A DNA stretch of 64,000 nt from Peristeroidobacter soli (GTDB taxonomy: Bacteria; Pseudomonadota; Gammaproteobacteria; Steroidobacterales; Steroidobacteraceae), in assembly GCF_004138485.1 (NCBI RefSeq), contig NZ_RYEV01000003.1:1426001-1490000 (forward strand), written 5' to 3'. The notes under the pieces were generated by a model. The model did not search any database, was not told where the DNA came from, and saw nothing but the letters and a program-made list of their open reading frames with translations. Position numbers and translations under genes: made by a program. How positions within the stretch are numbered: position 1 is the first letter of the stretch; the number at the start of each line of letters is the position of its first letter. Below are positions 1-64,000 of the stretch, piece after piece.

Positions 1-1
1 A

Positions 2-226
2 ATTACGTCGCCCGTGACGGGCAGCGTTTGGAAACAAACCGTCACGGTGGGCCAACGCATCGACGCCGGAACAGAGCTGCTCGTCATGGAAGCAATGAAG
101 ATGGAGATTCCCATCATCGCTGAACAGGCCGGAGAGATCGTTGAGATCCGCTGCGCGGTCGGGCGCGCAGTGTCCGCCGGTGAAGTGCTGGGCGTCATCA
201 GGCCAAGCGGACATAACGCGCGCTAG
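2..226 (+). CDS. Biotin-carrier domain, C-terminal end of a biotin-dependent carboxylase (partial at window edge)
   Basis: The reading frame is already open at base 2, so this is the 3' end of a gene that begins outside the window. The visible 74 residues form a complete biotinyl/lipoyl-attachment fold with the motif MEAMKMEI; its second-last lysine type position (K of AMKM) is the biotinylated residue in this family. The domain carries CO2 between a biotin carboxylase and a carboxyltransferase active site. The spacing and the preceding TSPVTGSVWK stretch resemble the C-terminal carrier domain of urea carboxylase-like or acyl-CoA carboxylase enzymes. A separate small carrier subunit cannot be excluded, because the upstream sequence is not visible. 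The domain assignment is firm and the parent enzyme is not determined. Confidence 0.8.
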   Translation: MTSPVTGSVWKQTVTVGQRIDAGTELLVMEAMKMEIPIIAEQAGEIVEIRCAVGRAVSAGEVLGVIRPSGHNAR

Positions 227-376
227 CTGAACGAAATATCGGACGCAATTGCATCCATCCCGTCCTTCGCCCCCGAAACTGCCAACTGTTTGGCAGAGCT
301 GCAAAGTGTGACGCAGTACAGTCCCGCCGCAGACCGGACATAAGGCAGGGCGCGGCTCCAACGTCAAGGGACTTCG

Positions 377-1243
377 ATGGGTCTTTCCGAAACCATTATG
401 GCGGCCATGATCGGTGCTCTAGCCACCGTCACCACCGCTTTGTTTCAGCTGTTCAGCTCCTTCAAACAACAACGCACGTCTCGCGTCGACTCGAAACCCA
501 GGAAGGGTTCCACGTTGCGCTCGGTGCTGGCCGTGCTCGCGTTGATGGTCGCGTCGGCCGCGGGCGGTTTTCTCTATTCCGAATTCATGAAACAACGCGC
601 CGCTGAAGACATGCGCGCCATGCGTGACGAGTTGAAGGAAATGCGCGCGATGATCGCCGCCGAGCGAGAGGCGGCGCGTACCGAAGTCGCTGCTCCCGCC
701 GATTCCGCATCGATGCCCAACAAAGCGGTGACGTTACCTGCCGCGATGGAGAGCGTCGCGGACAGTGTCGAGTCCGTCGTCTATGTGCCGGCCTGTCGTG
801 CGGCCGGTGCCACTGCAGCTTGTAGTGAGCAGGAAGCTCAGCGTATCGCGCTATGCGGGACGATCCCGTCATATGCGCGCGTCGATCGCATTCACTTGTT
901 CGCGCAGCCGGACGCCATGCAGTACCCGTGGGAGCAACATCAGGTGACGTTCGAGCAAGACCTGGGCGGCGCGCGCTTCACCGGCAACTCGTTCGAGTAC
1001 GCGCAGGGCCAGGAACTGAAAGCCGTGTGTGTGAATTTCATGCAGTGGAGCAGTGAGCATCCGCATATCGCGCGGGTCGTCGTGGAATTCGGTTTCGGAA
1101 GCGCGCCGGCCCCCGCCGAGCCGGCGCCGATGACGACGCCACTTCCGTCGACGCCGGCGCAGGTGCCGGCGGTCATTGCCGCTGAGTCTTTGCATCCAGT
1201 GCCGACCGCCGCGGCCTTTACTGGAACGGGAGCGTCCCAGTAG
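377..1243 (+). CDS. Hypothetical membrane protein with coiled coil
   Basis: Product of 288 residues that I do not recognise. It has a hydrophobic N-terminal segment (about residues 7-27), a basic stretch, and a second clear membrane helix (about 49-68, SVLAVLALMVASAAGGFLY). A charged coiled-coil-like region rich in Met, Arg and Glu follows (about 70-105). The remaining C-terminal domain contains four cysteines and ends in a Pro/Ala-rich tail. The topology suggests an inner-membrane anchor with a soluble, possibly periplasmic, C-terminal domain. The ATG follows AAGGGACTTCG, a plausible ribosome site. It stands alone, about 140 bp from each neighbour, so context suggests no role. That it is a protein-coding gene is likely; its function is unknown. 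Confidence 0.65.
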   Translation: MGLSETIMAAMIGALATVTTALFQLFSSFKQQRTSRVDSKPRKGSTLRSVLAVLALMVASAAGGFLYSEFMKQRAAEDMRAMRDELKEMRAMIAAEREAARTEVAAPADSASMPNKAVTLPAAMESVADSVESVVYVPACRAAGATAACSEQEAQRIALCGTIPSYARVDRIHLFAQPDAMQYPWEQHQVTFEQDLGGARFTGNSFEYAQGQELKAVCVNFMQWSSEHPHIARVVVEFGFGSAPAPAEPAPMTTPLPSTPAQVPAVIAAESLHPVPTAAAFTGTGASQ

Positions 1244-1381
1244 CCCTGCGCGTGTACTGGTTAGGCCCGGCGTCGATGCTTTTTTCTCCTCTGTAAAGCG
1301 CCGCGCCGCTGCGTCAAGCGTCCCCGCGACATTTGTGGTATCACTTCAGATACTACGTAAAGCGTCGTTGGGGGACGGGTC

Positions 1382-3013
1382 ATGTTCGGACAGATGATGG
1401 AGCAACAGCTGCTCATCAGCAGCATCGCGCGCCATGCGGAATTACAGCATCCTCGCCGGGAGATCGTCTCGGTCACCGCCGACAATCCCCGCCACCGATA
1501 TACCTACCAGGAAGCGTTCGCGCGCTCTCGCAAGCTCGCCAATGCCCTGAGCCGACTGGGCCTGCAGCCGGGCGATCGGGTCGCGACCCTGGCGTGGAAC
1601 GACTATCGGCACTTCGAGGTGTATTACGCCGTCTCCGGTTCGGGTTTCGTCTGTCACACCATCAACCCGCGTCTGTTCGAAGATCAGATCGTCTACATCA
1701 TCAATCATGCCGAGGATCGCTGGCTGTTCCTGGATCCGGTGTTCGTCCCGCTGATCGAGAAGCTGCAGTCGCGCCTGCCGAAGCTCGAAGGGTGCATCGT
1801 CCTGACCAGCGACGCACACATGCCGCAGACCCAGCTGCCTCGCGCGCGCAGCTACGAATCTTTCATCGCGGGCGAGAGCGACGAGTTCGACTGGCCGCAG
1901 TTCGATGAGCGGACCGCGAGCTCGCTGTGCTACACGTCGGGCACGACGGGCGATCCGAAAGGCGTGCTCTACAGTCATCGTTCGACCGTTCTGCATTGCT
2001 ATGCCTCGGCGATGCCGGACGCGATGGGGCTGTCGGCGCACGAAGTGGTGTTGCCGGTCGTGCCGATGTTTCATGTGAATGCGTGGGGCCTGCCGTATTC
2101 GTGTCCGATGGTGGGCGCGAAGCTGGTGTTCCCGGGTTCGAAGATGGGGGACGCGGAGACGTTGCAGTCGCTCATCGAAGAAGAGCAGGTGACATTCGCG
2201 GCTGGTGTGCCGACGGTATGGCAGGGGCTCGTCTCGTATCTCGAGAAGACCGGTAAGCGTGTCGACTCGCTCACTCATGTGCTGAGCGGCGGCTCCGCGG
2301 TGCCGGTGGCACTGATGGATCTTCTGAAGGGGCGTCACGACGTTGAAGTGGTGCATGCGTGGGGCATGACCGAGACCAGTCCCATCGGCACGATTCGCTC
2401 GATGTCACCTGAAGCGAGCGCGCTGCCCGAAGAGCGTCGCGACGCTTTGCGCGCACGACAGGGGCGCACGGTGTTCGGCGTCGAGCTGAAAGTGGCGGAT
2501 GACGAAGGCAGGGAAGTGCCGCGCGACGGCAAGACGTTCGGGGCGCTGAAGGTGCGTGGCCCGTGGGTGGCGGCGGGTTATTACAAGCGCAGCGGTGATG
2601 ACGTATTCGAAAGCGACGGCTGGTTCAACACCGGCGACGTCGCGACCATTTGCCCGCTGGGCTATATGCAAATCACGGATCGCACCAAAGACGTGATCAA
2701 GTCCGGCGGCGAATGGATCAGCTCCATCGAGCTGGAGAACCTCGCGGTCGCGCATCCGGCGGTGGCGCAGGCGGCGGCGATTGCGATTCCTCATCCGAAA
2801 TGGCAGGAGCGGCCGCTGCTGGTGGCGGTGTTGAAGCCGGGCGCGTCGCTGACTACGGAGGAACTGTTGCAGTACTTCGCGGGCAAAGTGGCGAAGTGGT
2901 GGATTCCCGAGGACGTGGTGTTCGTCGAGAAGTTGCCGATGACGGCGACCGGTAAGCTCAGCAAGTTACAACTGCGCCAGCAGTTCGTGGGCTATCAATT
3001 TCCCTCAAAGTGA
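1382..3013 (+). CDS. AMP-forming fatty acyl-CoA ligase (medium/long chain, AlkK-like)
   Basis: A 543-residue ANL-superfamily enzyme that activates a carboxylic acid with ATP to an acyl-adenylate and then forms the CoA thioester. The P-loop-like motif [12 protein letters not shown] lies near residues 182-193. The adenylate motif GWFNTGDVA (near 417) and the hinge with [16 protein letters not shown] (near 432-448) follow, and the catalytic C-terminal lysine lies in TATGKLSK near 522. The full length and the motif GGEWISS(I/V)ELE match medium- or long-chain fatty-acid ligases of the AlkK/FadD group. The chain length of the substrate cannot be read from sequence. GGGGGACGG precedes the ATG as a good ribosome site. 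The gene appears monocistronic and ends before a hairpin at 3021-3039. Confidence 0.88.
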
Positions 3014-3020
3014 TCCAGCG

Positions 3021-3091
3021 GCCTCCCCTTCGGGGAGGCGCCAGTGTGATTGATCAAAAAGAAAAAGCCCCTCCCGTTGCGGGGAGGGGCC
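3021..3091. terminator. Two hairpins between convergent genes; intrinsic terminator for the minus-strand ompA-like gene
   Basis: Two stem-loops lie between the stops of the acyl-CoA ligase and the OmpA-like gene. The first pairs 3021-3028 with 3032-3039. The second pairs 3067-3075 with 3082-3090 (9 bp, all GC except one A-T). Read on the minus strand, the second is followed immediately by a T-rich tract (TTTTTCTTTTT, complement of 3056-3066), the classical form of a Rho-independent terminator. On the plus strand there is no T-tract, so any termination of the ligase transcript would be weaker. Confidence 0.85.
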
Positions 3092-3113
3092 AGTCTCTCT
3101 CGACTCTCGTCGC

Positions 3114-4253
3114 TTATTGCTCGACCTTGCCCTGACCTTTGACGTCCACGTCGCCAGGGTTGTCGACCACGTACATCACCACACGGCGATTCAGTGCACG
3201 GCCCGCGTCGGTGTTGTTGTCGGCGATAGGCTGCGATTCACCGTAGCCCTTCGCCACCAGTGCACCGGCGGTCACGCCCTGATCGAGCAGGTACGTGCGG
3301 ACCGAGTCGGCGCGCTGCTGTGACAACTTCAGGTTGTACGCATCCGGACCCTTGCTGTCGGTGTGACCCTGCAGCTCGATCTTCAACCGCGGATACTTCT
3401 TCAGATCCGTGGCCACGGCATCGAGTGCCGAGCGCGACTCCGGCTTCAGCGTCGCCGAGTTGTACTCGAACGTCACGCCTTCCAGCGTGATCGAGCCCTT
3501 GCGTGTGCAACCGTACGCGTCCACGGCAACGCCAGGAGGCGTATCCGGGCACTTGTCGACGTTGTCGAGCACGCCGTCCTTGTCCTGATCGCCAGGAGGC
3601 GGCGGCGGGGGCGGCGGCGGCGGAGCCGGGGCCGGCTCCGGAGCAGGCGGCGGTGCTTCGACCGGTTTCGGCGGCGCTGCGCCGAACGCGAACTGGAAGC
3701 CCAGCAGGCCCAGGTAGTCGCTGTACTTGTCGCTGCCGTCCTCGTCGTAACGCACCTTCAGCTCAGGGCGCAACTTGAAGCTGCTGGTGCCCGCCGGGCT
3801 CTCCCACAGCTTGATGAACATGCCCACGCCTGCCTGGCCCATGAGATTGGTCGCGTTGCTGCCGGGGCTGCGCTGGTTCGCCAGCACGCCGCCGCCGAAG
3901 CTCAGGAACGGCTCGACCGCGCCACCGCGATTCATCACCGCCAGCAGATCGAGCGACGTGCCCCAGAAGCTGGAGTCGCTGCGGCCCGGGCCGCCGCCGA
4001 CCTGCGCGCCGTTGACATTCAGCTCGATGTTCAAGCCACGGTTGATGGCCTTGCCGATAGCTACGCCATACAGCCAGTCCTTGTCCTGCAGGGGGCGATC
4101 GTTGTCGACGGAGATGCCGCCGACTTGCGGGGTGATGTACCAATGACCGACGTCGTCGGCCGCAGCCATCCCCGGCGCGGCGATGACGAGCGCGGGCATG
4201 GCGCAGCGGAGTGCCGGCCGGGCCAGGGCGCGTAACGCGTGAAACACCTTCAT
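3114..4253 (-). CDS. OmpA-family outer membrane protein with peptidoglycan-binding domain
   Basis: A 379-residue outer-membrane protein. The start was placed at 4253, giving MKVFHALRALARP and a Sec signal peptide ending near AAPGMAAA; AGAGGA lies just upstream, whereas the longer frame to 4361 has no such features. After the signal come a beta-barrel-like domain (about 35-205) and a Pro/Ala-rich linker (about 210-245). A thrombospondin type 3-like calcium motif, DQDKDGVLDNVDKCPD, precedes an OmpA C-terminal domain containing LQGHTDSKGPDAYN and the LSQQRADSVR helix that grips peptidoglycan. It probably ties the outer membrane to the cell wall. A strong terminator follows the stop. Confidence 0.88.
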   Translation of the reverse strand: MKVFHALRALARPALRCAMPALVIAAPGMAAADDVGHWYITPQVGGISVDNDRPLQDKDWLYGVAIGKAINRGLNIELNVNGAQVGGGPGRSDSSFWGTSLDLLAVMNRGGAVEPFLSFGGGVLANQRSPGSNATNLMGQAGVGMFIKLWESPAGTSSFKLRPELKVRYDEDGSDKYSDYLGLLGFQFAFGAAPPKPVEAPPPAPEPAPAPPPPPPPPPPGDQDKDGVLDNVDKCPDTPPGVAVDAYGCTRKGSITLEGVTFEYNSATLKPESRSALDAVATDLKKYPRLKIELQGHTDSKGPDAYNLKLSQQRADSVRTYLLDQGVTAGALVAKGYGESQPIADNNTDAGRALNRRVVMYVVDNPGDVDVKGQGKVEQ

Positions 4254-4376
4254 TTCGATTCCTCTTGTTTGTTCAACGTTGCCCGCACACCCGATCCGCT
4301 TTGGGGCTGGACCGGATGTGCTGGCAGGGCGACACCTTAGCGGCATCGGCGCGGCGAACAAGCTTTGAAAACCGAA

Positions 4377-4393
4377 GTACCGGAATACGGTAC
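4377..4393. promoter_or_regulatory. Inverted repeat, candidate operator between the ompA-like and HTH regulator genes
   Basis: A perfect 6-bp inverted repeat GTACCG-N5-CGGTAC lies 40 bp upstream of the GTG start chosen for the HTH regulator, in the divergent spacer shared with the OmpA-like gene. Its position suits a repressor site for autoregulation. No clear -10/-35 pair was identified, so the role is inferred from symmetry and placement. Confidence 0.45.
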
Positions 4394-4433
4394 CCTAGGC
4401 ACCGCCGTACTACCTTTGTCGGGATTTGATGCA

Positions 4434-5183
4434 GTGAACGAGACCAAAAACCTGCTGGAGACTTTGAAGCGTTGCTTGCGCGCTCGTGGGGTGACCTACC
4501 ACAAACTGGGCCGCTCGCTTGGGCTCAGCGAGTCGTCGGTGAAACGCTTGTTTTCCGATGAATCGTTTACATTGGTGCGATTGGAGCGTGTGTGCGCGGC
4601 GCTCGATATGAGCGTCGCCGATCTCGTGCGCATGGCCGCGGGCACGCGCGAGCCGACACAGACTTTCAGCCTGTCGCTCGAGCAGGAGCGCACTTTGGCA
4701 AGCGATGCTTCGTTGCTCGCATTGTTCTATTTGCTGTTGAATGGCAGATCGGCGGAAGCGGCGGAGCGTCGGCTCGGTCTGAATCCGCGAGTGATGCGTG
4801 CATTGCTCACGCGTCTCGAGGAAGCGCAGCTGGTCGAGATCGATGCCAAGCGCAGGATTCACTTGCACGCGCGCCTGCCGATCGCGTGGCGACCGGATGG
4901 TCCCGTGCGTAAGTTATATGAGCGCCAGGTGCGGGCGGAATTTCTGCAGGGCCCGTTTACCGGCGCGAGTGAGGCGCTGTCGTTTCATTCCGCCGAGCTG
5001 TCGCCCGCGTCGGTACGCATTCTGCTCAAGAAGATCGACAAGCTCGCGGCGGATTTTGCCGACCTAGCGGCGCTCGACGTGCAACTGCCGGCGCGCGACA
5101 AGACCAGCGTCGCGCTGTTGCTCGCCTGCCGGCCCTGGGTATTCTCGATGTTCTCGGCGTACCGCGCTAAAGCTGTAGCATGA
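4434..5183 (+). CDS. XRE/Cro-type helix-turn-helix transcriptional regulator
   Basis: About 249 residues from the GTG at 4434. GGGAT lies about 9 bp upstream. The frame is open further upstream to a TTG at 4365, but that stretch contains the inverted repeat and looks like promoter. An N-terminal XRE helix-turn-helix (YHKLGRSLGLSESSVKRLF, followed by LERVCAALDMSVADLV) spans roughly residues 5-65. The remaining approximately 180 residues are predicted alpha-helical and resemble no ligand-binding domain I can name. The region ARLPIAWRPDGPVRKLYE marks its centre. It may control itself and the divergent porin, but its targets and ligand are unknown. Confidence 0.75.
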   Translation: MNETKNLLETLKRCLRARGVTYHKLGRSLGLSESSVKRLFSDESFTLVRLERVCAALDMSVADLVRMAAGTREPTQTFSLSLEQERTLASDASLLALFYLLLNGRSAEAAERRLGLNPRVMRALLTRLEEAQLVEIDAKRRIHLHARLPIAWRPDGPVRKLYERQVRAEFLQGPFTGASEALSFHSAELSPASVRILLKKIDKLAADFADLAALDVQLPARDKTSVALLLACRPWVFSMFSAYRAKAVA

Positions 5184-5348
5184 GCGTGCTAGAACCCAGC
5201 CTGCACTTAAACGAGGCGGCCCGCGTCGCCGCTTGAATCAAGCCGGTGCGTGTCTTGCGTACTGCCTGCGAATACCGACAGGTGTTCTGGCACGCACGAT
5301 ACTTGCACCATGCTCGTTCGCCGACCTCAGTAAAACCAGGGTGCTGCC

Positions 5349-7863
<2,515 letters not shown>

Positions 7864-7874
<11 letters not shown>

Positions 7875-8289
7875 GCAGGCGCAGGGCGAACAGCACCCAC
7901 ATCACATACAGCACGATGCTGCTGGCGAAGAACAACTGGAAGCGTCGGATGACGACGTTGCTCGTGAGGTGCACATACGTGTGCGCCGCACGCAGCACGA
8001 CGTAGCCCCAGGCGCACGCCAGCAGCAACACCGTCGTGAGCTGTGTGATCGCGAGAAAGCCGCACAGCGCATAGAACAGCACGGGCACTTCGAACAGATT
8101 GCGGAAGTGGTCGGAGGCCGCCACGTTCTGCATCGTCTCGTGCATCTGCCGGGCGGTCGCCACCTGCTGCGGGTGAATGCGCCGGGCGCGCATCTCGGCG
8201 ATGCGGTCTCGATACAGCTTGATGAAAACGAGACCGGTGAGCAGGGCGAGGGCGGTGGGTGGTAACAGAATCGCGTGCTGGATCTGCAT
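7864..8289 (-). CDS. MAPEG-family membrane protein
   Basis: 141 residues from the ATG at 8289. GGAGGGAGCC sits directly upstream and favours this start over the in-frame ATG at 8301. Four membrane helices with the conserved loop RNLFEVPVLFYALC identify a MAPEG (eicosanoid and glutathione metabolism) protein. Bacterial members are usually annotated as glutathione S-transferase-like or simply MAPEG proteins, and the substrate is unknown. It lies 25 bp downstream of the fumarase gene on the same strand and is probably co-transcribed with it. Its 3' end overlaps glgP in convergent orientation. Confidence 0.8.
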
Positions 8290-8314
8290 GGCTCCCTCCA
8301 CCGCCTTTGGTTCG

Positions 8315-9841
8315 TTACATCACTTTGACGGGGATGCCGGCGATGCGCTTCTTCCATTCCGCCGGGCCGGTCTCGTGCACCGACTCGCCGCGGGCATCGA
8401 CGGCGACGGTCACCGGCATGTCCTTCACGTCGAATTCGTAGATCGCTTCCATGCCCAGATCGCCGAACGCGACCACGCGGCTGGCACGAATCGCTTTCGA
8501 GACCAGATACGCCGAGCCGCCGACGGCCATCAGATACGCCGCCTTGTGCTTGCGAATGGATTCGATCGCTTCAGGACCGCGCTCGGACTTGCCGACCATG
8601 GCGATCAGGCCGGTCTTGCCGAGCATCATCTCGGTGAACTTGTCCATGCGCGTCGCGGTCGTGGGGCCGGCGGGGCCGACCACTTCGCCCTTCACGGGAT
8701 CGACGGGGCCGACGTAATAGATCACGCGGTTCTTGAAATCCAGGCCCGGCGGCAACGGCTCGCCTTTCTCGATCAGCGTGCTCAAACGTTTGTGAGCCGC
8801 GTCGCGACCGGTCAGCATCTTGCCGGACAACAACAAACGCTCGCCCGGTTTCCACGACGCCACGTCCTCGCGCGTGAGCGCATCGAGATTCACTCGACGC
8901 GAATCCGCGGATGCCTGGTAGGTGAGTTTCGGCCACAGTTCCAGATCCGGTGGATCGAGCTTCGCGGGACCTGAGCCGTCGAGCACGAAATGCGCGTGAC
9001 GAGTCGCGGCGCAGTTCGGAATCACCGCGACCGGCAACGACGCGGCGTGCGTCGGATAATGTTTGATCTTCACATCGAGCACGGTGGTGAGGCCGCCGAG
9101 GCCCTGCGCGCCGATGCCGAGCGCGTTGATCTTGTCCATGATCTCCAGGCGCAGCGCTTCGAATTTGTCCTGCGGACCGCGCTCGCGAACTTCATGGATA
9201 TCGATTTCTTCGAACAGGGATTCCTTGGCCATCACCATGGCTTTCTCGGCGGTGCCGCCGATGCCGATGCCGAGCATGCCCGGCGGACACCAGCCCGCGC
9301 CCATCTGCGGCACGGTCTTCACCAGCCAGTCGACGATGGAGTCGGACGGATTCAACATCACCATCTTGGATTTGTTTTCCGAACCGCCGCCCTTGGCCGC
9401 CACCGCGATGTCGAGCGTATCGCCCGGCACGACTTCCATATGAATCACCGCGGGCGTGTTGTCCTTGGTGTTCTTTCTATCGAACAACGGATCGCCGACG
9501 ATGGACGCGCGCAGCGTGTTGTCCGGATGGTTGTAAGCGCGGCGCACGCCTTCGTTGATCATGTCGCTGAGCGACATGGTGGCGTCGGCCCATTGCACGT
9601 TCATGCCCACTTTCACGAACACGGTGACGATGCCGGTATCCTGACAGATCGGGCGATGGCCCTCGGCGCACATGCGCGAATTCACCAGGATCTGTTTGAT
9701 CGCATCCTTCGCCGCCGGGCTTTCCTCGCGCTCGTAGGCGGCCGCCATGGCCTGGATGAAATCGGGGGAGTGGTAATAGGAGATGTACTGCAGGGCGTCG
9801 GCGACGCTCAGGATCACATCGTCTTGCTTGATGGTCGGCAT
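8315..9841 (-). CDS. Class I (iron-sulfur) fumarate hydratase
   Basis: A 508-residue class I fumarase (FumA/FumB type), which interconverts fumarate and malate in the TCA cycle using a labile 4Fe-4S cluster. Cluster-cysteine contexts are visible in HRPICQDTG (about residue 67), GWCPPGMLGIGIGG (about 185) and PNCAATRHAHF (about 275). The C-terminal beta domain contains GPTTATRMDKF and KSERGPEAIESI. It is a single-chain enzyme, not the split alpha/beta form. Because the cluster is oxygen-sensitive, this type is often accompanied by a class II enzyme elsewhere, which cannot be assessed here. Confidence 0.93.
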   Translation of the reverse strand: MPTIKQDDVILSVADALQYISYYHSPDFIQAMAAAYEREESPAAKDAIKQILVNSRMCAEGHRPICQDTGIVTVFVKVGMNVQWADATMSLSDMINEGVRRAYNHPDNTLRASIVGDPLFDRKNTKDNTPAVIHMEVVPGDTLDIAVAAKGGGSENKSKMVMLNPSDSIVDWLVKTVPQMGAGWCPPGMLGIGIGGTAEKAMVMAKESLFEEIDIHEVRERGPQDKFEALRLEIMDKINALGIGAQGLGGLTTVLDVKIKHYPTHAASLPVAVIPNCAATRHAHFVLDGSGPAKLDPPDLELWPKLTYQASADSRRVNLDALTREDVASWKPGERLLLSGKMLTGRDAAHKRLSTLIEKGEPLPPGLDFKNRVIYYVGPVDPVKGEVVGPAGPTTATRMDKFTEMMLGKTGLIAMVGKSERGPEAIESIRKHKAAYLMAVGGSAYLVSKAIRASRVVAFGDLGMEAIYEFDVKDMPVTVAVDARGESVHETGPAEWKKRIAGIPVKVM

Positions 9842-9934
9842 GGTGCGGTGAGCTGTTCGATGGGGGATCGAGAGGGGGCGGAATCTACCATTCGTGCCCC
9901 GGACCGGCCACCACGCCGGCCGCGAACGCAGGCA

Positions 9935-10384
9935 TCACCTTATGCGAAGGCCGGCCAGCTCCCGGATGCGGCTCAGATAAGCCTGCTCGTCGGGCGGCCG
10001 ACCGGCCCGCTGCGCTTCCCACAGGGCCTCGGCCAGGCGTTCGATGATTTGATGTTCCGCGTCGTGGGGCGAGCTCAGGCGCGCCGCCAGGGCCTCGAAC
10101 GCGGCCCGGATGCCGGGCGGGCGATCGGTACCGATCTGGTCCCGGACCGCCAGGTGCAGGCCCATGTGCAGGAACGGGTTGGACTGGCCGCCCTCGGGCC
10201 GGTAGTCGCGGTCGAGCACGTTGTCCGGGTCTTCGAGCGCCGCCTGATATTCAGGATGGAGCGCGACCACGTCGGCGATCTGCGCCTCGAGCGGTTCCAT
10301 GGGAATGCCCTCGCGCTGCTTGCGCCAGGCGTTGATGTACATCTGGCGCAGCTGGTCGCGGGATTGGGTGTCGAAGATCGGCAT
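9935..10384 (-). CDS. DUF1841 family protein
   Basis: 149 residues matching the DUF1841 family of small cytoplasmic proteins, recognisable by the N-terminal MPIFDTQSRDQLRQMYINAW and the central VLDRDYRPEGGQSNPFLHMGLH and AVRDQ segments. The family is widespread in beta- and gammaproteobacteria and has no established function. No signal or membrane segment is seen. It sits 93 bp upstream of the fumarase gene in the same orientation and ends in LAGLRIR. Identification is by family recall, so function stays open. Confidence 0.8.
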   Translation of the reverse strand: MPIFDTQSRDQLRQMYINAWRKQREGIPMEPLEAQIADVVALHPEYQAALEDPDNVLDRDYRPEGGQSNPFLHMGLHLAVRDQIGTDRPPGIRAAFEALAARLSSPHDAEHQIIERLAEALWEAQRAGRPPDEQAYLSRIRELAGLRIR

Positions 10385-10489
10385 GCGTCGATTCTAGCGG
10401 GTTCAGGGCAAGGTGACCCGATACAGCGGGCCGCTGGAGCCTGTCAGGGAATAAGCGACGCCGTCGGCAGCGTGTCCAGCCACTCGGGG

Positions 10490-11440
10490 TCAGATGAGAT
10501 GGCGCCGTGTCAATTCCGTCGACATCCGCCATAACTTCGTTGCCATCGCCCGATCGGTTTGTTGTTTGCTCTGAGGCGCTGGATTGCAATCGGCGAAGTA
10601 TTCGCCATTGACCTGAGCCAATGACGGCTGAGTGGCGACATAACAAACCGTCGCTGCCCCTTGCGTCGGCGACTTCAGATTCGGTGGCGTCGCGCTCGCG
10701 GGCAGGTCGCGCCGGATGTTTGTATCCACCGGTCCCGGCGTCAGGCAGTTGGACGTCGCGCGAGTCCTGGCGAGGCGCTGGGACAGCTCCAGTGAAAACA
10801 GGCCGTTGGCAAGTTTCGAATGCGCGTAGCCGCGGCGATACCAGTCGCGGCCGGAGAGATCGTTGAACTGAATGCCGCCTTCGGGCGCGTCGCGATGATT
10901 GCCGCTGCCCACCACGACCACGCGGCCCTGCGCGGCCGACGTGACACGATCGAGCAGTCGCTGGGTGAGAATGAAATGGCCGAGATGATTGACGACGAAT
11001 TGTTTCTCGATGCCGTTCACCTGCTGCCAGTCGCCGAGAATGATGCCGGCGTTGAGGATCAGCATGTCGATGTTGACGTTCAGGGTGCGAATGACATTGG
11101 CGCAGGCCACGACGGAATCGAAGTCCGTCAGTTCCAGTGCGACCGGCGTCGTTTTGCCGCTGACTTTGCCGCAGGCTTCTTTGCCCTTTTCGAGCGTGCG
11201 AGCCGTGCCGATGACATGAGCGCCGCGGCGTGCGAGGACGCGCATGGTTTCGAAGCCGATGCCGGAGTTGCAGCCGGTCACAACGGCTGTTTTGCCGGTG
11301 AGATTCAGGCCGGCGGTGACTTCGTCCGCAGTGGAGTCGCGGTTGAACTCACTGTGCGGCGTCTCGGCGTCAGCGCCGATGGGCAGTTGAACGGCGATAC
11401 CTGCGAGCGCGGCCCGGTAGATGAACGTACGTCGCTGCAT
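10490..11440 (-). CDS. Short-chain dehydrogenase/reductase with Tat-like N-terminus
   Basis: 316 residues. An N-terminal MQRRTFIYRAALAGIAVQLP looks like a twin-arginine or Sec leader, which is unusual for an NAD(P)-dependent SDR. The Rossmann fold follows, with TGCNSGIGFE (about 55-64), LILNAGI (about 128) and the catalytic YAHSK (Y-x3-K, about 205). The sequence resembles retinol dehydrogenase or WW-domain oxidoreductase-type SDRs. The substrate is unknown. Its ATG overlaps the nth stop codon, so it is translationally coupled to the rnf-nth run and is that operon's last gene. Whether it is exported is uncertain: the leader lacks a clean cleavage site beyond GADAE. Confidence 0.82.
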   Translation of the reverse strand: MQRRTFIYRAALAGIAVQLPIGADAETPHSEFNRDSTADEVTAGLNLTGKTAVVTGCNSGIGFETMRVLARRGAHVIGTARTLEKGKEACGKVSGKTTPVALELTDFDSVVACANVIRTLNVNIDMLILNAGIILGDWQQVNGIEKQFVVNHLGHFILTQRLLDRVTSAAQGRVVVVGSGNHRDAPEGGIQFNDLSGRDWYRRGYAHSKLANGLFSLELSQRLARTRATSNCLTPGPVDTNIRRDLPASATPPNLKSPTQGAATVCYVATQPSLAQVNGEYFADCNPAPQSKQQTDRAMATKLWRMSTELTRRHLI

Positions 11441-12195
11441 CAGGCGCGTTTCTTTCGCAGCTTCCGAGTGAGCTTGGCCTTGGTCGCGGCGACCGTCGGT
11501 TTCGTAACCGCGCGCTTGGGTTTGGGCGGCGCGAAGATACTGCGCTTCTCCGGTTTGGTTTCCGGGGGCGTCTTCTCTTTGTACTCACACAAGTCGAGGA
11601 TCACGCACTCCGGGCACTTCGGTTTGCGTGCGATACACGTGTAGCGTCCGTGCAGGATCAGCCAGTGGTGAGCGTCGTGCGCGAACTCGGGCGGCACGAC
11701 TTTCACCAGATGATCTTCGACCGTGCGCACGTTGTCGCCCGGTGCCAGGCCGGTGCGGTTCGAGACGCGAAAGATATGTGTATCGACGGCGATGGTCGGA
11801 TGGCCGAATGCCGTGTTCAAAATCACGTTCGCGGTCTTGCGGCCGACGCCGGGCAGCGCCTCCAGCGCCTCGCGTGATTCGGGAACCTCGCCGCCGTGCT
11901 GCTCGACCAGGATGCGACAGGTCGCGATCACGTTCTTGGCCTTGGTGTTGAACAGACCGATGGTCTTGATGTACTTCGACAGGCCTTCGACACCGAGGTC
12001 CAGGATGGCTTGCGGCGTGTTCGCATGTTTATACAACTCGCGCGTGGCGAGATTGACGCTCTTGTCGGTGGCCTGCGCCGACAGGATCACCGCGATCAGC
12101 AGCTCGAACGGCTTGGAATATTCCAGCTCGGTGGTCGGCTTGGGATTGGCGGCCTTGAGGCGCTCGAACATCGCGACGATTTTTTTTCGGTTCAT
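11440..12195 (-). CDS. nth: Endonuclease III
   Basis: 251 residues from the ATG at 12195, which overlaps the rnfE stop; the longer frame upstream merely re-reads rnfE. This is a DNA glycosylase/AP lyase that removes oxidised pyrimidines. The helix-hairpin-helix LPGVGRKTANVILN, with the catalytic lysine, lies near residues 113-126. The aspartate in AVDTHIFRVSNR follows near 138, and the 4Fe-4S ligands C-x6-C-x2-C-x5-C in CIARKPKCPECVILDLC near 187-203. About 40 residues of Lys/Pro-rich tail extend past the usual approximately 211-residue length. The position after rnfE is the classical gammaproteobacterial order. Confidence 0.95.
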   Translation of the reverse strand: MNRKKIVAMFERLKAANPKPTTELEYSKPFELLIAVILSAQATDKSVNLATRELYKHANTPQAILDLGVEGLSKYIKTIGLFNTKAKNVIATCRILVEQHGGEVPESREALEALPGVGRKTANVILNTAFGHPTIAVDTHIFRVSNRTGLAPGDNVRTVEDHLVKVVPPEFAHDAHHWLILHGRYTCIARKPKCPECVILDLCEYKEKTPPETKPEKRSIFAPPKPKRAVTKPTVAATKAKLTRKLRKKRA

Positions 12196-12959
12196 GATTT
12201 CGTGGAATGGCGGGCGGCTGTCCAGTTGCGCGCGGCGATCAACAGGCCCAGGGAGATGAAGGCGCCGGGCGGCAGCATCGCGAGCAGGAAGCCCATGTCG
12301 ACGCTGAACACTTTGACTTCGAGCCGGTCCGCCCAATGGCCCAGCAGTGCGCCGGCACCACTGAGCAGCGAGCCGCGGCCGACGAGTTCGCGAGCGAAGC
12401 CCAGCGCCATCAAGGTCAGTGCGATGCCGAGCGCGATGCGCAGGCTGCGGATGAGCGCCATGCCGCGATCTGCGGCTGGTGTTTGTATCTGATCGATGAC
12501 GACGATGTTGACCGCCAGTAACGGCAGGAACACGCCGAACGACGCGCCCAGGTCGTGAAACCAGGCGCGCATGAAGAGCTCAGCGGCGGTGACGAGCCCG
12601 GCCGTGACGAGCAGGCTTGCGGGAAGCACGATGGCGTCGTCGAGCCAGCGACGGATGGTATTGAGCAGCAGCGTCGCCAGAGGAAATATTGCGAGCACCA
12701 GGACGCTGAAGGCGAGCGCTTTGACGACCGTGTCGCTGACCGCGAGCAAGGGGCACAACGCCAGGAGTTGCAGCGTGCTGCTGAACGCGCGGTCACGCAC
12801 TGAAGATGAAGGTGCTTTGCCCGTCGCGCCCGGCGTCACGATGCTGTCGTTAGATGATGGCGTGCCCGTCGCGCCCGGCGTTTCGCTGCTGATGTTGGAC
12901 GATGGCGTGCCGGTCGCGCCCGGCGTGACGATGCTGTCATTGGGTGGCCGCGTGCTCAT
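12192..12959 (-). CDS. rnfE: Electron transport complex subunit RnfE/RsxE (one cluster cysteine missing, repeat-bearing N-terminus)
   Basis: 255 residues, a six-helix membrane subunit paired with RnfA in the Rnf/Rsx complex. ALCPLLAVSDT (about 69-79) retains the first conserved cysteine. The second conserved motif, usually TNC followed by a hydrophobic run, reads LLAVNIVVIDQ, so that cysteine is replaced by isoleucine. The C-terminal AMLPPGAFISLGLLIAARNW is canonical. The first approximately 50 residues are a Ser/Thr/Pro/Gly-rich extension made of three 15-residue repeats (TPGATGTPSSN-type), absent from textbook RnfE. The start codon overlaps the rnfG stop. Confidence 0.88.
   Translation of the reverse strand: MSTRPPNDSIVTPGATGTPSSNISSETPGATGTPSSNDSIVTPGATGKAPSSSVRDRAFSSTLQLLALCPLLAVSDTVVKALAFSVLVLAIFPLATLLLNTIRRWLDDAIVLPASLLVTAGLVTAAELFMRAWFHDLGASFGVFLPLLAVNIVVIDQIQTPAADRGMALIRSLRIALGIALTLMALGFARELVGRGSLLSGAGALLGHWADRLEVKVFSVDMGFLLAMLPPGAFISLGLLIAARNWTAARHSTKS
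12820..12954. repeat. Three tandem 45-bp repeats inside rnfE
   Basis: Three consecutive 45-bp units begin at 12820, 12865 and 12910, each opening with CC(C/G)GTCGCGCCCGGCGT on the plus strand and ending in GGCGTG or CGCGTG. They encode the 15-residue repeats at the RnfE N-terminus and keep the frame. Unit length is a multiple of three, so copy number could change without frameshifting. Confidence 0.9.
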
Positions 12960-13591
12960 CGTGGCTTGCCATCCTGATACAACCGGTCCTCGTTGCCTTG
13001 ATAGAACTCCAGCGTGCGACGCACGGCCTTCACGATGGCTCGCGGCGTGATCGTCGCGCCCGTGAACGCGTCGAAGTCGCCGCCATCCCGGCGCACCGTC
13101 CAGCGTTGCTGTGGCGGCTGGGTCAGTGACAGGCCGCGAAACCTGTCGAGCCAGCCGGCATCGCGATTCTCGAACGCGTCGCCGAGCCCCGGTGTTTCAT
13201 TGTGACGAATGACCTGCACGCCGATCAGCTGACCGCCCGGCGCGATCGCCACCAGCAATTCCAGCGGGCCGCGATAGCCGTCGGGCGCGACGGAGCGAAT
13301 GGCTACGGCCACTGGCAATCCGTCCTTTCGCAGTCGATAGGCAACGACCGGGGCTGCGCCCAATAAATCGGGTGCGGTGACTTCAGTAGTATCGGTGAGC
13401 GGGTCGTTGTCGTAACTCTCCGGAGGGACGAGAGCGTCCAGGTGCTGTTTGATCCACGCCTGTTGATTGTGAGCGATGCGGTCACGGGTGACGTTGGCGA
13501 AGATCACGAGGCCGACCGTGAGCACGACCGCGATGACGACGAGCGCCGCCGTCGGCATCACGATGTTGCGCTTGTCAGCGGGCGTGGCCAT
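12956..13591 (-). CDS. rnfG: Electron transport complex subunit RnfG/RsxG (FMN-binding)
   Basis: 211 residues with one N-terminal membrane helix (about 12-32) and a periplasmic FMN domain. The flavinylation motif FDAFTGATITPRA (about 173-185) supplies the threonine that carries covalent FMN in RnfG/NqrC proteins. The preceding LIGVQVIRHNETPGLGD is the other family signature. The start overlaps rnfD by 17 bp and the stop overlaps the rnfE start. The flavin site appears intact, in contrast to the altered RnfA and RnfE. Confidence 0.93.
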   Translation of the reverse strand: MATPADKRNIVMPTAALVVIAVVLTVGLVIFANVTRDRIAHNQQAWIKQHLDALVPPESYDNDPLTDTTEVTAPDLLGAAPVVAYRLRKDGLPVAVAIRSVAPDGYRGPLELLVAIAPGGQLIGVQVIRHNETPGLGDAFENRDAGWLDRFRGLSLTQPPQQRWTVRRDGGDFDAFTGATITPRAIVKAVRRTLEFYQGNEDRLYQDGKPR

Positions 13592-14612
13592 AGACGCGTG
13601 GAATCGTGTAGCGGTCGATGAGTGGCACCGACAGATTCATCAGCAACACCGCGAAGGCGACCCCGTCGGGATAGCCGCCCCAGGTGCGAATGACGTAGGT
13701 CAGCACGCCGATGCCCGCGCCGTAGATCAACCGGCCGCGATCGCTGGTGGCCGCCGAGGTCGGGTCGGTGGCGATGAAGAATGCGCCCAACAGGCTCGCG
13801 CCGGACGTGAGATGAAAGATCGGACCGGCGTACGCGCCCGGATCGACCATGTACATCAGCGACGCGCAAACGACGATGGCACTGAGCATGGCGACCGGGA
13901 TGTGCCAGCGAATGATGTGCAAGGCGTACAGAACGATGCCGCCGGCCAGTGTCGCCAGATTGATCCATTCCCAGCCGCGTCCGCCGAGCGCACCGAAGAC
14001 CGGCGCCGCCTGGGCCTCGGCCATGGTCATGCCCATCTTCAAATGGGTTCGTAACGCATCGAGTGGCGTGGGCGACGTCACCGCGTCCCAGGTGAGTCGC
14101 GATGGGAGCGAGCCGGTGAGAATGGTTTGCAAGGTCTCGCCGATGGAAAGCCTGGTTTGTTCGATGTCCATGCCTGAAGGCGGCAGCCATTGCAGCAGCT
14201 GCACGGGAAACGAAACCAGCAGCACGGCGTAGCCGACCATCGCGGGATTGAAAGGATTGCGCCCGAGCCCACCATATAAATGTTTCGCCAGCAGAATGGC
14301 GAACGCCGTGCCACTCACCACCAGCCACCACGGCGCGAGTGGCGGCAGGCACAGCGCCAGCAGTACCGCCGTGACAATGGCGCTGCCGTCTTTCAAGAAG
14401 GGCTCGATCGGCTTCTGTCGAAGCCGCAACGCCAGCGCTTCCGTCAGCAGCGCCGTCGCCGCTCCGAGTGCGATCTGCACCAACAAGCCCACGCCGAAGA
14501 ACACGACGTGCAACGCCACCGTCGGCACCAGCGCATATAAAACGATGCGCATGACCCGCCCGACGCTGTCGTGAGCGACTACATGCGGCGCGGGTGCGGT
14601 GGGAAAAGTCAT
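13575..14612 (-). CDS. rnfD: Electron transport complex subunit RnfD/RsxD
   Basis: 345 residues with about nine to ten membrane helices. Conserved stretches are SAIVTAVLLALCLPPLAPWW (about 80-99), KHLYGGLGRNPFNPAMVGYA (about 115) and GGYPDGVAFAVLLMN (about 313). The segment SPTPLDALR near residue 180 corresponds to the (S/A)TPLD motif whose threonine carries FMN in RnfD/NqrB. RnfD forms part of the transmembrane electron and ion path. The ATG overlaps the rnfC stop. Confidence 0.94.
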   Translation of the reverse strand: MTFPTAPAPHVVAHDSVGRVMRIVLYALVPTVALHVVFFGVGLLVQIALGAATALLTEALALRLRQKPIEPFLKDGSAIVTAVLLALCLPPLAPWWLVVSGTAFAILLAKHLYGGLGRNPFNPAMVGYAVLLVSFPVQLLQWLPPSGMDIEQTRLSIGETLQTILTGSLPSRLTWDAVTSPTPLDALRTHLKMGMTMAEAQAAPVFGALGGRGWEWINLATLAGGIVLYALHIIRWHIPVAMLSAIVVCASLMYMVDPGAYAGPIFHLTSGASLLGAFFIATDPTSAATSDRGRLIYGAGIGVLTYVIRTWGGYPDGVAFAVLLMNLSVPLIDRYTIPRVYGHAR

Positions 14613-16072
14613 GTGGAGGAGGGCTCGCCTTTGGGCCGTCGCTTTTCCGCCAGTTTCGCACGATGTTCGGCTTCGAGGCGCGCCAGGCGTTCGTTGCGGG
14701 AGTGGAAGCGGGCGCGGGCGGCGTCGGCGGTGAGGTGAGCGTCGAGCTCGCGAGCGAGCAGGGGCTTGGCCTCACGGAAACGTTCGGCGAGCGGGATCTG
14801 GCTCGGGCACACGTAATCGCAGCAGCCGCATTCGATGCAGTCGAGCAGGCCATGACGTGAGAGTTGCTCGCTGTCGAACGGTTGCAGGTACCAATGCAAT
14901 TGCTGAGGCAGCAGGAACGCGGGGCACGCCTGCGAGCAGTTGCCACAGCGAATGCAGGGCATCTCCGGACCGCGCGGCTGCAGATCGAGCGCGGAGGCGG
15001 CGATGATGCAGTTGGTCGCTTTCACGACCGGCAGATCGTCGTGAGGCAACGAGGTGCCCATCATCGATCCGCCCATGATCAATCGTGACATGCGTTCGGT
15101 GTAGCCACCGCTGTCGGCGATGAGGCTGGAGAACGGTGTGCCGATGCGCGTTTCCCAATTGCCGGCTTCGCTCACGCCGTCGCCCGTGACGGTCACGATG
15201 CGACTCACCAACGGCTGTCCATCGCGAATCCAGCGGGCGATGGCGGCGGCGGTACCGACGTTCTGGCAAACGACGCCGATGTCCGCGGGAAAACCGTCGT
15301 GAGGCACTTCGACGCCGAACACCGTCGCAATCAGTTGTCGCTCGCCACCGGCAGGATAAATGGCCGGCACGACTTTGATTCGAATCCGGGCATCGGCCGC
15401 CTTCTCGATGGCGAGTCGTAACGCGGTCTGCGCTTCCGGAACGTCGTCTTCGATCGCGATCGTGCAGTTCGGCGCGCACAGCGCGTGGAGCAAGGCCCGC
15501 GCCCCGAACACGATGTCGTCGGCGCGCTCGCGCATCAGCATTTCGTCACAACTGATGTAGGGCTCGCACTCAGCGCCATTGAGCAGGAGCTGCGGGCCGT
15601 TCTCGCACAACGAGCTTTCGAGCTTGTTCGCTGTTGGAAACGCCGCGCCACCCAATCCAACGATGCCACCACGCGCGATGTGCTCACACGCTTCGGCGGG
15701 TGATATTTGTTCGAAGGAAACAACGGCCGCGGCATTGTCGAAACGCTCGTCCCGGCCGTCGTTGGCGATCACGATGCTCATCGTCGGCGCGCCGAGGCGA
15801 TGCGGTGCCGGCCTCGGTTCAATGGCAAGCACTTCGCCCGACACGGGCGAGTGCAACCACGCACTGATCCCAGGCGCGGGTTGCGCGATCGGTTGAAACA
15901 TTCGAACGCGATCCGCGGGTTTCACCAGCGGCAGGGCAGGCAGGCCGGAGTGCTGGTCGAGCGGAATCACATAACGCTCGATCAGGCGCGCCGCACGAAC
16001 CGATGCCTTGGTGGAGCGCCGTTTGTGCGCCTCGATGCGCAGACCGCCGGTGAGGAGCTCCGTCGTGGTCAT
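14609..16072 (-). CDS. rnfC: Electron transport complex subunit RnfC/RsxC
   Basis: 487 residues from the ATG at 16072, which overlaps the rnfB stop ([17 protein letters not shown] is the typical RnfC opening). It is the peripheral NADH/ferredoxin-side subunit. The Rossmann/flavin region [17 protein letters not shown] lies near 135-151. Two 4Fe-4S motifs follow near 372 and 411 ([12 protein letters not shown] and [12 protein letters not shown]). The tail of about 50 residues is Arg/Glu-rich and short; many RnfC proteins carry a much longer Ala/Lys-rich C-terminus. Confidence 0.95.
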
Positions 16073-16566
16073 CGTGCGGGCGCCGGCTGCATCACGATGC
16101 AATCGACCGGGCAGGGCGGAATGCACAGCTCACATCCCGTGCAGTCCGCGGCGATCACCGTGTGCATGTAACGAGACGCGCCGACGATGGCATCGACGGG
16201 GCAGGCTTGAATGCACTTGGTGCAACCGATGCAGGACTCTTCTTTGATGAAGGCAACCGCAGGATAGTCGGGGACGACGCCGTATTCCTTGCCGACCGGT
16301 TTGGGCGCCACGCCCATGAGGCTTGCCAGCGCTTGCGCCGTGCGCTCGCCGCCGGGCGGACATTGGTTGATATCGGCTGCGCCTTGCGCAATGGCTTCAG
16401 CATACGGGCGGCAACCCTCGAACGTGCAGCGACGACATTGAGTCTGCGGCAGCAGGGCGTCGATGCGATCGACCAACGCGATCTCCCTGGGCGCGCCGCG
16501 CGTGGCGACAGTCGCCACGCCCGCCAGCGCGGCGAGAATGATGACTGTGAGCAGCGCGGTAATCAT
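16069..16566 (-). CDS. rnfB: Electron transport complex subunit RnfB/RsxB (ferredoxin)
   Basis: 165 residues: one N-terminal membrane helix (about 2-22), then a 4Fe-4S domain with ligands in [17 protein letters not shown] plus CPPGGE (about 42-74). Two ferredoxin-type clusters follow, in [19 protein letters not shown] and [16 protein letters not shown]. All expected cysteines of the gammaproteobacterial RnfB are present, so electron entry should be normal. The start codon overlaps the rnfA stop. Confidence 0.95.
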
Positions 16567-17141
16567 TCCTGAATCAGCCCGGTGAACCCCATGAACGCCA
16601 GCGCCATGATGCCGACACTGACCAGCGCGAGCGGCGCGTCCCGAAACACGCTGGGCACCTCGGCATGCTGTAAACGTTCGTGCATGGCCGCGAACGCCAG
16701 CATCAGAAATCCCAAGGCTGCCGCCATCGCGATGGAGAATGACACGGCGTCGACGATGTTCTGCATCCGTGCGTCCACTATCAGGGCGATGCCGAGGACG
16801 GCGGAGTTGGTGGTCACTAGCAGCGTGAAGCCGGGACGTTGCGGTTGCAGGCGACTGTTGCGTCGGAGCACGAATTCAACCAGCGGCACCACGGCCACGG
16901 CGACCACCACGAATACAAACGTTCGCAGATAGCCGAGCTCATTCGGGTCCAGCAGCCAGTTCGACAGCGCCCAGGTGATGGTGGCGACGGCCGGCACGGC
17001 GAGCAACGATGCGATGGCCAGTCCCTGCGCGCCCTTGAAGGTACTCGTGACGGCCTCGAAAGGCCGCCACGAGGGCATGCGCGTCAGCGCCATCACGTTG
17101 ACCAGGACGGCGCTGAGCAGGATGAGCAAGAGCGCTGACAT
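16563..17141 (-). CDS. rnfA: Electron transport complex subunit RnfA/RsxA (cysteine-free variant)
   Basis: 192 residues with six membrane helices. Family signatures are AVLVNVMAL (about 11), VEFVLRR (about 88), [12 protein letters not shown] (about 109) and the C-terminal [12 protein letters not shown]. In ordinary RnfA the first helix pair contains LGLCPF and the fourth TTNCAVLG; here these read PSWRPF and TTNSAVLG. The whole protein has no cysteine. Those two cysteines, with two from RnfE, normally hold an intramembrane 2Fe-2S cluster, so this subunit cannot ligate it in the known way. It lies 24 bp downstream of metG and begins the overlapping rnf run. Confidence 0.88.
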
Positions 17142-17165
17142 GGTTTCAGCGAGGCCGCCGCGTTG

Positions 17166-19274
17166 CTATTTCACCTTCATGCCTGCGGTCGCGCCGCTGT
17201 CGGGCGAGAGCAGGAAGATATCTTTGCCGCCCGGGCCCGCGGCCAGCACCATGCCTTCGGACGTGCCGAAGCGCATCTTGCGCGGCTTCAGGTTCACCAG
17301 GACCAGCGTGAAGCGCCCGACCAGCTGCTCGGGCGCGTACGCCGAGCGAATGCCGGAGAACACGGTGCGCTGACTGTCGCCCACGTCCAGCGTGAGCTTC
17401 AGCAACTTGTCCGAGCCCTCGACGCCTTCGGCCGCCAGGACCTTGGCGATGCGCAGGTCGATCTTGGCGAAGTCTTCGATGCCGATTTCACCGACCGCCT
17501 CGTCGGCGGCCGTTTTGGTTTCAACCTTGGCGGGCGTGGTGGATGCGACGGTCGTGGCTTTCGCGGCGGGCTTCACTTGCGGCTCGCCGGTATCGAACAG
17601 CGCTTCCAGCTGTTTCGGGTCGACGCGCTGGAGCAAATGTTCGTACTGACCGATCTCATGACCCGCCGGCAGCCACTGATGCTGACCCCAGCGCATCTGC
17701 TCGTCGGTGAGGCGCAGGAAGCTCTGCACCTTGCGCGCCGTTTCCGGCAGCACCGGTGTCAGCAGCACGGTGAGGTACCAGAAGAAGTTCAGGCTGGTCG
17801 AGCAGACCTGATGCAGGCGCTGTTCTTCGCCCGGCACCTTCGCCAGTTCCCACGGCTTCGCCGAGTCGATGTATTGATTCACGCGGTCGAGCAGCGCGCC
17901 GATCTCGCGCATCGCCTTGCCGAACTCGCGGCCTTCATACAGTTCGCCGATGCGATTCCAGCATTCGCGGTCGCTGACGAAGTCCTGCTGCAACTGTTGA
18001 GCGGCCGGGTCGAGCGCACCGAGCCTGCCGGCGAAGCGTTTGGTGATGAAGCCGGCGCAACGGCTGGCAATGTTCACGTATTTGCCGACCAGGTCCGAGT
18101 TCACGCGCGCGACGAAGTCCTCGGGATTGAACTCGATGTCCTCGACGTACGCGTTGAGCTTGGCGGCGAGGTAATAACGCAGCCACTCGGGATTCATGCC
18201 GAGATCCAGGTAGCGCACCGGGCTCAAGCCGGTGCCGCGCGACTTCGACATCTTCGCGCCACCGATCTGGATGAAGCCGTGCACGTACACGTTGTCTGGA
18301 ATCTTGCGACCCGCGAACTTCAGCATCGCCGGCCAGAACAGCGTGTGGAAATAGATGATGTCCTTGCCGATGAAATGGATCTGCTGGACATCGTCCGCGG
18401 TGATGAACTGCTCGAACGTGCGCGGCTCGCCGTTCGCCTTCGCCTTGCCGGTGGTGAAGTAGTTCTTCAGCGACGCGAGATAGCCGACCGGCGCGTCCAG
18501 CCATACATAGAAATATTTGCCCGGCGCGTCCGGAATCGGAATGCCGAAGTAGGGCGCGTCGCGCGAGATGTCCCAGTCACCCAGTTCTTGCTCGCCCTTG
18601 CCGCTGAGCCATTCGCCGGCCTTGTTGGCGACCGAGGGCTGCAAACGTTTGGTCCACTCGGTGAGGAACTCCACACAGCGCGGGTCGGACAGCTTGAAAA
18701 AGAAATGATCCGAGGTCTTGCGCACCGGCGTGGCGCCGGACAGCGTCGAGTAGGGATTGATCAGATCGGTCGGCGCGTAGACGGAGCTGCAGTTCTCGCA
18801 GGCGTCGCCGTACTGGTCCTTGGCGTGACAGTTCGGGCACTCGCCTTTGATGTAACGATCGGCCAGGAACATGTTCTTCACCGGATCGAAGAACTGCTCG
18901 ACCGGCTCGTGATAGATCAGATCGTTGGCCCTGAGGGCGCGATAGATCTCCTGGGACAGCTCGGTGTTCTCGGGCGAGTGGGTCGAGTGCCAGTTGTCGA
19001 AGCTCAGCAGGAAGCCGTTCAGCGAGCGCGGGCGGCCGGCGGCGATGCGCCCGACCAGCTCCTCCGGCGTGATCCGCTCGGCCTCGGCCTTGAGCATGAT
19101 GGGAGCGCCATGCGCGTCGTCCGCGCCCATCCAGTGGACCTTGTGCCCCTGCAAGCGCTGGAACCGCACCCAGATATCGGCCTGGATGTACTCCATGATG
19201 TGACCGATGTGGAACGGTCCATTGGCGTACGGCAGGGCGGTCGTGACGAAATAATTACGAGGTGCGGCAGTCAT
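17166..19274 (-). CDS. metG: Methionine-tRNA ligase
   Basis: 702-residue class Ia synthetase that charges tRNA-Met. The HIGH signature is in [17 protein letters not shown] (about 18-34). The zinc knuckle [17 protein letters not shown] lies near 145-161 and KMSKSRGT near 338. A C-terminal EMAP-like tRNA-binding and dimerisation domain occupies about 600-702 ([27 protein letters not shown]). Length matches the dimeric gammaproteobacterial form. rnfA follows after only 24 bp, so metG probably shares its transcript with the rnf genes. Confidence 0.97.
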
Positions 19275-19578
19275 TTAGCGCAAATCGGGCGGCGGCAAAG
19301 GGCGGAAATTATGCCACGGAAGGCGGCGGGCGACGCGTCGCCTTGGCTATGCGGTAACGCCGCCCTCTGTTCATGCCGCGGCGCTGGCCCGGAGGAACGG
19401 GTCGGCTTGGCTATGCGATAACGCGGCTATTCTTGAATGGTGCCGCGCTGGCCCGGAAACAAGTCTTTGCGGGCGACGCAAGGACCGGTCCCTTGGCGGC
19501 CTTGCGCGGGCGCCAAGGGCGCCGTGCAAGCAAGGCAGTGAGAAAACCTCCGCGGCTGGGGCGGGCCGCCGCGCGGCG
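19275..19578. repeat. 304-bp spacer holding two imperfect 64-bp direct repeats
   Basis: The gap between metG and the upstream PilT-like gene has no credible ORF. Two imperfect 64-bp units begin at 19342 and 19406. Both start with CTTGGCTATGCG(G/A)TAACGC and both contain GC(G)GCGCTGGCCCGGA at the same offset. Read on the minus strand the core is CCGCGTTATCGCATAGCC. A related degenerate pattern occurs at 29433-29690. The rest of the spacer is GC-rich with no recognised signal. Confidence 0.7.
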
Positions 19579-20688
19579 TCAGCCCACGTCCTTGTACTGC
19601 TCGAACTTCGCCTTGTTGATGGCCTTCTGGTAGGCGTGTTTGCCGCTGATGACGGCTTTCTCGAGCAGGTCCTGGATGGCGCTGTCCATCAGGCGCATGC
19701 CGAAGGCGGCACCGCTTTGCATGGCGTTCTCGAGCTGGTCGAGCTTGCCCTGGCGGATCAGGTTGGCGACGGCCGGGGTGTTCACCAGGATTTCGTGGGC
19801 GGCGACGCGGCCGGGCTTGCCGGCGCGGGGGATCAGCTGCTGCGAGATCACGCCTCGAAGCGAGGTTGAAAGCATGGCTCGTACGTGCGACTGCTTATCC
19901 GCGGGGAACGCATTCACGATGCGGTCGACCGTCGGCGCGGCGCCGTTGGTGTGCAGGGTGCCCATCACCAGAATGCCCATCTCGGCCGCGGTCACCGCGA
20001 TGCTCATGGTTTCGTAGTCGCGTAACTCGCCGACCAGAATCACATCGGGATCTTCACGCAACGCCGAGTGCAGCGCTTCGGCGAACGACGGGCTGTGCGT
20101 GCCGATCTCGCGCTGGCTCACCAGGCAGTTCTTGCGTTGATGCACGAATTCGATGGGGTCTTCGATGGTCAGGATGTGACCTTTCAAGCGCGCGTTCATG
20201 TCGTCGATCATCGCGGCCAGCGTGGTCGACTTGCCCGAGCCGGTCTTGCCGGTCACCAGGATCAGGCCATTGTTCACTTTGCACAGATTGCGGATCGCAT
20301 CCGGCGCATTGAGCTGATCCAGCGTCAGGGCCTTGGACGGAATGGCCCGGCACACGCAGCCGAATCCATACAAATGCCGCATGACGTTGACGCGAAAGCG
20401 CGAGACGCCGGGAATGATGTACGCGAAGTCGGCGCCATGTTTTTCTTCCAGGCGCAGCAGCGCGGCGCGCGGCATGATCTCTTTCAATGTTTCTTCGACG
20501 AACTGCGGCGCCAGCGGCTCGGGCCGCAGGTTGTGCAGCTCGCCGTACAGCCGGATGCGCGGCGGATCGCCGGCGATGAAGTGCAGGTCCGAGCCGTTCT
20601 TGCTCAGCACTTCCTTCAGGAATTCGTCGATCTTACGCGGCACATACGTGCTCTGCGTGGCGGCGACTTGGCTGGATTCTGTACTCAT
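19579..20688 (-). CDS. PilT/PilU-type retraction ATPase (second of pair)
   Basis: 369 residues from the ATG at 20688 (MSTESSQVAATQ); the longer frame is spacer. A type IV pilus retraction-ATPase fold, with an N-terminal PAS-like domain (SDLHFIAGDPPRIRLYGEL), Walker A GKTGSGKSTT (about 145-154), Asp box TIEDPIEFVH, Walker B DPDVILVGELRD and His box MGTLHTNGA. The tail LGMRLMDSAIQDL-type segment (here FGMRLMDSAIQDL) and TPAVANLIRQGK resemble PilU or PilT. It lies downstream of a paralogous ATPase and a HEAT-kinase gene. No pilin or pilus assembly gene is nearby, so which machine it drives is unknown. Confidence 0.87.
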   Translation of the reverse strand: MSTESSQVAATQSTYVPRKIDEFLKEVLSKNGSDLHFIAGDPPRIRLYGELHNLRPEPLAPQFVEETLKEIMPRAALLRLEEKHGADFAYIIPGVSRFRVNVMRHLYGFGCVCRAIPSKALTLDQLNAPDAIRNLCKVNNGLILVTGKTGSGKSTTLAAMIDDMNARLKGHILTIEDPIEFVHQRKNCLVSQREIGTHSPSFAEALHSALREDPDVILVGELRDYETMSIAVTAAEMGILVMGTLHTNGAAPTVDRIVNAFPADKQSHVRAMLSTSLRGVISQQLIPRAGKPGRVAAHEILVNTPAVANLIRQGKLDQLENAMQSGAAFGMRLMDSAIQDLLEKAVISGKHAYQKAINKAKFEQYKDVG

Positions 20689-20734
20689 TTGATACTCGGG
20701 ATCGGGCATCCTGCCACGACCCTGGTGCGAGACT

Positions 20735-20799
20735 GGCAAAAAGGCGTGACTTTTTGCCGCTCGCCGCCGCCTGTGGCGGCGGGGTACATCCATGTACCC
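20735..20799. repeat. Three consecutive hairpins between the two PilT-type genes
   Basis: Three perfect inverted repeats are packed into 65 bp. These are GGCAAAAA/TTTTTGCC (20735-20742 with 20751-20758), CCGCCGCC/GGCGGCGG (20764-20771 with 20775-20782) and GGGTACAT-CC-ATGTACCC (20782-20799). The first has T-runs suited to an intrinsic terminator. The last two resemble an extragenic palindrome pair, and a similar palindrome pair is found at 61804-61852. Confidence 0.7.
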
Positions 20800-20827
20800 A
20801 CAGGGGTAGTTGAATGCCGCTGCATGG

Positions 20828-21922
20828 TCAGCCCGGGGCCAGATCGAGCTTGGGCAATACGCTGGTGTCGGTGACGAAGCGCGCGAACAGTTTTTTATCG
20901 TTCGCGTACACGTAGGCGTCGTCGGGATCGATTTCCTTGGCCTGCACGTTGGCGAGCAGCGACTGATCGAGCATCTGCATCCCCAAGTCCTTGCCCATCT
21001 GCAGCTGCGAGGGAATCTGGTGGGTCTGGTCGGTCTGGATCAGCTTGCCGATCGCGCGGGTGACCACCATGATTTCGCAGATCGCCTTGCGGCCGCGCTG
21101 GTCGGCGGTTTTCACCAGCACCTGCGTGACCACGGCGATCAGGCTGTTCGCCAGGAACGCCTTGGTCTGTTCGCGCTCGTCGGCCGGCAAGGCGTCGACG
21201 ACGCGGTCGATGGTCTTCACCGCGCCGGTCGTATGCAGCGTGCCGAGCACGAGGTGGCCGGTTTCGGCGGCGGTCATCGCCCAGCGGATGGTATCGGCAT
21301 CGCGCAACTCGCCGACCAGGATCACGTCGGGATCTTCACGCATGGCGGCGCGCACGCCTTCGGAGAAGGACGGCAGGTGCGTGTTCAACTCACGCTGGAT
21401 GACCTGGCTTTGTTTGCTCTTGTGCACGAACTCGATCGGATCTTCCAGGCTGATGATGTTTAGCCGGCGGGTCGAGTTGAGGTAATCGATCATGGCCGCA
21501 AGCGTGGTCGACTTGCCGGTGCCGGTGGAGCCGGTGACCAGGATCATGCCCTGGTGGTTGTCGCACAGCTTCTTGACGATGGGCGGCAGCGACAGCCGAT
21601 CGATGGTCGGCACGTCGGACGGAATGGCCCGGAACGTCGCGCCCACGCCGGTTTCCTTGCGGAATACGTTGACGCGGAAACGGCCGCCGTTGCCCGAGAC
21701 GTACGAGAAGTCGACGTCATGGCCCCGGCGCAGCTGTTCCTGATGCGCGCGACTCATGATCTCGACGATGTAGCCTTCCAGTTCGGCCTGGCTCAGGTCG
21801 CGGAATTTGATCGGCAACAGGTCGCCATGCATTCGCAACATGGGCGGCAGGCCGACCGCGAAATGAATGTCGGAGCACCCTTGATCGGTGCCGAGCTTGA
21901 GAAAGGCGTCTATTCGGGCCAT
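20828..21922 (-). CDS. PilT-type retraction ATPase (first of pair)
   Basis: 364 residues, of the GspE/PilT hexameric ATPase superfamily. The N-terminal PAS-like domain includes SDIHFAVGLPPMLRMHGDL. Walker A GSTGTGKSTT is near 132, the Asp box SLEDPIEFVH near 165, Walker B DPDVILVGELRD near 200 and the His box LGTLHTTGA near 227. The PilT AIRNLIR motif appears as AIGKLIQ. The C-terminal extension (VYANDKKLFARFVTDTSVLPKLDLAP) is longer than in the neighbour. It is 145 bp downstream of the HEAT-kinase gene on the same strand. Retraction-type activity is inferred from family; the partner pilus is not visible. Confidence 0.87.
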   Translation of the reverse strand: MARIDAFLKLGTDQGCSDIHFAVGLPPMLRMHGDLLPIKFRDLSQAELEGYIVEIMSRAHQEQLRRGHDVDFSYVSGNGGRFRVNVFRKETGVGATFRAIPSDVPTIDRLSLPPIVKKLCDNHQGMILVTGSTGTGKSTTLAAMIDYLNSTRRLNIISLEDPIEFVHKSKQSQVIQRELNTHLPSFSEGVRAAMREDPDVILVGELRDADTIRWAMTAAETGHLVLGTLHTTGAVKTIDRVVDALPADEREQTKAFLANSLIAVVTQVLVKTADQRGRKAICEIMVVTRAIGKLIQTDQTHQIPSQLQMGKDLGMQMLDQSLLANVQAKEIDPDDAYVYANDKKLFARFVTDTSVLPKLDLAPG

Positions 21923-22067
21923 GCAAAGAACTTGAGGTCCGTGGCGGGCGGGAGCCTACCGTGTAAGGGCGGGTCGCCGCCACTCAGATTCAGACCAACG
22001 GGCCGTGGCGGGCGATCAGTGGTCAGGCCCGCGCCGTCAGAAATCCGGCGCGAGGTCAGGGAATCGC

Positions 22068-24509
22068 TCAGGCGAGCGCTTGTTCCAGCGCCAGCCGCAG
22101 CTCGTCCATGCTCTGGAAGCGCTTGGTTTTGTCCACCGCCATGGCCTTGCTGACCAGCTCGGACAGCGGCCGCGGCAGCTGCGGGTTGACCTCGATGGCC
22201 GACTTCGCCTTGCCCTGCACGTGCTGGTACATGACCGACATGTGGTCGCCGCGGCTGTAGGGCGGCACGCCGGTGATCATCTCGTACATGATCACGCCGA
22301 CGCTGTAGATGTCGGCGCGGTCGTCCACTTTCTTGCCGAGAATCTGCTCGGGCGCCATGTATTTCGGCGAGCCGATCACATAGCCGGTCTTGGTGAGCTG
22401 CGTGTCGCCTTCCTTCTGCGCGGCGGCCACGCCGAAGTCCACGATCTTCAGCAGCCCTTCGTTGTTGATCAGGATGTTCGCGGGCTTCAAGTCACGATGC
22501 ACGATGCCGGCGTGGTGGGCGACCGTCATGCCGGTGCAGATGTCGATGCCGTACTGAATCGCGCGCGGCAGGGCCAGCGGCTTCTCGTTGACGATTTCGC
22601 TGCCCAGCGTGTGCGACGGGAAGTACTCCATGGAAATGGCGTAGTTGCCGCGCATGTACAGGAAGTCGTAGATGCGGATGACGTTCTTGTGCGTGATCTT
22701 GCGCGAGTAGCGCAGCTCGTGCACGAATCGTTTCATCATCTCTTCGTCCTGCGCCACGTTCGGGTTCAGGAACTTCAGGATCAGCCGCTCCTCGACCACC
22801 GTGTCTTCCATCAGCAGCACGGTACCGAACGCGCCCTTGCCGATCTTCTCGATGAACTTGTAGCGGCCTTCGACCACGTCGCCCGGCTTGAGCGTGCCGA
22901 TGTCGAGCTTGGCGGTGGCGGCGGCCGATTCCTCGGCCTTCTTGATCACCTGTTCGACGTCGCCGCGCTCGATGAGCAGCGTGCGCGCAGGTTCCGCGCC
23001 CATGGTTCGACCCGCACCACGCGCCGGCTCGGTGCCGGTGCGGCCGGCCTTGATGGCGGCGGCGACCGCGGTGCTGGAGTAACGCAGATCGATATCTTCG
23101 ATGGCGCGGATGGCGGCATGCTCGATCGTTGGATCGGCGGCGTTGGAGCCCGCGGCCTGGATGTAACTGCGCACGGCATCGGCGCGCTTGTCGTCGGCGA
23201 GACGGGCGAGCGCGTTGATGGCCTCGACCTTGATCTCTTTCTCCGGCCGATCCAGCAGATGCACCAGCGATTCGATCACCCGCGTGTCGCCGAGCTTGCC
23301 GAGGGCGCGCGCGACGGTCGGCAGTGAGCGCGTGTTGTCTGTTTTCAGCAGATCCATCAGTGCCGGCACGGCCTTCTTGCTGCCGATTTCGGCGAGCGCA
23401 TCGACGGCGCGTTCGCTGACCCACCAGTCCTTGTCCTTGGTGGCTTCGATCAGGAAGTTGATGGCGCGCTCGTCCTTGGTCTGATTCAGGATCTCGATGG
23501 CGGCGCGACGCACGTCCTCGTCTTCATCGCGAATCAGCTCGATGACGGCGTCGACGACGCGCGGGCCGCCGATCTTGCCGAGCGCATCGGCGGCGCGGGT
23601 GCGCACCCACCAGTCGTCGTCCTTGATGACCTGGAGCAGATGTTTGATGTCGTTGGCGGTGCCCAGATGGTTCAGCACTTCCACGCCGGCGCGGCGGGCG
23701 TACTCGTTCTCGTCCTTGAGCACCTCGATCAGATATTTCATCGTGTCCGGATCGTTCGCGCGCACCACCACGTCGATGGCGCGGTTGGCGACTTCCAGAT
23801 CCGGGTCGCGCAACAGCTGACAGATCGGTCCGATGTTGAGCGGGCCGTCCATCTTCGACAGCGCGTTCAGCGCCGCTTGCCGAATCATCTTATTCGGATC
23901 GCGCAGCTGAGTCTGAATGGCCTGCGACACCTCGGGGCGGTTGAAGCGGGCCAGGATGTTGATGATGTGGATGCGCGCGACCGAGTCCTTGCCCTCGACG
24001 CGGCTGATCAGCTCGGGCAGCGCCGACTCGTCGGCCAGCTCGCCGACGATCTTGAAGAGCGCGGCCTTCTCGTTGGCTTCCTGGCTGTAGGCGTGCTGCA
24101 GCAGGTCGCGTACGGTGAAGCGGCCTTTCTGGCCGGCGATCACCTCCAGAATGGTCGGCTTGGGCATGTCGTCCCGGCCGAGCAGCTCGATCAGCAGGGC
24201 GGCGCTGTAGTTGCGGCTCGCGGCCAGCGCCTGGCCGATGGCCTGGATGGTGCGCGGGCTGCCCTCGACCATGCCCTGGACCAGGATGGGAAAGCTCTTG
24301 TTGTCGATCAGCTGGGTCAGGAGGTCGACGTAGACGGCCGTTTCCTTGCGATCGGCCACGGCCAGCGCGTCCAGGATCTTGGGAATGGCTCCGGGGCCGA
24401 TCTTGACGAGCTTCTGTAGCGCTTTTTGCGAGTCGGGATGCAGCGGGTCCCCAATCCCGCGGATCTCGACGATCAGGCGCTCGGCTCTGAGATCGGAAAA
24501 AAAACTCAT
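22068..24509 (-). CDS. HEAT-repeat serine/threonine protein kinase
   Basis: 813 residues. Residues about 20-480 form a HEAT/ARM-like solenoid of at least ten repeats, for example WVRTRAADALGKIGGPRVVDA and WVSERAVDALAEIGSKKAVPA. A linker of about 65 residues follows. Residues about 545-805 are a complete Hanks-type kinase: GKGAFGTV (P-loop), the lysine of LILKFL, HRDLKPANILI, DFGVAAA and YMAPEQ. No membrane helix or PASTA domain is seen. Most bacterial kinases put the catalytic domain first, so the order here is unusual. It is the promoter-proximal gene of a run leading into two PilT-type ATPases, which makes pilus-motor control a reasonable guess, not a demonstrated role. Confidence 0.9.
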   Translation of the reverse strand: MSFFSDLRAERLIVEIRGIGDPLHPDSQKALQKLVKIGPGAIPKILDALAVADRKETAVYVDLLTQLIDNKSFPILVQGMVEGSPRTIQAIGQALAASRNYSAALLIELLGRDDMPKPTILEVIAGQKGRFTVRDLLQHAYSQEANEKAALFKIVGELADESALPELISRVEGKDSVARIHIINILARFNRPEVSQAIQTQLRDPNKMIRQAALNALSKMDGPLNIGPICQLLRDPDLEVANRAIDVVVRANDPDTMKYLIEVLKDENEYARRAGVEVLNHLGTANDIKHLLQVIKDDDWWVRTRAADALGKIGGPRVVDAVIELIRDEDEDVRRAAIEILNQTKDERAINFLIEATKDKDWWVSERAVDALAEIGSKKAVPALMDLLKTDNTRSLPTVARALGKLGDTRVIESLVHLLDRPEKEIKVEAINALARLADDKRADAVRSYIQAAGSNAADPTIEHAAIRAIEDIDLRYSSTAVAAAIKAGRTGTEPARGAGRTMGAEPARTLLIERGDVEQVIKKAEESAAATAKLDIGTLKPGDVVEGRYKFIEKIGKGAFGTVLLMEDTVVEERLILKFLNPNVAQDEEMMKRFVHELRYSRKITHKNVIRIYDFLYMRGNYAISMEYFPSHTLGSEIVNEKPLALPRAIQYGIDICTGMTVAHHAGIVHRDLKPANILINNEGLLKIVDFGVAAAQKEGDTQLTKTGYVIGSPKYMAPEQILGKKVDDRADIYSVGVIMYEMITGVPPYSRGDHMSVMYQHVQGKAKSAIEVNPQLPRPLSELVSKAMAVDKTKRFQSMDELRLALEQALA

Positions 24510-24688
24510 CTAGAAATCCGGTATCCGTTTCTTAGTAGGCGCAGCTGCCGTGCGCACTGCATATTGCCGCGCATTATGCCACGGCTGACGTGCAGCAAGT
24601 TCAGGTCGGGCATTTCCCCTCCAAAAGGACCATTCCACCATCGGCCGAAAGCCTCACGGCCTGGGCCCTGTTCCGGGGGGCAATCCGC

Positions 24689-24694
24689 TACAAT
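24689..24694 (+). promoter_or_regulatory. Candidate -10 element upstream of mrp
   Basis: GCTACAAT places a good sigma-70 -10 hexamer (TACAAT) 37 bp upstream of the mrp start at 24731, in the 221-bp divergent spacer with the HEAT-kinase gene. No convincing -35 hexamer is found at 16-18 bp, so this rests on the -10 alone. Confidence 0.4.
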
Positions 24695-24730
24695 CCGCGG
24701 CCCGCCGCCTTGCCCCGAACGGCTATTTCG

Positions 24731-25834
24731 ATGAGCTCCAACACCACTGTGCACGAATCCGAGCTGCGCCAGCTACTGGGCGCGTACCAGGACCCCTATC
24801 TCGGTCTGACGCTGGAGCGCGCCGGTAGCCTCAAGACCGTTCAGGTCGCCAACGGCGACGCGGTCGTGGGCGTCGAATTGGGCTTTCCGGCCGGCCGCTA
24901 TGCATTCGAGCTGGCCGCGGAGCTGGAGCGGCGGGCGCGGTCGCTGAGCTGGCTGAAACAGGTCAAGGTCAATGTCGGTTCGCGCATTGCTTCGCACAGC
25001 GTGCAGAACAACCTCAAGCCCATCCAGGGTATCCGAAACATCATCGTGGTGGCGTCCGGCAAGGGCGGCGTGGGCAAGTCCACGACCGCGGTCAACCTGG
25101 CGCTCGGGCTGGCCCATGATGGCGCGGCGGTCGGCCTGCTCGATGCCGACATCTACGGGCCGAGTCAGCCGCAGATGATGGGGCTGGCGGACCAGAAACC
25201 CACCAGCCCGGATCAGAAAACCATGATCGCGCCCGAGGCTTACGGCATCAAAGTGATGTCGATCGGGTTCCTGGTGGACGTGGAGCAGCCCATGGTCTGG
25301 CGCGGCCCCATGGTCACGCAGGCGCTGGTTCAGCTGCTGGAGACCACCCGCTGGGGCGAGCTGGACTATCTGATCGTCGACATGCCGCCGGGCACCGGTG
25401 ACACGCAACTCACGCTGTCTCAGCGCGTGCCGGTCAGCGGCGCGGTGATCGTGACCACGCCGCAGGACATCGCCCTGCTGGATGCGCGCAAGGGGCTGCG
25501 AATGTTTCAGAAGGTCGCGGTCCCGGTGCTGGGCGTGGTCGAGAACATGAGCACGCACGTCTGTTCGAACTGCGGCTTCGAGGAACACATCTTCGGTGCC
25601 GGCGGGGGCCGCCGCATGGCCGAACAATATGGTGTCGAGCTGCTGGCCGAGCTACCGCTCGATATTCGAATTCGCGAGCAGGCCGATGGCGGCAAGCCCA
25701 CCGTGGTCACCGAGCCCGACAGCAAGCTCGGCCGAGCCTATATCGACCTCGCCCGTCGCACGGCCGCGCGCCTGGTGGTCGCCGGGTTGCAACCGGCGGC
25801 CGCGTTTCCCAATATTTCGACCGAAGATACCTGA
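24731..25834 (+). CDS. apbC: Iron-sulfur cluster carrier protein Mrp/ApbC
   Basis: 367 residues from the ATG at 24731 ([20 protein letters not shown]). The earlier in-frame start would add a non-homologous leader covering the promoter. A DUF59-like N-terminal domain (about 8-90) precedes a MinD/ParA-type P-loop ATPase with [15 protein letters not shown] (about 115) and [12 protein letters not shown]. The cluster-binding [12 protein letters not shown] supplies the C-x2-C used to bridge a 4Fe-4S cluster in the dimer. It delivers clusters to apo-proteins. It sits 14 bp upstream of dcd. In many gammaproteobacteria mrp is next to metG; here about 5.2 kb separates them. Confidence 0.94.
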
Positions 25835-25848
25835 GCTACTATTCAAAC

Positions 25849-26412
25849 ATGAGCATCAAGTCTGATCGCTGGATTCGTCGCATGGCCGCGCAGGGCATGA
25901 TCGAGCCGTTCGAAGCGGGGCAGGTTCGTACCGCCAATGGCGGCAAGATCATTTCTTATGGCACTTCGAGCTACGGCTACGACGTGCGCTGCGCGAGCGA
26001 GTTCAAGATCTTCACCAACATCAATTCGACCATCGTCGATCCGAAGGACTTCGATTCCAAGAACTTCGTCGATGTGATCTCGGACGTGTGCATCATCCCG
26101 CCGAACTCCTTCGCGCTGGCCCGCACCGTCGAGTATTTCCGCATTCCTCGCAACGTGCTGACCATCTGCCTCGGCAAGTCCACCTATGCCCGCTGCGGCA
26201 TCATCGTGAACGTCACGCCGCTCGAGCCGGAATGGGAAGGCCACGTCACGCTCGAGTTCTCCAACACCACCAATCTGCCCGCGAAAATCTACGCCAACGA
26301 AGGCGTCGCGCAGATGCTGTTCCTCGAGTCCGACGAAGTCTGCGAGACCTCGTACAAGGATCGCGGCGGCAAATATCAGGGCCAGAAGGGTGTGACCCTG
26401 CCTCGCGCCTGA
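25849..26412 (+). CDS. dcd: dCTP deaminase
   Basis: 187 residues. It converts dCTP to dUTP plus ammonia for thymidylate synthesis. The opening [22 protein letters not shown] and the central [24 protein letters not shown] region (about 110-133) contain the conserved Arg and the catalytic Glu. [21 protein letters not shown]-type sequence follows, and the C-terminal [15 protein letters not shown] closes over the nucleotide. Length and motifs are standard. It is probably co-transcribed with mrp. Confidence 0.97.
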
Positions 26413-26414
26413 AG

Positions 26415-27275
26415 TCATGGCCTCCAGTCGTTCGGGGCGCCGCGGGTGAGACTGGCATCGGCGATCTCGGAAGGAACATTCGAGTGGGCCAGTGTTTGCA
26501 CCACTCGGCCGCGTCCGACCATCGCGCCCGCGATGGCGGCGATCAGAGAAATGAGCATGGCGCCGAAAGTGATCCACGCGGCCTTGGTTGCTCCTTTTTG
26601 CGCCCGGTCCGCCATCGCCGGTAGCTGCGCGCGAGCACGTTCCATCATCTGAGCCGTGCCATCGCGTACCGCGGCGGCGGCGGCCTCCGGATTGTCCCTG
26701 GCAGCTTCGACTCGCTGCGACACTTCGGCCAGGCGTGCGCGAACTTCCTGCTCGGGCATGCCGGTCGCGGCGGCCAGCGTGCTGGCTGTACGCGGGTCAT
26801 CGAGCCGCTGACGGATTTGCTGTACATCGCCGGCGGACAGATCCTCCATGCCCGCGACGGTGGCGCCGATCGTCTGACCGATGCCGCCGAAGAGACTGGA
26901 TATTCCGCTCGCGACCAGTTGCACGCCGCTGCCCGCCAGCCAGAGCACGACTAGAAAACTCAGCACCCACACCAGCGCGCCTTCGAACGCGCCGGCGGCG
27001 CGATCGAACACCATGCCCAGGCGTGTCGCTGCCATTCCGCCTACAAACAGCGCGATCAATAGCGACAGGCCGCTCCATATCGCGGCGCCGGTGCCGAGCG
27101 TGCCGGCCTGAGTCCGTCCTGGATTGACCGCCGCGATGCCGATCGCGAGACCCAGTGCCGTAAGGAATAACAAGGTGCCCATCACGGTCAGCACACCGGC
27201 CCAGATGCCGCCCCAGGAAATCTTGAATCCTGCGACGGGTACGACATCGAGATGTTCGTGAACGATGGTGGCCAT
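26415..27275 (-). CDS. Hypothetical multi-spanning membrane protein
   Basis: 286 residues from the ATG at 27275 (MATIVHEHLDVVPVAGFKIS); the frame upstream to 27326 lacks a ribosome site. Membrane helices are predicted at about 17-43, 63-85, 97-130 and 238-258. Between the third and fourth helix lies a helical soluble region (about 135-230) rich in Ala, Arg and Glu (RQRLDDPRTASTLAAATGMP). The GWGGIWAGVLTVMG-like start (here SWGGIWAGVLTVMG) is seen in YrzE/TIGR04086-like proteins, but I would not assign that family firmly. It stops 2 bp from the convergent dcd stop. Function unknown. Confidence 0.7.
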   Translation of the reverse strand: MATIVHEHLDVVPVAGFKISWGGIWAGVLTVMGTLLFLTALGLAIGIAAVNPGRTQAGTLGTGAAIWSGLSLLIALFVGGMAATRLGMVFDRAAGAFEGALVWVLSFLVVLWLAGSGVQLVASGISSLFGGIGQTIGATVAGMEDLSAGDVQQIRQRLDDPRTASTLAAATGMPEQEVRARLAEVSQRVEAARDNPEAAAAAVRDGTAQMMERARAQLPAMADRAQKGATKAAWITFGAMLISLIAAIAGAMVGRGRVVQTLAHSNVPSEIADASLTRGAPNDWRP

Positions 27276-27341
27276 GACGCGATCTCCACAAGCGCTGTGT
27301 CTGTGCAATGGGTCGCAATCAAACAAGTTCCACCGGTCCGA

Positions 27342-27635
27342 CTAGCGTCGGGATGTGCCGCGGCCGGGGTTCCGGCTGTGATGGCGGACGACCAGAATTC
27401 TTACGTCGTTGCCAACGATGCGGAATAGCAAGTGGTAGGGAAATCGAGGCAGGTTAACGCGGCGCAGATCGCGTTTCAGGAGCCGGTAGCTGCGCGGTGC
27501 CTCGCAAGCTTTCAGGAAAGTTGCGCGAACCTCGGCGTGAAATTCCTTGGCCAGATTGAGGCCGCCAAGATTTTCGTAATGTTTGATGATCTGAATGATG
27601 TCAGATGCGACGTCTCGATGAAACGTCAGTTGCAT
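27342..27635 (-). CDS. RelE/ParE-family toxin
   Basis: 97 residues with the compact RelE/ParE fold: MQLTFHRDVASDIIQIIKHYE at the start, then a helical hairpin ending in CEAPRSYRLL, and strands LPRFPYHLLFRIVGNDVRILVVRHHSRNP. The RFPYHLLFRI and (A/V)VRHHSRNP signatures are typical of ParE-like toxins of plasmid-stabilisation modules. Such toxins inhibit gyrase (ParE) or cleave mRNA (RelE); sequence alone does not separate the two. The ATG overlaps the last base of the antitoxin stop, so translation is coupled. Confidence 0.83.
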   Translation of the reverse strand: MQLTFHRDVASDIIQIIKHYENLGGLNLAKEFHAEVRATFLKACEAPRSYRLLKRDLRRVNLPRFPYHLLFRIVGNDVRILVVRHHSRNPGRGTSRR

Positions 27636-27859
27636 CAGCGACGGCGGTTGTTGATCGCGGCGTCCAGATCGTCGAGGGAGATGGTCTGTTGGATACCATC
27701 GTTGAGTTCCGCGTCGCGCCGCAGCGCTTCAGCGATTCCTTCGTCCTGATCCGTCAGCACGGTGGGCAATGAGGCCAACAGATTGGCGACGAGCCGCGTC
27801 CGCTGCTCGTCGGGCAGCTTCATTACGATGCTCGTCAGCTCGTCCATTGCGATGGCCAT
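27635..27859 (-). CDS. Antitoxin of the addiction-module (TIGR02574-like) type
   Basis: 74 residues: LTSIVMKLPDEQRTRLVANLLASLP followed by an acidic helical tail with DEGIAEALRRDAELNDG and SLDDLDAAINNRRR. This matches the small putative addiction-module antitoxins that pair with ParE/RelE toxins. The ATG at 27859 was chosen; a second in-frame ATG lies at 27847. Neither has a clear ribosome site, and the predicted transcript would begin almost at the first ATG. An inverted repeat overlying the -10 region suggests autorepression. Confidence 0.8.
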   Translation of the reverse strand: MAIAMDELTSIVMKLPDEQRTRLVANLLASLPTVLTDQDEGIAEALRRDAELNDGIQQTISLDDLDAAINNRRR

Positions 27860-27867
27860 GGGGCCGA

Positions 27868-27885
27868 GTATAGATCACCTGATCT
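27868..27885 (-). promoter_or_regulatory. Toxin-antitoxin promoter -10 with overlapping palindromic operator
   Basis: On the minus strand TATACT (complement of 27868-27873) is a near-consensus -10 element, 8 bp before the antitoxin ATG. A perfect palindrome AGATCA-CC-TGATCT (27872-27885) covers its upstream edge and part of the spacer. This is the usual place for an antitoxin operator. The -35 match is poor. Initiation about 7 bp past the -10 would give a nearly leaderless mRNA. Confidence 0.6.
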
Positions 27886-27922
27886 GGAGCGCCAGTGCGT
27901 TTTTCGGCAGCTCAAATTGATG

Positions 27923-27945
27923 CTCCGCGCGCAACGCGCGCGGAG
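27923..27945 (-). terminator. Hairpin downstream of the P1 peptidase gene
   Basis: A perfect 10-bp GC stem with a 3-base AAC loop (27923-27932 pairing with 27936-27945) begins 9 bp beyond the stop of the peptidase gene. There is no strong T-run after it on the minus strand, so it may be a weak terminator or an RNA-stabilising stem that insulates the toxin-antitoxin pair. Confidence 0.5.
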
Positions 27946-27954
27946 TTGCCGCGG

Positions 27955-29331
27955 CTATTGCGAGCGGCGGCCGGTTTGTTGCCAGCGGCCGGGATTGAGG
28001 ATGACTTCACCGGCCTTGCTGAATCTCACTAACAGGGGATAGCGGCTCGGGACAGTGAATTCGTTCTGGGTGACAGGTTGCAGCTCGATGGCGTCGGTGC
28101 GTTTGATGGCGAAGACGTCGCGAGGGCCGGTGGCTTGGGCGAAGAGTTTGTGGTCGCGCGTGGTGATGCGGAGTCTGGCGAATTCGCTGAACGTATATTC
28201 GCCGACGTAATTTTCCAGCTCGCTCGCGGCAAGCCTCAGTCGCGGGCTCGCCTTCGGGGCCGCGGGCTGTTCGGGGACGGAGGCGAGGATGGCGTCCCAC
28301 ATCACATCGGCGGCGATGACGCCGATGTCCACCGGCGTGACGGCCGAGCCTTCTTTCTTTTCCAGCTCGCCGGTCGACACGGCATATAAAACATCGCCGT
28401 CGAACTCGGTCGCGAACGGTTGAATGCCGCGCGCCATGGACGTGTGAACCTGCACGGCGAGGCGGTTCAATTCCGCGTAGCTCATCTTTTGATTCACCAC
28501 CAGCAGGCTGATGGTGGTGTTGGCCCGCTGGTCCTCATCGAGCGCCTTGCCAGTCCAGCCGGGCTTGCGGCTGTCGGGCGAGCCGTCGGCGAGATCGAAG
28601 GCGGACAGGTTCTTGGGCCACGAAGCATCGCGGAAGCAGGCGGCGATCGAGCCGTCGCGTCTGGTGATCACGCCCATTGCATTCACCACCGTGAACGCGG
28701 CGATTTTCAGATCACCGATTTGTTTGAACGCGCCGCCCTGGCCGGAGTGAGCGTTGCAATTGAAGTAGCCGCCACTCTTCGCCATGCGGCCGGCGCCATA
28801 CGCGCCGAGTGGAAACACGCCAGGGCGCGCGGCACGAAAGGCGGCCTGGGCGAGTTTCTTGTCGGGATAGACTTCGTTGAGGCGTCGGTCGCCGAAGTCA
28901 TAAATGATGGAACCGACCGCCAACGCCACATTGCCCCAGCGCGCGTCCCGCAAGCCGTCGTCTTTGAGTGCGGTGGCAACAGCGGTGGTGGATTCCAGTC
29001 CATACCACGAGCCGCCGGACAGCACGATGGCGTCGAGCTTCGGCACTTCATAGCCCAGCCGCAGATAATCCGAGTTCACCGTGCCCGGCCCGCCGCCGCG
29101 CGCGTCGATCGCGACCAGCGAGCGCTTCTGAAAATGAAACACGGTGACCCCAGTCGGGCCTTCCTCGTACTCGCCGGTGCCGACACGAATGGTCGGCCAG
29201 TCGAATTCGAGCGTCTTGCCGGCCGCGTTAATGACCGGCGTCAGATCCTGCTCGGCCATTGCCGAAGAGTTGCCGCTGAGGATAGAGGCGCCAAGTGCCG
29301 CCGTAAGCGCGAACCGGATGAGGTGGTGCAT
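27955..29331 (-). CDS. P1 (DmpA-like) family peptidase with C-terminal DUF3471-like domain
   Basis: 458 residues from the ATG at 29331, which gives a signal peptide (FALTAALGASILSGNSSAMA). An in-frame ATG 30 bp upstream is possible; neither has a strong ribosome site. The P1/S58 Ntn-hydrolase domain (about 30-350) shows LSGGSWYGLES, GAYGAGRMAKSGG and ANTTISLLVVN, which aligns with the Asn-Thr autocleavage site of bacterial P1 peptidases. ARGIQPFATEFDGDVLYAVST follows. Residues about 365-458 (YVGEYTF through FTVPSRYPLLVRF) resemble the DUF3471 domain found at the ends of beta-lactamase-like proteins, an uncommon partner here. It is likely periplasmic; the substrate is unknown. Confidence 0.82.
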   Translation of the reverse strand: MHHLIRFALTAALGASILSGNSSAMAEQDLTPVINAAGKTLEFDWPTIRVGTGEYEEGPTGVTVFHFQKRSLVAIDARGGGPGTVNSDYLRLGYEVPKLDAIVLSGGSWYGLESTTAVATALKDDGLRDARWGNVALAVGSIIYDFGDRRLNEVYPDKKLAQAAFRAARPGVFPLGAYGAGRMAKSGGYFNCNAHSGQGGAFKQIGDLKIAAFTVVNAMGVITRRDGSIAACFRDASWPKNLSAFDLADGSPDSRKPGWTGKALDEDQRANTTISLLVVNQKMSYAELNRLAVQVHTSMARGIQPFATEFDGDVLYAVSTGELEKKEGSAVTPVDIGVIAADVMWDAILASVPEQPAAPKASPRLRLAASELENYVGEYTFSEFARLRITTRDHKLFAQATGPRDVFAIKRTDAIELQPVTQNEFTVPSRYPLLVRFSKAGEVILNPGRWQQTGRRSQ

Positions 29332-29686
29332 GCGTCGTGACCGAAAACCAGGTGACGACATTCAATCACGCCAGCAACGGGCGGGGGATGACTACGAGAT
29401 CAACGCCGGTGACGAATCGTCACCAAGCCATGCCATCGAGCCTCATCGCAGCGGCCAGGCCCAGTGCGCGCAGAACAGCTGGAAACCAACGGCTGCATGA
29501 TGAGGCGCAGTTCCAGTCGACGACGCGTCACCAGAAAGCCAATGGCCGCGTTGTGAGGTGGCGTTCCGAGCCGGCGGGGCGTCGCAAACAAATCAGTGGC
29601 GTTGATGCGAGCCAGTAACTCCGGGCCCGCGAAGCGCCACAATAAAATCCAGTGGCTGCGTTATGAGATGGGCAGGCGAGCCGGCG
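29332..29686. repeat. Intergenic array of about five degenerate 53-56-bp repeats
   Basis: The 355-bp gap between the P1 peptidase and DUF3108 genes contains no convincing ORF. Degenerate direct repeats begin near 29433, 29486, 29539, 29593 and 29649. The best-conserved core is CCA(A/G)TGGC(T/C)GCGTT(G/A)TGAG(A/G)TG, and each unit ends in a GCG(C/T)CAC-A-AAA-like stretch. The last copy runs to the DUF3108 stop codon. The core resembles, in the opposite orientation, the repeats at 19342-19462. Confidence 0.6.
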
Positions 29687-30406
29687 TCATTGCACCGACT
29701 GCAGCACCATCACCGTCTCGACCTTGCCTTTGCGGATCTGCTCCGCGCGGACGGCGAGATATTCCATCTTGGGGACCATCCAGAAGCGCGAACGACGATC
29801 CGAGCCCTGGCGGGTGCTTTCGTAGATGACGGCGTCGAGCTTGCCGAGCTTGGTGTCGATCTGGGTTGTGTCTTTCTTGGCGTAGTCGTAGCGCTTGATG
29901 CGATTGTCGTCGATCAAGGGAATGACCCCGATCGGCTCGCCTCGCAGCAGCGAAGTGACCACGTCGATCTGGATGGACAGACGATCCTGCGTGCCGGACT
30001 CCAGCGTCAGATCGATCTTTTCGCCTTCGATCACGCCGGTCGCGACATTGCGGTCCCAGTCGAATTTGAGGTGGCCGTCCTTGTCGGTGCTGGACTTGCC
30101 GTCCTCGAATTGCCATTCGAGCGGGCGCACGCCGTCCGGTCCGATCTCCATGACGGTTTTTTCCATCGCCGCGCGGCTGATGAAAAAGCGCGCGAGCATG
30201 GAAGGATCGGCGGTGGTTTCGTATGTATAACGGCCGGTCGCGTCGTCCCGCGACAGCTTGAGTGTCAGCACGCCGGCGCGCATGCCGCGATAGCTGACTT
30301 CGTAGACGGCCGTGAAGGGTTTGGGAGCGATGGCCTCGGACCTCGCCGCAGTTGCCAGCAGCAGTGTCGCGATCACAAACGTGGTCAACTGAGCCAGTCG
30401 CCGCAT
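29687..30406 (-). CDS. DUF3108 domain-containing secreted protein
   Basis: 239 residues with a Sec signal peptide (LTTFVIATLLLATAARSEA). The mature part reads AVYEVSYRGMRAGVLTLKL, DRNVATGVIEG, TKLGKLDAVIYESTR and RSRFWMVPKMEYLAVR, the profile of DUF3108 proteins, which are predicted beta-rich periplasmic proteins of unknown function. It lies 11 bp after purN on the same strand, a conserved neighbourhood in several gammaproteobacteria. Co-transcription with purMN is likely, but a metabolic link is not shown. Confidence 0.85.
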   Translation of the reverse strand: MRRLAQLTTFVIATLLLATAARSEAIAPKPFTAVYEVSYRGMRAGVLTLKLSRDDATGRYTYETTADPSMLARFFISRAAMEKTVMEIGPDGVRPLEWQFEDGKSSTDKDGHLKFDWDRNVATGVIEGEKIDLTLESGTQDRLSIQIDVVTSLLRGEPIGVIPLIDDNRIKRYDYAKKDTTQIDTKLGKLDAVIYESTRQGSDRRSRFWMVPKMEYLAVRAEQIRKGKVETVMVLQSVQ

Positions 30407-30417
30407 TCAACACCTCG

Positions 30418-31095
30418 TCAAGCGCCCGCGGTGTGAATTACCGGAGCTTCCAACGGTTGGCCATCGAGCCAGGGGCCTTGCTCGCGGAGCTCGAGGCGTC
30501 CGCGGGCAAACCAGTCGATGGCTTCCGAATAAATCCTGTGTTCTTGCTGCTGAACTCGCGCTGAAAGCGTGCTTTCGCTGTCACCGGGCAGGACTTTCAC
30601 CCGCGATTGAATAACGAGCGGCCCCCCGTCAAGTTCCTCCGTGACGAAGTGCACGCTGCAGCCGTGCAGGAGATCGCCCGCTTGGAGCGCACGGCGGTGG
30701 GTGTGCAGGCCTCGATAGAGAGGCAACAGCGAAGGATGAATGTTGAGGATGCGATCGGCGAACGTCGCGATGAAACCGGGGCTGAGAATGCGCATGAAGC
30801 CGGCCAGCACGACCAGCTTGGGCTCGAAGCTCTGGACGAGTGTGGCCAGCGCGGCGTCATAAGTCGGCCGGTCCGCGAACTCGCGAGCCGACAGCGAACG
30901 AGTGGGAATATTCATCGCGGCGGCAGCTGCAAGACCTGGCGCGTCGGCCTTGTCGCTGATCACAGCGCGAACTTCGACGGGAAGCTCGCCGTTCGCGGCG
31001 CGCTCCGCGATCGCGAGCATGTTACTGCCGCGACCGGAGATCAGAATGACGATGGGTAATTTCTGCTGCGGCTGGCTGCCGCCGACGGCGGTCAT
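30418..31095 (-). CDS. purN: Phosphoribosylglycinamide formyltransferase (N10-formyl-THF dependent)
   Basis: 225 residues from the ATG at 31095, which overlaps the purM stop (TGATG). Third step of de novo purine synthesis: it transfers a formyl group to GAR. The formyl-THF/GAR fold begins IVILISGRGSNMLAI (about 14-28). The catalytic Asn-His pair lies in LNIHPSLLPLYRGLHTH (about 118-134), and HGCSVHFVTEELDGGPLVIQ carries the catalytic Asp region. Length and motifs are normal. It is translationally coupled to purM. Confidence 0.96.
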   Translation of the reverse strand: MTAVGGSQPQQKLPIVILISGRGSNMLAIAERAANGELPVEVRAVISDKADAPGLAAAAAMNIPTRSLSAREFADRPTYDAALATLVQSFEPKLVVLAGFMRILSPGFIATFADRILNIHPSLLPLYRGLHTHRRALQAGDLLHGCSVHFVTEELDGGPLVIQSRVKVLPGDSESTLSARVQQQEHRIYSEAIDWFARGRLELREQGPWLDGQPLEAPVIHTAGA

Positions 31096-32129
31096 CAGCT
31101 GCGAATGACCACGCCGGCATCGCCACGGCGCACTTCGCCGATCACCACCGGCTTCTCGCCATGTTCGGTGAGCGAGCGCATCGCCTTGTCGGCATGTTCG
31201 GCGGCCACGCACACCGTCATGCCGATACCGCAGTTGAACGTGCGATACATTTCGGCGGCCGGAATGCTGCCGGCCTTTTGCAGCCAGTCGAACACCGCCG
31301 GCTGCTGCCAGGTCTGCGAGCTCAACAGCACTTCCAGGCCATTCGGGATCACGCGAGGAATGTTTTCAGTCAGGCCGCCGCCGGTGATGTGCGCGAAGCT
31401 GCGCACCGGCACGATCTTCGCCAGTTCGAGCAGCGGCTTCACGTAGATGCGCGTCGGCGCGAGCAGGGCGTCGTACAACAGGCCGCCATCGATCTTGGTG
31501 GTCGGCGTGGCCTTGGCGGTCTTGATCAGTTTGCGGATCAGCGAATAGCCGTTGGAATGCGGGCCCGAGGAGGGCAGGCCGATGATCACGTCGCCAGGAC
31601 GTGTATTGCGGCCGTCGATGATGCCGTCCTTCTCGACGATGCCGACGCAGAAGCCGGCGAGGTCGTAGTCGCCCTCGGCATACATGCCCGGCATTTCCGC
31701 CGTCTCGCCGCCGATCAGCGCGGCGCCGGCCTGAATGCAGCCCTCGACGATGCCTTTGATCACGGTCTCGGCGACATCGACGCTGAGCTTGCCGGTGGCG
31801 TAGTAGTCCAGGAAGAACAAGGGCTCGGCGCCGCCGACGACGACGTCGTTGGCACACATCGCGACCAGATCGATGCCGATGGTGGCGTGACGCCCGGTCT
31901 CGATGGCCAGGCGCAGCTTGGTGCCGACGCCGTCGGTGCCCGATACCAGTACCGGCTTCTTGTAACGGTCCAGCGGGATTTCGAACAGCGCGCCGAAACC
32001 GCCCAGGCCGCCCAGCACCTCGGGGCGCATCGAGCGTTTGACCGCGGGCTTGATGCGCTCGACGAGTTCGTCGCCAGCTTCGATATCGACGCCAGCGTCT
32101 TTGTAGGTGATCGGCTCGGAGGGTTGCAT
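31095..32129 (-). CDS. purM: Phosphoribosylformylglycinamidine cyclo-ligase (AIR synthetase)
   Basis: 344 residues. Closes the imidazole ring to form AIR in purine synthesis. Landmarks are [21 protein letters not shown] at the N-terminus, [14 protein letters not shown] (about 60-73), the [11 protein letters not shown] loop near 140 and [18 protein letters not shown] near 240. It is divergent from the DUF2066 gene, and the 105-bp spacer contains TAAAAT on the minus strand as a possible -10. Standard length. Confidence 0.96.
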
Positions 32130-32234
32130 GGTCCGGAGGAATCGGTCGATGGGGGGTGTGTTATTTTACACGTCGTTGCCAAGGCGTGGGACTCGCCGTT
32201 CAGTATGGGCGTTGCAGGATGGGCTGCGAGAAAG

Positions 32235-33200
32235 ATGAGTAGGACCAAGGCGTTGATCCGCTGGCTGTCATTGTGCATGGCATGGGCGCTCCTGGCGTCC
32301 GCGCTGCCCGTGGGCGCCGTGACGCTCGGCAACCTGTACGAAACCGATCAGCCGGTGCTGAACAACGCGCGGGAAGCGGCGTTCGTGGAGGCGCTGAAGA
32401 CGGTGGTGATCCGAGTCAGCGGCCAGCGCGATGCCCCGGCGAAACTGGGGTCCGCGCTGAACGATCCCCGTAAATATGTCCAACGCTTCGGCTTCACCGA
32501 GAACAACGTTCTGCAGGTGGGTTTCGACAGCGTGTCGGTGGACAGGATGCTGCAGGACGCGGGCCTGCCGATCTGGGGCCGGGAGCGGCCCGCCACCCTG
32601 GTGCTGTTGAATGTGATCGATCCCAGCGGCTACAGCTACTGGATCAGCGGCGACCAGCCCAATACCCAAAAAGACCTGGTCGAAAAAGTCGCGCGCGATC
32701 GCGGTCTGCCGCTGAAGTGGCCGGCGGTGGCCCCGCAGGGCATCGATGAGGCAACCGCGCTTCAGGAAGCCGAGCGCTACGGTGCCAACGCGGCGCTGCT
32801 CGGTCGCTCGCAAGGCGGATCGGTGCGCTGGACGATTGTGTCGAGCGAGGGTTCGTCACAGGCCAGCGGTGGCATGGATGAAGGGGTGCATCTGGCCGCC
32901 GACACGTTTGCTCGCGTGTTCGCCGCCTCGGGCTCCTCGCTCGGGAATGTGGTGGTCGAGGTGTCCGGCATCGGCGATCTCGACGCGTATGCGAGCACGC
33001 TGAACTATCTGGAAGGCATGACCCTGGTGCGCGCGGTTGCGTTGGAACAAGTGTCCGGCGACACCATGCGTTTCAAGCTCGCCGTGCGCGGTGACGCGGC
33101 CACACTGCGTCGGGCCATCGCGCTCGACAGCCGGCTGGTATCGCAAGACGAAGGCGCGGCACCCGCCGGTGGGCGTCTCTCGTTCCGATATCGCCCCTGA
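32235..33200 (+). CDS. DUF2066 domain-containing protein
   Basis: 321 residues from the ATG at 32235; an in-frame ATG at 32205 would add ten residues. Signal peptide LIRWLSLCMAWALLASALPVGA, then the DUF2066 pattern LYETDQPV, VIRVSGQRDA, PRKYVQRFGF and RERPATLVLLNVID. The C-terminal part has LAADTFARVFA and LNYLEGMTLVRAVALEQVSGD. A periplasmic protein of unknown function, conserved between purM and hda in gammaproteobacteria. The short gap to the next gene points to an operon with the CDP-alcohol transferase and hda. Confidence 0.85.
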   Translation: MSRTKALIRWLSLCMAWALLASALPVGAVTLGNLYETDQPVLNNAREAAFVEALKTVVIRVSGQRDAPAKLGSALNDPRKYVQRFGFTENNVLQVGFDSVSVDRMLQDAGLPIWGRERPATLVLLNVIDPSGYSYWISGDQPNTQKDLVEKVARDRGLPLKWPAVAPQGIDEATALQEAERYGANAALLGRSQGGSVRWTIVSSEGSSQASGGMDEGVHLAADTFARVFAASGSSLGNVVVEVSGIGDLDAYASTLNYLEGMTLVRAVALEQVSGDTMRFKLAVRGDAATLRRAIALDSRLVSQDEGAAPAGGRLSFRYRP

Positions 33201-33228
33201 GCCTTCCTGCAACCACAGGCACGCGTCC

Positions 33229-33792
33229 ATGCGGCACATTCCCAATGCACTGTGCATCTTGCGCATGCTGCTGGTCGTGCCCATCGCCTGGCTGCTGAGC
33301 GCGGGCGAATATCAGCTCACGCTGTGGATCTTCGCGCTGGCCGGCTTCACCGACGGCCTCGACGGCTTTCTCGCCAAACGCTGCGGCTGGATGTCGGAGC
33401 TGGGCAAGGTGCTCGATCCGCTCGCCGATAAAATTCTGCTGGTCAGCGTGTTCATCATTCTCGCGGTGCTCGGCATCGTGCCGGTGTGGCTGGCGGTGAC
33501 GGCGGTGGTGCGCGATGTGACGATCACGGCGGGCGCGATCAGCTACAACGCGCTGTATGGTTATCCGCATGGCAATCCGACGGTCATCAGCAAGATAAAC
33601 ACGCTCTGCCAGATCGTGTATCTGCTGCTGGCGGTGGCGGCGAAGGCGGGCAACTGGCAGCCCGACATCGCACTGATGATTCTGGGCGCGCTGGTGTTCG
33701 TGACCACCGTGGTGAGCGGCCTCGACTACGTCGTCACGTGGTCGCGCAAAGCCCTCGACGCCAGCCGTCAGCAACGCGGGCTCGCCGGATGA
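33229..33792 (+). CDS. CDP-alcohol phosphatidyltransferase (PgsA-like)
   Basis: 187 residues with about five to six membrane helices. The CDP-alcohol motif D-G-x2-A-(R)-x8-G-x3-D-x3-D appears as DGFLAKRCGWMSELGKVLD followed by PLAD (about 44-66). The usual Arg after Ala is Lys, while all metal-binding Asp residues are present. Such enzymes transfer a phosphatidyl group from CDP-diacylglycerol; glycerol-3-phosphate is the likely acceptor, but the exact alcohol is not certain. Its stop overlaps the hda start (ATGA), so the two are coupled. A separate pssA lies at 36983. Confidence 0.87.
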   Translation: MRHIPNALCILRMLLVVPIAWLLSAGEYQLTLWIFALAGFTDGLDGFLAKRCGWMSELGKVLDPLADKILLVSVFIILAVLGIVPVWLAVTAVVRDVTITAGAISYNALYGYPHGNPTVISKINTLCQIVYLLLAVAAKAGNWQPDIALMILGALVFVTTVVSGLDYVVTWSRKALDASRQQRGLAG

Positions 33793-34504
33793 TTCAGTCC
33801 CCGCAGTTATCGCTGGGCATTCGACTGCCGGACAGCTCGGTGTTCGAAAGTTATTACGCCGGGCGCAATCGACCGGTCGTCGATGCGCTGCTGGCTTTGC
33901 AGGGAGGCGAGCGCCCTCGCGCGCCGACGTGCACCTGGATTCATGGCGCGACCGGCACCGGCAAGACGCACCTATTGCAAGCTGTTTGTGCTCGCGCGAG
34001 CCGCGATGGACGCACGGCCGCTTATCTCCCGCTGCTTGAAGTGATCAATCTCGGCGAGGAGTTGCTGGCGGGATTCGGTGAGCTGTCCATCGTCTGTCTC
34101 GACGACGCGCAGGTGCTGGCTGGTCGCGAGCAATGGGAGCGCGCTTTGTTTCGTTTGCATGTCGAGCTGGACGAGCGCGGCGGCAAGTTGCTCGTCGCGG
34201 GGACGGCGCCGCCGGCGTCGTTGCCGTTCAAGTTGCGCGATCTGGGCTCGCGACTGAATGGCGGATTGGTGCTGACGTTGCAACCGTTGGAAGAGTCCGA
34301 GCAGATCGCGGCGTTGCAGTTGCGGGCGCAGCTGCGCGGTCTGGAATTGCCCGACGACACCGCGCAGTTCATGTTACGAAGATTGCCTCGTGACATGACG
34401 CATCTCTATGCCGTGCTCGATGAGCTCGACACGGCGTCGCTGGTGGCACAGCGTCGCTTGACCGTGCCCTTTGTGAAAGAAGTGCTCGACCGGCGCGTCG
34501 CTTC

Positions 34505-34508
<4 letters not shown>
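33789..34508 (+). CDS. hda: DnaA regulatory inactivator Hda
   Basis: 239 residues. An AAA+ DnaA-like protein that, with the DNA-loaded beta clamp, stimulates ATP hydrolysis by DnaA and limits re-initiation. The short N-terminus (QLSLGIRLP) resembles the clamp-binding QL(S/P)L motif. Walker A is IHGATGTGKTHLLQA (about 48-62), Walker B IVCLDDAQVL (about 97) and sensor II region RRLPRDM. The overlap with the upstream membrane gene and the position near DUF2066 are conserved. Its 3' end overlaps DUF2069 by 4 bp in convergent orientation. Confidence 0.93.
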
Positions 34509-35556
<1,048 letters not shown>

Positions 35557-35613
35557 TCAGCCGCTCCTTGACGGTGTAGGGCGCGATTGCTACGGTCAAT
35601 TGAAAAAATCGCC

Positions 35614-35922
35614 ATGGTAAGTCAGTCATCCCGCCGTAGTTTGACGTTACTCGTGCTCTGCATGGGCCTGGCCGCGTGCGCGGGTGCTCCTGTGCAGGAA
35701 ATGAGCAATGCCCGCCAGGCCATCAAGGCCGCGCGCGATGCCTCGGGTCCCGCCGCTCCTGCTTCCCTGATCGAGGCCGAGTCTTTATTGAATCGCGCCG
35801 AGGACAACCTGCAGAAGCGCGCTTACAAACAAGCCCGCCGTGATGCCATTGCCGCCCGGGGCAAGGCCGCCGAAGCGCTCAGCTCCACCCGCACCGTCGA
35901 CGACCGCAACGGCGCCAGCTGA
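35614..35922 (+). CDS. DUF4398-type lipoprotein
   Basis: 102 residues from the ATG at 35614. The lipoprotein signal peptide MVSQSSRRSLTLLVLCMGLAAC ends in the lipobox LAAC, with Cys22 as the lipidation site. The mature part is a helical hairpin of Ala, Arg and Glu (SLIEAESLLNRAEDNLQKRAYKQARRDAIAARGKAAEAL), as in DUF4398 proteins, which often precede OmpA-type proteins. Here the next gene is an acylphosphatase. Likely an outer-membrane-anchored helical protein; function unknown. The earlier TTG start at 35587 would bury the signal peptide. Confidence 0.78.
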   Translation: MVSQSSRRSLTLLVLCMGLAACAGAPVQEMSNARQAIKAARDASGPAAPASLIEAESLLNRAEDNLQKRAYKQARRDAIAARGKAAEALSSTRTVDDRNGAS

Positions 35923-35949
35923 GCCACCCCACAGGGTTATCATCCGGCG

Positions 35950-36237
35950 ATGACCACTCTCATCGCACGTCGCTGCTTTGTGTCCGGCCGGGTTCAGGGC
36001 GTGTTCTATCGTGCCTCGACCCGTCATAAGGCCACCGAGCTGGGCTGCGCCGGCTATGCGCGCAATCTGCCCGATGGGCGGGTGGAGGTGCTGGCGGTCG
36101 GTGAACCGCAGTCGGTTCAAGGGCTGCTGGACTGGCTCTGGCGCGGTTCGCCCGCCTCGGAAGTGAAGCTGGTGGAAGTTCAGGAACTGGCGCTCGAGTC
36201 GCTGGACGACCTGCCGGTTGGCTTCGCCCAGCGCTAG
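35950..36237 (+). CDS. acyP: Acylphosphatase
   Basis: 95 residues. Hydrolyses carboxyl-phosphate bonds of small acylphosphates. The signature GRVQGVFYR (residues 13-21) includes the catalytic Arg21, and Asn39 lies in YARNLPDGRVEV. Both catalytic residues are in the expected positions. Standard length. It ends 4 bp inside the convergent lytic transglycosylase gene. Confidence 0.94.
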   Translation: MTTLIARRCFVSGRVQGVFYRASTRHKATELGCAGYARNLPDGRVEVLAVGEPQSVQGLLDWLWRGSPASEVKLVEVQELALESLDDLPVGFAQR

Positions 36238-36800
36238 CGGTACTGCCAGCGGTTCGCCAGCCGGACCAGCACCAGGTCGGCGTAGTTGCGGCGGCCGACG
36301 CTGCCGTTGTAGCGGGCCAGCGCCTTGGTGTAGTCGCCCTTTTCCCGCTCCAGGTAGAACTTCAGGATGGTGCAGCCCATGCGTACGTTCTGGGGCGTAC
36401 GGACCAGCTCCGCATTGGTCATGCCCAGTTGATTGGGCCAGAACGGCATCACCTGCATCAGGCCGACCGCGCCGGCCGAGGACACGGCCCAGCGATCGAA
36501 GCGGCTCTCCACGTCGATCACGGACATCACCAGCCCGGGGGGCAGTTCCAGGCGCCGGGCCTCGCAGAACACGTGATGCAGGATTTCGGCGCGCTCCTGC
36601 TCGTCCCTGACCACCTTGATCAGCTTCGGCTCCATGGCCGCCAGCCAGACCTTCTTCTCGAACTCGTCCTCGAAGCAGGGGCTCTCGGTCAGGGTCTTTT
36701 GCAGGAATCTGCCGAGCGCGGGGTCCTGCTGCCGGTCGGCCCAGGCGGGCAGGGCAAGCAGGCTCAGCAGTGTAAGCAGCAGGCTGCGGAGGGCAGTCAC
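36234..36800 (-). CDS. Lytic transglycosylase, SLT domain
   Basis: 188 residues: a Sec signal peptide (LRSLLLTLLSLLALPAWA), then a goose-lysozyme-like SLT domain. The catalytic Glu is in VIDVESRFDRWAVSSAGAVGLMQVMPFW (E near residue 98). The substrate-groove motifs RMGCTILKFYL and ALARYNGSVGRRNYAD follow. It cleaves the MurNAc-GlcNAc bond of peptidoglycan with formation of 1,6-anhydro ends. It is smaller than Slt70 and close to the stand-alone periplasmic forms. No membrane anchor or lipobox was seen. Confidence 0.9.
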   Translation of the reverse strand: MTALRSLLLTLLSLLALPAWADRQQDPALGRFLQKTLTESPCFEDEFEKKVWLAAMEPKLIKVVRDEQERAEILHHVFCEARRLELPPGLVMSVIDVESRFDRWAVSSAGAVGLMQVMPFWPNQLGMTNAELVRTPQNVRMGCTILKFYLEREKGDYTKALARYNGSVGRRNYADLVLVRLANRWQYR

Positions 36801-36982
36801 TCTTTGACCGTGTAGGTTGTGCGCGTTGCGGGCCGCACAATATCATGCGCGCAAACTGCGATGGATCGAGCGCGTCACACCAGCCATCCTATTGGTTGAT
36901 AAGGGCCAGGAACCTGGCGCGCGGCGACACATTCATTCTGCATCGGCCGCCCCAGGGACAGGCCTGAACCAACCGGAAACAC

Positions 36983-37774
36983 ATGAGCGCCGAATACCAC
37001 AGCAGCGACGTCGAGCAGCCGGCCGAGACCCGGCGGCCTAGCCGCGGCGTGTACTGGCTGCCCAATCTGTTCACCACCGGCACGCTGTTCGGCGGCTTCT
37101 ACGCCATCGTCGCGGCCATCGACGGCAATTTCTCCAACGCCGGCATCGCCATTTTCGTGGCCATGGTGGCCGACGGCCTGGACGGGCGCGTGGCCCGCTG
37201 GACCAATACGCAGAGCGACTTCGGCAAGGAGTACGACAGTATCTGCGACATGGTCGCCTTCGGCCTGGCGCCGGCCATCGTCGTGTACCAGTGGGGCATC
37301 GAACGGATCTACGACTACGGCAAGTTCTGGGGCCGGTTCGGCTGGCTCGCCTGCTTCTTCTACGCGGTCGCCGCAGCGTTGCGCCTGGCGCGCTTCAATA
37401 CCCGCTCCGCCGCCGACAAGCGCTACTTCGAGGGTTTGCCCAGCCCGTCCGCTGCGGCCACGGTCGCGAGCTTCATCTGGCTGGTCAGTGAATTTCCAGT
37501 CACGGGCGTGGTGGCATTGTCGCTGGCGTTCGCCATCACCATCTGTATCGGCGCCTTGATGGTCAGCAAGTTCTCGTACTGGAGCGGCAAAGAGCTGAAC
37601 ATGCGCGGCCGCATCCCCTGGGTGTACGCGGCGCTAATCCCATTGATTTATGTGGTGGTGTCGCTGGCGCCGGTCTCGCTGTTCACCTTGTTCGGCCTCT
37701 ATGCAGCATCGGCGCCGCTGTACTGGGTGTGGCGCAAACTCACGCGCAAGAAGCGGGTGACCGAGAGCAGCTAA
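36983..37774 (+). CDS. pssA: CDP-diacylglycerol-serine O-phosphatidyltransferase
   Basis: 263 residues with about seven to eight membrane helices. The CDP-alcohol motif runs DGLDGRVARWTNTQSDFG followed by KEYDSICDMVAFG (about 62-94), with all Asp residues in place. The combination KEYDSICDMVAFGLAPA and the N-terminal GVYWLPNLFTTGTLFGGFYA is typical of the integral-membrane (type II) phosphatidylserine synthases. It makes phosphatidylserine, the precursor of phosphatidylethanolamine. The decarboxylase gene is not in the window. Confidence 0.93.
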   Translation: MSAEYHSSDVEQPAETRRPSRGVYWLPNLFTTGTLFGGFYAIVAAIDGNFSNAGIAIFVAMVADGLDGRVARWTNTQSDFGKEYDSICDMVAFGLAPAIVVYQWGIERIYDYGKFWGRFGWLACFFYAVAAALRLARFNTRSAADKRYFEGLPSPSAAATVASFIWLVSEFPVTGVVALSLAFAITICIGALMVSKFSYWSGKELNMRGRIPWVYAALIPLIYVVVSLAPVSLFTLFGLYAASAPLYWVWRKLTRKKRVTESS

Positions 37775-37965
37775 GGCATCGAAGCACACCCGGACAACTC
37801 GACTTCCCTGAGCCTGATGGCTCCACCGGTCGTAAGACCTATTCAATCGAAGCTACCTCATCAGGGGAAGCAACCTGGGGCCGTAGGTGAATACGATTGC
37901 CGATGGTCTAGTGGGGCGGGTGCCGGTAAGCTTCCCCCAAACCATCTACAGCGCACCGTTTCGCA

Positions 37966-38733
37966 ATGGATTCCCGCCGCCTGGCCTACCTGAAGGCACT
38001 CGATATCGACGTCTGGGAACGTCGAGACGGCAGCGCGCGCCCGGCGGTTGCGCGGGTCGAAACGGTGGCCGCGCCGGCCGTGCGAGCCCGGACGATTCAG
38101 TCGCCGCCCCCGGCCGTCGAGCCGAAGATCCAGCTGCCAGACGATGACGGCGGTGTCTCCAGGCTCGGCTGGGAGGAGCTTGCAACCGCCGTCCGCTCGT
38201 GCACGAAGTGCCCATTGCACGCCACTCGAACCAATGGTGTCTTCGGCGTGGGGGACCGTACTGCCCGCTGGATGATCGTCGGCGAAGCGCCCGGCGCGGA
38301 CGAGGACCGGCAGGGCGAGCCGTTCGTGGGACGCGCGGGCATGTTGCTCAATTCCATGCTGAAGGCCATCGGGCTGGCGCGGGAACAGGTGTTCATCGCG
38401 AACATCTTGAAATCGCGTCCACCCAACAATCGCGACCCCAAACCCGAAGAAGTGCGCGCCTGCATTCCCTATCTGTATCGGCAGATCGAGCTGGTGAACC
38501 CGGCGCTGATCCTGTGCGTTGGGCGTATCGCCGCGCAGACCTTGCTCGATGTCGATACGCCGATTGGCAAGCTGCGCGGCACGGTGCATAGAATTGCGGC
38601 CAATCGCCCGATGGTGGTTACCTACCATCCGGCCTATCTGTTACGCAGCCCGGTGGAGAAACGCAAATCATGGGCCGATCTGTTATTGGCCATGCGTACC
38701 TTCGAGACCTTGCAAAGTGGGGCGACGGCGTGA
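37966..38733 (+). CDS. Uracil-DNA glycosylase, family 4 (iron-sulfur)
   Basis: 255 residues. After an approximately 70-residue variable N-terminus come the cluster cysteines C-x2-C in SCTKCPLHATR (about 79-82) and the active-site motif GEAPGADEDRQGEPFVGRAG (about 105-124). The second cysteine pair lies in RACIPYLY and LILCVG, and the C-terminal motif is TYHPAYLLRS. It removes uracil from DNA in base-excision repair. It overlaps the rimI start (GTGA), an arrangement also known in other gammaproteobacteria. Confidence 0.93.
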   Translation: MDSRRLAYLKALDIDVWERRDGSARPAVARVETVAAPAVRARTIQSPPPAVEPKIQLPDDDGGVSRLGWEELATAVRSCTKCPLHATRTNGVFGVGDRTARWMIVGEAPGADEDRQGEPFVGRAGMLLNSMLKAIGLAREQVFIANILKSRPPNNRDPKPEEVRACIPYLYRQIELVNPALILCVGRIAAQTLLDVDTPIGKLRGTVHRIAANRPMVVTYHPAYLLRSPVEKRKSWADLLLAMRTFETLQSGATA

Positions 38734-39218
38734 GCGCCGAGCTCGACCGAAGCGCGCTCTATCAAGCGGTGCGCTTCCGGCCGATGACGCTCGTCGATGT
38801 GCCTGCGGTCGTGACGGTCGAGCGGGCCTCGTACCTGTTTCCCTGGAGCGAAGGCGTCTTTCGCGACTGCGTGCGCGTCGGCTATCTGTGTCGCGTGGTC
38901 GAGTTCGACGGGCAGGTCGCGGGTTACGGCATCATGTCGTATGGCGCCGGCGAAGCTCACATCCTGAACATTTGCATTCGCAACGACCTGCGCGGCGTCG
39001 GCGTCGGCCGGCGCCTGATGGATTTCCTGCTCGGGCGGGCCAAGGAAGCCGAGATGCAGGACGTGTTCCTGGAAGTGCGGCCGTCCAATCCGGTCGCCAT
39101 CAAGCTGTACGAGTCGCTGGGGTTCGTCAAAGTGGGCATCCGCAAGGCCTACTACCAGGCCGCCGGCGGCCGCGAAGATGCGCTGGTCTACAAGCGCGTG
39201 CTCGCCACGGCTCCCTGA
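38730..39218 (+). CDS. rimI: Ribosomal protein bS18-alanine N-acetyltransferase RimI
   Basis: 162 residues from a GTG that overlaps the UDG stop; the longer frame only re-reads UDG. GNAT fold with FPWSEGVFRDCVRVGYLC (substrate side), the acetyl-CoA loop RNDLRGVGVGRRLMDFLL (about 87-104) and the C-terminal EVRPSNPVAIKLYESLGFVKVG region, all RimI signatures. It acetylates the N-terminal alanine of ribosomal protein S18. Translational coupling to a repair enzyme is a conserved layout with no proven functional link. Confidence 0.9.
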   Translation: MSAELDRSALYQAVRFRPMTLVDVPAVVTVERASYLFPWSEGVFRDCVRVGYLCRVVEFDGQVAGYGIMSYGAGEAHILNICIRNDLRGVGVGRRLMDFLLGRAKEAEMQDVFLEVRPSNPVAIKLYESLGFVKVGIRKAYYQAAGGREDALVYKRVLATAP

Positions 39219-39292
39219 AACGTTAAGCAGTTCCCCGTTGCCTGTGACCCATGCCCTGCCCTTGCCGGCGGGGCCTGGGTATCGTCGTCTCG

Positions 39293-40045
39293 ATGCACGC
39301 CCTCGCTTCCCCGGAAAAACAACCGGCTCTGCTCGCCACGGCCCGGATCCTGCTGATCATGCTGGTCGCGGCCGATCTCGCGTTCATCGTGCTGCACGTG
39401 ATCTATGTCGAGACCTCGCTGCTGCGGGGCCGGCCGTTCTCCCTGGAGGCCGACAACGGCCTGCCCGAGGCCTATCAGTACGTCAAACAATTCTGGGTCG
39501 CGCTGTGCATGATCGGTCTGTACCGGCGCACTCGCGAGATCACCTATGTCGGGGTGGGCGTGGTGTTCGCCTTCCTGCTGATGGACGACGCGTTCCAGAT
39601 CCATGAGCACTTCGGCAAATGGCTCGCCGCTCAGTACACGCTGCCGGTGGCGTTCGGGCTGCGTCCCGACGATATCGGTGAGCTGCTGTTCGCGGCGGGC
39701 ATCGGTGTCGTCACCTTCTCGCTGATCGGCATCGGCTACTGGCGCGGCGGCCCGGACGCACGCATCGTGACGCGCGACATCTCGATCCTGATTCTGCTGC
39801 TTGCCGGACTCGGGGTAGGCGTGGATGTCATCCACGTCATCAGTTACTTCAAGGCACCGCTGCTGGCCCAGTTCCTGCTGATCCTGGAGGACGGCGGCGA
39901 GATGATCGTGGTCAGCATGACCGCGGCCTACGTTTTCAACGTCCTGATCCACGAAGGACGTGCGCCCGTGGACTTGTGGGCTATCATTCGCGACTTTGCC
40001 AGCCAACGCTTGCTCCGCCGCGATGCCGGAAGATTGCGCCAATAA
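39293..40045 (+). CDS. Hypothetical six-helix membrane protein
   Basis: 250 residues from the ATG at 39293; an upstream in-frame ATG gives a Cys/Pro-rich unlikely leader. About six membrane helices are visible (about 15-35, 68-80, 86-103, 133-152, 165-185 and 192-215). Short polar motifs lie within them: DDAFQIHEHFGKW near 101 and LEDGGEMIVVS near 199, both with acidic and His residues. I do not recognise the family. An 82-bp stretch of its 3' end (39912-39993) reappears, with synonymous changes, at 47748-47829. It is the last gene before the accessory segment. Confidence 0.72.
   Translation: MHALASPEKQPALLATARILLIMLVAADLAFIVLHVIYVETSLLRGRPFSLEADNGLPEAYQYVKQFWVALCMIGLYRRTREITYVGVGVVFAFLLMDDAFQIHEHFGKWLAAQYTLPVAFGLRPDDIGELLFAAGIGVVTFSLIGIGYWRGGPDARIVTRDISILILLLAGLGVGVDVIHVISYFKAPLLAQFLLILEDGGEMIVVSMTAAYVFNVLIHEGRAPVDLWAIIRDFASQRLLRRDAGRLRQ
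39912..39993 (+). repeat. 82-bp direct repeat, left copy
   Basis: Coding sequence for SMTAAYVFNVLIHEGRAPVD and adjoining residues of the upstream membrane protein. It matches 47748-47829 at 76 of 82 positions in the same orientation. Of the six differences, five are synonymous third-position changes and one is Trp to Gly. The two copies bracket a segment of about 7.8 kb. Confidence 0.9.
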
Positions 40046-40486
40046 CCCGGTGCCCGGGAGATCAGCAAAGACGAAGTCTTGCCATCGTCATCCACCCGGA
40101 TGTTTTCATCCCAGCAAAGCATCGCCAGCCCGCGACGAGTCCTTCACGAAACGATACGTAAGGACACGAGTACTCCTCGCGCTCGAGGAATTCTTCCAGC
40201 TCTGCTCGAGAGATCTGCTACGAGAGCTATGTAGCTCGTTACCACCAACGCCGATTCCAATGAGCCGACCGGAAAGGGTGCTCCGCTCCCGCTCCCTTAC
40301 AACGTCATTCATCCGGTGTGTGCGTCATTTGCAACGACACGCAGGTCTACCTGCGCTGGCTCAACGACAAGACCGGGCCGGCGCCGGGCCAATCTGATCG
40401 AGACGTTTGGCGGGTTGAAACTCCCCACCGGCTAAAGAAATATTTTTTGCGCATGCAGCCGTCTGTTCCCGTCTATATGCTGCCGC
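40046..40486. other. 441-bp non-coding or degraded spacer at the left of the accessory segment
   Basis: I find no convincing gene here. Short open frames exist on both strands, but none shows a recognisable domain or ribosome site. The sequence is slightly less GC-rich than its surroundings near 40130-40300. T-rich sequence (ATATTTTTTGCGC, 40438-40450) and CTATAT (40473-40478) precede the sigma-factor ATG at 40487 and could belong to its promoter. The stretch may be the scar of an insertion. Confidence 0.5.
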
Positions 40487-41059
40487 ATGTCCGACTCGTT
40501 GCAGGATTGGTTCAAGCGAGAAATCGTCGTGCACGAGGGCGCGCTGATTCGCTATATCCGCAGTGTTTGGCTGCAGCTCAGCGAAGTCGAGGATATCCGG
40601 CAGGAAGCCTACATCCGCGTCTATGAGGCCGCAGCCCTGGGGCGGCCTTGTGCCCCCAAGTCTTTTCTCTTCACCGTCGTGCGCAACATCATGGCCGACC
40701 GTATCCGGCGCCGCCGTATCGTCTGCATCGAGGCGACGGATGATCTCGATTCGCTGAATGTTCTGATCGACGAGCACTCGCCCGAGCATTGCGTCGGAGT
40801 CAGGGAAGAGTTTCTGCGACTGGCAGCGGCGTTCGAAGCCTTGCCAAGCGAATGCCGCGACGTAGTCTGGCTTCGCAAGGTGGAGCGCCTCACGCAAAAG
40901 GACGTCTCAAGTCGGCTCGACGTGCCGCAAAGAACGATCGAGAAGCGCCTCGCCCGCGGCATACGGCTGCTTGCCAAAGCCGTCTTCGGGGAGGTTTCCG
41001 GCCACGAGGTCGTCCAGGGAAAAGTTTCCGAGGACTGTAAGGAGCGAGCACATGGATAG
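40487..41059 (+). CDS. ECF-type RNA polymerase sigma factor (FecI-like)
   Basis: 190 residues. Sigma region 2 (about 18-85) contains SEVEDIRQEAYIRVYEAA and SFLFTVVRNIMADRIRRRR. Region 4 (about 120-175) contains LPSECRDVVWLRKVERLTQKDVSSRLDV, whose helix-turn-helix binds the -35 element. Length and the FecR gene that follows identify the iron-starvation (FecI) group. The stop overlaps the FecR start codon region by 8 bp. It probably activates the adjacent TonB receptor when released by the anti-sigma factor. Confidence 0.9.
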   Translation: MSDSLQDWFKREIVVHEGALIRYIRSVWLQLSEVEDIRQEAYIRVYEAAALGRPCAPKSFLFTVVRNIMADRIRRRRIVCIEATDDLDSLNVLIDEHSPEHCVGVREEFLRLAAAFEALPSECRDVVWLRKVERLTQKDVSSRLDVPQRTIEKRLARGIRLLAKAVFGEVSGHEVVQGKVSEDCKERAHG

Positions 41060-42095
41060 TCGCGAGCACATCGAACAGCAGGCCGCCGAGTGGCTGGCCA
41101 AGCGCGACAGTGGACAATGGTCTGATCAGGACCAGTCCGCCCTGTCCGACTGGCTCGCCGCCTCGACCGCGAACATGGTCGAATTCCTGAGGCTCGAGGC
41201 AGTTTGGGACCAGGCCGATCGATTGCGGGCGATGGGTACTGAACTGGAGTCTGGCACCGTGCTCTCTTTCGAGACGCGCAGCTGGGCGCCGGCCTTCACG
41301 CATGCGCGGACGTCGCTTCCTGAAGTACCAGTCACCACCGATAAAAGGGCAGGAGGTGGGTGGAGAGCTGCGGCATGGGCGGCTGGGATCATTGTGTGCG
41401 TTGTACTGGGCTCCTACAGGTACTGGCATCGAAACACCTACGCGACGGAGATTGGCGCGACTCGCGCCGTTGCTTTGCCAGAAGGATCGATCGTCACGCT
41501 GAACACTGCGAGCCATATTCACGTCGACCTGCGAGATACACAAAGAACGATCGAGCTGGACCGGGGCGAGGCCTATTTTGAGGTTGCAAGGGATGAGGAC
41601 CGGCCGTTCGTCGTCATTGCGGGCAAACACCGGATCACGGCGCTGGGCACGGCGTTTTCCGTACGCCGGAGCACTTCGGACGACGTTCGAGTGACGGTTG
41701 CCACGGGGCGGGTTTCAGTCGTCATTGCCTCGGAGGCACGAGCCGAGAGCGGCGAGCGCATGCATACACCTGTCGAGCTGGAAGCCGGCTCAGTCGCCGA
41801 GGCGTACCGCAAGAACGTCAGCGTCGTGAAGCGACCGCTGGCTGAGATCGAAGAGGCGTTGAGCTGGCGCAGCGGCTTTCTGGTATTCCATGACACACCG
41901 CTGATCGATGCCGTGGCTGAGTTCAATCGCTACCACACTCGACAAGTCGTCATTCGAGATCCCTCGCTCGCGGCAATCCCGGTGAGCGGCAGCTTTCGTG
42001 CCGCCAACTTCGATGCGTTCGCGCGGCTCATGCAGATCGGCTTCAAGATTCAAGTCACCGAAGAGGACGGCCGCATCCTGCTTCAGAGCAAATGA
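41052..42095 (+). CDS. FecR-type anti-sigma factor
   Basis: 347 residues from the ATG at 41052, overlapping the sigma gene. An N-terminal DUF4880 cytoplasmic sigma-binding region (EQQAAEWLAKRDSGQWSDQD, about 8-45) precedes one membrane helix (about 112-128, AAWAAGIIVCVVLGSYRYW). The FecR periplasmic domain follows (TRAVALPEGSIVTLNTAS to GTAFSVRR). The C-terminal STN-like part is IDAVAEFNRYHTRQVVIRDPSL. It transmits the ligand signal from the TonB receptor to the sigma factor. Confidence 0.9.
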   Translation: MDSREHIEQQAAEWLAKRDSGQWSDQDQSALSDWLAASTANMVEFLRLEAVWDQADRLRAMGTELESGTVLSFETRSWAPAFTHARTSLPEVPVTTDKRAGGGWRAAAWAAGIIVCVVLGSYRYWHRNTYATEIGATRAVALPEGSIVTLNTASHIHVDLRDTQRTIELDRGEAYFEVARDEDRPFVVIAGKHRITALGTAFSVRRSTSDDVRVTVATGRVSVVIASEARAESGERMHTPVELEAGSVAEAYRKNVSVVKRPLAEIEEALSWRSGFLVFHDTPLIDAVAEFNRYHTRQVVIRDPSLAAIPVSGSFRAANFDAFARLMQIGFKIQVTEEDGRILLQSK

Positions 42096-42214
42096 TTTGC
42101 AGATCCGAAGGGGAGTTTCTCCACGTCGATCGTCCCGGTGATACACGGCAGTGTTGTCGATGAGCGCGCCGCCGCTCGCAGCTTTGTAGCACCGCACGAT
42201 AACGGGGAGAAAAC

Positions 42215-44764
42215 GTGGATATAAGAAGAATCGTAGTTGGCGTGGTGGCGTTGGCGCTCACCAGCATGTCAGCCATTGCCGGTGCGCAGAATGCGATAAC
42301 GGTCAGTATCCCATCCGGAGATCTGGCGGCGGCGCTGGAGGCCTTTGCGAAACAGGCCGGGATCGAACTGGTGTTCCGGGCGGATCAACTGAAGGGAATC
42401 CACACGGAAGGCATCTCGGGGACATTGACGCCGCGGGAGGCCGTGGAGCGATTGTTGAGAGGGACTGCGTTCGTCGCGCAATCGGATGCAGCGACAGGGG
42501 CGATGTTGATCACTCCCGTCGAGCGCACGACTTCGAATGGCAGATCTGCCAACGAGCCGGTGGAAGAGATCATCGTGACCGCGACCAAACGTGCTGAGAG
42601 CATTCAAGACGTGCCGCTCAGCATTACGGCCATCGGCAATGCAGATATTGAAAGCCGCGGCTTGAAGGGCATGGGGGACTACCTGGCGGCGGTTCCCGGC
42701 GCCAGCTTCATCGAGACGAATTCGGTCTCCAGTGCCATCGTCATCCGCGGCATCGAAACCGCGGCGCAGTACCAGAATTTCGGCTCGGGGACCACGGTAG
42801 CCAGCTATTTCGGCGAGACGCCCATCACCAATTCAGCCGGCATCCTGGGTGGCAGCGGAGTGGATTTGAAGCTGGTCGACATAGAGCGTGTCGAGGTGCT
42901 GCGCGGTCCCCAGGGAACCTCATTTGGAAACTCCTCTCTGGGAGGCGCGGTACGTACGATTCCAGTGGCGCCGAAACTCGATAGATTTGGCGGCAAGGCC
43001 GCTGCGAGCTATTCGGTTACGGGTAAGAGCGGCGGTGGCAACCAGATGTGGCAAGGTGTCCTCAATGCACCTCTCGTTGCAGATAAATTGGCCGTTCGGG
43101 CCGTAGCCTATGAGTACGACAACAGCGGTTACTACAAGAATGTATCGGGCTCCGACCCCGCCATGCAGGCTTACGTGGCCTCCTTGGGGCCTCGTGCGGT
43201 GTCCTTGGCGACCAACGCGGATGACAGAGGTCAGGATCGGACTCGGGGAGCGCGCGTCGCGCTCCTATGGCAGGCCACCGATGACTTGAAGCTCTCCTTG
43301 TCATATCTCTATCAGAAGATAGAGCAGGACGGTTTCACCTCGTCGCAAGGTTTGGATAACGGCTACGGCTATGTCGCGTTGAGGATTTTTCCATCGCATG
43401 CTTTGCGGGGCAGTGTCGATAGCATCTACGACAATCGTATCGGCATCGCCAACTCCACACTGGAGTACAACTTCGGCTGGGCTGCGCTGGTGACTGCCGC
43501 ATCCTGGGTCGATTCCAAGACCCAGTACACGGAAGGCGGAAACATCGACGCACCTTACGATGGCGCCTACCGCAGTCCCCATACGGCCTTTTCCGGTGAA
43601 ATGCGCCTGGCGTCCAAGCTGGATGGGCCTTGGCAGTTTCTGGCGGGTCTGTTTCATGAGAAACAGAACGATGTCGCTCATGAGAGAAACAGCTCGCTGG
43701 AGGTTCCCGCCTTGAACCCGTGGGGCGATGGCATCAACGAAGTGCTCGGCATATTCGACACCACGCGCGAGTTGACACAAGACTCGGTGTTCGGCGAGTT
43801 GTCCTATGACTTGAGGAGCAACCTGACGCTGACCCTCGGTGCGCGAGCGTACCGCTTCGATAGAAGCAACCAACTGGTCTCCAGTGGCTGGTTTACCGGA
43901 GTGCCGCTGGATGCTCCCGATGTGGCCAGATCGAGCATCAGCAAATCGGGGAACACCTACAAGGCCAACCTGAGCTACAAACCCACCGACAAGGCGCTTG
44001 TCTACGCCAGCTTTTCGCAAGGGTTCCGTTTGGGGCGGCCGGCAACCGGGCTCATTCCGGGAATCTGCGATACAGACAACGACGGGGTGGTGGACGGCAG
44101 CAATGTCACGATCGCTGCCACGCGAGTGATCGACTCGGATACGTTGGATAATTTCGAGCTGGGTGGGAAGTTCACGCTGCTCGATGGACGTCTTGCAGTC
44201 GACGCCAGCGTGTATCGAGCGAACTGGCAGGGGCTTCCCACGAACGCCAGAGCGACCTGCCGTGACCTGGGCTATTTCTATGTCGCCAATGCCGGAGAGG
44301 CGACCTCCCAGGGAGTTGAAATTCAAACGAGTTACCGCCTTGCCCGGGGACTTAAAGTCGACCTCGGAGGTTCGTATACGAATGCTGAGCTGAGCGTAGA
44401 TGTCCCGACTCTCGATGCGGTCGCGGGCGATCGTTTGCCGGGTTCGCCGAGGGTGAATGCCAGTCTCGGCATCCAGTACGACACCGACATTGCCGGGCGC
44501 GCTGTGTTTGCCCGCGCGGATGGCGCTTACCGGGGAACGTTCTTCGGCAACTTGGCGCAGACACCGTTGACCGAGGCAGGGGGCTACGTCACCGCGAACG
44601 TGCGCGCTGGCGTCACGATCAGCAGCGTCAACCTGGAGTTGTTCGTGAACAATCTGACCGACGCGAGTGACTACGTCTGGAGAGGCACGGGAAACACCGA
44701 TCGCGGCTATGGTTATCGCCTGCGGCCCCGCACGTTGGGGCTGCAGATGAGCTACAACTTCTGA
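42215..44764 (+). CDS. TonB-dependent receptor with N-terminal signalling (STN) domain
   Basis: 849 residues. Signal peptide VVGVVALALTSMSAIAGAQ, then an STN domain (about 27-100: SIPSGDLAAALEAFAKQAGIELVFR) that contacts FecR. The TonB box region VEEIIVTATKRAESIQDVPLS is near 116-136, and the plug domain (to about 250) includes VEVLRGPQGTSFGNSSLGGAV. A 22-strand barrel follows and ends RPRTLGLQMSYNF, with the terminal Phe required for Bam insertion. The barrel (TATKR, QDVPLSITA, LRGPQGT) resembles the broad IPR TonB receptors of Sphingomonas or Steroidobacter used for many substrates. No siderophore, heme or sugar genes are adjacent, so the ligand is open. Confidence 0.9.
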   Translation: MDIRRIVVGVVALALTSMSAIAGAQNAITVSIPSGDLAAALEAFAKQAGIELVFRADQLKGIHTEGISGTLTPREAVERLLRGTAFVAQSDAATGAMLITPVERTTSNGRSANEPVEEIIVTATKRAESIQDVPLSITAIGNADIESRGLKGMGDYLAAVPGASFIETNSVSSAIVIRGIETAAQYQNFGSGTTVASYFGETPITNSAGILGGSGVDLKLVDIERVEVLRGPQGTSFGNSSLGGAVRTIPVAPKLDRFGGKAAASYSVTGKSGGGNQMWQGVLNAPLVADKLAVRAVAYEYDNSGYYKNVSGSDPAMQAYVASLGPRAVSLATNADDRGQDRTRGARVALLWQATDDLKLSLSYLYQKIEQDGFTSSQGLDNGYGYVALRIFPSHALRGSVDSIYDNRIGIANSTLEYNFGWAALVTAASWVDSKTQYTEGGNIDAPYDGAYRSPHTAFSGEMRLASKLDGPWQFLAGLFHEKQNDVAHERNSSLEVPALNPWGDGINEVLGIFDTTRELTQDSVFGELSYDLRSNLTLTLGARAYRFDRSNQLVSSGWFTGVPLDAPDVARSSISKSGNTYKANLSYKPTDKALVYASFSQGFRLGRPATGLIPGICDTDNDGVVDGSNVTIAATRVIDSDTLDNFELGGKFTLLDGRLAVDASVYRANWQGLPTNARATCRDLGYFYVANAGEATSQGVEIQTSYRLARGLKVDLGGSYTNAELSVDVPTLDAVAGDRLPGSPRVNASLGIQYDTDIAGRAVFARADGAYRGTFFGNLAQTPLTEAGGYVTANVRAGVTISSVNLELFVNNLTDASDYVWRGTGNTDRGYGYRLRPRTLGLQMSYNF

Positions 44765-45131
44765 TATGGCCTTCTTTGTCAATCGGAGCCACGAGGCTTT
44801 CTCGTGGCTTCGCGAAGGATGGAGGGTTGGACAGGGATGTATGGCGTTGATACCGAAGCGAGAACGCGGCGCGCGGGTGAGGCGTGCGACGATGGATCAT
44901 TCTGATATCCGCGGATTGGCTACCGCATTTCATCATTTCTTCGCGGGGCTGCCTCGCTCTAGTAGCGGAGATCACTCGCAGAACTGGATAGGTTGGGTAC
45001 GAGGCTCACATAAAACTTTCGAGGATTCCCCTCATCGGTCCCACGCGCCGTGTTTTCGGTTCGGCGTCAGGCTGTGGATCGGCAGTGCCGGTGGTCGATC
45101 TCCTGGGGTCAATGGCGGGGCAAGGGAGCGA
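44765..45131. other. 367-bp spacer with one hairpin after the TonB receptor
   Basis: A 9-bp stem (44787-44795 pairing with 44801-44809, loop GCTTT) begins 23 bp after the receptor stop and could act as a terminator, though no T-run follows. Beyond it I see no gene. A long plus-strand frame that opens at 44766 is the antisense of the transposase remnant. The remainder probably includes the end of the IS110-type element. Confidence 0.5.
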
Positions 45132-45896
45132 TCAGGAGGCGATTTTGATGTGTCGTGCGACACCCCAAGTGAAGCCCGCCAGCTCACGAGCGATAGCGAC
45201 GCAGATCTTGTTTTGATTGAGCTTGCGTCCCATGCCGAGGCTTCGCCAGCGTTTGGAGAGTCGCAACTGTGCCTTCCAGGTGATGTCACGGACGATCTTG
45301 GGCTGACCCTGCTGGCGCACCTCGAGCGTGCGAGTGACCTGCGCTTTGAAGCGGTTGTTCCAGGCAGCCTCGATCAGAACGCGGCGCGCGTGTTTATTGC
45401 CGCAGCGAGTGATGGCGCCTTGACGGCGCGTGGGGCCACTGGAGTACTCCGAAGGCACCAGCCCCAGGTGCGACATGAGGGCGCGCGGATGCGCAAAGCG
45501 GCTCAGATCGCCGAGTTCGGCAACGAATGTCACGGCGGTGACGAAGTCGAAGCGCTTCAGACACATCAGCGCTTTGATCACCGGCTGCATACGCCAGTGC
45601 TCACAGAGCTCGCGCAGCGCTTGCGTGATTCGCTCGACGCGCTCGTCCGCCTCTTTGGAAGCCAGGCGATATTCACCAAAGGCGATCTCCTGCGCCGGAT
45701 GATCGAAGCGAATGGTGGACAGATGCCGCTCGTGAGCCTGGCTGCCACAACGAGCCCGCACGTAGTCGCGGCCGTGACGCAACAGCATGGCTTTCATCTG
45801 CTGACGCACTCGCAAGCGAGCGGCCACCGCATCCTCTCGGGCACGCGACAAATCCCGAAACGCCTCATCGCGCTCATCAGGAAAGATCGCCGGCAC
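45132..45896 (-). pseudogene. IS110-family transposase, 5'-truncated
   Basis: The minus-strand frame encodes about 254 residues corresponding to the C-terminal two thirds of an IS110-type transposase. It opens PAIFPDERDEAFRDLSRARED, then shows AMLLRHGRDY, and has the Transposase_20 region LKRFDFVTAVTFVAELGDL, SHLGLVPSEYSSG and HARRVLIEAAWN. The N-terminal DEDD/RuvC-like catalytic domain (about 120 residues in full-length relatives) is missing. A stop codon lies just upstream of the frame. It cannot catalyse transposition as it stands. Such elements lack terminal inverted repeats, so the outer boundaries are not visible. Confidence 0.85.
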
Positions 45897-45959
45897 GCGA
45901 GTGCCGGGCGAGCATCAATGTCTAGTGTCGATTCCATATCACGAGCTGACGGGTAGCAC

Positions 45960-47108
45960 ATGCAACGCATCGCAAAGATGAAGCGGCAATCGCAAAGAAC
46001 CTGCATCTGCGGACTGACGATGATGCTCGCGGCGGTGGCAGCCAGTCTGCTCGCCAGCCGGAGTGCCGATGCGTCGGAGCCGAGCAGCGGATACGATCCT
46101 CGCAAGACGATTGCCGCGGAGCATGCGCTGCCACGTGACGGTCTCGATGAAATGCGTGCCATTCCTGTCAATGGCACGCAGCAGTGGATCAGCGTACGCG
46201 GTGCGCGGGCGGACAATCCGATCCTGCTTTATATTCATGGCGGTCCTGGCGCGCCGATGATGGCCGAGAGCTGGACCTTCCAGCGTCCCTGGGAGGACTA
46301 CTTCACCGTCGTCCAATGGGATCAACGCGGGGCCGGCAAGACTTTTTCTGAAGCGCGTCGCCAATGGGATGTGAACACAACGGTCGATCAGCTGGTCGAC
46401 GATGCAGAGCAGGTCGCGCTCCATCTCCGCCGCCAGTACGGGAAGCAGAAGATTTTCCTGCTCGGCCATTCCTTCGGCAGCATTCTTGGCGTCCGGCTGG
46501 CGCAGCGGCATCCGGACTGGTTTTACGCTTATGTCGGTCTTGGCCAGATCGTCAATGGGCGACGCAATGAAGCGGCCGGCTACGAGTGGACCTTGTCAGA
46601 GGCAAAGCGCAGGGGCGACGCACGGGCGGTCAAGGAACTGGAGGCTATCGCTCCGTACCCTGAACGCGACGGCACAGTCCTGCCCAACAAGACGCAGATC
46701 CAACGCGGCTGGGCAGTGCGCTACGGAGCGATGCTGCATGGGCAAATCGAAGATGACGAATCGCGTCGCCGGGCGCTCAGTCCGGCTTACAACGATTACG
46801 ACCTGAGATCAACGCAGATCGGCCAGGATCTGTCCGGCGAGCGGCTGTGGATTGAAGCCATGAGAACCGACTTCGACCAGAAAACGCATTTCGAATGTCC
46901 GGTGATCCTCATGGGAGGTCGCTACGACAACATCACCGCCACGACAGTTGCACGAGCCTGGTTCGAGACGTTGAAAGCGCCGAAGAAAACCTTCGTGCAA
47001 TTCGACCGCGCTGCGCACTACGTGGTGAACGAAGTCCCTGGCGAGATGCTGATCGCCCTCGTCACTCAAGTCCGCCCTCTCGCGGGCGCCGACCTGCCTG
47101 CGCCCTGA
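45960..47108 (+). CDS. Secreted alpha/beta hydrolase, proline iminopeptidase-like
   Basis: 382 residues from the ATG at 45960; a second in-frame ATG at 45978 is possible. Signal-like LTMMLAAVAASLLASRSADA, then an alpha/beta-hydrolase fold. The oxyanion region is LLYIHGGPGAPMM and WDQRGAGKTFS (S33-family signature). The nucleophile elbow is GHSFGS near 164, the acid lies in MGGRYDNIT near 327 and the catalytic His in FDRAAHYVVNE near 358. All triad residues appear present. The S33 HGGPG and DQRG motifs favour a proline-iminopeptidase-like enzyme, but the substrate is unknown. It lies in the accessory segment next to the TonB system. Confidence 0.83.
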   Translation: MQRIAKMKRQSQRTCICGLTMMLAAVAASLLASRSADASEPSSGYDPRKTIAAEHALPRDGLDEMRAIPVNGTQQWISVRGARADNPILLYIHGGPGAPMMAESWTFQRPWEDYFTVVQWDQRGAGKTFSEARRQWDVNTTVDQLVDDAEQVALHLRRQYGKQKIFLLGHSFGSILGVRLAQRHPDWFYAYVGLGQIVNGRRNEAAGYEWTLSEAKRRGDARAVKELEAIAPYPERDGTVLPNKTQIQRGWAVRYGAMLHGQIEDDESRRRALSPAYNDYDLRSTQIGQDLSGERLWIEAMRTDFDQKTHFECPVILMGGRYDNITATTVARAWFETLKAPKKTFVQFDRAAHYVVNEVPGEMLIALVTQVRPLAGADLPAP

Positions 47109-47242
47109 TCGAGCCTCGGAAGTAATTGCGCCGACTGGGAGCTTTGGATCGTACGGAGGGGCGCTGACGAATCATGGTTGAATTGTCGCTCTGCGTAACG
47201 CTCGGCTACAGATCCTCTTTCGATCCGTCGGCGCGGCAATGA

Positions 47243-47569
47243 TCAGCGCCACTCTTTATGCAGAATCGCGTACTGCATCGTATTCTCATAGATGGGAATC
47301 CCGTCATCGTCTTTCCTGACGCAGAAGGTGTCCTCTTCCGGAACTGCGAACAGATCACCTATCAGCCTGTCGGATTCTTTCAGGCAGATGGCGATATGCT
47401 CATCGCCGCCGCCGCGTCGCTCGGCTTCAGCTTCAGTCTGGCTCATATTGTTGAGCGCAAGCGACAAGAAGCGACTCGCGACAGGCTCATGCAGATACTC
47501 GAAGAGCCTGGCAGTGTCATGCTTCCGAAAATTCCTCAGGACTAGCCGTTCAGTTTCAATCTCTTTCAT
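47243..47569 (-). pseudogene. GNAT acetyltransferase with in-frame internal deletion
   Basis: 108 residues. The N-terminal half (MKEIETERLVLRNFRKHD to ESDRLIGDLFAVPEEDTF) is that of a RimJ/RimL-type GNAT enzyme of about 175-180 residues. The C-terminal stretch DDDGIPIYENTMQYAILHKEW corresponds to the normal end of the same family. The intervening part of about 65-75 residues, which would contain the acetyl-CoA-binding loop, is absent, and the reading frame is kept across the junction near 47330. The product could not bind acetyl-CoA normally. The extent of the deletion is estimated from memory of family members. Confidence 0.7.
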
Positions 47570-47747
47570 GGCGAGGTCTTCGACACAATAAATTCTGCAG
47601 GACCGAAGCTATGCGGGTCACGGCCTGCGGCTGAAATCGGCCGCGAGACTGCACGCGTGCGACATGTGGGGCCTCGGGACCAATCAATTCATGAGCACGC
47701 CAACGACGACTGCTGTGGGCCGCTCGGGATGGGGAGCGCCAGTCGGC

Positions 47748-47829
47748 TCAGCATGACCGCCGCCTATGTCTTCAACGTCCTGATCCACGAAGGGCGTGCG
47801 CCCGTGGACTTGGGGGCGATCATTCGCGA
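47748..47829 (+). repeat. 82-bp direct repeat, right copy (remnant of a paralogous gene end)
   Basis: It matches 39912-39993 at 76 of 82 positions. The reading frame for [26 protein letters not shown] continues to a stop at 47861-47863, but nothing upstream of 47748 resembles the rest of the membrane protein. This is therefore the truncated 3' end of a diverged homologue. Its last bases overlap the 3' end of the convergent Fic gene. Confidence 0.88.
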
Positions 47830-49337
47830 ATCAGTCCGGCGAGGAATGTCGCGAAAGGTTTGATGTCCTGCCCGACGCTCGCGGCTTCCAACGCAGCCAT
47901 GTAATCGGCACGCCGTTCGAGCGGAACGATCGTCCAGGGATAGCCGCCGGACGCAAGCATCAGATTCATCATGAAACGTCCCATGCGCCCGTTGCCGTCG
48001 AGGTACGGATGGATGTAGACCAAGACGAAATGCCCGAGAACTACGCGAACCGCGGGCTCCGGCTCTTGTCGTAACAACTCGAAGAACGTCGGCATGAGTT
48101 CACGCACGGCTTCGCGGCCTGGCGGGACATGCATCGAGCGACGGATGAAGACCGGGCCATTGCGATAGCCGGCCAGATCGCTCGGCTTCAGGATACCGGC
48201 GGTCACGCTGGGGCCGAACAATTCGCGATACCACGTTGCATGGTCTTGGTCGGCGACCGCGCCGGCTTGCGCGCCATCGAGCACTTTCTCGATGCTCCGC
48301 CCGACCGTCTGAAACGCCTGCCAATAGCCGCGCGCGGCGAGAGCATCGCGCTGATCGCGATCGCCCTTGATGCTGTCCGGATTCCAGGAGCCCGATCGCA
48401 CCCGCTCGATCAACTCGGCGCTCACCTTGTAACCTTCGATCGACAGCGAGTTGTAGGCGTCGGCGACGTAAGCGGCGTTCACTTGCTTGATGTACGCGTC
48501 GACATCGGTGGCGATGCCAGGGGCGGGCGGAAAGATCGGAATGATGTCGGCGCGCATGCGCATCCAGCTCATCCGGAGGCGGTTCACATACGGAGATGTT
48601 TCTCGCGCACCGAACGGCATCGGCGACGGATCCACGAACGGATCGGTTTCATTGATGGTATAGCCGGCCGATTGCATGGTCGCCACGATGTTGTCGGCGA
48701 TCTGGTCGCGCCCGATGTTTCGAAAAGCGCCGGCCAGCCGGGCGGCGACTTTGCTATGGCCGCCATCGAGCAGTCGCCCGAGAACTTCCGATGCATCGGA
48801 AACCATCGCGAGCGCGGCTCGGAGCGTCGAGGCGTGCGTGGGAAAGTAAGATGGCGCGCAGCTGATCAATGCGGCTGGTAAAGAGTAGATGCGCATGCCG
48901 CCAATGATGCTGACATCGTTCGGCGGCGGCAGCTCCAGCTGAACATCGAAAATGGATGTGTCGTGGATGAGCTGTGTGGGTTTGTTGCCGCCGCGCGGGG
49001 AGCGAACCAGCAGCTGTCTCGGCACCGTCCAATCACCGGTATGAAGGCTGATCGACTGCTCCGCGCCGAGACACCAGGCATCGCCGAATCGCTCGGTCAG
49101 ATAGGCCGAGGAAAAATCCCAGAACGAGGCGTACCAGGACGTGCTTTCTCCCTGCGGCTCGTCGGGACGGGAAGGGATGTACCAGCCCTTCATGACCGGG
49201 CGGATGAAACCGTTGGCTTGCAGGCGCTCGCGGTGGGTCCGCGACAGGTCGGCAGCCCGGATCGCGATTCGTCCCTGGTCCTGAAACGCTTTCAGGACGC
49301 CCAGGGATTCGGCGAGCTTGTCGGTGGGCGCGGCCAT
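47820..49337 (-). CDS. Fic-domain AMP transferase with N-terminal AbiEi-like winged-helix domain
   Basis: 505 residues. The N-terminal part (about 10-200) starts with a winged-helix-like region ([31 protein letters not shown]) and continues [20 protein letters not shown] and [12 protein letters not shown], resembling AbiEi-type antitoxin/repressors. The Fic domain holds the active-site motif [12 protein letters not shown] (residues 443-454). An inhibitory motif S-x3-E-G (297-302, SLSIEG) precedes it, which places the protein in the class whose own N-terminal helix blocks ATP use. It probably transfers AMP to a protein hydroxyl. The full motif suggests activity; the target is unknown. A 24-bp repeat array lies directly upstream. 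Confidence 0.87.
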
Positions 49338-49350
49338 GGAGTTCCGGTTT

Positions 49351-49473
49351 CTAGGGTTTCGTGTCTTCCCATTTCTAGGTTATTGCGTTTTACTGTTTCT
49401 AGGTTATCGTGTCAACCCATTTCTAGGTTATCGTGCGCGCCGAGTTTCGGGGTATCCTGTCGCGCTAATTTTT
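49351..49473. repeat. Tandem 24-bp direct repeats between fic and prfC
   Basis: Units start at 49351, 49375, 49399 and 49423 with exact 24-bp spacing; a fifth, diverged unit of about 26 bp starts at 49448. Each begins CTAGG(T/G)T(A/T)T and most continue CGTGT/GC, ending in a TTT. The consensus core is CTAGGTTATCGTG. The array starts 13 bp upstream of the Fic start and ends 9 bp before the prfC start, so it overlies both promoters. It has no spacer diversity and is not CRISPR. An operator array for the AbiEi-like domain is a plausible role. Confidence 0.8.
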
Positions 49474-49482
49474 CGAGGTTCG

Positions 49483-51090
<1,608 letters not shown>

Positions 51091-51104
51091 CGAACAAGGA
51101 CAGC

Positions 51105-52400
51105 ATGAAGTCCCCGCTCATCACCAAGAAAGTGTTCGCCTGGGCGTTATACGACTGGGCGAACTCGTCGTTCGCGACCACGGTGATGGTCGTGTTCTTT
51201 CCGCTGTTCTTCAAACAATTCCTGACCCCGGGTCAGGACGCGACCACCAGCACGTTCTGGCTGGGCATCGCCAATGGCGTGTCGAGCTTCGTGCTGGCGA
51301 TCATGGCGCCGTGGCTGGGCGCGCTCGCCGATCGCGGCGGCAAGCATCTGCGCTTCCTGGCGGCGTTCACCGCGATCGGTGTGATTCCAACGGCGATGCT
51401 CGCGTTCGTCGGAGTCGGCGATTGGCAGGCCGCGGCGGTGTTGTTCGCGATTGCCTCGCTCGGCTTCTGGGGCGGTCTGATCTTCTACGATTCCATGCTG
51501 GTGAAGGTCGCGCCCGCCAAGCGGCTCGATTCTGTCTCGGGCTTTGGTTACGCGCTGGGCTATCTCGGCGGCGCGCTGCTGCTCACCGTCAACGTGCTGA
51601 TGTTCGCGAAGCCGGCGATGTTCGGTCTGGCCAATCCCGAAGCGGCGATTCGCGCCTCGTTCCTGTCGGTCGCGGTGTGGTGGATCCTGTTCGCGATTCC
51701 GCTCTTGCGCAGCTCGCCGGATTTGAACGAGCGTGCGCCGGTCGCCGCTGGCAGCGCAATGCGTGAGGGCTTCGCGGAACTGGCGAAGACCTTCCGGGAA
51801 GTGCGCAAGTACCGCGCGGTGATTTTGTTTCTGCTCGCTTACTGGATGTATATCGACGGCGTGAACACCATCATGAAGATGGCGGTGGACTATGGCCTCG
51901 CGCTCGGCTTTCCGGCGGACAGCCTGATCTCGGGCATCCTGATGATCCAGTTCATCGGCTTCCCGGCCACGTTGCTGTTCGGCGCGCTCGGCGATCGCAT
52001 CAGTCCGCTGGTTGGCATTTTCGTCGGCATCGGCGTGTATGCCGCCGTGACCTTCTATGCCGTGTTCATGACCAGCGTCTCCGAGTTCTACATCATGGCG
52101 GCCGCCATCGGTTGCGTGCAGGGCGCGACGCAGGCGATGAGTCGCTCGTACTACGGACGGTTGATTCCCATGGATCGGGCCGGCGAGTTCTACGGTTTCT
52201 ACAACATGATGGGCAAGTTCGCCGCGGTGCTGGGCCCGTTGCTGATGGGATTCACGGCGCTGCTCACCGGCAATTCGCGCCTGGCGATTCTGTCGGTAGC
52301 GATCCTGTTCGCGGGCGGCGCGGTCGTGCTGGTGATCGCGGCACGAGCGGCGCGCGGTGTCACGCCTCCAGCTGGTTTACCAGAAACTTCAGCCGGCTGA
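51105..52400 (+). CDS. MFS transporter, UMF1/Atg22-like
   Basis: 431 residues with about 12 membrane helices. The opening KKVFAWALYDWANSSFATTVMVVFFPLFF is the hallmark of the Atg22-like/UMF1 branch of the major facilitator superfamily. The inter-helix signature ADRGGKHLRFL and the second-half ATLLFGALGDRISP and SRSYYGRLIP motifs agree. In yeast, Atg22 exports amino acids from the vacuole; bacterial substrates are unknown. It starts 14 bp after prfC and probably shares its transcript. The 3' end overlaps the convergent transglutaminase gene by 41 bp. Confidence 0.87.
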   Translation: MKSPLITKKVFAWALYDWANSSFATTVMVVFFPLFFKQFLTPGQDATTSTFWLGIANGVSSFVLAIMAPWLGALADRGGKHLRFLAAFTAIGVIPTAMLAFVGVGDWQAAAVLFAIASLGFWGGLIFYDSMLVKVAPAKRLDSVSGFGYALGYLGGALLLTVNVLMFAKPAMFGLANPEAAIRASFLSVAVWWILFAIPLLRSSPDLNERAPVAAGSAMREGFAELAKTFREVRKYRAVILFLLAYWMYIDGVNTIMKMAVDYGLALGFPADSLISGILMIQFIGFPATLLFGALGDRISPLVGIFVGIGVYAAVTFYAVFMTSVSEFYIMAAAIGCVQGATQAMSRSYYGRLIPMDRAGEFYGFYNMMGKFAAVLGPLLMGFTALLTGNSRLAILSVAILFAGGAVVLVIAARAARGVTPPAGLPETSAG

Positions 52401-54333
52401 GCTGAGTTGGCAGCGGCGTCGGGCCGTAGCGTAATCCCACATAGACCGATCGAACTTCCGCCAGCTGCGCGGCCAGTTCTGGCCGCGCCTGCGCCGCGCG
52501 CTCCACATAGTCATTCGGTCCTTCGTGCGCCTGTCGCGGCACGCCGAGCTTCGCGAGCTTGCGGCACAGCTGTTCATAGACATGCGCAACGGGATCGCGC
52601 GATCGCGGCTTGAACTTCCACGCCAGATACGCCGACAGGATCAGGAAGAAGCCGACCAGGCCGAGCACCAGCCCCACGCCGAGATATTCCCAACGCGGGT
52701 CCTTGATGTTGAATTTCTCCAGCAGCCAGCGCTGCTGAGTCTCGCCGAACTCCACGACCTGGTTGTTCCAGAACGTGTTGGCCGTGTCCCAGGCCATGCG
52801 GATTTTCGAGAACAGCGCGCTCTGACGCAGCACTCTGCCAGGAACGTCTTCTTCCGCTGAAATCGCGGCGTCGAGTCCGCGCTCGATGCGTTCCGGCGCG
52901 ATCGCGGCGGTCGGATCGATGCGCTGCCAGCCACGGCCTTCCAGCCAGACCTCCGACCATGCATGCGCATCGGACTGCCGGACGATGAAATAACCGCCCA
53001 TCGAATTGAACTCGCCGCCCTGATAGCCGGTCACCACGCGCGCCGGAATGCCGACGCTGCGTGCCATCACCGTGAAGGCCGAGGCAAAGTGTTCGCAGAA
53101 GCCGCGCTTGGTGTTGAACAGGAAGTCGTCGACGGAGTTCAAGGCCAGCGTCGGCGGGTCCAGCGTGTAGTAATACTCCTCGCTGCCGAACCTGGTGAGC
53201 ACGGACTGAATGAAAGCTTCGTCGCTGCCCGCGCTCTCGCGTATCTGTTTCGCCAGCTCGATGGTGCGTGGATTTCGATCGCGGGGAATGTACGTGTCCA
53301 CACGCCGCAAGTCCCGGCGCAGCTCACTGGTCGTGACATAGGTGGGCGACGATTCCAGATCGTACGAGGTCAATACCGAAATCTGTTCCTGGCGTGCCTT
53401 GAGCTGGAAATCCTCGCCGCGAAAGGCTCGCTGGCGGTCCCACCGTGTGACCATGTCGAGCGCATAGATCCAGTTGCGCGACTGCGGTTCCAGAGAAATT
53501 CGATACCGGTACGTCGAGCCCGAGGAGGCCACTTCCTGCTGCGAGAACGTTGCGCCGAGCTGTCGCCAGGTGCGCCCGTCGAACATGTGCATCACCGGGC
53601 CTCGCCAGTAGCGCTCGCGCGGCGGCGGCGGCTCGCCTTCGAACTTCACACGAAACGCGATGGCGCTGGACAGGCTCAAGTCGGACACGTCGCCGGGTGT
53701 CATTTCGTCGCTGAGGCCGCTGCGAGCCTGCTCGCGCGGCGGCACGGCCCAGAACTGGCCGGGCAGGCGCGGGAAGAACAGAAACAACAAAGCAGCCAGT
53801 GGCAGGGCCTGAAGAAACATTTTAGCCGTCGTGGTCGCAGCCTCCCGGATCGGCATCGGCTCGCTCTGGTGGATGCGCATCAGGGTCATCGTGAGCAGCC
53901 CCGCCGTGAACACCATGTACGGCAGCAGTAGCATGTTCTGGTTGTAGAGGAAGGCCGCGAACAGCGCGAAGTAGGAAAGGAACACCACCACGGTGAGATC
54001 GCGGGCCGTGCGGCTTTCCAGCAGCTTCATGCCGGACATCACGATCAGCAGCGAGGTGCCGGCGTCGATGCCATTGAGCGTCTTGTAACTGAGCAGCACG
54101 CCGAGCAGGGAGGCGAACGCGAACCCTGTGTTCACTGCTTTCGGCGGCAATGGCCAGCGCTTGATCTCGATCGTCATGCGAAGCGCCGTGGCCACCGCGG
54201 CGAGCAGCAGCGTCCAGATCGCGATGTGACCGAAATGCGGAGCCACCGCGAGCGCCAGGCCCGCGATCACCCAGACCAATCGCTGCCCGAAAGGCGTGAG
54301 TTGCTGCAACCGGGTGTCCAGCACCGCGCTCAT
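52360..54333 (-). CDS. Membrane transglutaminase-like protein (TgpA, DUF3488)
   Basis: 657 residues from the ATG at 54333, which overlaps the DUF58 stop. Five to six N-terminal membrane helices (about 10-190) are the DUF3488/TgpA N-domain. A large periplasmic region follows with the transglutaminase core: catalytic Cys in NTKRGFCEHFASAFTVMAR, His in RQSDAHAWSEVWLEGRGW and Asp in RIDPTAA. A further membrane helix (about 558-578) precedes the cytoplasmic C-terminus (DUF4129-like). P. aeruginosa TgpA is reported essential. Substrate unclear. Third gene of a MoxR-DUF58-TgpA run. Confidence 0.92.
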   Translation of the reverse strand: MSAVLDTRLQQLTPFGQRLVWVIAGLALAVAPHFGHIAIWTLLLAAVATALRMTIEIKRWPLPPKAVNTGFAFASLLGVLLSYKTLNGIDAGTSLLIVMSGMKLLESRTARDLTVVVFLSYFALFAAFLYNQNMLLLPYMVFTAGLLTMTLMRIHQSEPMPIREAATTTAKMFLQALPLAALLFLFFPRLPGQFWAVPPREQARSGLSDEMTPGDVSDLSLSSAIAFRVKFEGEPPPPRERYWRGPVMHMFDGRTWRQLGATFSQQEVASSGSTYRYRISLEPQSRNWIYALDMVTRWDRQRAFRGEDFQLKARQEQISVLTSYDLESSPTYVTTSELRRDLRRVDTYIPRDRNPRTIELAKQIRESAGSDEAFIQSVLTRFGSEEYYYTLDPPTLALNSVDDFLFNTKRGFCEHFASAFTVMARSVGIPARVVTGYQGGEFNSMGGYFIVRQSDAHAWSEVWLEGRGWQRIDPTAAIAPERIERGLDAAISAEEDVPGRVLRQSALFSKIRMAWDTANTFWNNQVVEFGETQQRWLLEKFNIKDPRWEYLGVGLVLGLVGFFLILSAYLAWKFKPRSRDPVAHVYEQLCRKLAKLGVPRQAHEGPNDYVERAAQARPELAAQLAEVRSVYVGLRYGPTPLPTQLSRLKFLVNQLEA

Positions 54334-55310
54334 GGCTCGAACATCGCCAATGCGGTCAGACATCGTTGCCGATGGCCGGGGCCGACGTTGGCTGGAATAT
54401 CCAGGCCCGGCAGCTTCAAGGCAAAGGCGCGGCCTCCGGCGTAGGCATCCTCGACCCATCGGCACAGTTGTGACAACCGCGCTTCAGTGTCGAGGCCGGC
54501 GAGCCCGTCCCAATCGAACACATGCGACGTGACCGCCGTGCCCGCGTAGAGCTTCACCTGCAGTCCTTGCTCGCGCGCATAGGCTTTCCATGCGATCCGG
54601 CGCGGCGAGTCGCCAGGATGGAACGGTCGGAAGCCTGCGAACTCTTCATCGCCTCGAACCGAGTCCTGCGCTCCGCCGGTGTCCGTTTCGACGGGCGGCG
54701 GCGTCAGGCCGCGAGGCGCGGGCTTTGGATAGACCACGCACGTCATATTCATATGAACGTGAGTCCAGGCGCGAAACAGACTGAAAGGATGCCGCGTGAC
54801 GATTTCGAAATGATCCAGTATCAGCAAGCCACGACGCGGTGCTGGCAGCTGCAGAGTGAACACGGCGCGTCCGTTGGCGGGAACGAGCTGCGGCGGCGAG
54901 GTGCCTGCCTCGTTCGCAACGATCATTTCATGACGGGCGAGCGGCGCGGTGTTTTCCAGTGCGATATGAAATGTCGCGTCGTCGCCGGCGAACACCGGCT
55001 CGGTGCTGGCGGAACGAATCACCAGGCCGGCCAGGTTGCGATGACAGTAATGCATGGCGGTGAGCGCCAGCGAGCCGAGCAGGAACGTCAGTCCCAGCGC
55101 CAGATTGTTTGCATAGTTCATCGCGCCGATGAACATGGCGGCCAGCATCATGGCGAACGCGATGCCCATCCCGGTCGGGATGATGTAGATGCGGCGGGTG
55201 GCGAGCGTCAGCGGCTCGGGATCGACGCCGTGACGTTGGCGCGCCCAGCGGCGGGCAAGCAGTCGCAGCCGGCGAGCGAATCCGAAGTCGAGATTGATGG
55301 CGAGGTTCAA
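54330..55310 (-). CDS. DUF58 domain-containing protein
   Basis: 326 residues. Two adjacent N-terminal membrane helices (about 48-85) are followed by a periplasm- or cytoplasm-facing domain. The DUF58 motif VRGDEEFAGFRPFHPGDSPRRIAWKAYAR lies near 215-243, and a vWA-like end (SHVFDWDGLAGLDTEARLSQLCRWV) follows. Partner protein of MoxR-type ATPases. Overlaps moxR by 4 bp upstream and tgpA by 4 bp downstream, so the trio is translationally coupled. Function within the trio is not established. Confidence 0.9.
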   Translation of the reverse strand: MNLAINLDFGFARRLRLLARRWARQRHGVDPEPLTLATRRIYIIPTGMGIAFAMMLAAMFIGAMNYANNLALGLTFLLGSLALTAMHYCHRNLAGLVIRSASTEPVFAGDDATFHIALENTAPLARHEMIVANEAGTSPPQLVPANGRAVFTLQLPAPRRGLLILDHFEIVTRHPFSLFRAWTHVHMNMTCVVYPKPAPRGLTPPPVETDTGGAQDSVRGDEEFAGFRPFHPGDSPRRIAWKAYAREQGLQVKLYAGTAVTSHVFDWDGLAGLDTEARLSQLCRWVEDAYAGGRAFALKLPGLDIPANVGPGHRQRCLTALAMFEP

Positions 55311-56263
55311 GGCACCGCGACTTCTTTCAGGACGAACTGCCCGATTTCCGTGGGCGTTTTGGGCGCGGTGTCATCGCGAGGCTTGAGTCGATGGCCGACC
55401 ACGCCGGCGAGCACAGCCTGCACGTCCTCGGGCATCACGCCGGGATGCCCATGGATCAACGCCCATGCCTGAGCCGCACGCAGCAAACCGATCGAGGCAC
55501 GAGGCGAAATGCCCGCTTCGAACAACGGTGATTCGCGGGTGTAACGAACGATGGCCTGCACGTAATCGAGCAAGGCGTCGGACACGTGCACCTTGGGCAC
55601 CATCGTTTGCATCAACAACAATTGCTGAGGCGACAGCGTGGGCGCGAGCGTCGCCAGCAGATCGCGACGGTCCTGGCCGAGCAGCAGCTGACGTTCCAGC
55701 GATGGATCGGGATAGCCGAGCTCGATGCGCATCAGAAACCGATCCAGCTGGGATTCGGGCAAGGGATACGTGCCGATCTGATACACCGGATTCTGGGTGG
55801 CGATGACGAAGAACGGCGCGGCCAATGGATAGGTCGCACCGTCCGCGGTCACCTGGTGTTCTTCCATCGCCTCGAGCAGCGCGCTCTGTGCCTTGGGCGT
55901 CGCGCGATTCACTTCATCGGCGAGCACCAGTTGTGAGAACACCGGGCCTTTGTGGAACTGGAACGAGCTGGTCTCACGATCGAACACGGAGACGCCGATG
56001 ATGTCGGCCGGCAGCAGGTCGCTGGTGAACTGGATGCGTTGATAGGACAGGCCGAGCGACTCGGCCAGCGCGTGCGCGAGGGTGGTCTTGCCAACGCCGG
56101 GAATGTCTTCGATGAGCAGATGACCGCGGGCGAGCAGGCAGGAGATGCACAGCCGCAGCTGATGCTCCTTGCCCAGGATCACCCGATTGAGCTGCGCCGT
56201 CGTGGCGGCAATCAGCTCAACGGGGTCGGCCTGCGTGATCAGAGTTGGGATGGCGGAATTCAT
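55307..56263 (-). CDS. MoxR-family AAA+ ATPase
   Basis: 318 residues from the ATG at 56263, preceded by GGAGAG. Walker A in IEDIPGVGKTTLAHALA (about 47-63), Walker B VLADEVNRATPKAQ (about 107-120), sensor 1 FFVIATQNPV and the C-terminal lid with ISPRASIGLLRAAQAWALI, all MoxR signatures. It probably acts as a chaperone-like ATPase for the DUF58/TgpA membrane system encoded downstream. Full length for the family. Confidence 0.92.
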   Translation of the reverse strand: MNSAIPTLITQADPVELIAATTAQLNRVILGKEHQLRLCISCLLARGHLLIEDIPGVGKTTLAHALAESLGLSYQRIQFTSDLLPADIIGVSVFDRETSSFQFHKGPVFSQLVLADEVNRATPKAQSALLEAMEEHQVTADGATYPLAAPFFVIATQNPVYQIGTYPLPESQLDRFLMRIELGYPDPSLERQLLLGQDRRDLLATLAPTLSPQQLLLMQTMVPKVHVSDALLDYVQAIVRYTRESPLFEAGISPRASIGLLRAAQAWALIHGHPGVMPEDVQAVLAGVVGHRLKPRDDTAPKTPTEIGQFVLKEVAVP

Positions 56264-56389
56264 GCGCTCTCCAGCTTCGCTCGCGGGCAGTGTCGGCAGT
56301 ATGGCGCGAAATGCAAGTAGGTAGTTCGCATTCGCGCCAGCGCGCATGACAGATTCGCCAGAAGCCGACAGTCCTCTGGCGTGAGCGGC

Positions 56390-59164
56390 TTACAACTCGC
56401 CGATCCCTTTCTCCTGCTCCTCGAGCTGAGCAATCTGCCGTTTGAATTCGGCGATGCGCTCGTGGCCCAGCGCGACCACTTCGGGCTTGGCGTTGGCGAC
56501 GAAGTTCGGGTTGGCGAACTTGGCCTCTTCCTTCTTCAAGTCCTGCTCGACCTTGGCCTTGCGCTTTGCCAGCCGCGCCAGCTCCGCCTGCGGGTCGGAG
56601 ATCAGGCCGGCCAGCGGCGACGAAATGGTGCGACGGTCGATGATGGCCGTGGCCGACGGCGGCAGGGCGGCGTCGCTGGGAAGAAATTTCAGCTCGCTAA
56701 TCTTGCCCACGCCGCGGACCACGTTGAGGCTGGCCGTCAACGAGGCTTCATCGGACGCTTCCGGTGTTTGATAAGCGACGGTGATCTCACGTGCCTGGGG
56801 GATCTCCAGCTGACCGCGAATCTGACGCGCGCCAAGAATGACCGCCTTGATTGCAGTGATCTGAGCTTCGGCGGCTGCATCACGCGGGAACTCCGCCGCA
56901 GTCGGATATGACTGCAACATGATCGTGTCGCCCTTGCGGCCGGCCATCGGCGCCACTGTCTGCCAGATCTCTTCGGTGATGAAAGGCATCAGCGGATGTA
57001 ACAGACGCAGATACGCTTCGAGCACGGCGGCCAGCGTTTCGCGCGTGCCCCGCTTCTGTGCATCGCTCGACTGCTCGGACTGCAACGTCGGCTTCGACAG
57101 TTCCAGATACCAGTCGCAGTACTCGTACCACGCGAACTCATACAGCGCTTGCGACGCGAGATCGAAACGATATTCGGCCAGGCGGGCACGCGTTTCTTCG
57201 ATCGTTGCGCCGAGGCGCGAGCGGATCCACAGATCGGCGGGAGAATATTCCACCGGACCGGTCGCGGTGGCCGGCGGCGCGCTCTCCAGATTCATCATCA
57301 CGTAACGCGCGGCATTCCACAGCTTGTTACAGAAGTTGCGGTAGCCCTCGATGCGGCCCAGGTCGAAGCGAATGTCACGACCCATCGTCGCGAGCGCGCA
57401 GAACGTGAAGCGCAACGCGTCGGCACCGTACGACGGCATGCCGGTCGGGAACTGCTTGCGCGTGGCTTTCTCGATCTTGTCCTTCATCTGCGGCTGCATC
57501 AGCCCGGAGGTGCGCTTGGCGACCAGCGACTCCAGATCGATGCCGTCGATCAGATCGAGCGGGTCGATGATGTTGCCCTTGGACTTGGACATCTTGTCGC
57601 CGTTCTCGTCGCGGATCAGGCCGGTGATGTACACCTCCCGGAACGGCACGTCGCCGGCGAACTTCAGGCCCATCATGATCATGCGGGCCACCCAGAAGAA
57701 AATGATGTCGAAGCCGGTCACCAGCACGCTGGTCGGATACAGCGACTTCAGTTCTTTGGTTTGGTCCGGCCAGCCCAATGTGGAGAATGGCCACAGCGCG
57801 GACGAGAACCACGTGTCGAGCACGTCTTCGTCACGCTTGAGGGTCACATCGCGGCCCAGCTTCAGGCGCGCTTGCTGATAAGCCAGGTCGTACGTGCGGG
57901 CGACGTAGTGATTGCCTTCGTCGTCGTACCACGCCGGAATCTGATGGCCCCACCACAGCTGGCGGCTGATGCACCAGTCCTGGATGTTCTCCATCCACTG
58001 GTAATAGGTCTTGGACCAGTTCTCCGGCACGAACCGAATGCGGCCGTCCTTCACGCACTCGATCGCGGGCTCCGCGAGCGGCACGATGCGCACGTACCAT
58101 TGATCGGTGAGCCACGGCTCGAGCACCGCGTTGCTACGATCGCCGCGCGGCACTTTCAAGGCGTGCGGCTCGATCTTCTCGACCAGGCCGAGCGCTTCGA
58201 GATCGGCCACGATCTGCTTGCGCGCGACGAAACGATCCAATCCACGGTAGCTCTCAGGCACTGCGTCGTTGAGCGCCGCGTTGGCGTCGAACACATTGAT
58301 CAGTGGCAGCGAATGACGCTGACCGATCTGGTAGTCGTTGAAGTCGTGCGCCGGCGTGATCTTCACGCAGCCGGAGCCGAACGCCGGATCGACGTAATCG
58401 TCGCCGATGATCGGAATCAAGCGGTCGGTCAGCGGCAGACGGATCTGCTTGCCGATGAGATGTTTGTAACGCTCGTCCTCCGGATGCACGGCCACGGCGG
58501 TATCGCCGAGCATGGTTTCCGGCCGTGTCGTCGCGACCACGATGTGCTGGTCGCTGCCGTCGATGGGATAACGGAAGTGCCACAGCGAACCTTGCTCGTC
58601 GGTCGGCAGCACTTCGAGATCGGACAGCGCGGTGTGCAGCACCGGGTCCCAGTTCACCAGGCGCTTGCCGCGATAGATCAATCCTTCTTCATGCAAGCGC
58701 ACGAACACTTCGGTGACCGCTTCGGACAAGCCGTCGTCCATCGTGAACCGATCGCGCGACCAGTCCACCGAGTTGCCGATGCGACGCTCCTGGCGGGAGA
58801 TCGTGTCGCCCGACTGCGCTTTCCATTCCCACACGCGTTTGGTGAATTCCTCGCGACCGATGTCACGACGATGCACGCCCTGCGCGTTGAGCTGTCGCTC
58901 GACGACCATCTGCGTGGCGATGCCAGCGTGATCCGTGCCCGGTTGCCACAGCGTGTTCTCGCCCTGCATGCGGTGCTGCCGGGTGAGCACGTCCATCAGC
59001 GTGTGCTGAAAGGCGTGACCCATGTGCAGGGTGCCGGTGACGTTCGGCGGCGGGATGACGATGCTGTAGGGCGAGCCCTGGCCCGACGGCTTGAACCAGC
59101 CGTGCGACTCCCAGCGCTGGTAGGTGCGTTGCTCGATGTCCTTGGGGTCGTAGGTCTTCTGCAT
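56390..59164 (-). CDS. valS: Valine-tRNA ligase
   Basis: 924 residues from the ATG at 59164 ([19 protein letters not shown]), the usual ValRS start. A TTG 36 bp upstream extends the frame without homology. HIGH-class motif [17 protein letters not shown] (about 40-56), the CP1 editing domain (about 200-350), [12 protein letters not shown] (about 535-546) and a C-terminal coiled coil ([20 protein letters not shown], about 850 onwards) are all present. In many gammaproteobacteria it follows pepA-holC directly. Here 2.8 kb of other genes separates it from holC. Confidence 0.96.
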
Positions 59165-59305
59165 TTCTGGCCAGTCGGAAAGCGGGAAAATAGCGGGCAA
59201 GTATAGCCGCCATGTCAGAAATGCGGGCTGGGGCCTTAAGCGTGGATTGGCCGGCTATGTAGTCGCACGGTTGGGCGTGGACCGCTGTTCTAGCCCGTAC
59301 AAGCT

Positions 59306-59335
59306 GCGGGCCGGCTCTGCCGGCCCGCTCCTACC
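59306..59335 (-). repeat. REP-like extragenic palindrome
   Basis: A perfect 9-bp stem (59306-59314 with 59320-59328, loop CTCTG) is followed on the plus strand by TCCTAC. Read on the minus strand this is GTAGGAGCGGGCCGGC and then its mirror. A GTAGGAGC head before a GC-rich hairpin is the shape of REP sequences described in Pseudomonas and relatives. It lies 12 bp beyond the SDR stop and could also end that transcript. Confidence 0.7.
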
Positions 59336-59346
59336 CAGGCCGCTGC

Positions 59347-60105
59347 TTACAGGAACATGCCGCCCGATGCCTCGATGCGCTGGGCATTGATCCAGCGGTT
59401 CTCCGGCGACAGCAGCGAGGCCACCACGCCGCCGATGTCCTCCGGCCGGCCGACCCGGCCCAGCGCGGTTTGCGAGGCGATCATGTCGTTCACCTGCTTG
59501 TTGTCCCGGACCAGGCCGCCGCCGAAGTCGGTCTCGATGGCGCCGGGCGCGACGATATTCACCGCGATCCCGCGACTGCCCAGTTCCTTGGCCTGATAGC
59601 GGGTCAGCACTTCCATGGCGCCCTTCATGGCCGCATAGGCCGAGTAGCCGGGCAGGGCGAAGCGGGCCAGGCCGGAAGAGATGTTCACGATACGCCCGCC
59701 GTCCGCCAGCAGCGGCAGCAGCTTCTGGGTCAGGAAAAACGGGCCTTTGAACTGGATGTTCACCAGCTCATCGAACTGCGCCTCGGTGGTTTCGGCAAAG
59801 GACGCATGAATGCCGATGCCCGCGTTGTTCACCAGGTAATCGAAGCGGTCGCGCTGCCAGCGATTCTTCAACACCTCGCGGACCTGCTCGACGAACGATG
59901 CGAACGTGGAGGAGACGCCGACATCCAGCTGCAGCGCCGCTGCCTTGCGCCCCGACCGCTCTATTTCAGCGACGACGGCCTCGGCTTCCTTCTGATTGCT
60001 TCGATAGGTCAGTACGACGTCGACGCCGCGCGCGGCCAACGCCTGGGCCATATTCTTGCCGAGGCCTCGGCTGCCGCCGGTAACGAGGGCGATGGGGGTG
60101 TTCAT
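59347..60105 (-). CDS. SDR-family NAD(P)-dependent oxidoreductase
   Basis: 252 residues from the ATG at 60105, with AAGGAG upstream. Rossmann fold opening ALVTGGSRGLGKNMA (about 6-20), NNAGIGI (about 91), Ser-Tyr-Lys triad in NISSGLARFALPGYSAYAAMK (Y-x3-K near 156-160) and the C-terminal LLSPENRWINAQRIEASGGMF. FabG-like reductase architecture; the substrate cannot be inferred. It is divergent from a LysR-type regulator that probably controls it, across a 106-bp shared promoter region. Confidence 0.9.
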   Translation of the reverse strand: MNTPIALVTGGSRGLGKNMAQALAARGVDVVLTYRSNQKEAEAVVAEIERSGRKAAALQLDVGVSSTFASFVEQVREVLKNRWQRDRFDYLVNNAGIGIHASFAETTEAQFDELVNIQFKGPFFLTQKLLPLLADGGRIVNISSGLARFALPGYSAYAAMKGAMEVLTRYQAKELGSRGIAVNIVAPGAIETDFGGGLVRDNKQVNDMIASQTALGRVGRPEDIGGVVASLLSPENRWINAQRIEASGGMFL

Positions 60106-60193
60106 GGGCGAGCTCCTTGGGAGGTGATGATCGGGCGAAGGAGAGCTTATTAGTCGTTTAAGAGTGGATAAACTGGCCAATTCTGAGCGTAGT

Positions 60194-60210
60194 GTTCGTA
60201 TAATACGAAC
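60194..60210. promoter_or_regulatory. Palindromic operator over a consensus -10 box, SDR/LysR divergent promoter
   Basis: The 17-bp perfect palindrome GTTCGTATAATACGAAC ends one base before the LysR ATG. It contains TATAAT (60199-60204), the consensus sigma-70 -10, and also fits the LysR-box form T-N11-A. Initiation about 7 bp after this -10 would start the LysR transcript at or beside its ATG. Read on the other strand it gives TATTAT toward the SDR gene. Autorepression by LysR binding is the natural reading; -35 matches are weak. Confidence 0.65.
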
Positions 60211-60211
60211 A

Positions 60212-61123
60212 ATGAATCAACTCGAAGCCATGCAGATCTTCGTCCGCGTCGCGGAGCTCGCCAGCTACACGCGGGCGGCGGAGAGTCTCGGGATGCCGAA
60301 GGCCAGCATGTCCACGGCGGTCCAGCAGCTGGAGAGCGAATTCGGCACTCAGCTTCTTCATCGCACGACCCGGAAAGTTCAGATGACCCTCGACGGCCGC
60401 GCCTGTTACGAGCGCTGCAAGGATCTGCTGGCCGATATGGATGAGCTGCGCTCGATGTTCCAGCAGGGGCCGCAGGCATTGAGAGGACGGTTGCGCGTGG
60501 ATATGCCCACCGGCATCGCGCGCACCACGGTCATTCCGCATCTGCCGACGTTTCTACGCCAGCATCCCCGGCTCGAAATCGAACTGAGCTGCACGGATCG
60601 CAAAGTCGATCTGGTGCGCGAGGGATTCGATTGCGTGATGCGGGTGGGCTCGGTGGACGATGTGAGCTTGATCGCGCGTCCGCTCGGCGCGTTTGTTGTA
60701 ACCAACTGCGCGAGTCCCGAATACGTGCGCACGCATGGCATGCCACGCACGGTGGAAGATCTCGCGCATCATCAGCTGATTCACTATGTGGGCACGTTCG
60801 GCGCGAAGTCGATGGGATTCGAATATCACGACGGCGTCGCCTATCGCATGGTGGACATGCCTGGCGTGATCACGGTGAATAGCGCGGAGGCGTATCAGGA
60901 AAGCTGTCTGGCGGGGCTGGGCATCATCCAGGCGCCCGGGCCGGGCATGCTCAAGCTGATCGAGCAAGGGCTGCTCGTGGAAGTCGCGCCTGAGTTGCGG
61001 GCGGAGCCGATGCCTGTCTGGTTGCTGTACGCGCAGCGACGCAATCTGTCACAGCGAGTGCAGGCGTTCATGTCCTGGATCGCGGAGCTGTTGAAGCCGC
61101 ATTTGTTGCCGCTCTCCGGCTGA
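60212..61123 (+). CDS. LysR-family transcriptional regulator
   Basis: 303 residues from the ATG at 60212. Winged helix-turn-helix (about 3-62): MQIFVRVAELASYTRAAES, KASMSTAVQQLESEFGTQLLHRTTR. The effector domain follows (about 90-295) with LRGRLRVDMP, LIARPLGAF and AYQESCLAGLGIIQAPG, as in the AaeR/DmlR-like group that often controls a divergent SDR or oxidoreductase. The predicted transcript is leaderless. Inducer unknown. Confidence 0.92.
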   Translation: MNQLEAMQIFVRVAELASYTRAAESLGMPKASMSTAVQQLESEFGTQLLHRTTRKVQMTLDGRACYERCKDLLADMDELRSMFQQGPQALRGRLRVDMPTGIARTTVIPHLPTFLRQHPRLEIELSCTDRKVDLVREGFDCVMRVGSVDDVSLIARPLGAFVVTNCASPEYVRTHGMPRTVEDLAHHQLIHYVGTFGAKSMGFEYHDGVAYRMVDMPGVITVNSAEAYQESCLAGLGIIQAPGPGMLKLIEQGLLVEVAPELRAEPMPVWLLYAQRRNLSQRVQAFMSWIAELLKPHLLPLSG

Positions 61124-61163
61124 TTGCGCGCGTTATGATGCTGCGATCGAGAGTCGAGGGACG

Positions 61164-61607
61164 ATGATGAGCCGGTTCAGATATCTGCTGCGAACCCGAT
61201 ATAACGAATGCGACGCGCAGAAGGTCGTGTTCAATGCGCGTTACGGCGATTACACCGATCTGGCGACGGCGGAGTACTTTCGGGCGCTCGGCTACGAAAA
61301 AGAAATGCAGACCGGCGAGCTCGACTTTCAACTGGTGAAACAGACGACCGAGTGGCGCGCGCCGGCGCGGTATGACCAGGTGCTGGAGATTTCGGTCGCG
61401 ACCAGACACCTCGGCAATACGTCGTTTACGTTGGCGACGGAGTTTCGTTTGGCCGGAGAGGAAAGGGTGATCGTCACCGTGGAGACGGTGTACGTACACG
61501 TCGACCACCACACGTTACAGAAGATGCCACTGACGCCGGCGCTGCGCGCGGCGCTGGAGCGTGGCGCGGCGAATGTGACGATCGATCACGCCGCGTATCT
61601 CACTTAA
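61164..61607 (+). CDS. Hotdog-fold acyl-CoA thioesterase
   Basis: 147 residues. Hotdog fold of the 4-hydroxybenzoyl-CoA thioesterase/YbgC type. The N-terminal RTRYNECDAQKVVFNARYGDYTDL carries the D-x-(Q/M)-x-V-x-F-(N/H) catalytic region, followed by EISVATRHLGNTSFTLATEF and VTVETVYVHVD. GAGGGACG before the ATG is a strong ribosome site. It follows the LysR gene by 40 bp. TTATGAT (61133-61139) upstream may be its -10. The acyl substrate is unknown. Confidence 0.87.
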   Translation: MMSRFRYLLRTRYNECDAQKVVFNARYGDYTDLATAEYFRALGYEKEMQTGELDFQLVKQTTEWRAPARYDQVLEISVATRHLGNTSFTLATEFRLAGEERVIVTVETVYVHVDHHTLQKMPLTPALRAALERGAANVTIDHAAYLT

Positions 61608-61977
61608 AGCAAGAAAGGTTCGGCACGGGACGAGAGTGACCGCTGCCGCCAGCACTGCGCGACGATGGTGAGGCTCTTAGTGGCTGACAATTTACACTGA
61701 AGCGTGAGGCGTCGCGCCGAGGGGTATTCCTCCTCCCGGCAGATTCGAAATACAGGGACGTGTTTTCGTATCAGCGCACATCAGGGGCTCGGCGGTGCCT
61801 TTCAGCGAAGCATGCTTCGCTCCGCCGAGCGGGTGTATATGGACGTACACCCTGGGCTTGCTCGGAGCAGGACTGCGCAGAGCAATGGGCGCCTCGGAGC
61901 GCAATGCGCGACGGGCGAGCGCGGTGCCGGGAGGAGGAATACCCCTCGGCGCGGCGCTGACCACCGACACCGCTCTC
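61608..61977. repeat. 370-bp non-coding region with a 239-bp element bounded by 28-bp inverted repeats
   Basis: Perfect 28-bp inverted repeats at 61714-61741 and 61925-61952 enclose 183 bp. Inside lie a nested hairpin (61787-61795 with 61822-61830), the 18-bp palindrome AGCGAAGCATGCTTCGCT (61804-61821), a 7-bp pair (61831-61837 with 61846-61852) and GCTCGG repeats. No ORF is credible. The form fits a miniature inverted-repeat element or a structured RNA. No clear target-site duplication is seen. The right end reaches to 26 bp before the holC stop. Confidence 0.75.
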
Positions 61978-62400
61978 TTAGAGGTTGTGCGACTCCATCG
62001 CACAGCCCTGTTCGCGATAATGCTTATATCTTTCGCGAGCAGTGCGTTTCCGTTCCGGGTCGACGTCGACAATCTCAGCGATACGATCATACGCATTGAC
62101 GTCGGATGGCATCGAATCCGTGAGATTGATGAGCAATCCGCGGTGTGATTGCGGGCCCAACTCCGAGCCAACCATCACCTTCACCCTGGCATGCGCCGCC
62201 TCCTGCCCACGATAGATCTCGTGGGGCAGGAAGCTGCCGTCGCTGAACGTCCACAGCATGTCGTCGAGTCGTTGCACATCCGGCGTCTGGATATATACCT
62301 GACACCCTTGCTCGACGGCGCGCTCCGCCAGCCTGCACGCGTAGCGCAGGCGGGCGTCGGGGGCGTCCGCGGAGAGGACGTAGAAGTCCACTCGACTCAT
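61978..62400 (-). CDS. holC: DNA polymerase III subunit chi
   Basis: 140 residues. Opening SRVDFYVLSADAPDARLRYACRLAERAVEQG, LDDMLWTFSDGSFLPHEIY and GPQSHRGLLINLTDS are the HolC signatures. It binds psi (HolD) in the clamp-loader complex and contacts SSB. It lies 9 bp downstream of pepA, the conserved gammaproteobacterial order, but the usual next gene valS is displaced. Confidence 0.94.
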   Translation of the reverse strand: MSRVDFYVLSADAPDARLRYACRLAERAVEQGCQVYIQTPDVQRLDDMLWTFSDGSFLPHEIYRGQEAAHARVKVMVGSELGPQSHRGLLINLTDSMPSDVNAYDRIAEIVDVDPERKRTARERYKHYREQGCAMESHNL

Positions 62401-62409
62401 GGCGGATCG

Positions 62410-63897
62410 TTATTTCTTGTTGATGAGGTAATCGACCAGCAGCGGCACCGGGCGGCCCGTGCTGCCCTTGGCGGAACCGCTCTGATACGCCGTACCCGCG
62501 ATGTCCAGATGCGCCCAGCGCAGGCCATCGGTGAACTTCGCGAGGAAGCAGGCCGCCGTGATGGCGCCGCCCTCGCGGCCGGCCACGTTGGCCATGTCCG
62601 CGAAGTTGCTCTTCAGCTGCTCGCCGTATTCCTCGCCGATCGGCATGTGCCAGGCGCGGTCGTCGGCGCGCTCGCCGGCCGCCTTCAGATCGGCCGCCAG
62701 CTCATCGTCGTTACTGAACAGACCCGACAGATGATTGCCCAGCGCGATCACGCAGGCGCCGGTGAGGGTCGCCAGATCGATGACCACTTCGGGCTTGAAG
62801 CGGCGCGAATAGGTGATGGCGTCGCACAGGATCAGACGGCCTTCGGCGTCGGTGTTCAGTACTTCGATGGTCTGGCCCGACATGCTCTTCACGATGTCGC
62901 CCGGCTTGGTGGCGCGACCGCTCGGCATGTTTTCGCACGCCGGCACGACGCCGACGACGTTGATCGGCAATTCCAGCTCGGCCACGGCTTTCATGGTGCC
63001 GAATACGCTGGCGCCGCCGCTCATGTCGAACTTCATTTCATCCATCGCGGCGGGCGGCTTCAGCGAAATGCCGCCGGTGTCGAAGGTGACCGCCTTGCCG
63101 ACCAGCACCACCGGCGCCTGGCTGCGCTCGGCGCCGTGGTATTCGAACACGATGAACGTAGCCGGCTCTTCCGAGCCGTGGGTGACGGACAGGAAGGAAC
63201 CCATGCCGAGGCGTTTGCATTCGGCTTCATTCAACACGCGCACGCTGAGCTTCTTGTAATCGTTGGCCAGGGCTTTGGCCTGGCGCGCCAGAAAGCTCGG
63301 GGTGCAAACATTGGCCGGCTGATTCGCCAGATCGCGCATGAACGCCATGCCGCTGACGATGCCCTGGCCATGGGCGAGACCGCGCTCGGCCTGGCCCTTG
63401 TCACCGCGACTGGCGACAGCGACGCCGAACTTGGTCAGCGACGGCTTGGGACGCTTGTTGCCGGTCTTGTAATCGGGAGTGCGGTACTGCGAGGCCGCGA
63501 CGACCTCGACGGCGACGCGAGCCTGCGCGTACGCATCGGCGTCGGCGATTTCGTCCAGGCCCAGATAGCTGATCGCATCGCTGGCGCCGGTCTTGGCGAC
63601 CATGGCGAGCGCGCCGGCCAGCGCCTTGCGATATTGCTTGCGCTTGAAGGTGCTGCGATTGCCCAGGCCGATCACGATGACCCGTTCGACGGGCGCGCCG
63701 CTCAGGTCGGCGAGCAGAACCGCGTCGCCGGTCTTGCCACGCAGGTCGCCACGCTTCACCAGCTTGGCGATGCGGCCGCCGATGCGGGCATCGAGATCTT
63801 CCGCGGCTGCCGACAGAACGCCCTTGTCGTAGACACCGACGATGGCGCAGTCAGTGCGCTGACGGGAGGCAGAGGCAGTACTGACAAAAAATTCCAT
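62410..63897 (-). CDS. pepA: Leucyl aminopeptidase (cytosol aminopeptidase, M17)
   Basis: 495 residues from the ATG at 63897, with GAGGAAGG upstream. N-terminal macro-like domain (about 1-170), then the M17 catalytic domain. The metal-binding VGKAVTFDTGGISLKP (about 255-270) and the signature NTDAEGRLIL (about 340-349), with the catalytic Lys and Arg positions, are intact. In E. coli PepA also binds DNA (Xer recombination, carAB control), which cannot be judged here. It is 9 bp from holC. The bases beyond 63897 hold TAGACT on the minus strand as a possible -10, without a good -35. Confidence 0.95.
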   Translation of the reverse strand: MEFFVSTASASRQRTDCAIVGVYDKGVLSAAAEDLDARIGGRIAKLVKRGDLRGKTGDAVLLADLSGAPVERVIVIGLGNRSTFKRKQYRKALAGALAMVAKTGASDAISYLGLDEIADADAYAQARVAVEVVAASQYRTPDYKTGNKRPKPSLTKFGVAVASRGDKGQAERGLAHGQGIVSGMAFMRDLANQPANVCTPSFLARQAKALANDYKKLSVRVLNEAECKRLGMGSFLSVTHGSEEPATFIVFEYHGAERSQAPVVLVGKAVTFDTGGISLKPPAAMDEMKFDMSGGASVFGTMKAVAELELPINVVGVVPACENMPSGRATKPGDIVKSMSGQTIEVLNTDAEGRLILCDAITYSRRFKPEVVIDLATLTGACVIALGNHLSGLFSNDDELAADLKAAGERADDRAWHMPIGEEYGEQLKSNFADMANVAGREGGAITAACFLAKFTDGLRWAHLDIAGTAYQSGSAKGSTGRPVPLLVDYLINKK

Positions 63898-64000
63898 GAA
63901 CCTTCCTCGCAAAGGGCGCGAAAAAGACGCTAGTCTACTCCATTCCGCGCGCCCCACCGCCGCGGAAACATCCTCACGCTGCGGGTAAAAAGCGGAACGA

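Follow-up and report, generated by a model that had tools for sequence, protein, structure and literature searches.

Loss of three of the four intramembrane cluster ligands suggests a rewired Rnf complex in Steroidobacter

The Rnf complex encoded in the window, the whole 64,000-nucleotide stretch of Peristeroidobacter soli DNA that was analysed, lacks three of the four cysteines expected to hold its intramembrane iron-sulfur cluster, and the same losses are found in all 14 genomes searched of Steroidobacter, a genus of soil bacteria. In Rnf and Na+-NQR this 2Fe-2S cluster is held by two cysteines of RnfA (NqrE) and two of RnfE (NqrD). Purifying selection on the operon, the concentration of sequence change in RnfA and RnfE and the recurrence of ligand loss in other lineages suggest that the complex was rewired for another job.

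The rnfABCDGE operon has six genes, all on the minus strand (Table 1), which NCBIfam models identify as RnfA, B, C, D, G and E. They lie where a sequence-only reading of this DNA, which described all of them as intact and overlapping, had placed them. The rnfC gene probably starts at the ATG at 16072, its longest frame extending to 16126. RnfD models match the RnfD protein end to end, while RnfA and RnfE score below the cut-offs of their families (133.6 bits against 229.3 for TIGR01943 and 126.3 against 213.4 for TIGR01948, respectively). Both proteins align to the Rnf of A. vinelandii (8ahx), A. woodii (9eri) and C. tetanomorphum (7zc6) and to the V. cholerae structure 7xk3, and the best PDB matches of their models are Rnf/Nqr chains. 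The fit of the RnfA monomer model is only moderate (TM 0.62-0.66 and rmsd 5.6-7.8 among its seven best matches), which speaks for fold kinship and not for site geometry.

Table 1. Genes and key codons of the rnf operon (positions in the window)
Feature	Position	Strand	Description
rnfA	16563..17141	-	192 aa, without cysteine; TIGR01943
rnfB	16069..16566	-	165 aa; Fe-S cysteines retained, first-cluster loop altered
rnfC	14609..16072	-	both 4Fe-4S motifs retained (read in translation)
rnfD	13575..14612	-	345 aa; flavin-linking Thr182 retained
rnfG	12956..13591	-	211 aa; flavinylation motif DAFTGAT retained
rnfE	12192..12959	-	255 aa; one of two cluster cysteines left; TIGR01948
RnfA codon 26 (Arg)	17064..17066	-	first cluster Cys position
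RnfA codon 113 (Ser)	16803..16805	-	second cluster Cys position
RnfE codon 69 (Cys)	12753..12755	-	retained cluster Cys
RnfE codon 76 (Asp)	12732..12734	-	Asp 14/14 in genus, 0/65 canonical
RnfE codon 111 (Val)	12627..12629	-	Arg in 65/65 canonical rows
RnfE codon 152 (Ile)	12504..12506	-	second cluster Cys position
RnfD Thr182 codon	14067-14069	-	flavin-linking Thr
RnfG Thr180 codon	13052-13054	-	in DAFTGAT

A canonical set of 76 non-Steroidobacter loci, four loci of the same family and E. coli Rsx has cysteine at both RnfA ligand positions in 81/81 RnfA rows and at both RnfE positions in 65/65 RnfE rows. The window features R26 and S113 in RnfA and C69 and I152 in RnfE, C69 being the single cysteine of the latter protein. 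The cysteine-free RnfA and the replacement of the second RnfE ligand by isoleucine, both noticed in the sequence-only reading, are thus borne out. The three losses and the retained C69 are common to 14/14 Steroidobacter genomes (in one of them RnfA and RnfE sit on two contigs) and therefore reflect neither chance nor sequencing error. RnfA position 26 is Arg in 13 of the 14 genomes and Gln in the remaining one, position 113 is Ser in eight, Ala in two, Gly in two, Thr in one and Pro in one, while a hydrophobic residue replaces the cysteine at RnfE position 152 across the genus. Because RnfA has no cysteine and RnfE keeps one of its two ligands, a four-cysteine [2Fe-2S] cluster should not be held and is very probably absent from the Steroidobacter complex.

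The two circumstances that the earlier reading had named as able to overturn its view, a second rnf or nqr operon and compensating cysteines, are not encountered. A PF02508 profile finds only the window's rnfA and rnfE in the 9.37-Mb genome, and none of the six Steroidobacter subunits has a newly fixed cysteine column. The same comparison, which left out rows shorter than 75% of the length of the window protein, gave no newly fixed His or Cys in RnfA, E, D or G, so that compensating ligands of either kind were rejected at its thresholds. The sole newly fixed His, RnfC H411, belongs to a soluble subunit and occurs also in 9/75 canonical rows.

Sequence change in Steroidobacter Rnf is concentrated in RnfA and RnfE. 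Among residues at least 95% conserved across 21 canonical loci, 65/79 are changed in RnfA and 41/59 in RnfE, compared to 9/57 in RnfB, 12/83 in RnfC, 9/73 in RnfD and 6/31 in RnfG. RnfE is less identical than RnfC and RnfD in 13/13 Steroidobacter pairs and RnfA less than RnfD in 13/13, while RnfA is the most conserved subunit in 8/8 canonical pairs. These figures, together with family scores far under the cut-offs, are what would be expected of a decaying operon in which functionless RnfA and RnfE drift and the remainder is to follow. Three more distant Steroidobacter pairs, with dS near saturation, point the same way, their RnfA/E dN/dS reaching 0.23-0.57.

Such decay is nevertheless quite unlikely. 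The dN/dS ratios (NG86, restricted to columns of the family profile, for each of the 10 pairs that the five closest genomes form) are well below 1, at 0.08-0.20 for RnfA, 0.11-0.28 for RnfE and 0.06-0.15 for the strongly constrained RnfB, C, D and G, which shows purifying selection on all rnf genes, RnfA and RnfE included. These values supersede an earlier calculation on stop-to-stop frames whose leading non-coding residues took some RnfE pairs to about 0.65; several g16 (see below) and canonical pairs give no ratio. No internal stop is present in 27 PF02508 matches across the 14 genomes and, with open frames and these ratios, pseudogenes were rejected. Furthermore, the charged residues R26 and D76 are fixed at former cluster-side positions.

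The claim that RnfB, C, D and G keep their cofactor motifs stood for RnfB, RnfC, RnfG and the flavin-linking Thr of RnfD, but the RnfD motif itself is altered. It reads D-A-V-T-S-P-T (TSPT) in the window and not [ST]xAT, the residue before the flavin-linking Thr changing from Ala in 72/72 canonical rows to Pro in 12/13 Steroidobacter rows. The Thr itself is Ser in 4/4 rows of g16. Owing to these substitutions the RnfD FMN may be less firmly attached in Steroidobacter and g16. Three ApbE homologues are encoded in the window's genome. Both 4Fe-4S motifs of RnfC are found in the window and across 13 Steroidobacter rows, and the first-cluster loop of RnfB carries R46 and T48 in 14/14 Steroidobacter genomes where canonical rows mostly have Q and G.

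The ion pair described at the Na+ entry of A. woodii RnfE is also mostly lost. Its Arg (A. woodii R67) is V111 in the window, Arg being found in 4/14 genomes of the genus and 65/65 canonical rows, while its acidic partner (E115) is Q159, with an acidic residue in 1/14 and 65/65, respectively. This loss argues against a conventional ion-pumping complex whose electrons would bypass the missing cluster by passing straight from RnfB to RnfG. Although Steroidobacter has all six subunits as such a pump would need, A. woodii variants without the cluster cysteines are reported to have no Fd:NAD+ activity (PMC11889175), and the reading is extremely unlikely.

Other gammaproteobacterial lineages have lost ligands too and keep 0-3 of the four. 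Their distribution on the tree defines six clades if loss is irreversible and four changes by unordered parsimony. In lineages g16 and g43 RnfB is gone genome-wide (4/4 genomes in each) with C, D and G retained, while three genomes of a Pseudomonas-like group (f175/g343; the name is a guess) lost RnfC and not RnfB. The RnfC 4Fe-4S motif pair is kept in every compared degenerate row with a full RnfC. The constant retention of D and G holds only for operons read whole, since neither the degenerate gene of G501 nor the RnfE of G414 has another rnf gene within its 10-kb stretch, and in G525 RnfE is on a different contig from the operon. G294 (L241), a candidate operon without RnfB and RnfC, has RnfC on another contig and was not counted among the subunit losses. 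That RnfB loss alone underlies the ligand losses was rejected, since all four ligands persist in g45 genomes that lack RnfB (L238, L239) and RnfB is present in Steroidobacter. A low family score is only a partly good proxy for cysteine loss, as divergent f148 genomes retain ligands (4/4 in L194 and L195, both RnfA ligands in L196).

The two or three ligands left in some rows of g16 (three in L143, two in L140 and L141) and of g43 (two in L181) make some cofactor possible there. It is very unlikely that in Steroidobacter another cofactor is bound in RnfA/E through RnfE C69 and non-cysteine ligands, with electrons still crossing. C69 is invariant in 14/14 Steroidobacter and 4/4 g16 rows, but it is lost in 3/3 Pseudomonas-like rows, and in the genus Cys26 gave way to Arg and Cys152 to hydrophobic residues, while RnfA, E, D and G gained no fixed His or Cys. 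The earlier reading had offered three options: that electrons take a different route, that other ligands replace the cysteines, or that the job of the complex has changed. The second finds no support in Steroidobacter. The third fits best, given the purifying selection, the concentration of change in RnfA/E and the recurrence of ligand loss in lineages of which some also lost RnfB or RnfC.

What the changed job might be is framed by the circuit ferredoxin-RnfB-[RnfA/E cluster]-RnfG-RnfD-RnfC-NAD, which would be cut at RnfA/E. Judging from the A. woodii mutants, such a complex should be unable to pump ions by ferredoxin:NAD+ oxidoreduction. Electrons could still move between NADH, RnfC (FMN and two 4Fe-4S clusters), RnfD and the RnfG FMN on the periplasmic side, turning the complex into a one-way link from NADH to a putative periplasmic partner. 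Selection would retain the complex through this other part that still works, and RnfA/E would be left as a membrane scaffold relieved of electron transport. There is about an even chance that this surviving NADH-RnfC-RnfD-RnfG link to periplasmic flavin is the correct reading. Besides the ligand loss and the selection on the genes, it draws support from the retained RnfC motifs, the three ApbE homologues, the g16 and g43 lineages that lack RnfB yet keep C, D and G, and the two-subunit systems described below. No gene for a periplasmic partner is seen in the Steroidobacter rnf operon. The strong constraint on the RnfB cluster cysteines in Steroidobacter argues against this link, since the NADH-C-D-G branch needs no RnfB, and the invariance of C69 in the genus is not accounted for by a pure scaffold. 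NADH-RnfC cannot be the input in the Pseudomonas-like genomes that lost RnfC, so that one mechanism fails to cover all lineages.

Retention of RnfB would be explained by a cytoplasmic Rsx-like reducer in which NADH feeds RnfC and RnfB to reduce a soluble partner (SoxR or ferredoxin), A, D, G and E serving only as anchor and the membrane cluster being unnecessary. The cytoplasmic RnfB and RnfC are conserved, and in E. coli the orthologues carry the annotation of a SoxR-reducing system. However, RnfD and RnfG are equally conserved, and ligands were lost also in lineages without RnfB or without RnfC; such a reducer is possible but doubtful.

The one-way link might be part of a broader trend. RnfE Asp76, which lies roughly two turns away from the former ligand, arose in Steroidobacter and also in g43, in G525/G414 and in the Pseudomonas-like group, and RnfA Cys26 was replaced by Arg or Asp. 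Asp76 is not a strict marker, as an intact RnfE (L209, f27) carries it and L241, L185 and L139 do not. Gammaproteobacterial Rnf may have been converted repeatedly from a circular ion-pumping loop into one-way exporters whose cluster-free RnfA/E gained a charged centre by convergence and may now conduct or gate ions without redox chemistry, in step with movements of RnfG; this extension is unlikely as a whole.

The papers concerned describe the membrane metal site as strictly conserved or invariant (PMC9588780, PMC12174285) and the intramembrane cluster as what drives Na+ pumping (PMC11889175). No description of such ligand loss was found in the accessible text of the literature searched, a body from which subscription papers mostly fell outside. 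A whole operon selected without its ligands, and the recurrence of this loss, amount to mutants made by nature in which electron transfer and ion pumping come apart. With them it becomes possible to examine directly what RnfC, D and G achieve by themselves.

Canonical Rnf (A. vinelandii Rnf1 8ahx, A. woodii 9eri, C. tetanomorphum 7zc6 and E. coli Rsx) has the same six subunits with B, C, D and G conserved likewise, and the E. coli rsx operon has the gene order of Steroidobacter with nth behind. The Steroidobacter complex differs from it by the missing three ligands, by RnfA and RnfE under the family cut-offs and by the mostly lost Na+-entry ion pair. Na+-NQR has a homologous core with an equivalent four-cysteine site in NqrD/E but, unlike Steroidobacter Rnf, keeps its cluster; the three NQR loci compared (L149-L151) have all four cysteines. 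NQR/RNF-like systems of only two apparent subunits, RnfD-like and RnfG-like, are proposed in two studies (Meheust 2021, PMC8238504; Huang 2024, PMC11334425) to deliver electrons from NAD(P)H unidirectionally to acceptors outside the cytosol. Their single flavin path from the NAD(P)H side to an FMN protein beyond the cytosol, as proposed there, would be shared by Steroidobacter. In those systems the RnfD-like domain and a PF00175 NAD domain form one fused protein, whereas Steroidobacter has a separate RnfC and retains RnfA/E and RnfB; the full-length match of its 345-aa RnfD to RnfD models speaks against such a fusion.

Ligands of the intramembrane [2Fe-2S] cluster of Rnf have been lost, with fixation of the loss in Steroidobacter (14 genomes, hereafter the genus) and further losses in other lineages. 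The cluster is held by cysteines 26 and 113 of RnfA and 69 and 152 of RnfE (window numbering). Alignment confirms the sequence-only reading that three of these ligands are missing from the window: RnfA features R26 and S113, and RnfE has kept C69 and carries I152. Both RnfA cysteines and the second RnfE cysteine are absent, and the first RnfE cysteine is retained, in 14/14 genomes of the genus, 13 of which have Arg at RnfA residue 26 and one of which has Gln. Both RnfA positions are Cys in 81/81 canonical RnfA rows and both RnfE positions in 65/65 canonical RnfE rows. The canonical set combines E. coli Rsx with 76 non-Steroidobacter loci and four loci of the same family picked as canonical. 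The 76 loci come from the 80 top-ranking window RnfA matches, out of more than 500, which makes the set a non-random sample. A search of the whole window genome with PF02508, the family profile of RnfA/RnfE and of the Nqr pair, found no further gene for a second Rnf/Nqr pair, and no compensating cysteine is newly fixed in any of the six subunits of the genus at the thresholds used.

The window operon, laid out in the table with the other located features, has a gene order identical to E. coli rsxABCDGE-nth, and each adjoining rnf pair shares a few bases, as the overlaps first read from the sequence had indicated. All six subunits are assigned by NCBIfam subfamily models. RnfB, RnfC, RnfD and RnfG clear the TIGR cut-offs; RnfA (133.6 vs 229.3 bits) and RnfE (126.3 vs 213.4 bits) fall under theirs. 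Judged from its relatives, the window is from Steroidobacter, the closest named loci among the 80 top-ranking RnfA matches being those of Peristeroidobacter agariperforans and Steroidobacter agaridevorans. The 45-bp tandem repeat in window rnfE (table) was not seen in RnfE of loci L108 and L109. In the PDB, AlphaFold monomer models of window RnfA and RnfE (pLDDT 81 and 77) match chains of Rnf and Nqr best, and the two folds are therefore kept; the site shared by the two proteins is beyond the reach of monomer models.

Located features of the window operon and of two other loci
Locus	Feature	Strand	Position	Description
Window	metG-rnfA-rnfB-rnfC-rnfD-rnfG-rnfE-nth	minus		From translations; metG and nth named by eye
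Window	N-terminal extension of rnfE		12818-12943	45-bp tandem repeat, 2.8 copies, encoding repeated TPGATG peptides
Window	RnfD flavin motif		14067-14069 and around	Altered, DAVTSPT
L181	Genes of opposite strand inserted between rnfG and rnfE		7516-9025	Named by eye: YeeE/DUF395-like frames; metallo-beta-lactamase-fold sulphur dioxygenase
L249 (genome G871; different class, same phylum)	RnfA-like protein		2343 onward	Without both cluster Cys; the 4-kb contig carries no further rnf gene

Change in Steroidobacter is concentrated in RnfA and RnfE, and all six Rnf proteins of the genus are still under selection, with rules that are looser or different. Among residues whose conservation across 21 canonical loci reaches 95% or more, the genus has changed 65/79 in RnfA and 41/59 in RnfE; the counts are 9/57 in RnfB, 12/83 in RnfC, 9/73 in RnfD and 6/31 in RnfG (fragments L112 and L113 excluded for RnfC and RnfD). 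Identities over profile columns agree with these counts. RnfA is the most conserved subunit in 8/8 canonical pairs and RnfE stands above RnfC and RnfG in 8/8, while in Steroidobacter pairs RnfE lies below RnfC and RnfD in 13/13 and RnfA below RnfD in 13/13 and below RnfC in 12/13, with one tie. Among the five closest genomes (10 pairs), NG86 dN/dS spans 0.08-0.20 for RnfA, 0.11-0.28 for RnfE and 0.06-0.15 for the other four subunits. Values for RnfA and RnfE are 0.23-0.57 in three more distant Steroidobacter pairs, where dS is near saturation, and 0.02-0.23 and 0.07-0.31, respectively, in 8 canonical pairs. Since absolute dN/dS overlaps between canonical loci and the genus, the difference lies in the rank of RnfA and RnfE among the subunits.

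PF02508 matches occur in 31/200 genomes of the family, 176/296 of the order, 242/369 of the class and 219/398 of the phylum, these sets overlapping. Ligands were read in the low-scoring matches, not in every genome, and for this reason no frequency of loss is given. Loci that lost at least one ligand are termed degenerate. In g16, from the same family as the window, the four genomes keep 1, 2, 2 and 3 of the four ligands, RnfA Cys26 being lost and RnfE C69 kept in 4/4; three distinct operons of g43, from another family of the same order, keep 2, 0 and 1 (G263 and G329 are duplicates). One ligand is kept in genomes G029 and G294 and in each of three Pseudomonas-like f175/g343 genomes (RnfE C152), and none in G655, G525 and G414, the last two having A and E on two contigs. 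Where RnfA only was seen, both of its ligands are gone in G621, G501, G770 and G871, and in G065 Cys113 is lost and Cys26 retained. Of the other g343 genomes among those listed for the phylum set, at least four have a normal score and at least one has no match. In loci L242 and L244 (f125) the first RnfA cluster cysteine is replaced by His (LGLHPFMG) and the second retained, possibly giving a three-Cys-one-His cluster, as judged from RnfA alone; their RnfB frame runs on, ending in a 2x4Fe-4S tail that resembles RnfC.

On a quick tree of RnfD and RnfG (64 rows) the degenerate state takes four changes by unordered parsimony, and the starred branches alone force three. If lost ligands never return, six separate degenerate clades are counted by eye: the Pseudomonas-like genomes, L187, L241 (in G294), g43, L185, and Steroidobacter with g16 and L139. 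L185 and L187 sit on long branches and their placement is unsure.

Genome-wide, the RnfB model TIGR01944 has no match over cut-off in g16 (4/4), g43 (4/4) and g45 (3/3), controls in G013, G031 and G655 being positive; G077, among the genomes without a match, is only 84% complete, but in locus L138, for instance, rnfC directly adjoins rnfA. RnfC has no match over cut-off genome-wide in the three f175/g343 genomes, seven other genomes being positive, and is missing from their operons (L246, L247, L248) too. The RnfB C-terminus of these loci has Lys/Ala repeats resembling those of the E. coli RsxC C-terminal tail. RnfD and RnfG are found in the degenerate operons read whole, several lineages being known from fragments only; G501 RnfA and G414 RnfE have no other rnf genes in their 10-kb stretches. 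The g45 loci L238 and L239 are without RnfB, yet have all four cysteines, and their sisters L240 and L245 have RnfB. This suggests a stage at which RnfB is lost first, L238 and L239 being a possible intermediate. In Steroidobacter the ligands have gone and RnfB is retained.

Every degenerate row compared that has a complete RnfC keeps both of its 4Fe-4S motifs, a count that does not extend to RnfC of G294, which lies on another contig. The RnfG flavin Thr is kept in the degenerate rows compared, except L139 (Ser); RnfG of L142 is incomplete in its stretch. That RnfD also keeps its cofactor motif was right for the flavin Thr, present in Steroidobacter, and wrong for the residue before it, which is Pro in 12/13 Steroidobacter vs Ala in 72/72 canonical rows. 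In g16 the RnfD flavin Thr itself is Ser (4/4). Three ApbE homologues are encoded in the window genome. According to excerpts of PMC12052999, Ser is a poorer ApbE substrate than Thr, and replacing Ala by Val in the motif of a different protein brought flavinylation down to about half.

RnfE residue 76 would lie on the C69 face of a regular helix because it comes seven residues after C69. It is S, T, N, G or A in 65/65 canonical rows, Asp in Steroidobacter (14/14), g43 (3/3), G525, G414 and the Pseudomonas-like genomes (3/3), and E, D, E and N in g16. These residues suggest a convergent gain of charge, with counter-examples: Asp also occurs in the intact RnfE of L209 and is missing from L241, L185 and L139. 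At RnfA 26, Asp is found in L246, L247, L241 and L249, and Steroidobacter has Arg. In A. woodii, the excerpted text of PMC11889175 reports that the RnfE pair R67-E115 is important for Na+ entry and that cluster-Cys mutations abolish Fd-dependent NAD+ reduction and autotrophic growth. The pair aligns with window RnfE 111, Arg in 65/65 canonical rows vs 4/14 in Steroidobacter, and 159, acidic in 65/65 vs 1/14. Residues near the site are retained in the genus (RnfE L147 and N151 14/14, RnfA N112 13/14).

We infer that the intramembrane cluster is absent from Steroidobacter Rnf, and therefore that electrons would not flow from RnfB through RnfA/E to RnfG nor drive redox pumping. It is most likely that the useful remainder is the NADH-RnfC-RnfD-RnfG branch, which would link NADH with periplasmic flavin. 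Such a branch accounts neither for the intact RnfB that Steroidobacter keeps nor for the RnfC loss in f175/g343; the main rival is a putative Rsx-like cytoplasmic role of RnfB and RnfC in Steroidobacter.

The observed losses contrast with published descriptions, excerpts of which call the cysteines invariant and the site or cofactors strictly conserved (PMC9588780, PMC12174285) or "conserved" (PMC11889175); loss of these cluster cysteines was not found described in the portions of the literature searched. Linkage of the NADH side with periplasmic flavin, as by the NADH-RnfC-RnfD-RnfG branch, has likewise been proposed for two-subunit NQR/RNF-like systems, but the Steroidobacter complex differs from these as they are defined in the excerpted text (PMC8238504, PMC11334425). 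The RnfB losses in g16, g43 and g45 have a parallel in excerpts of PMC4014512, which propose that RnfB was lost on the way to NQR.
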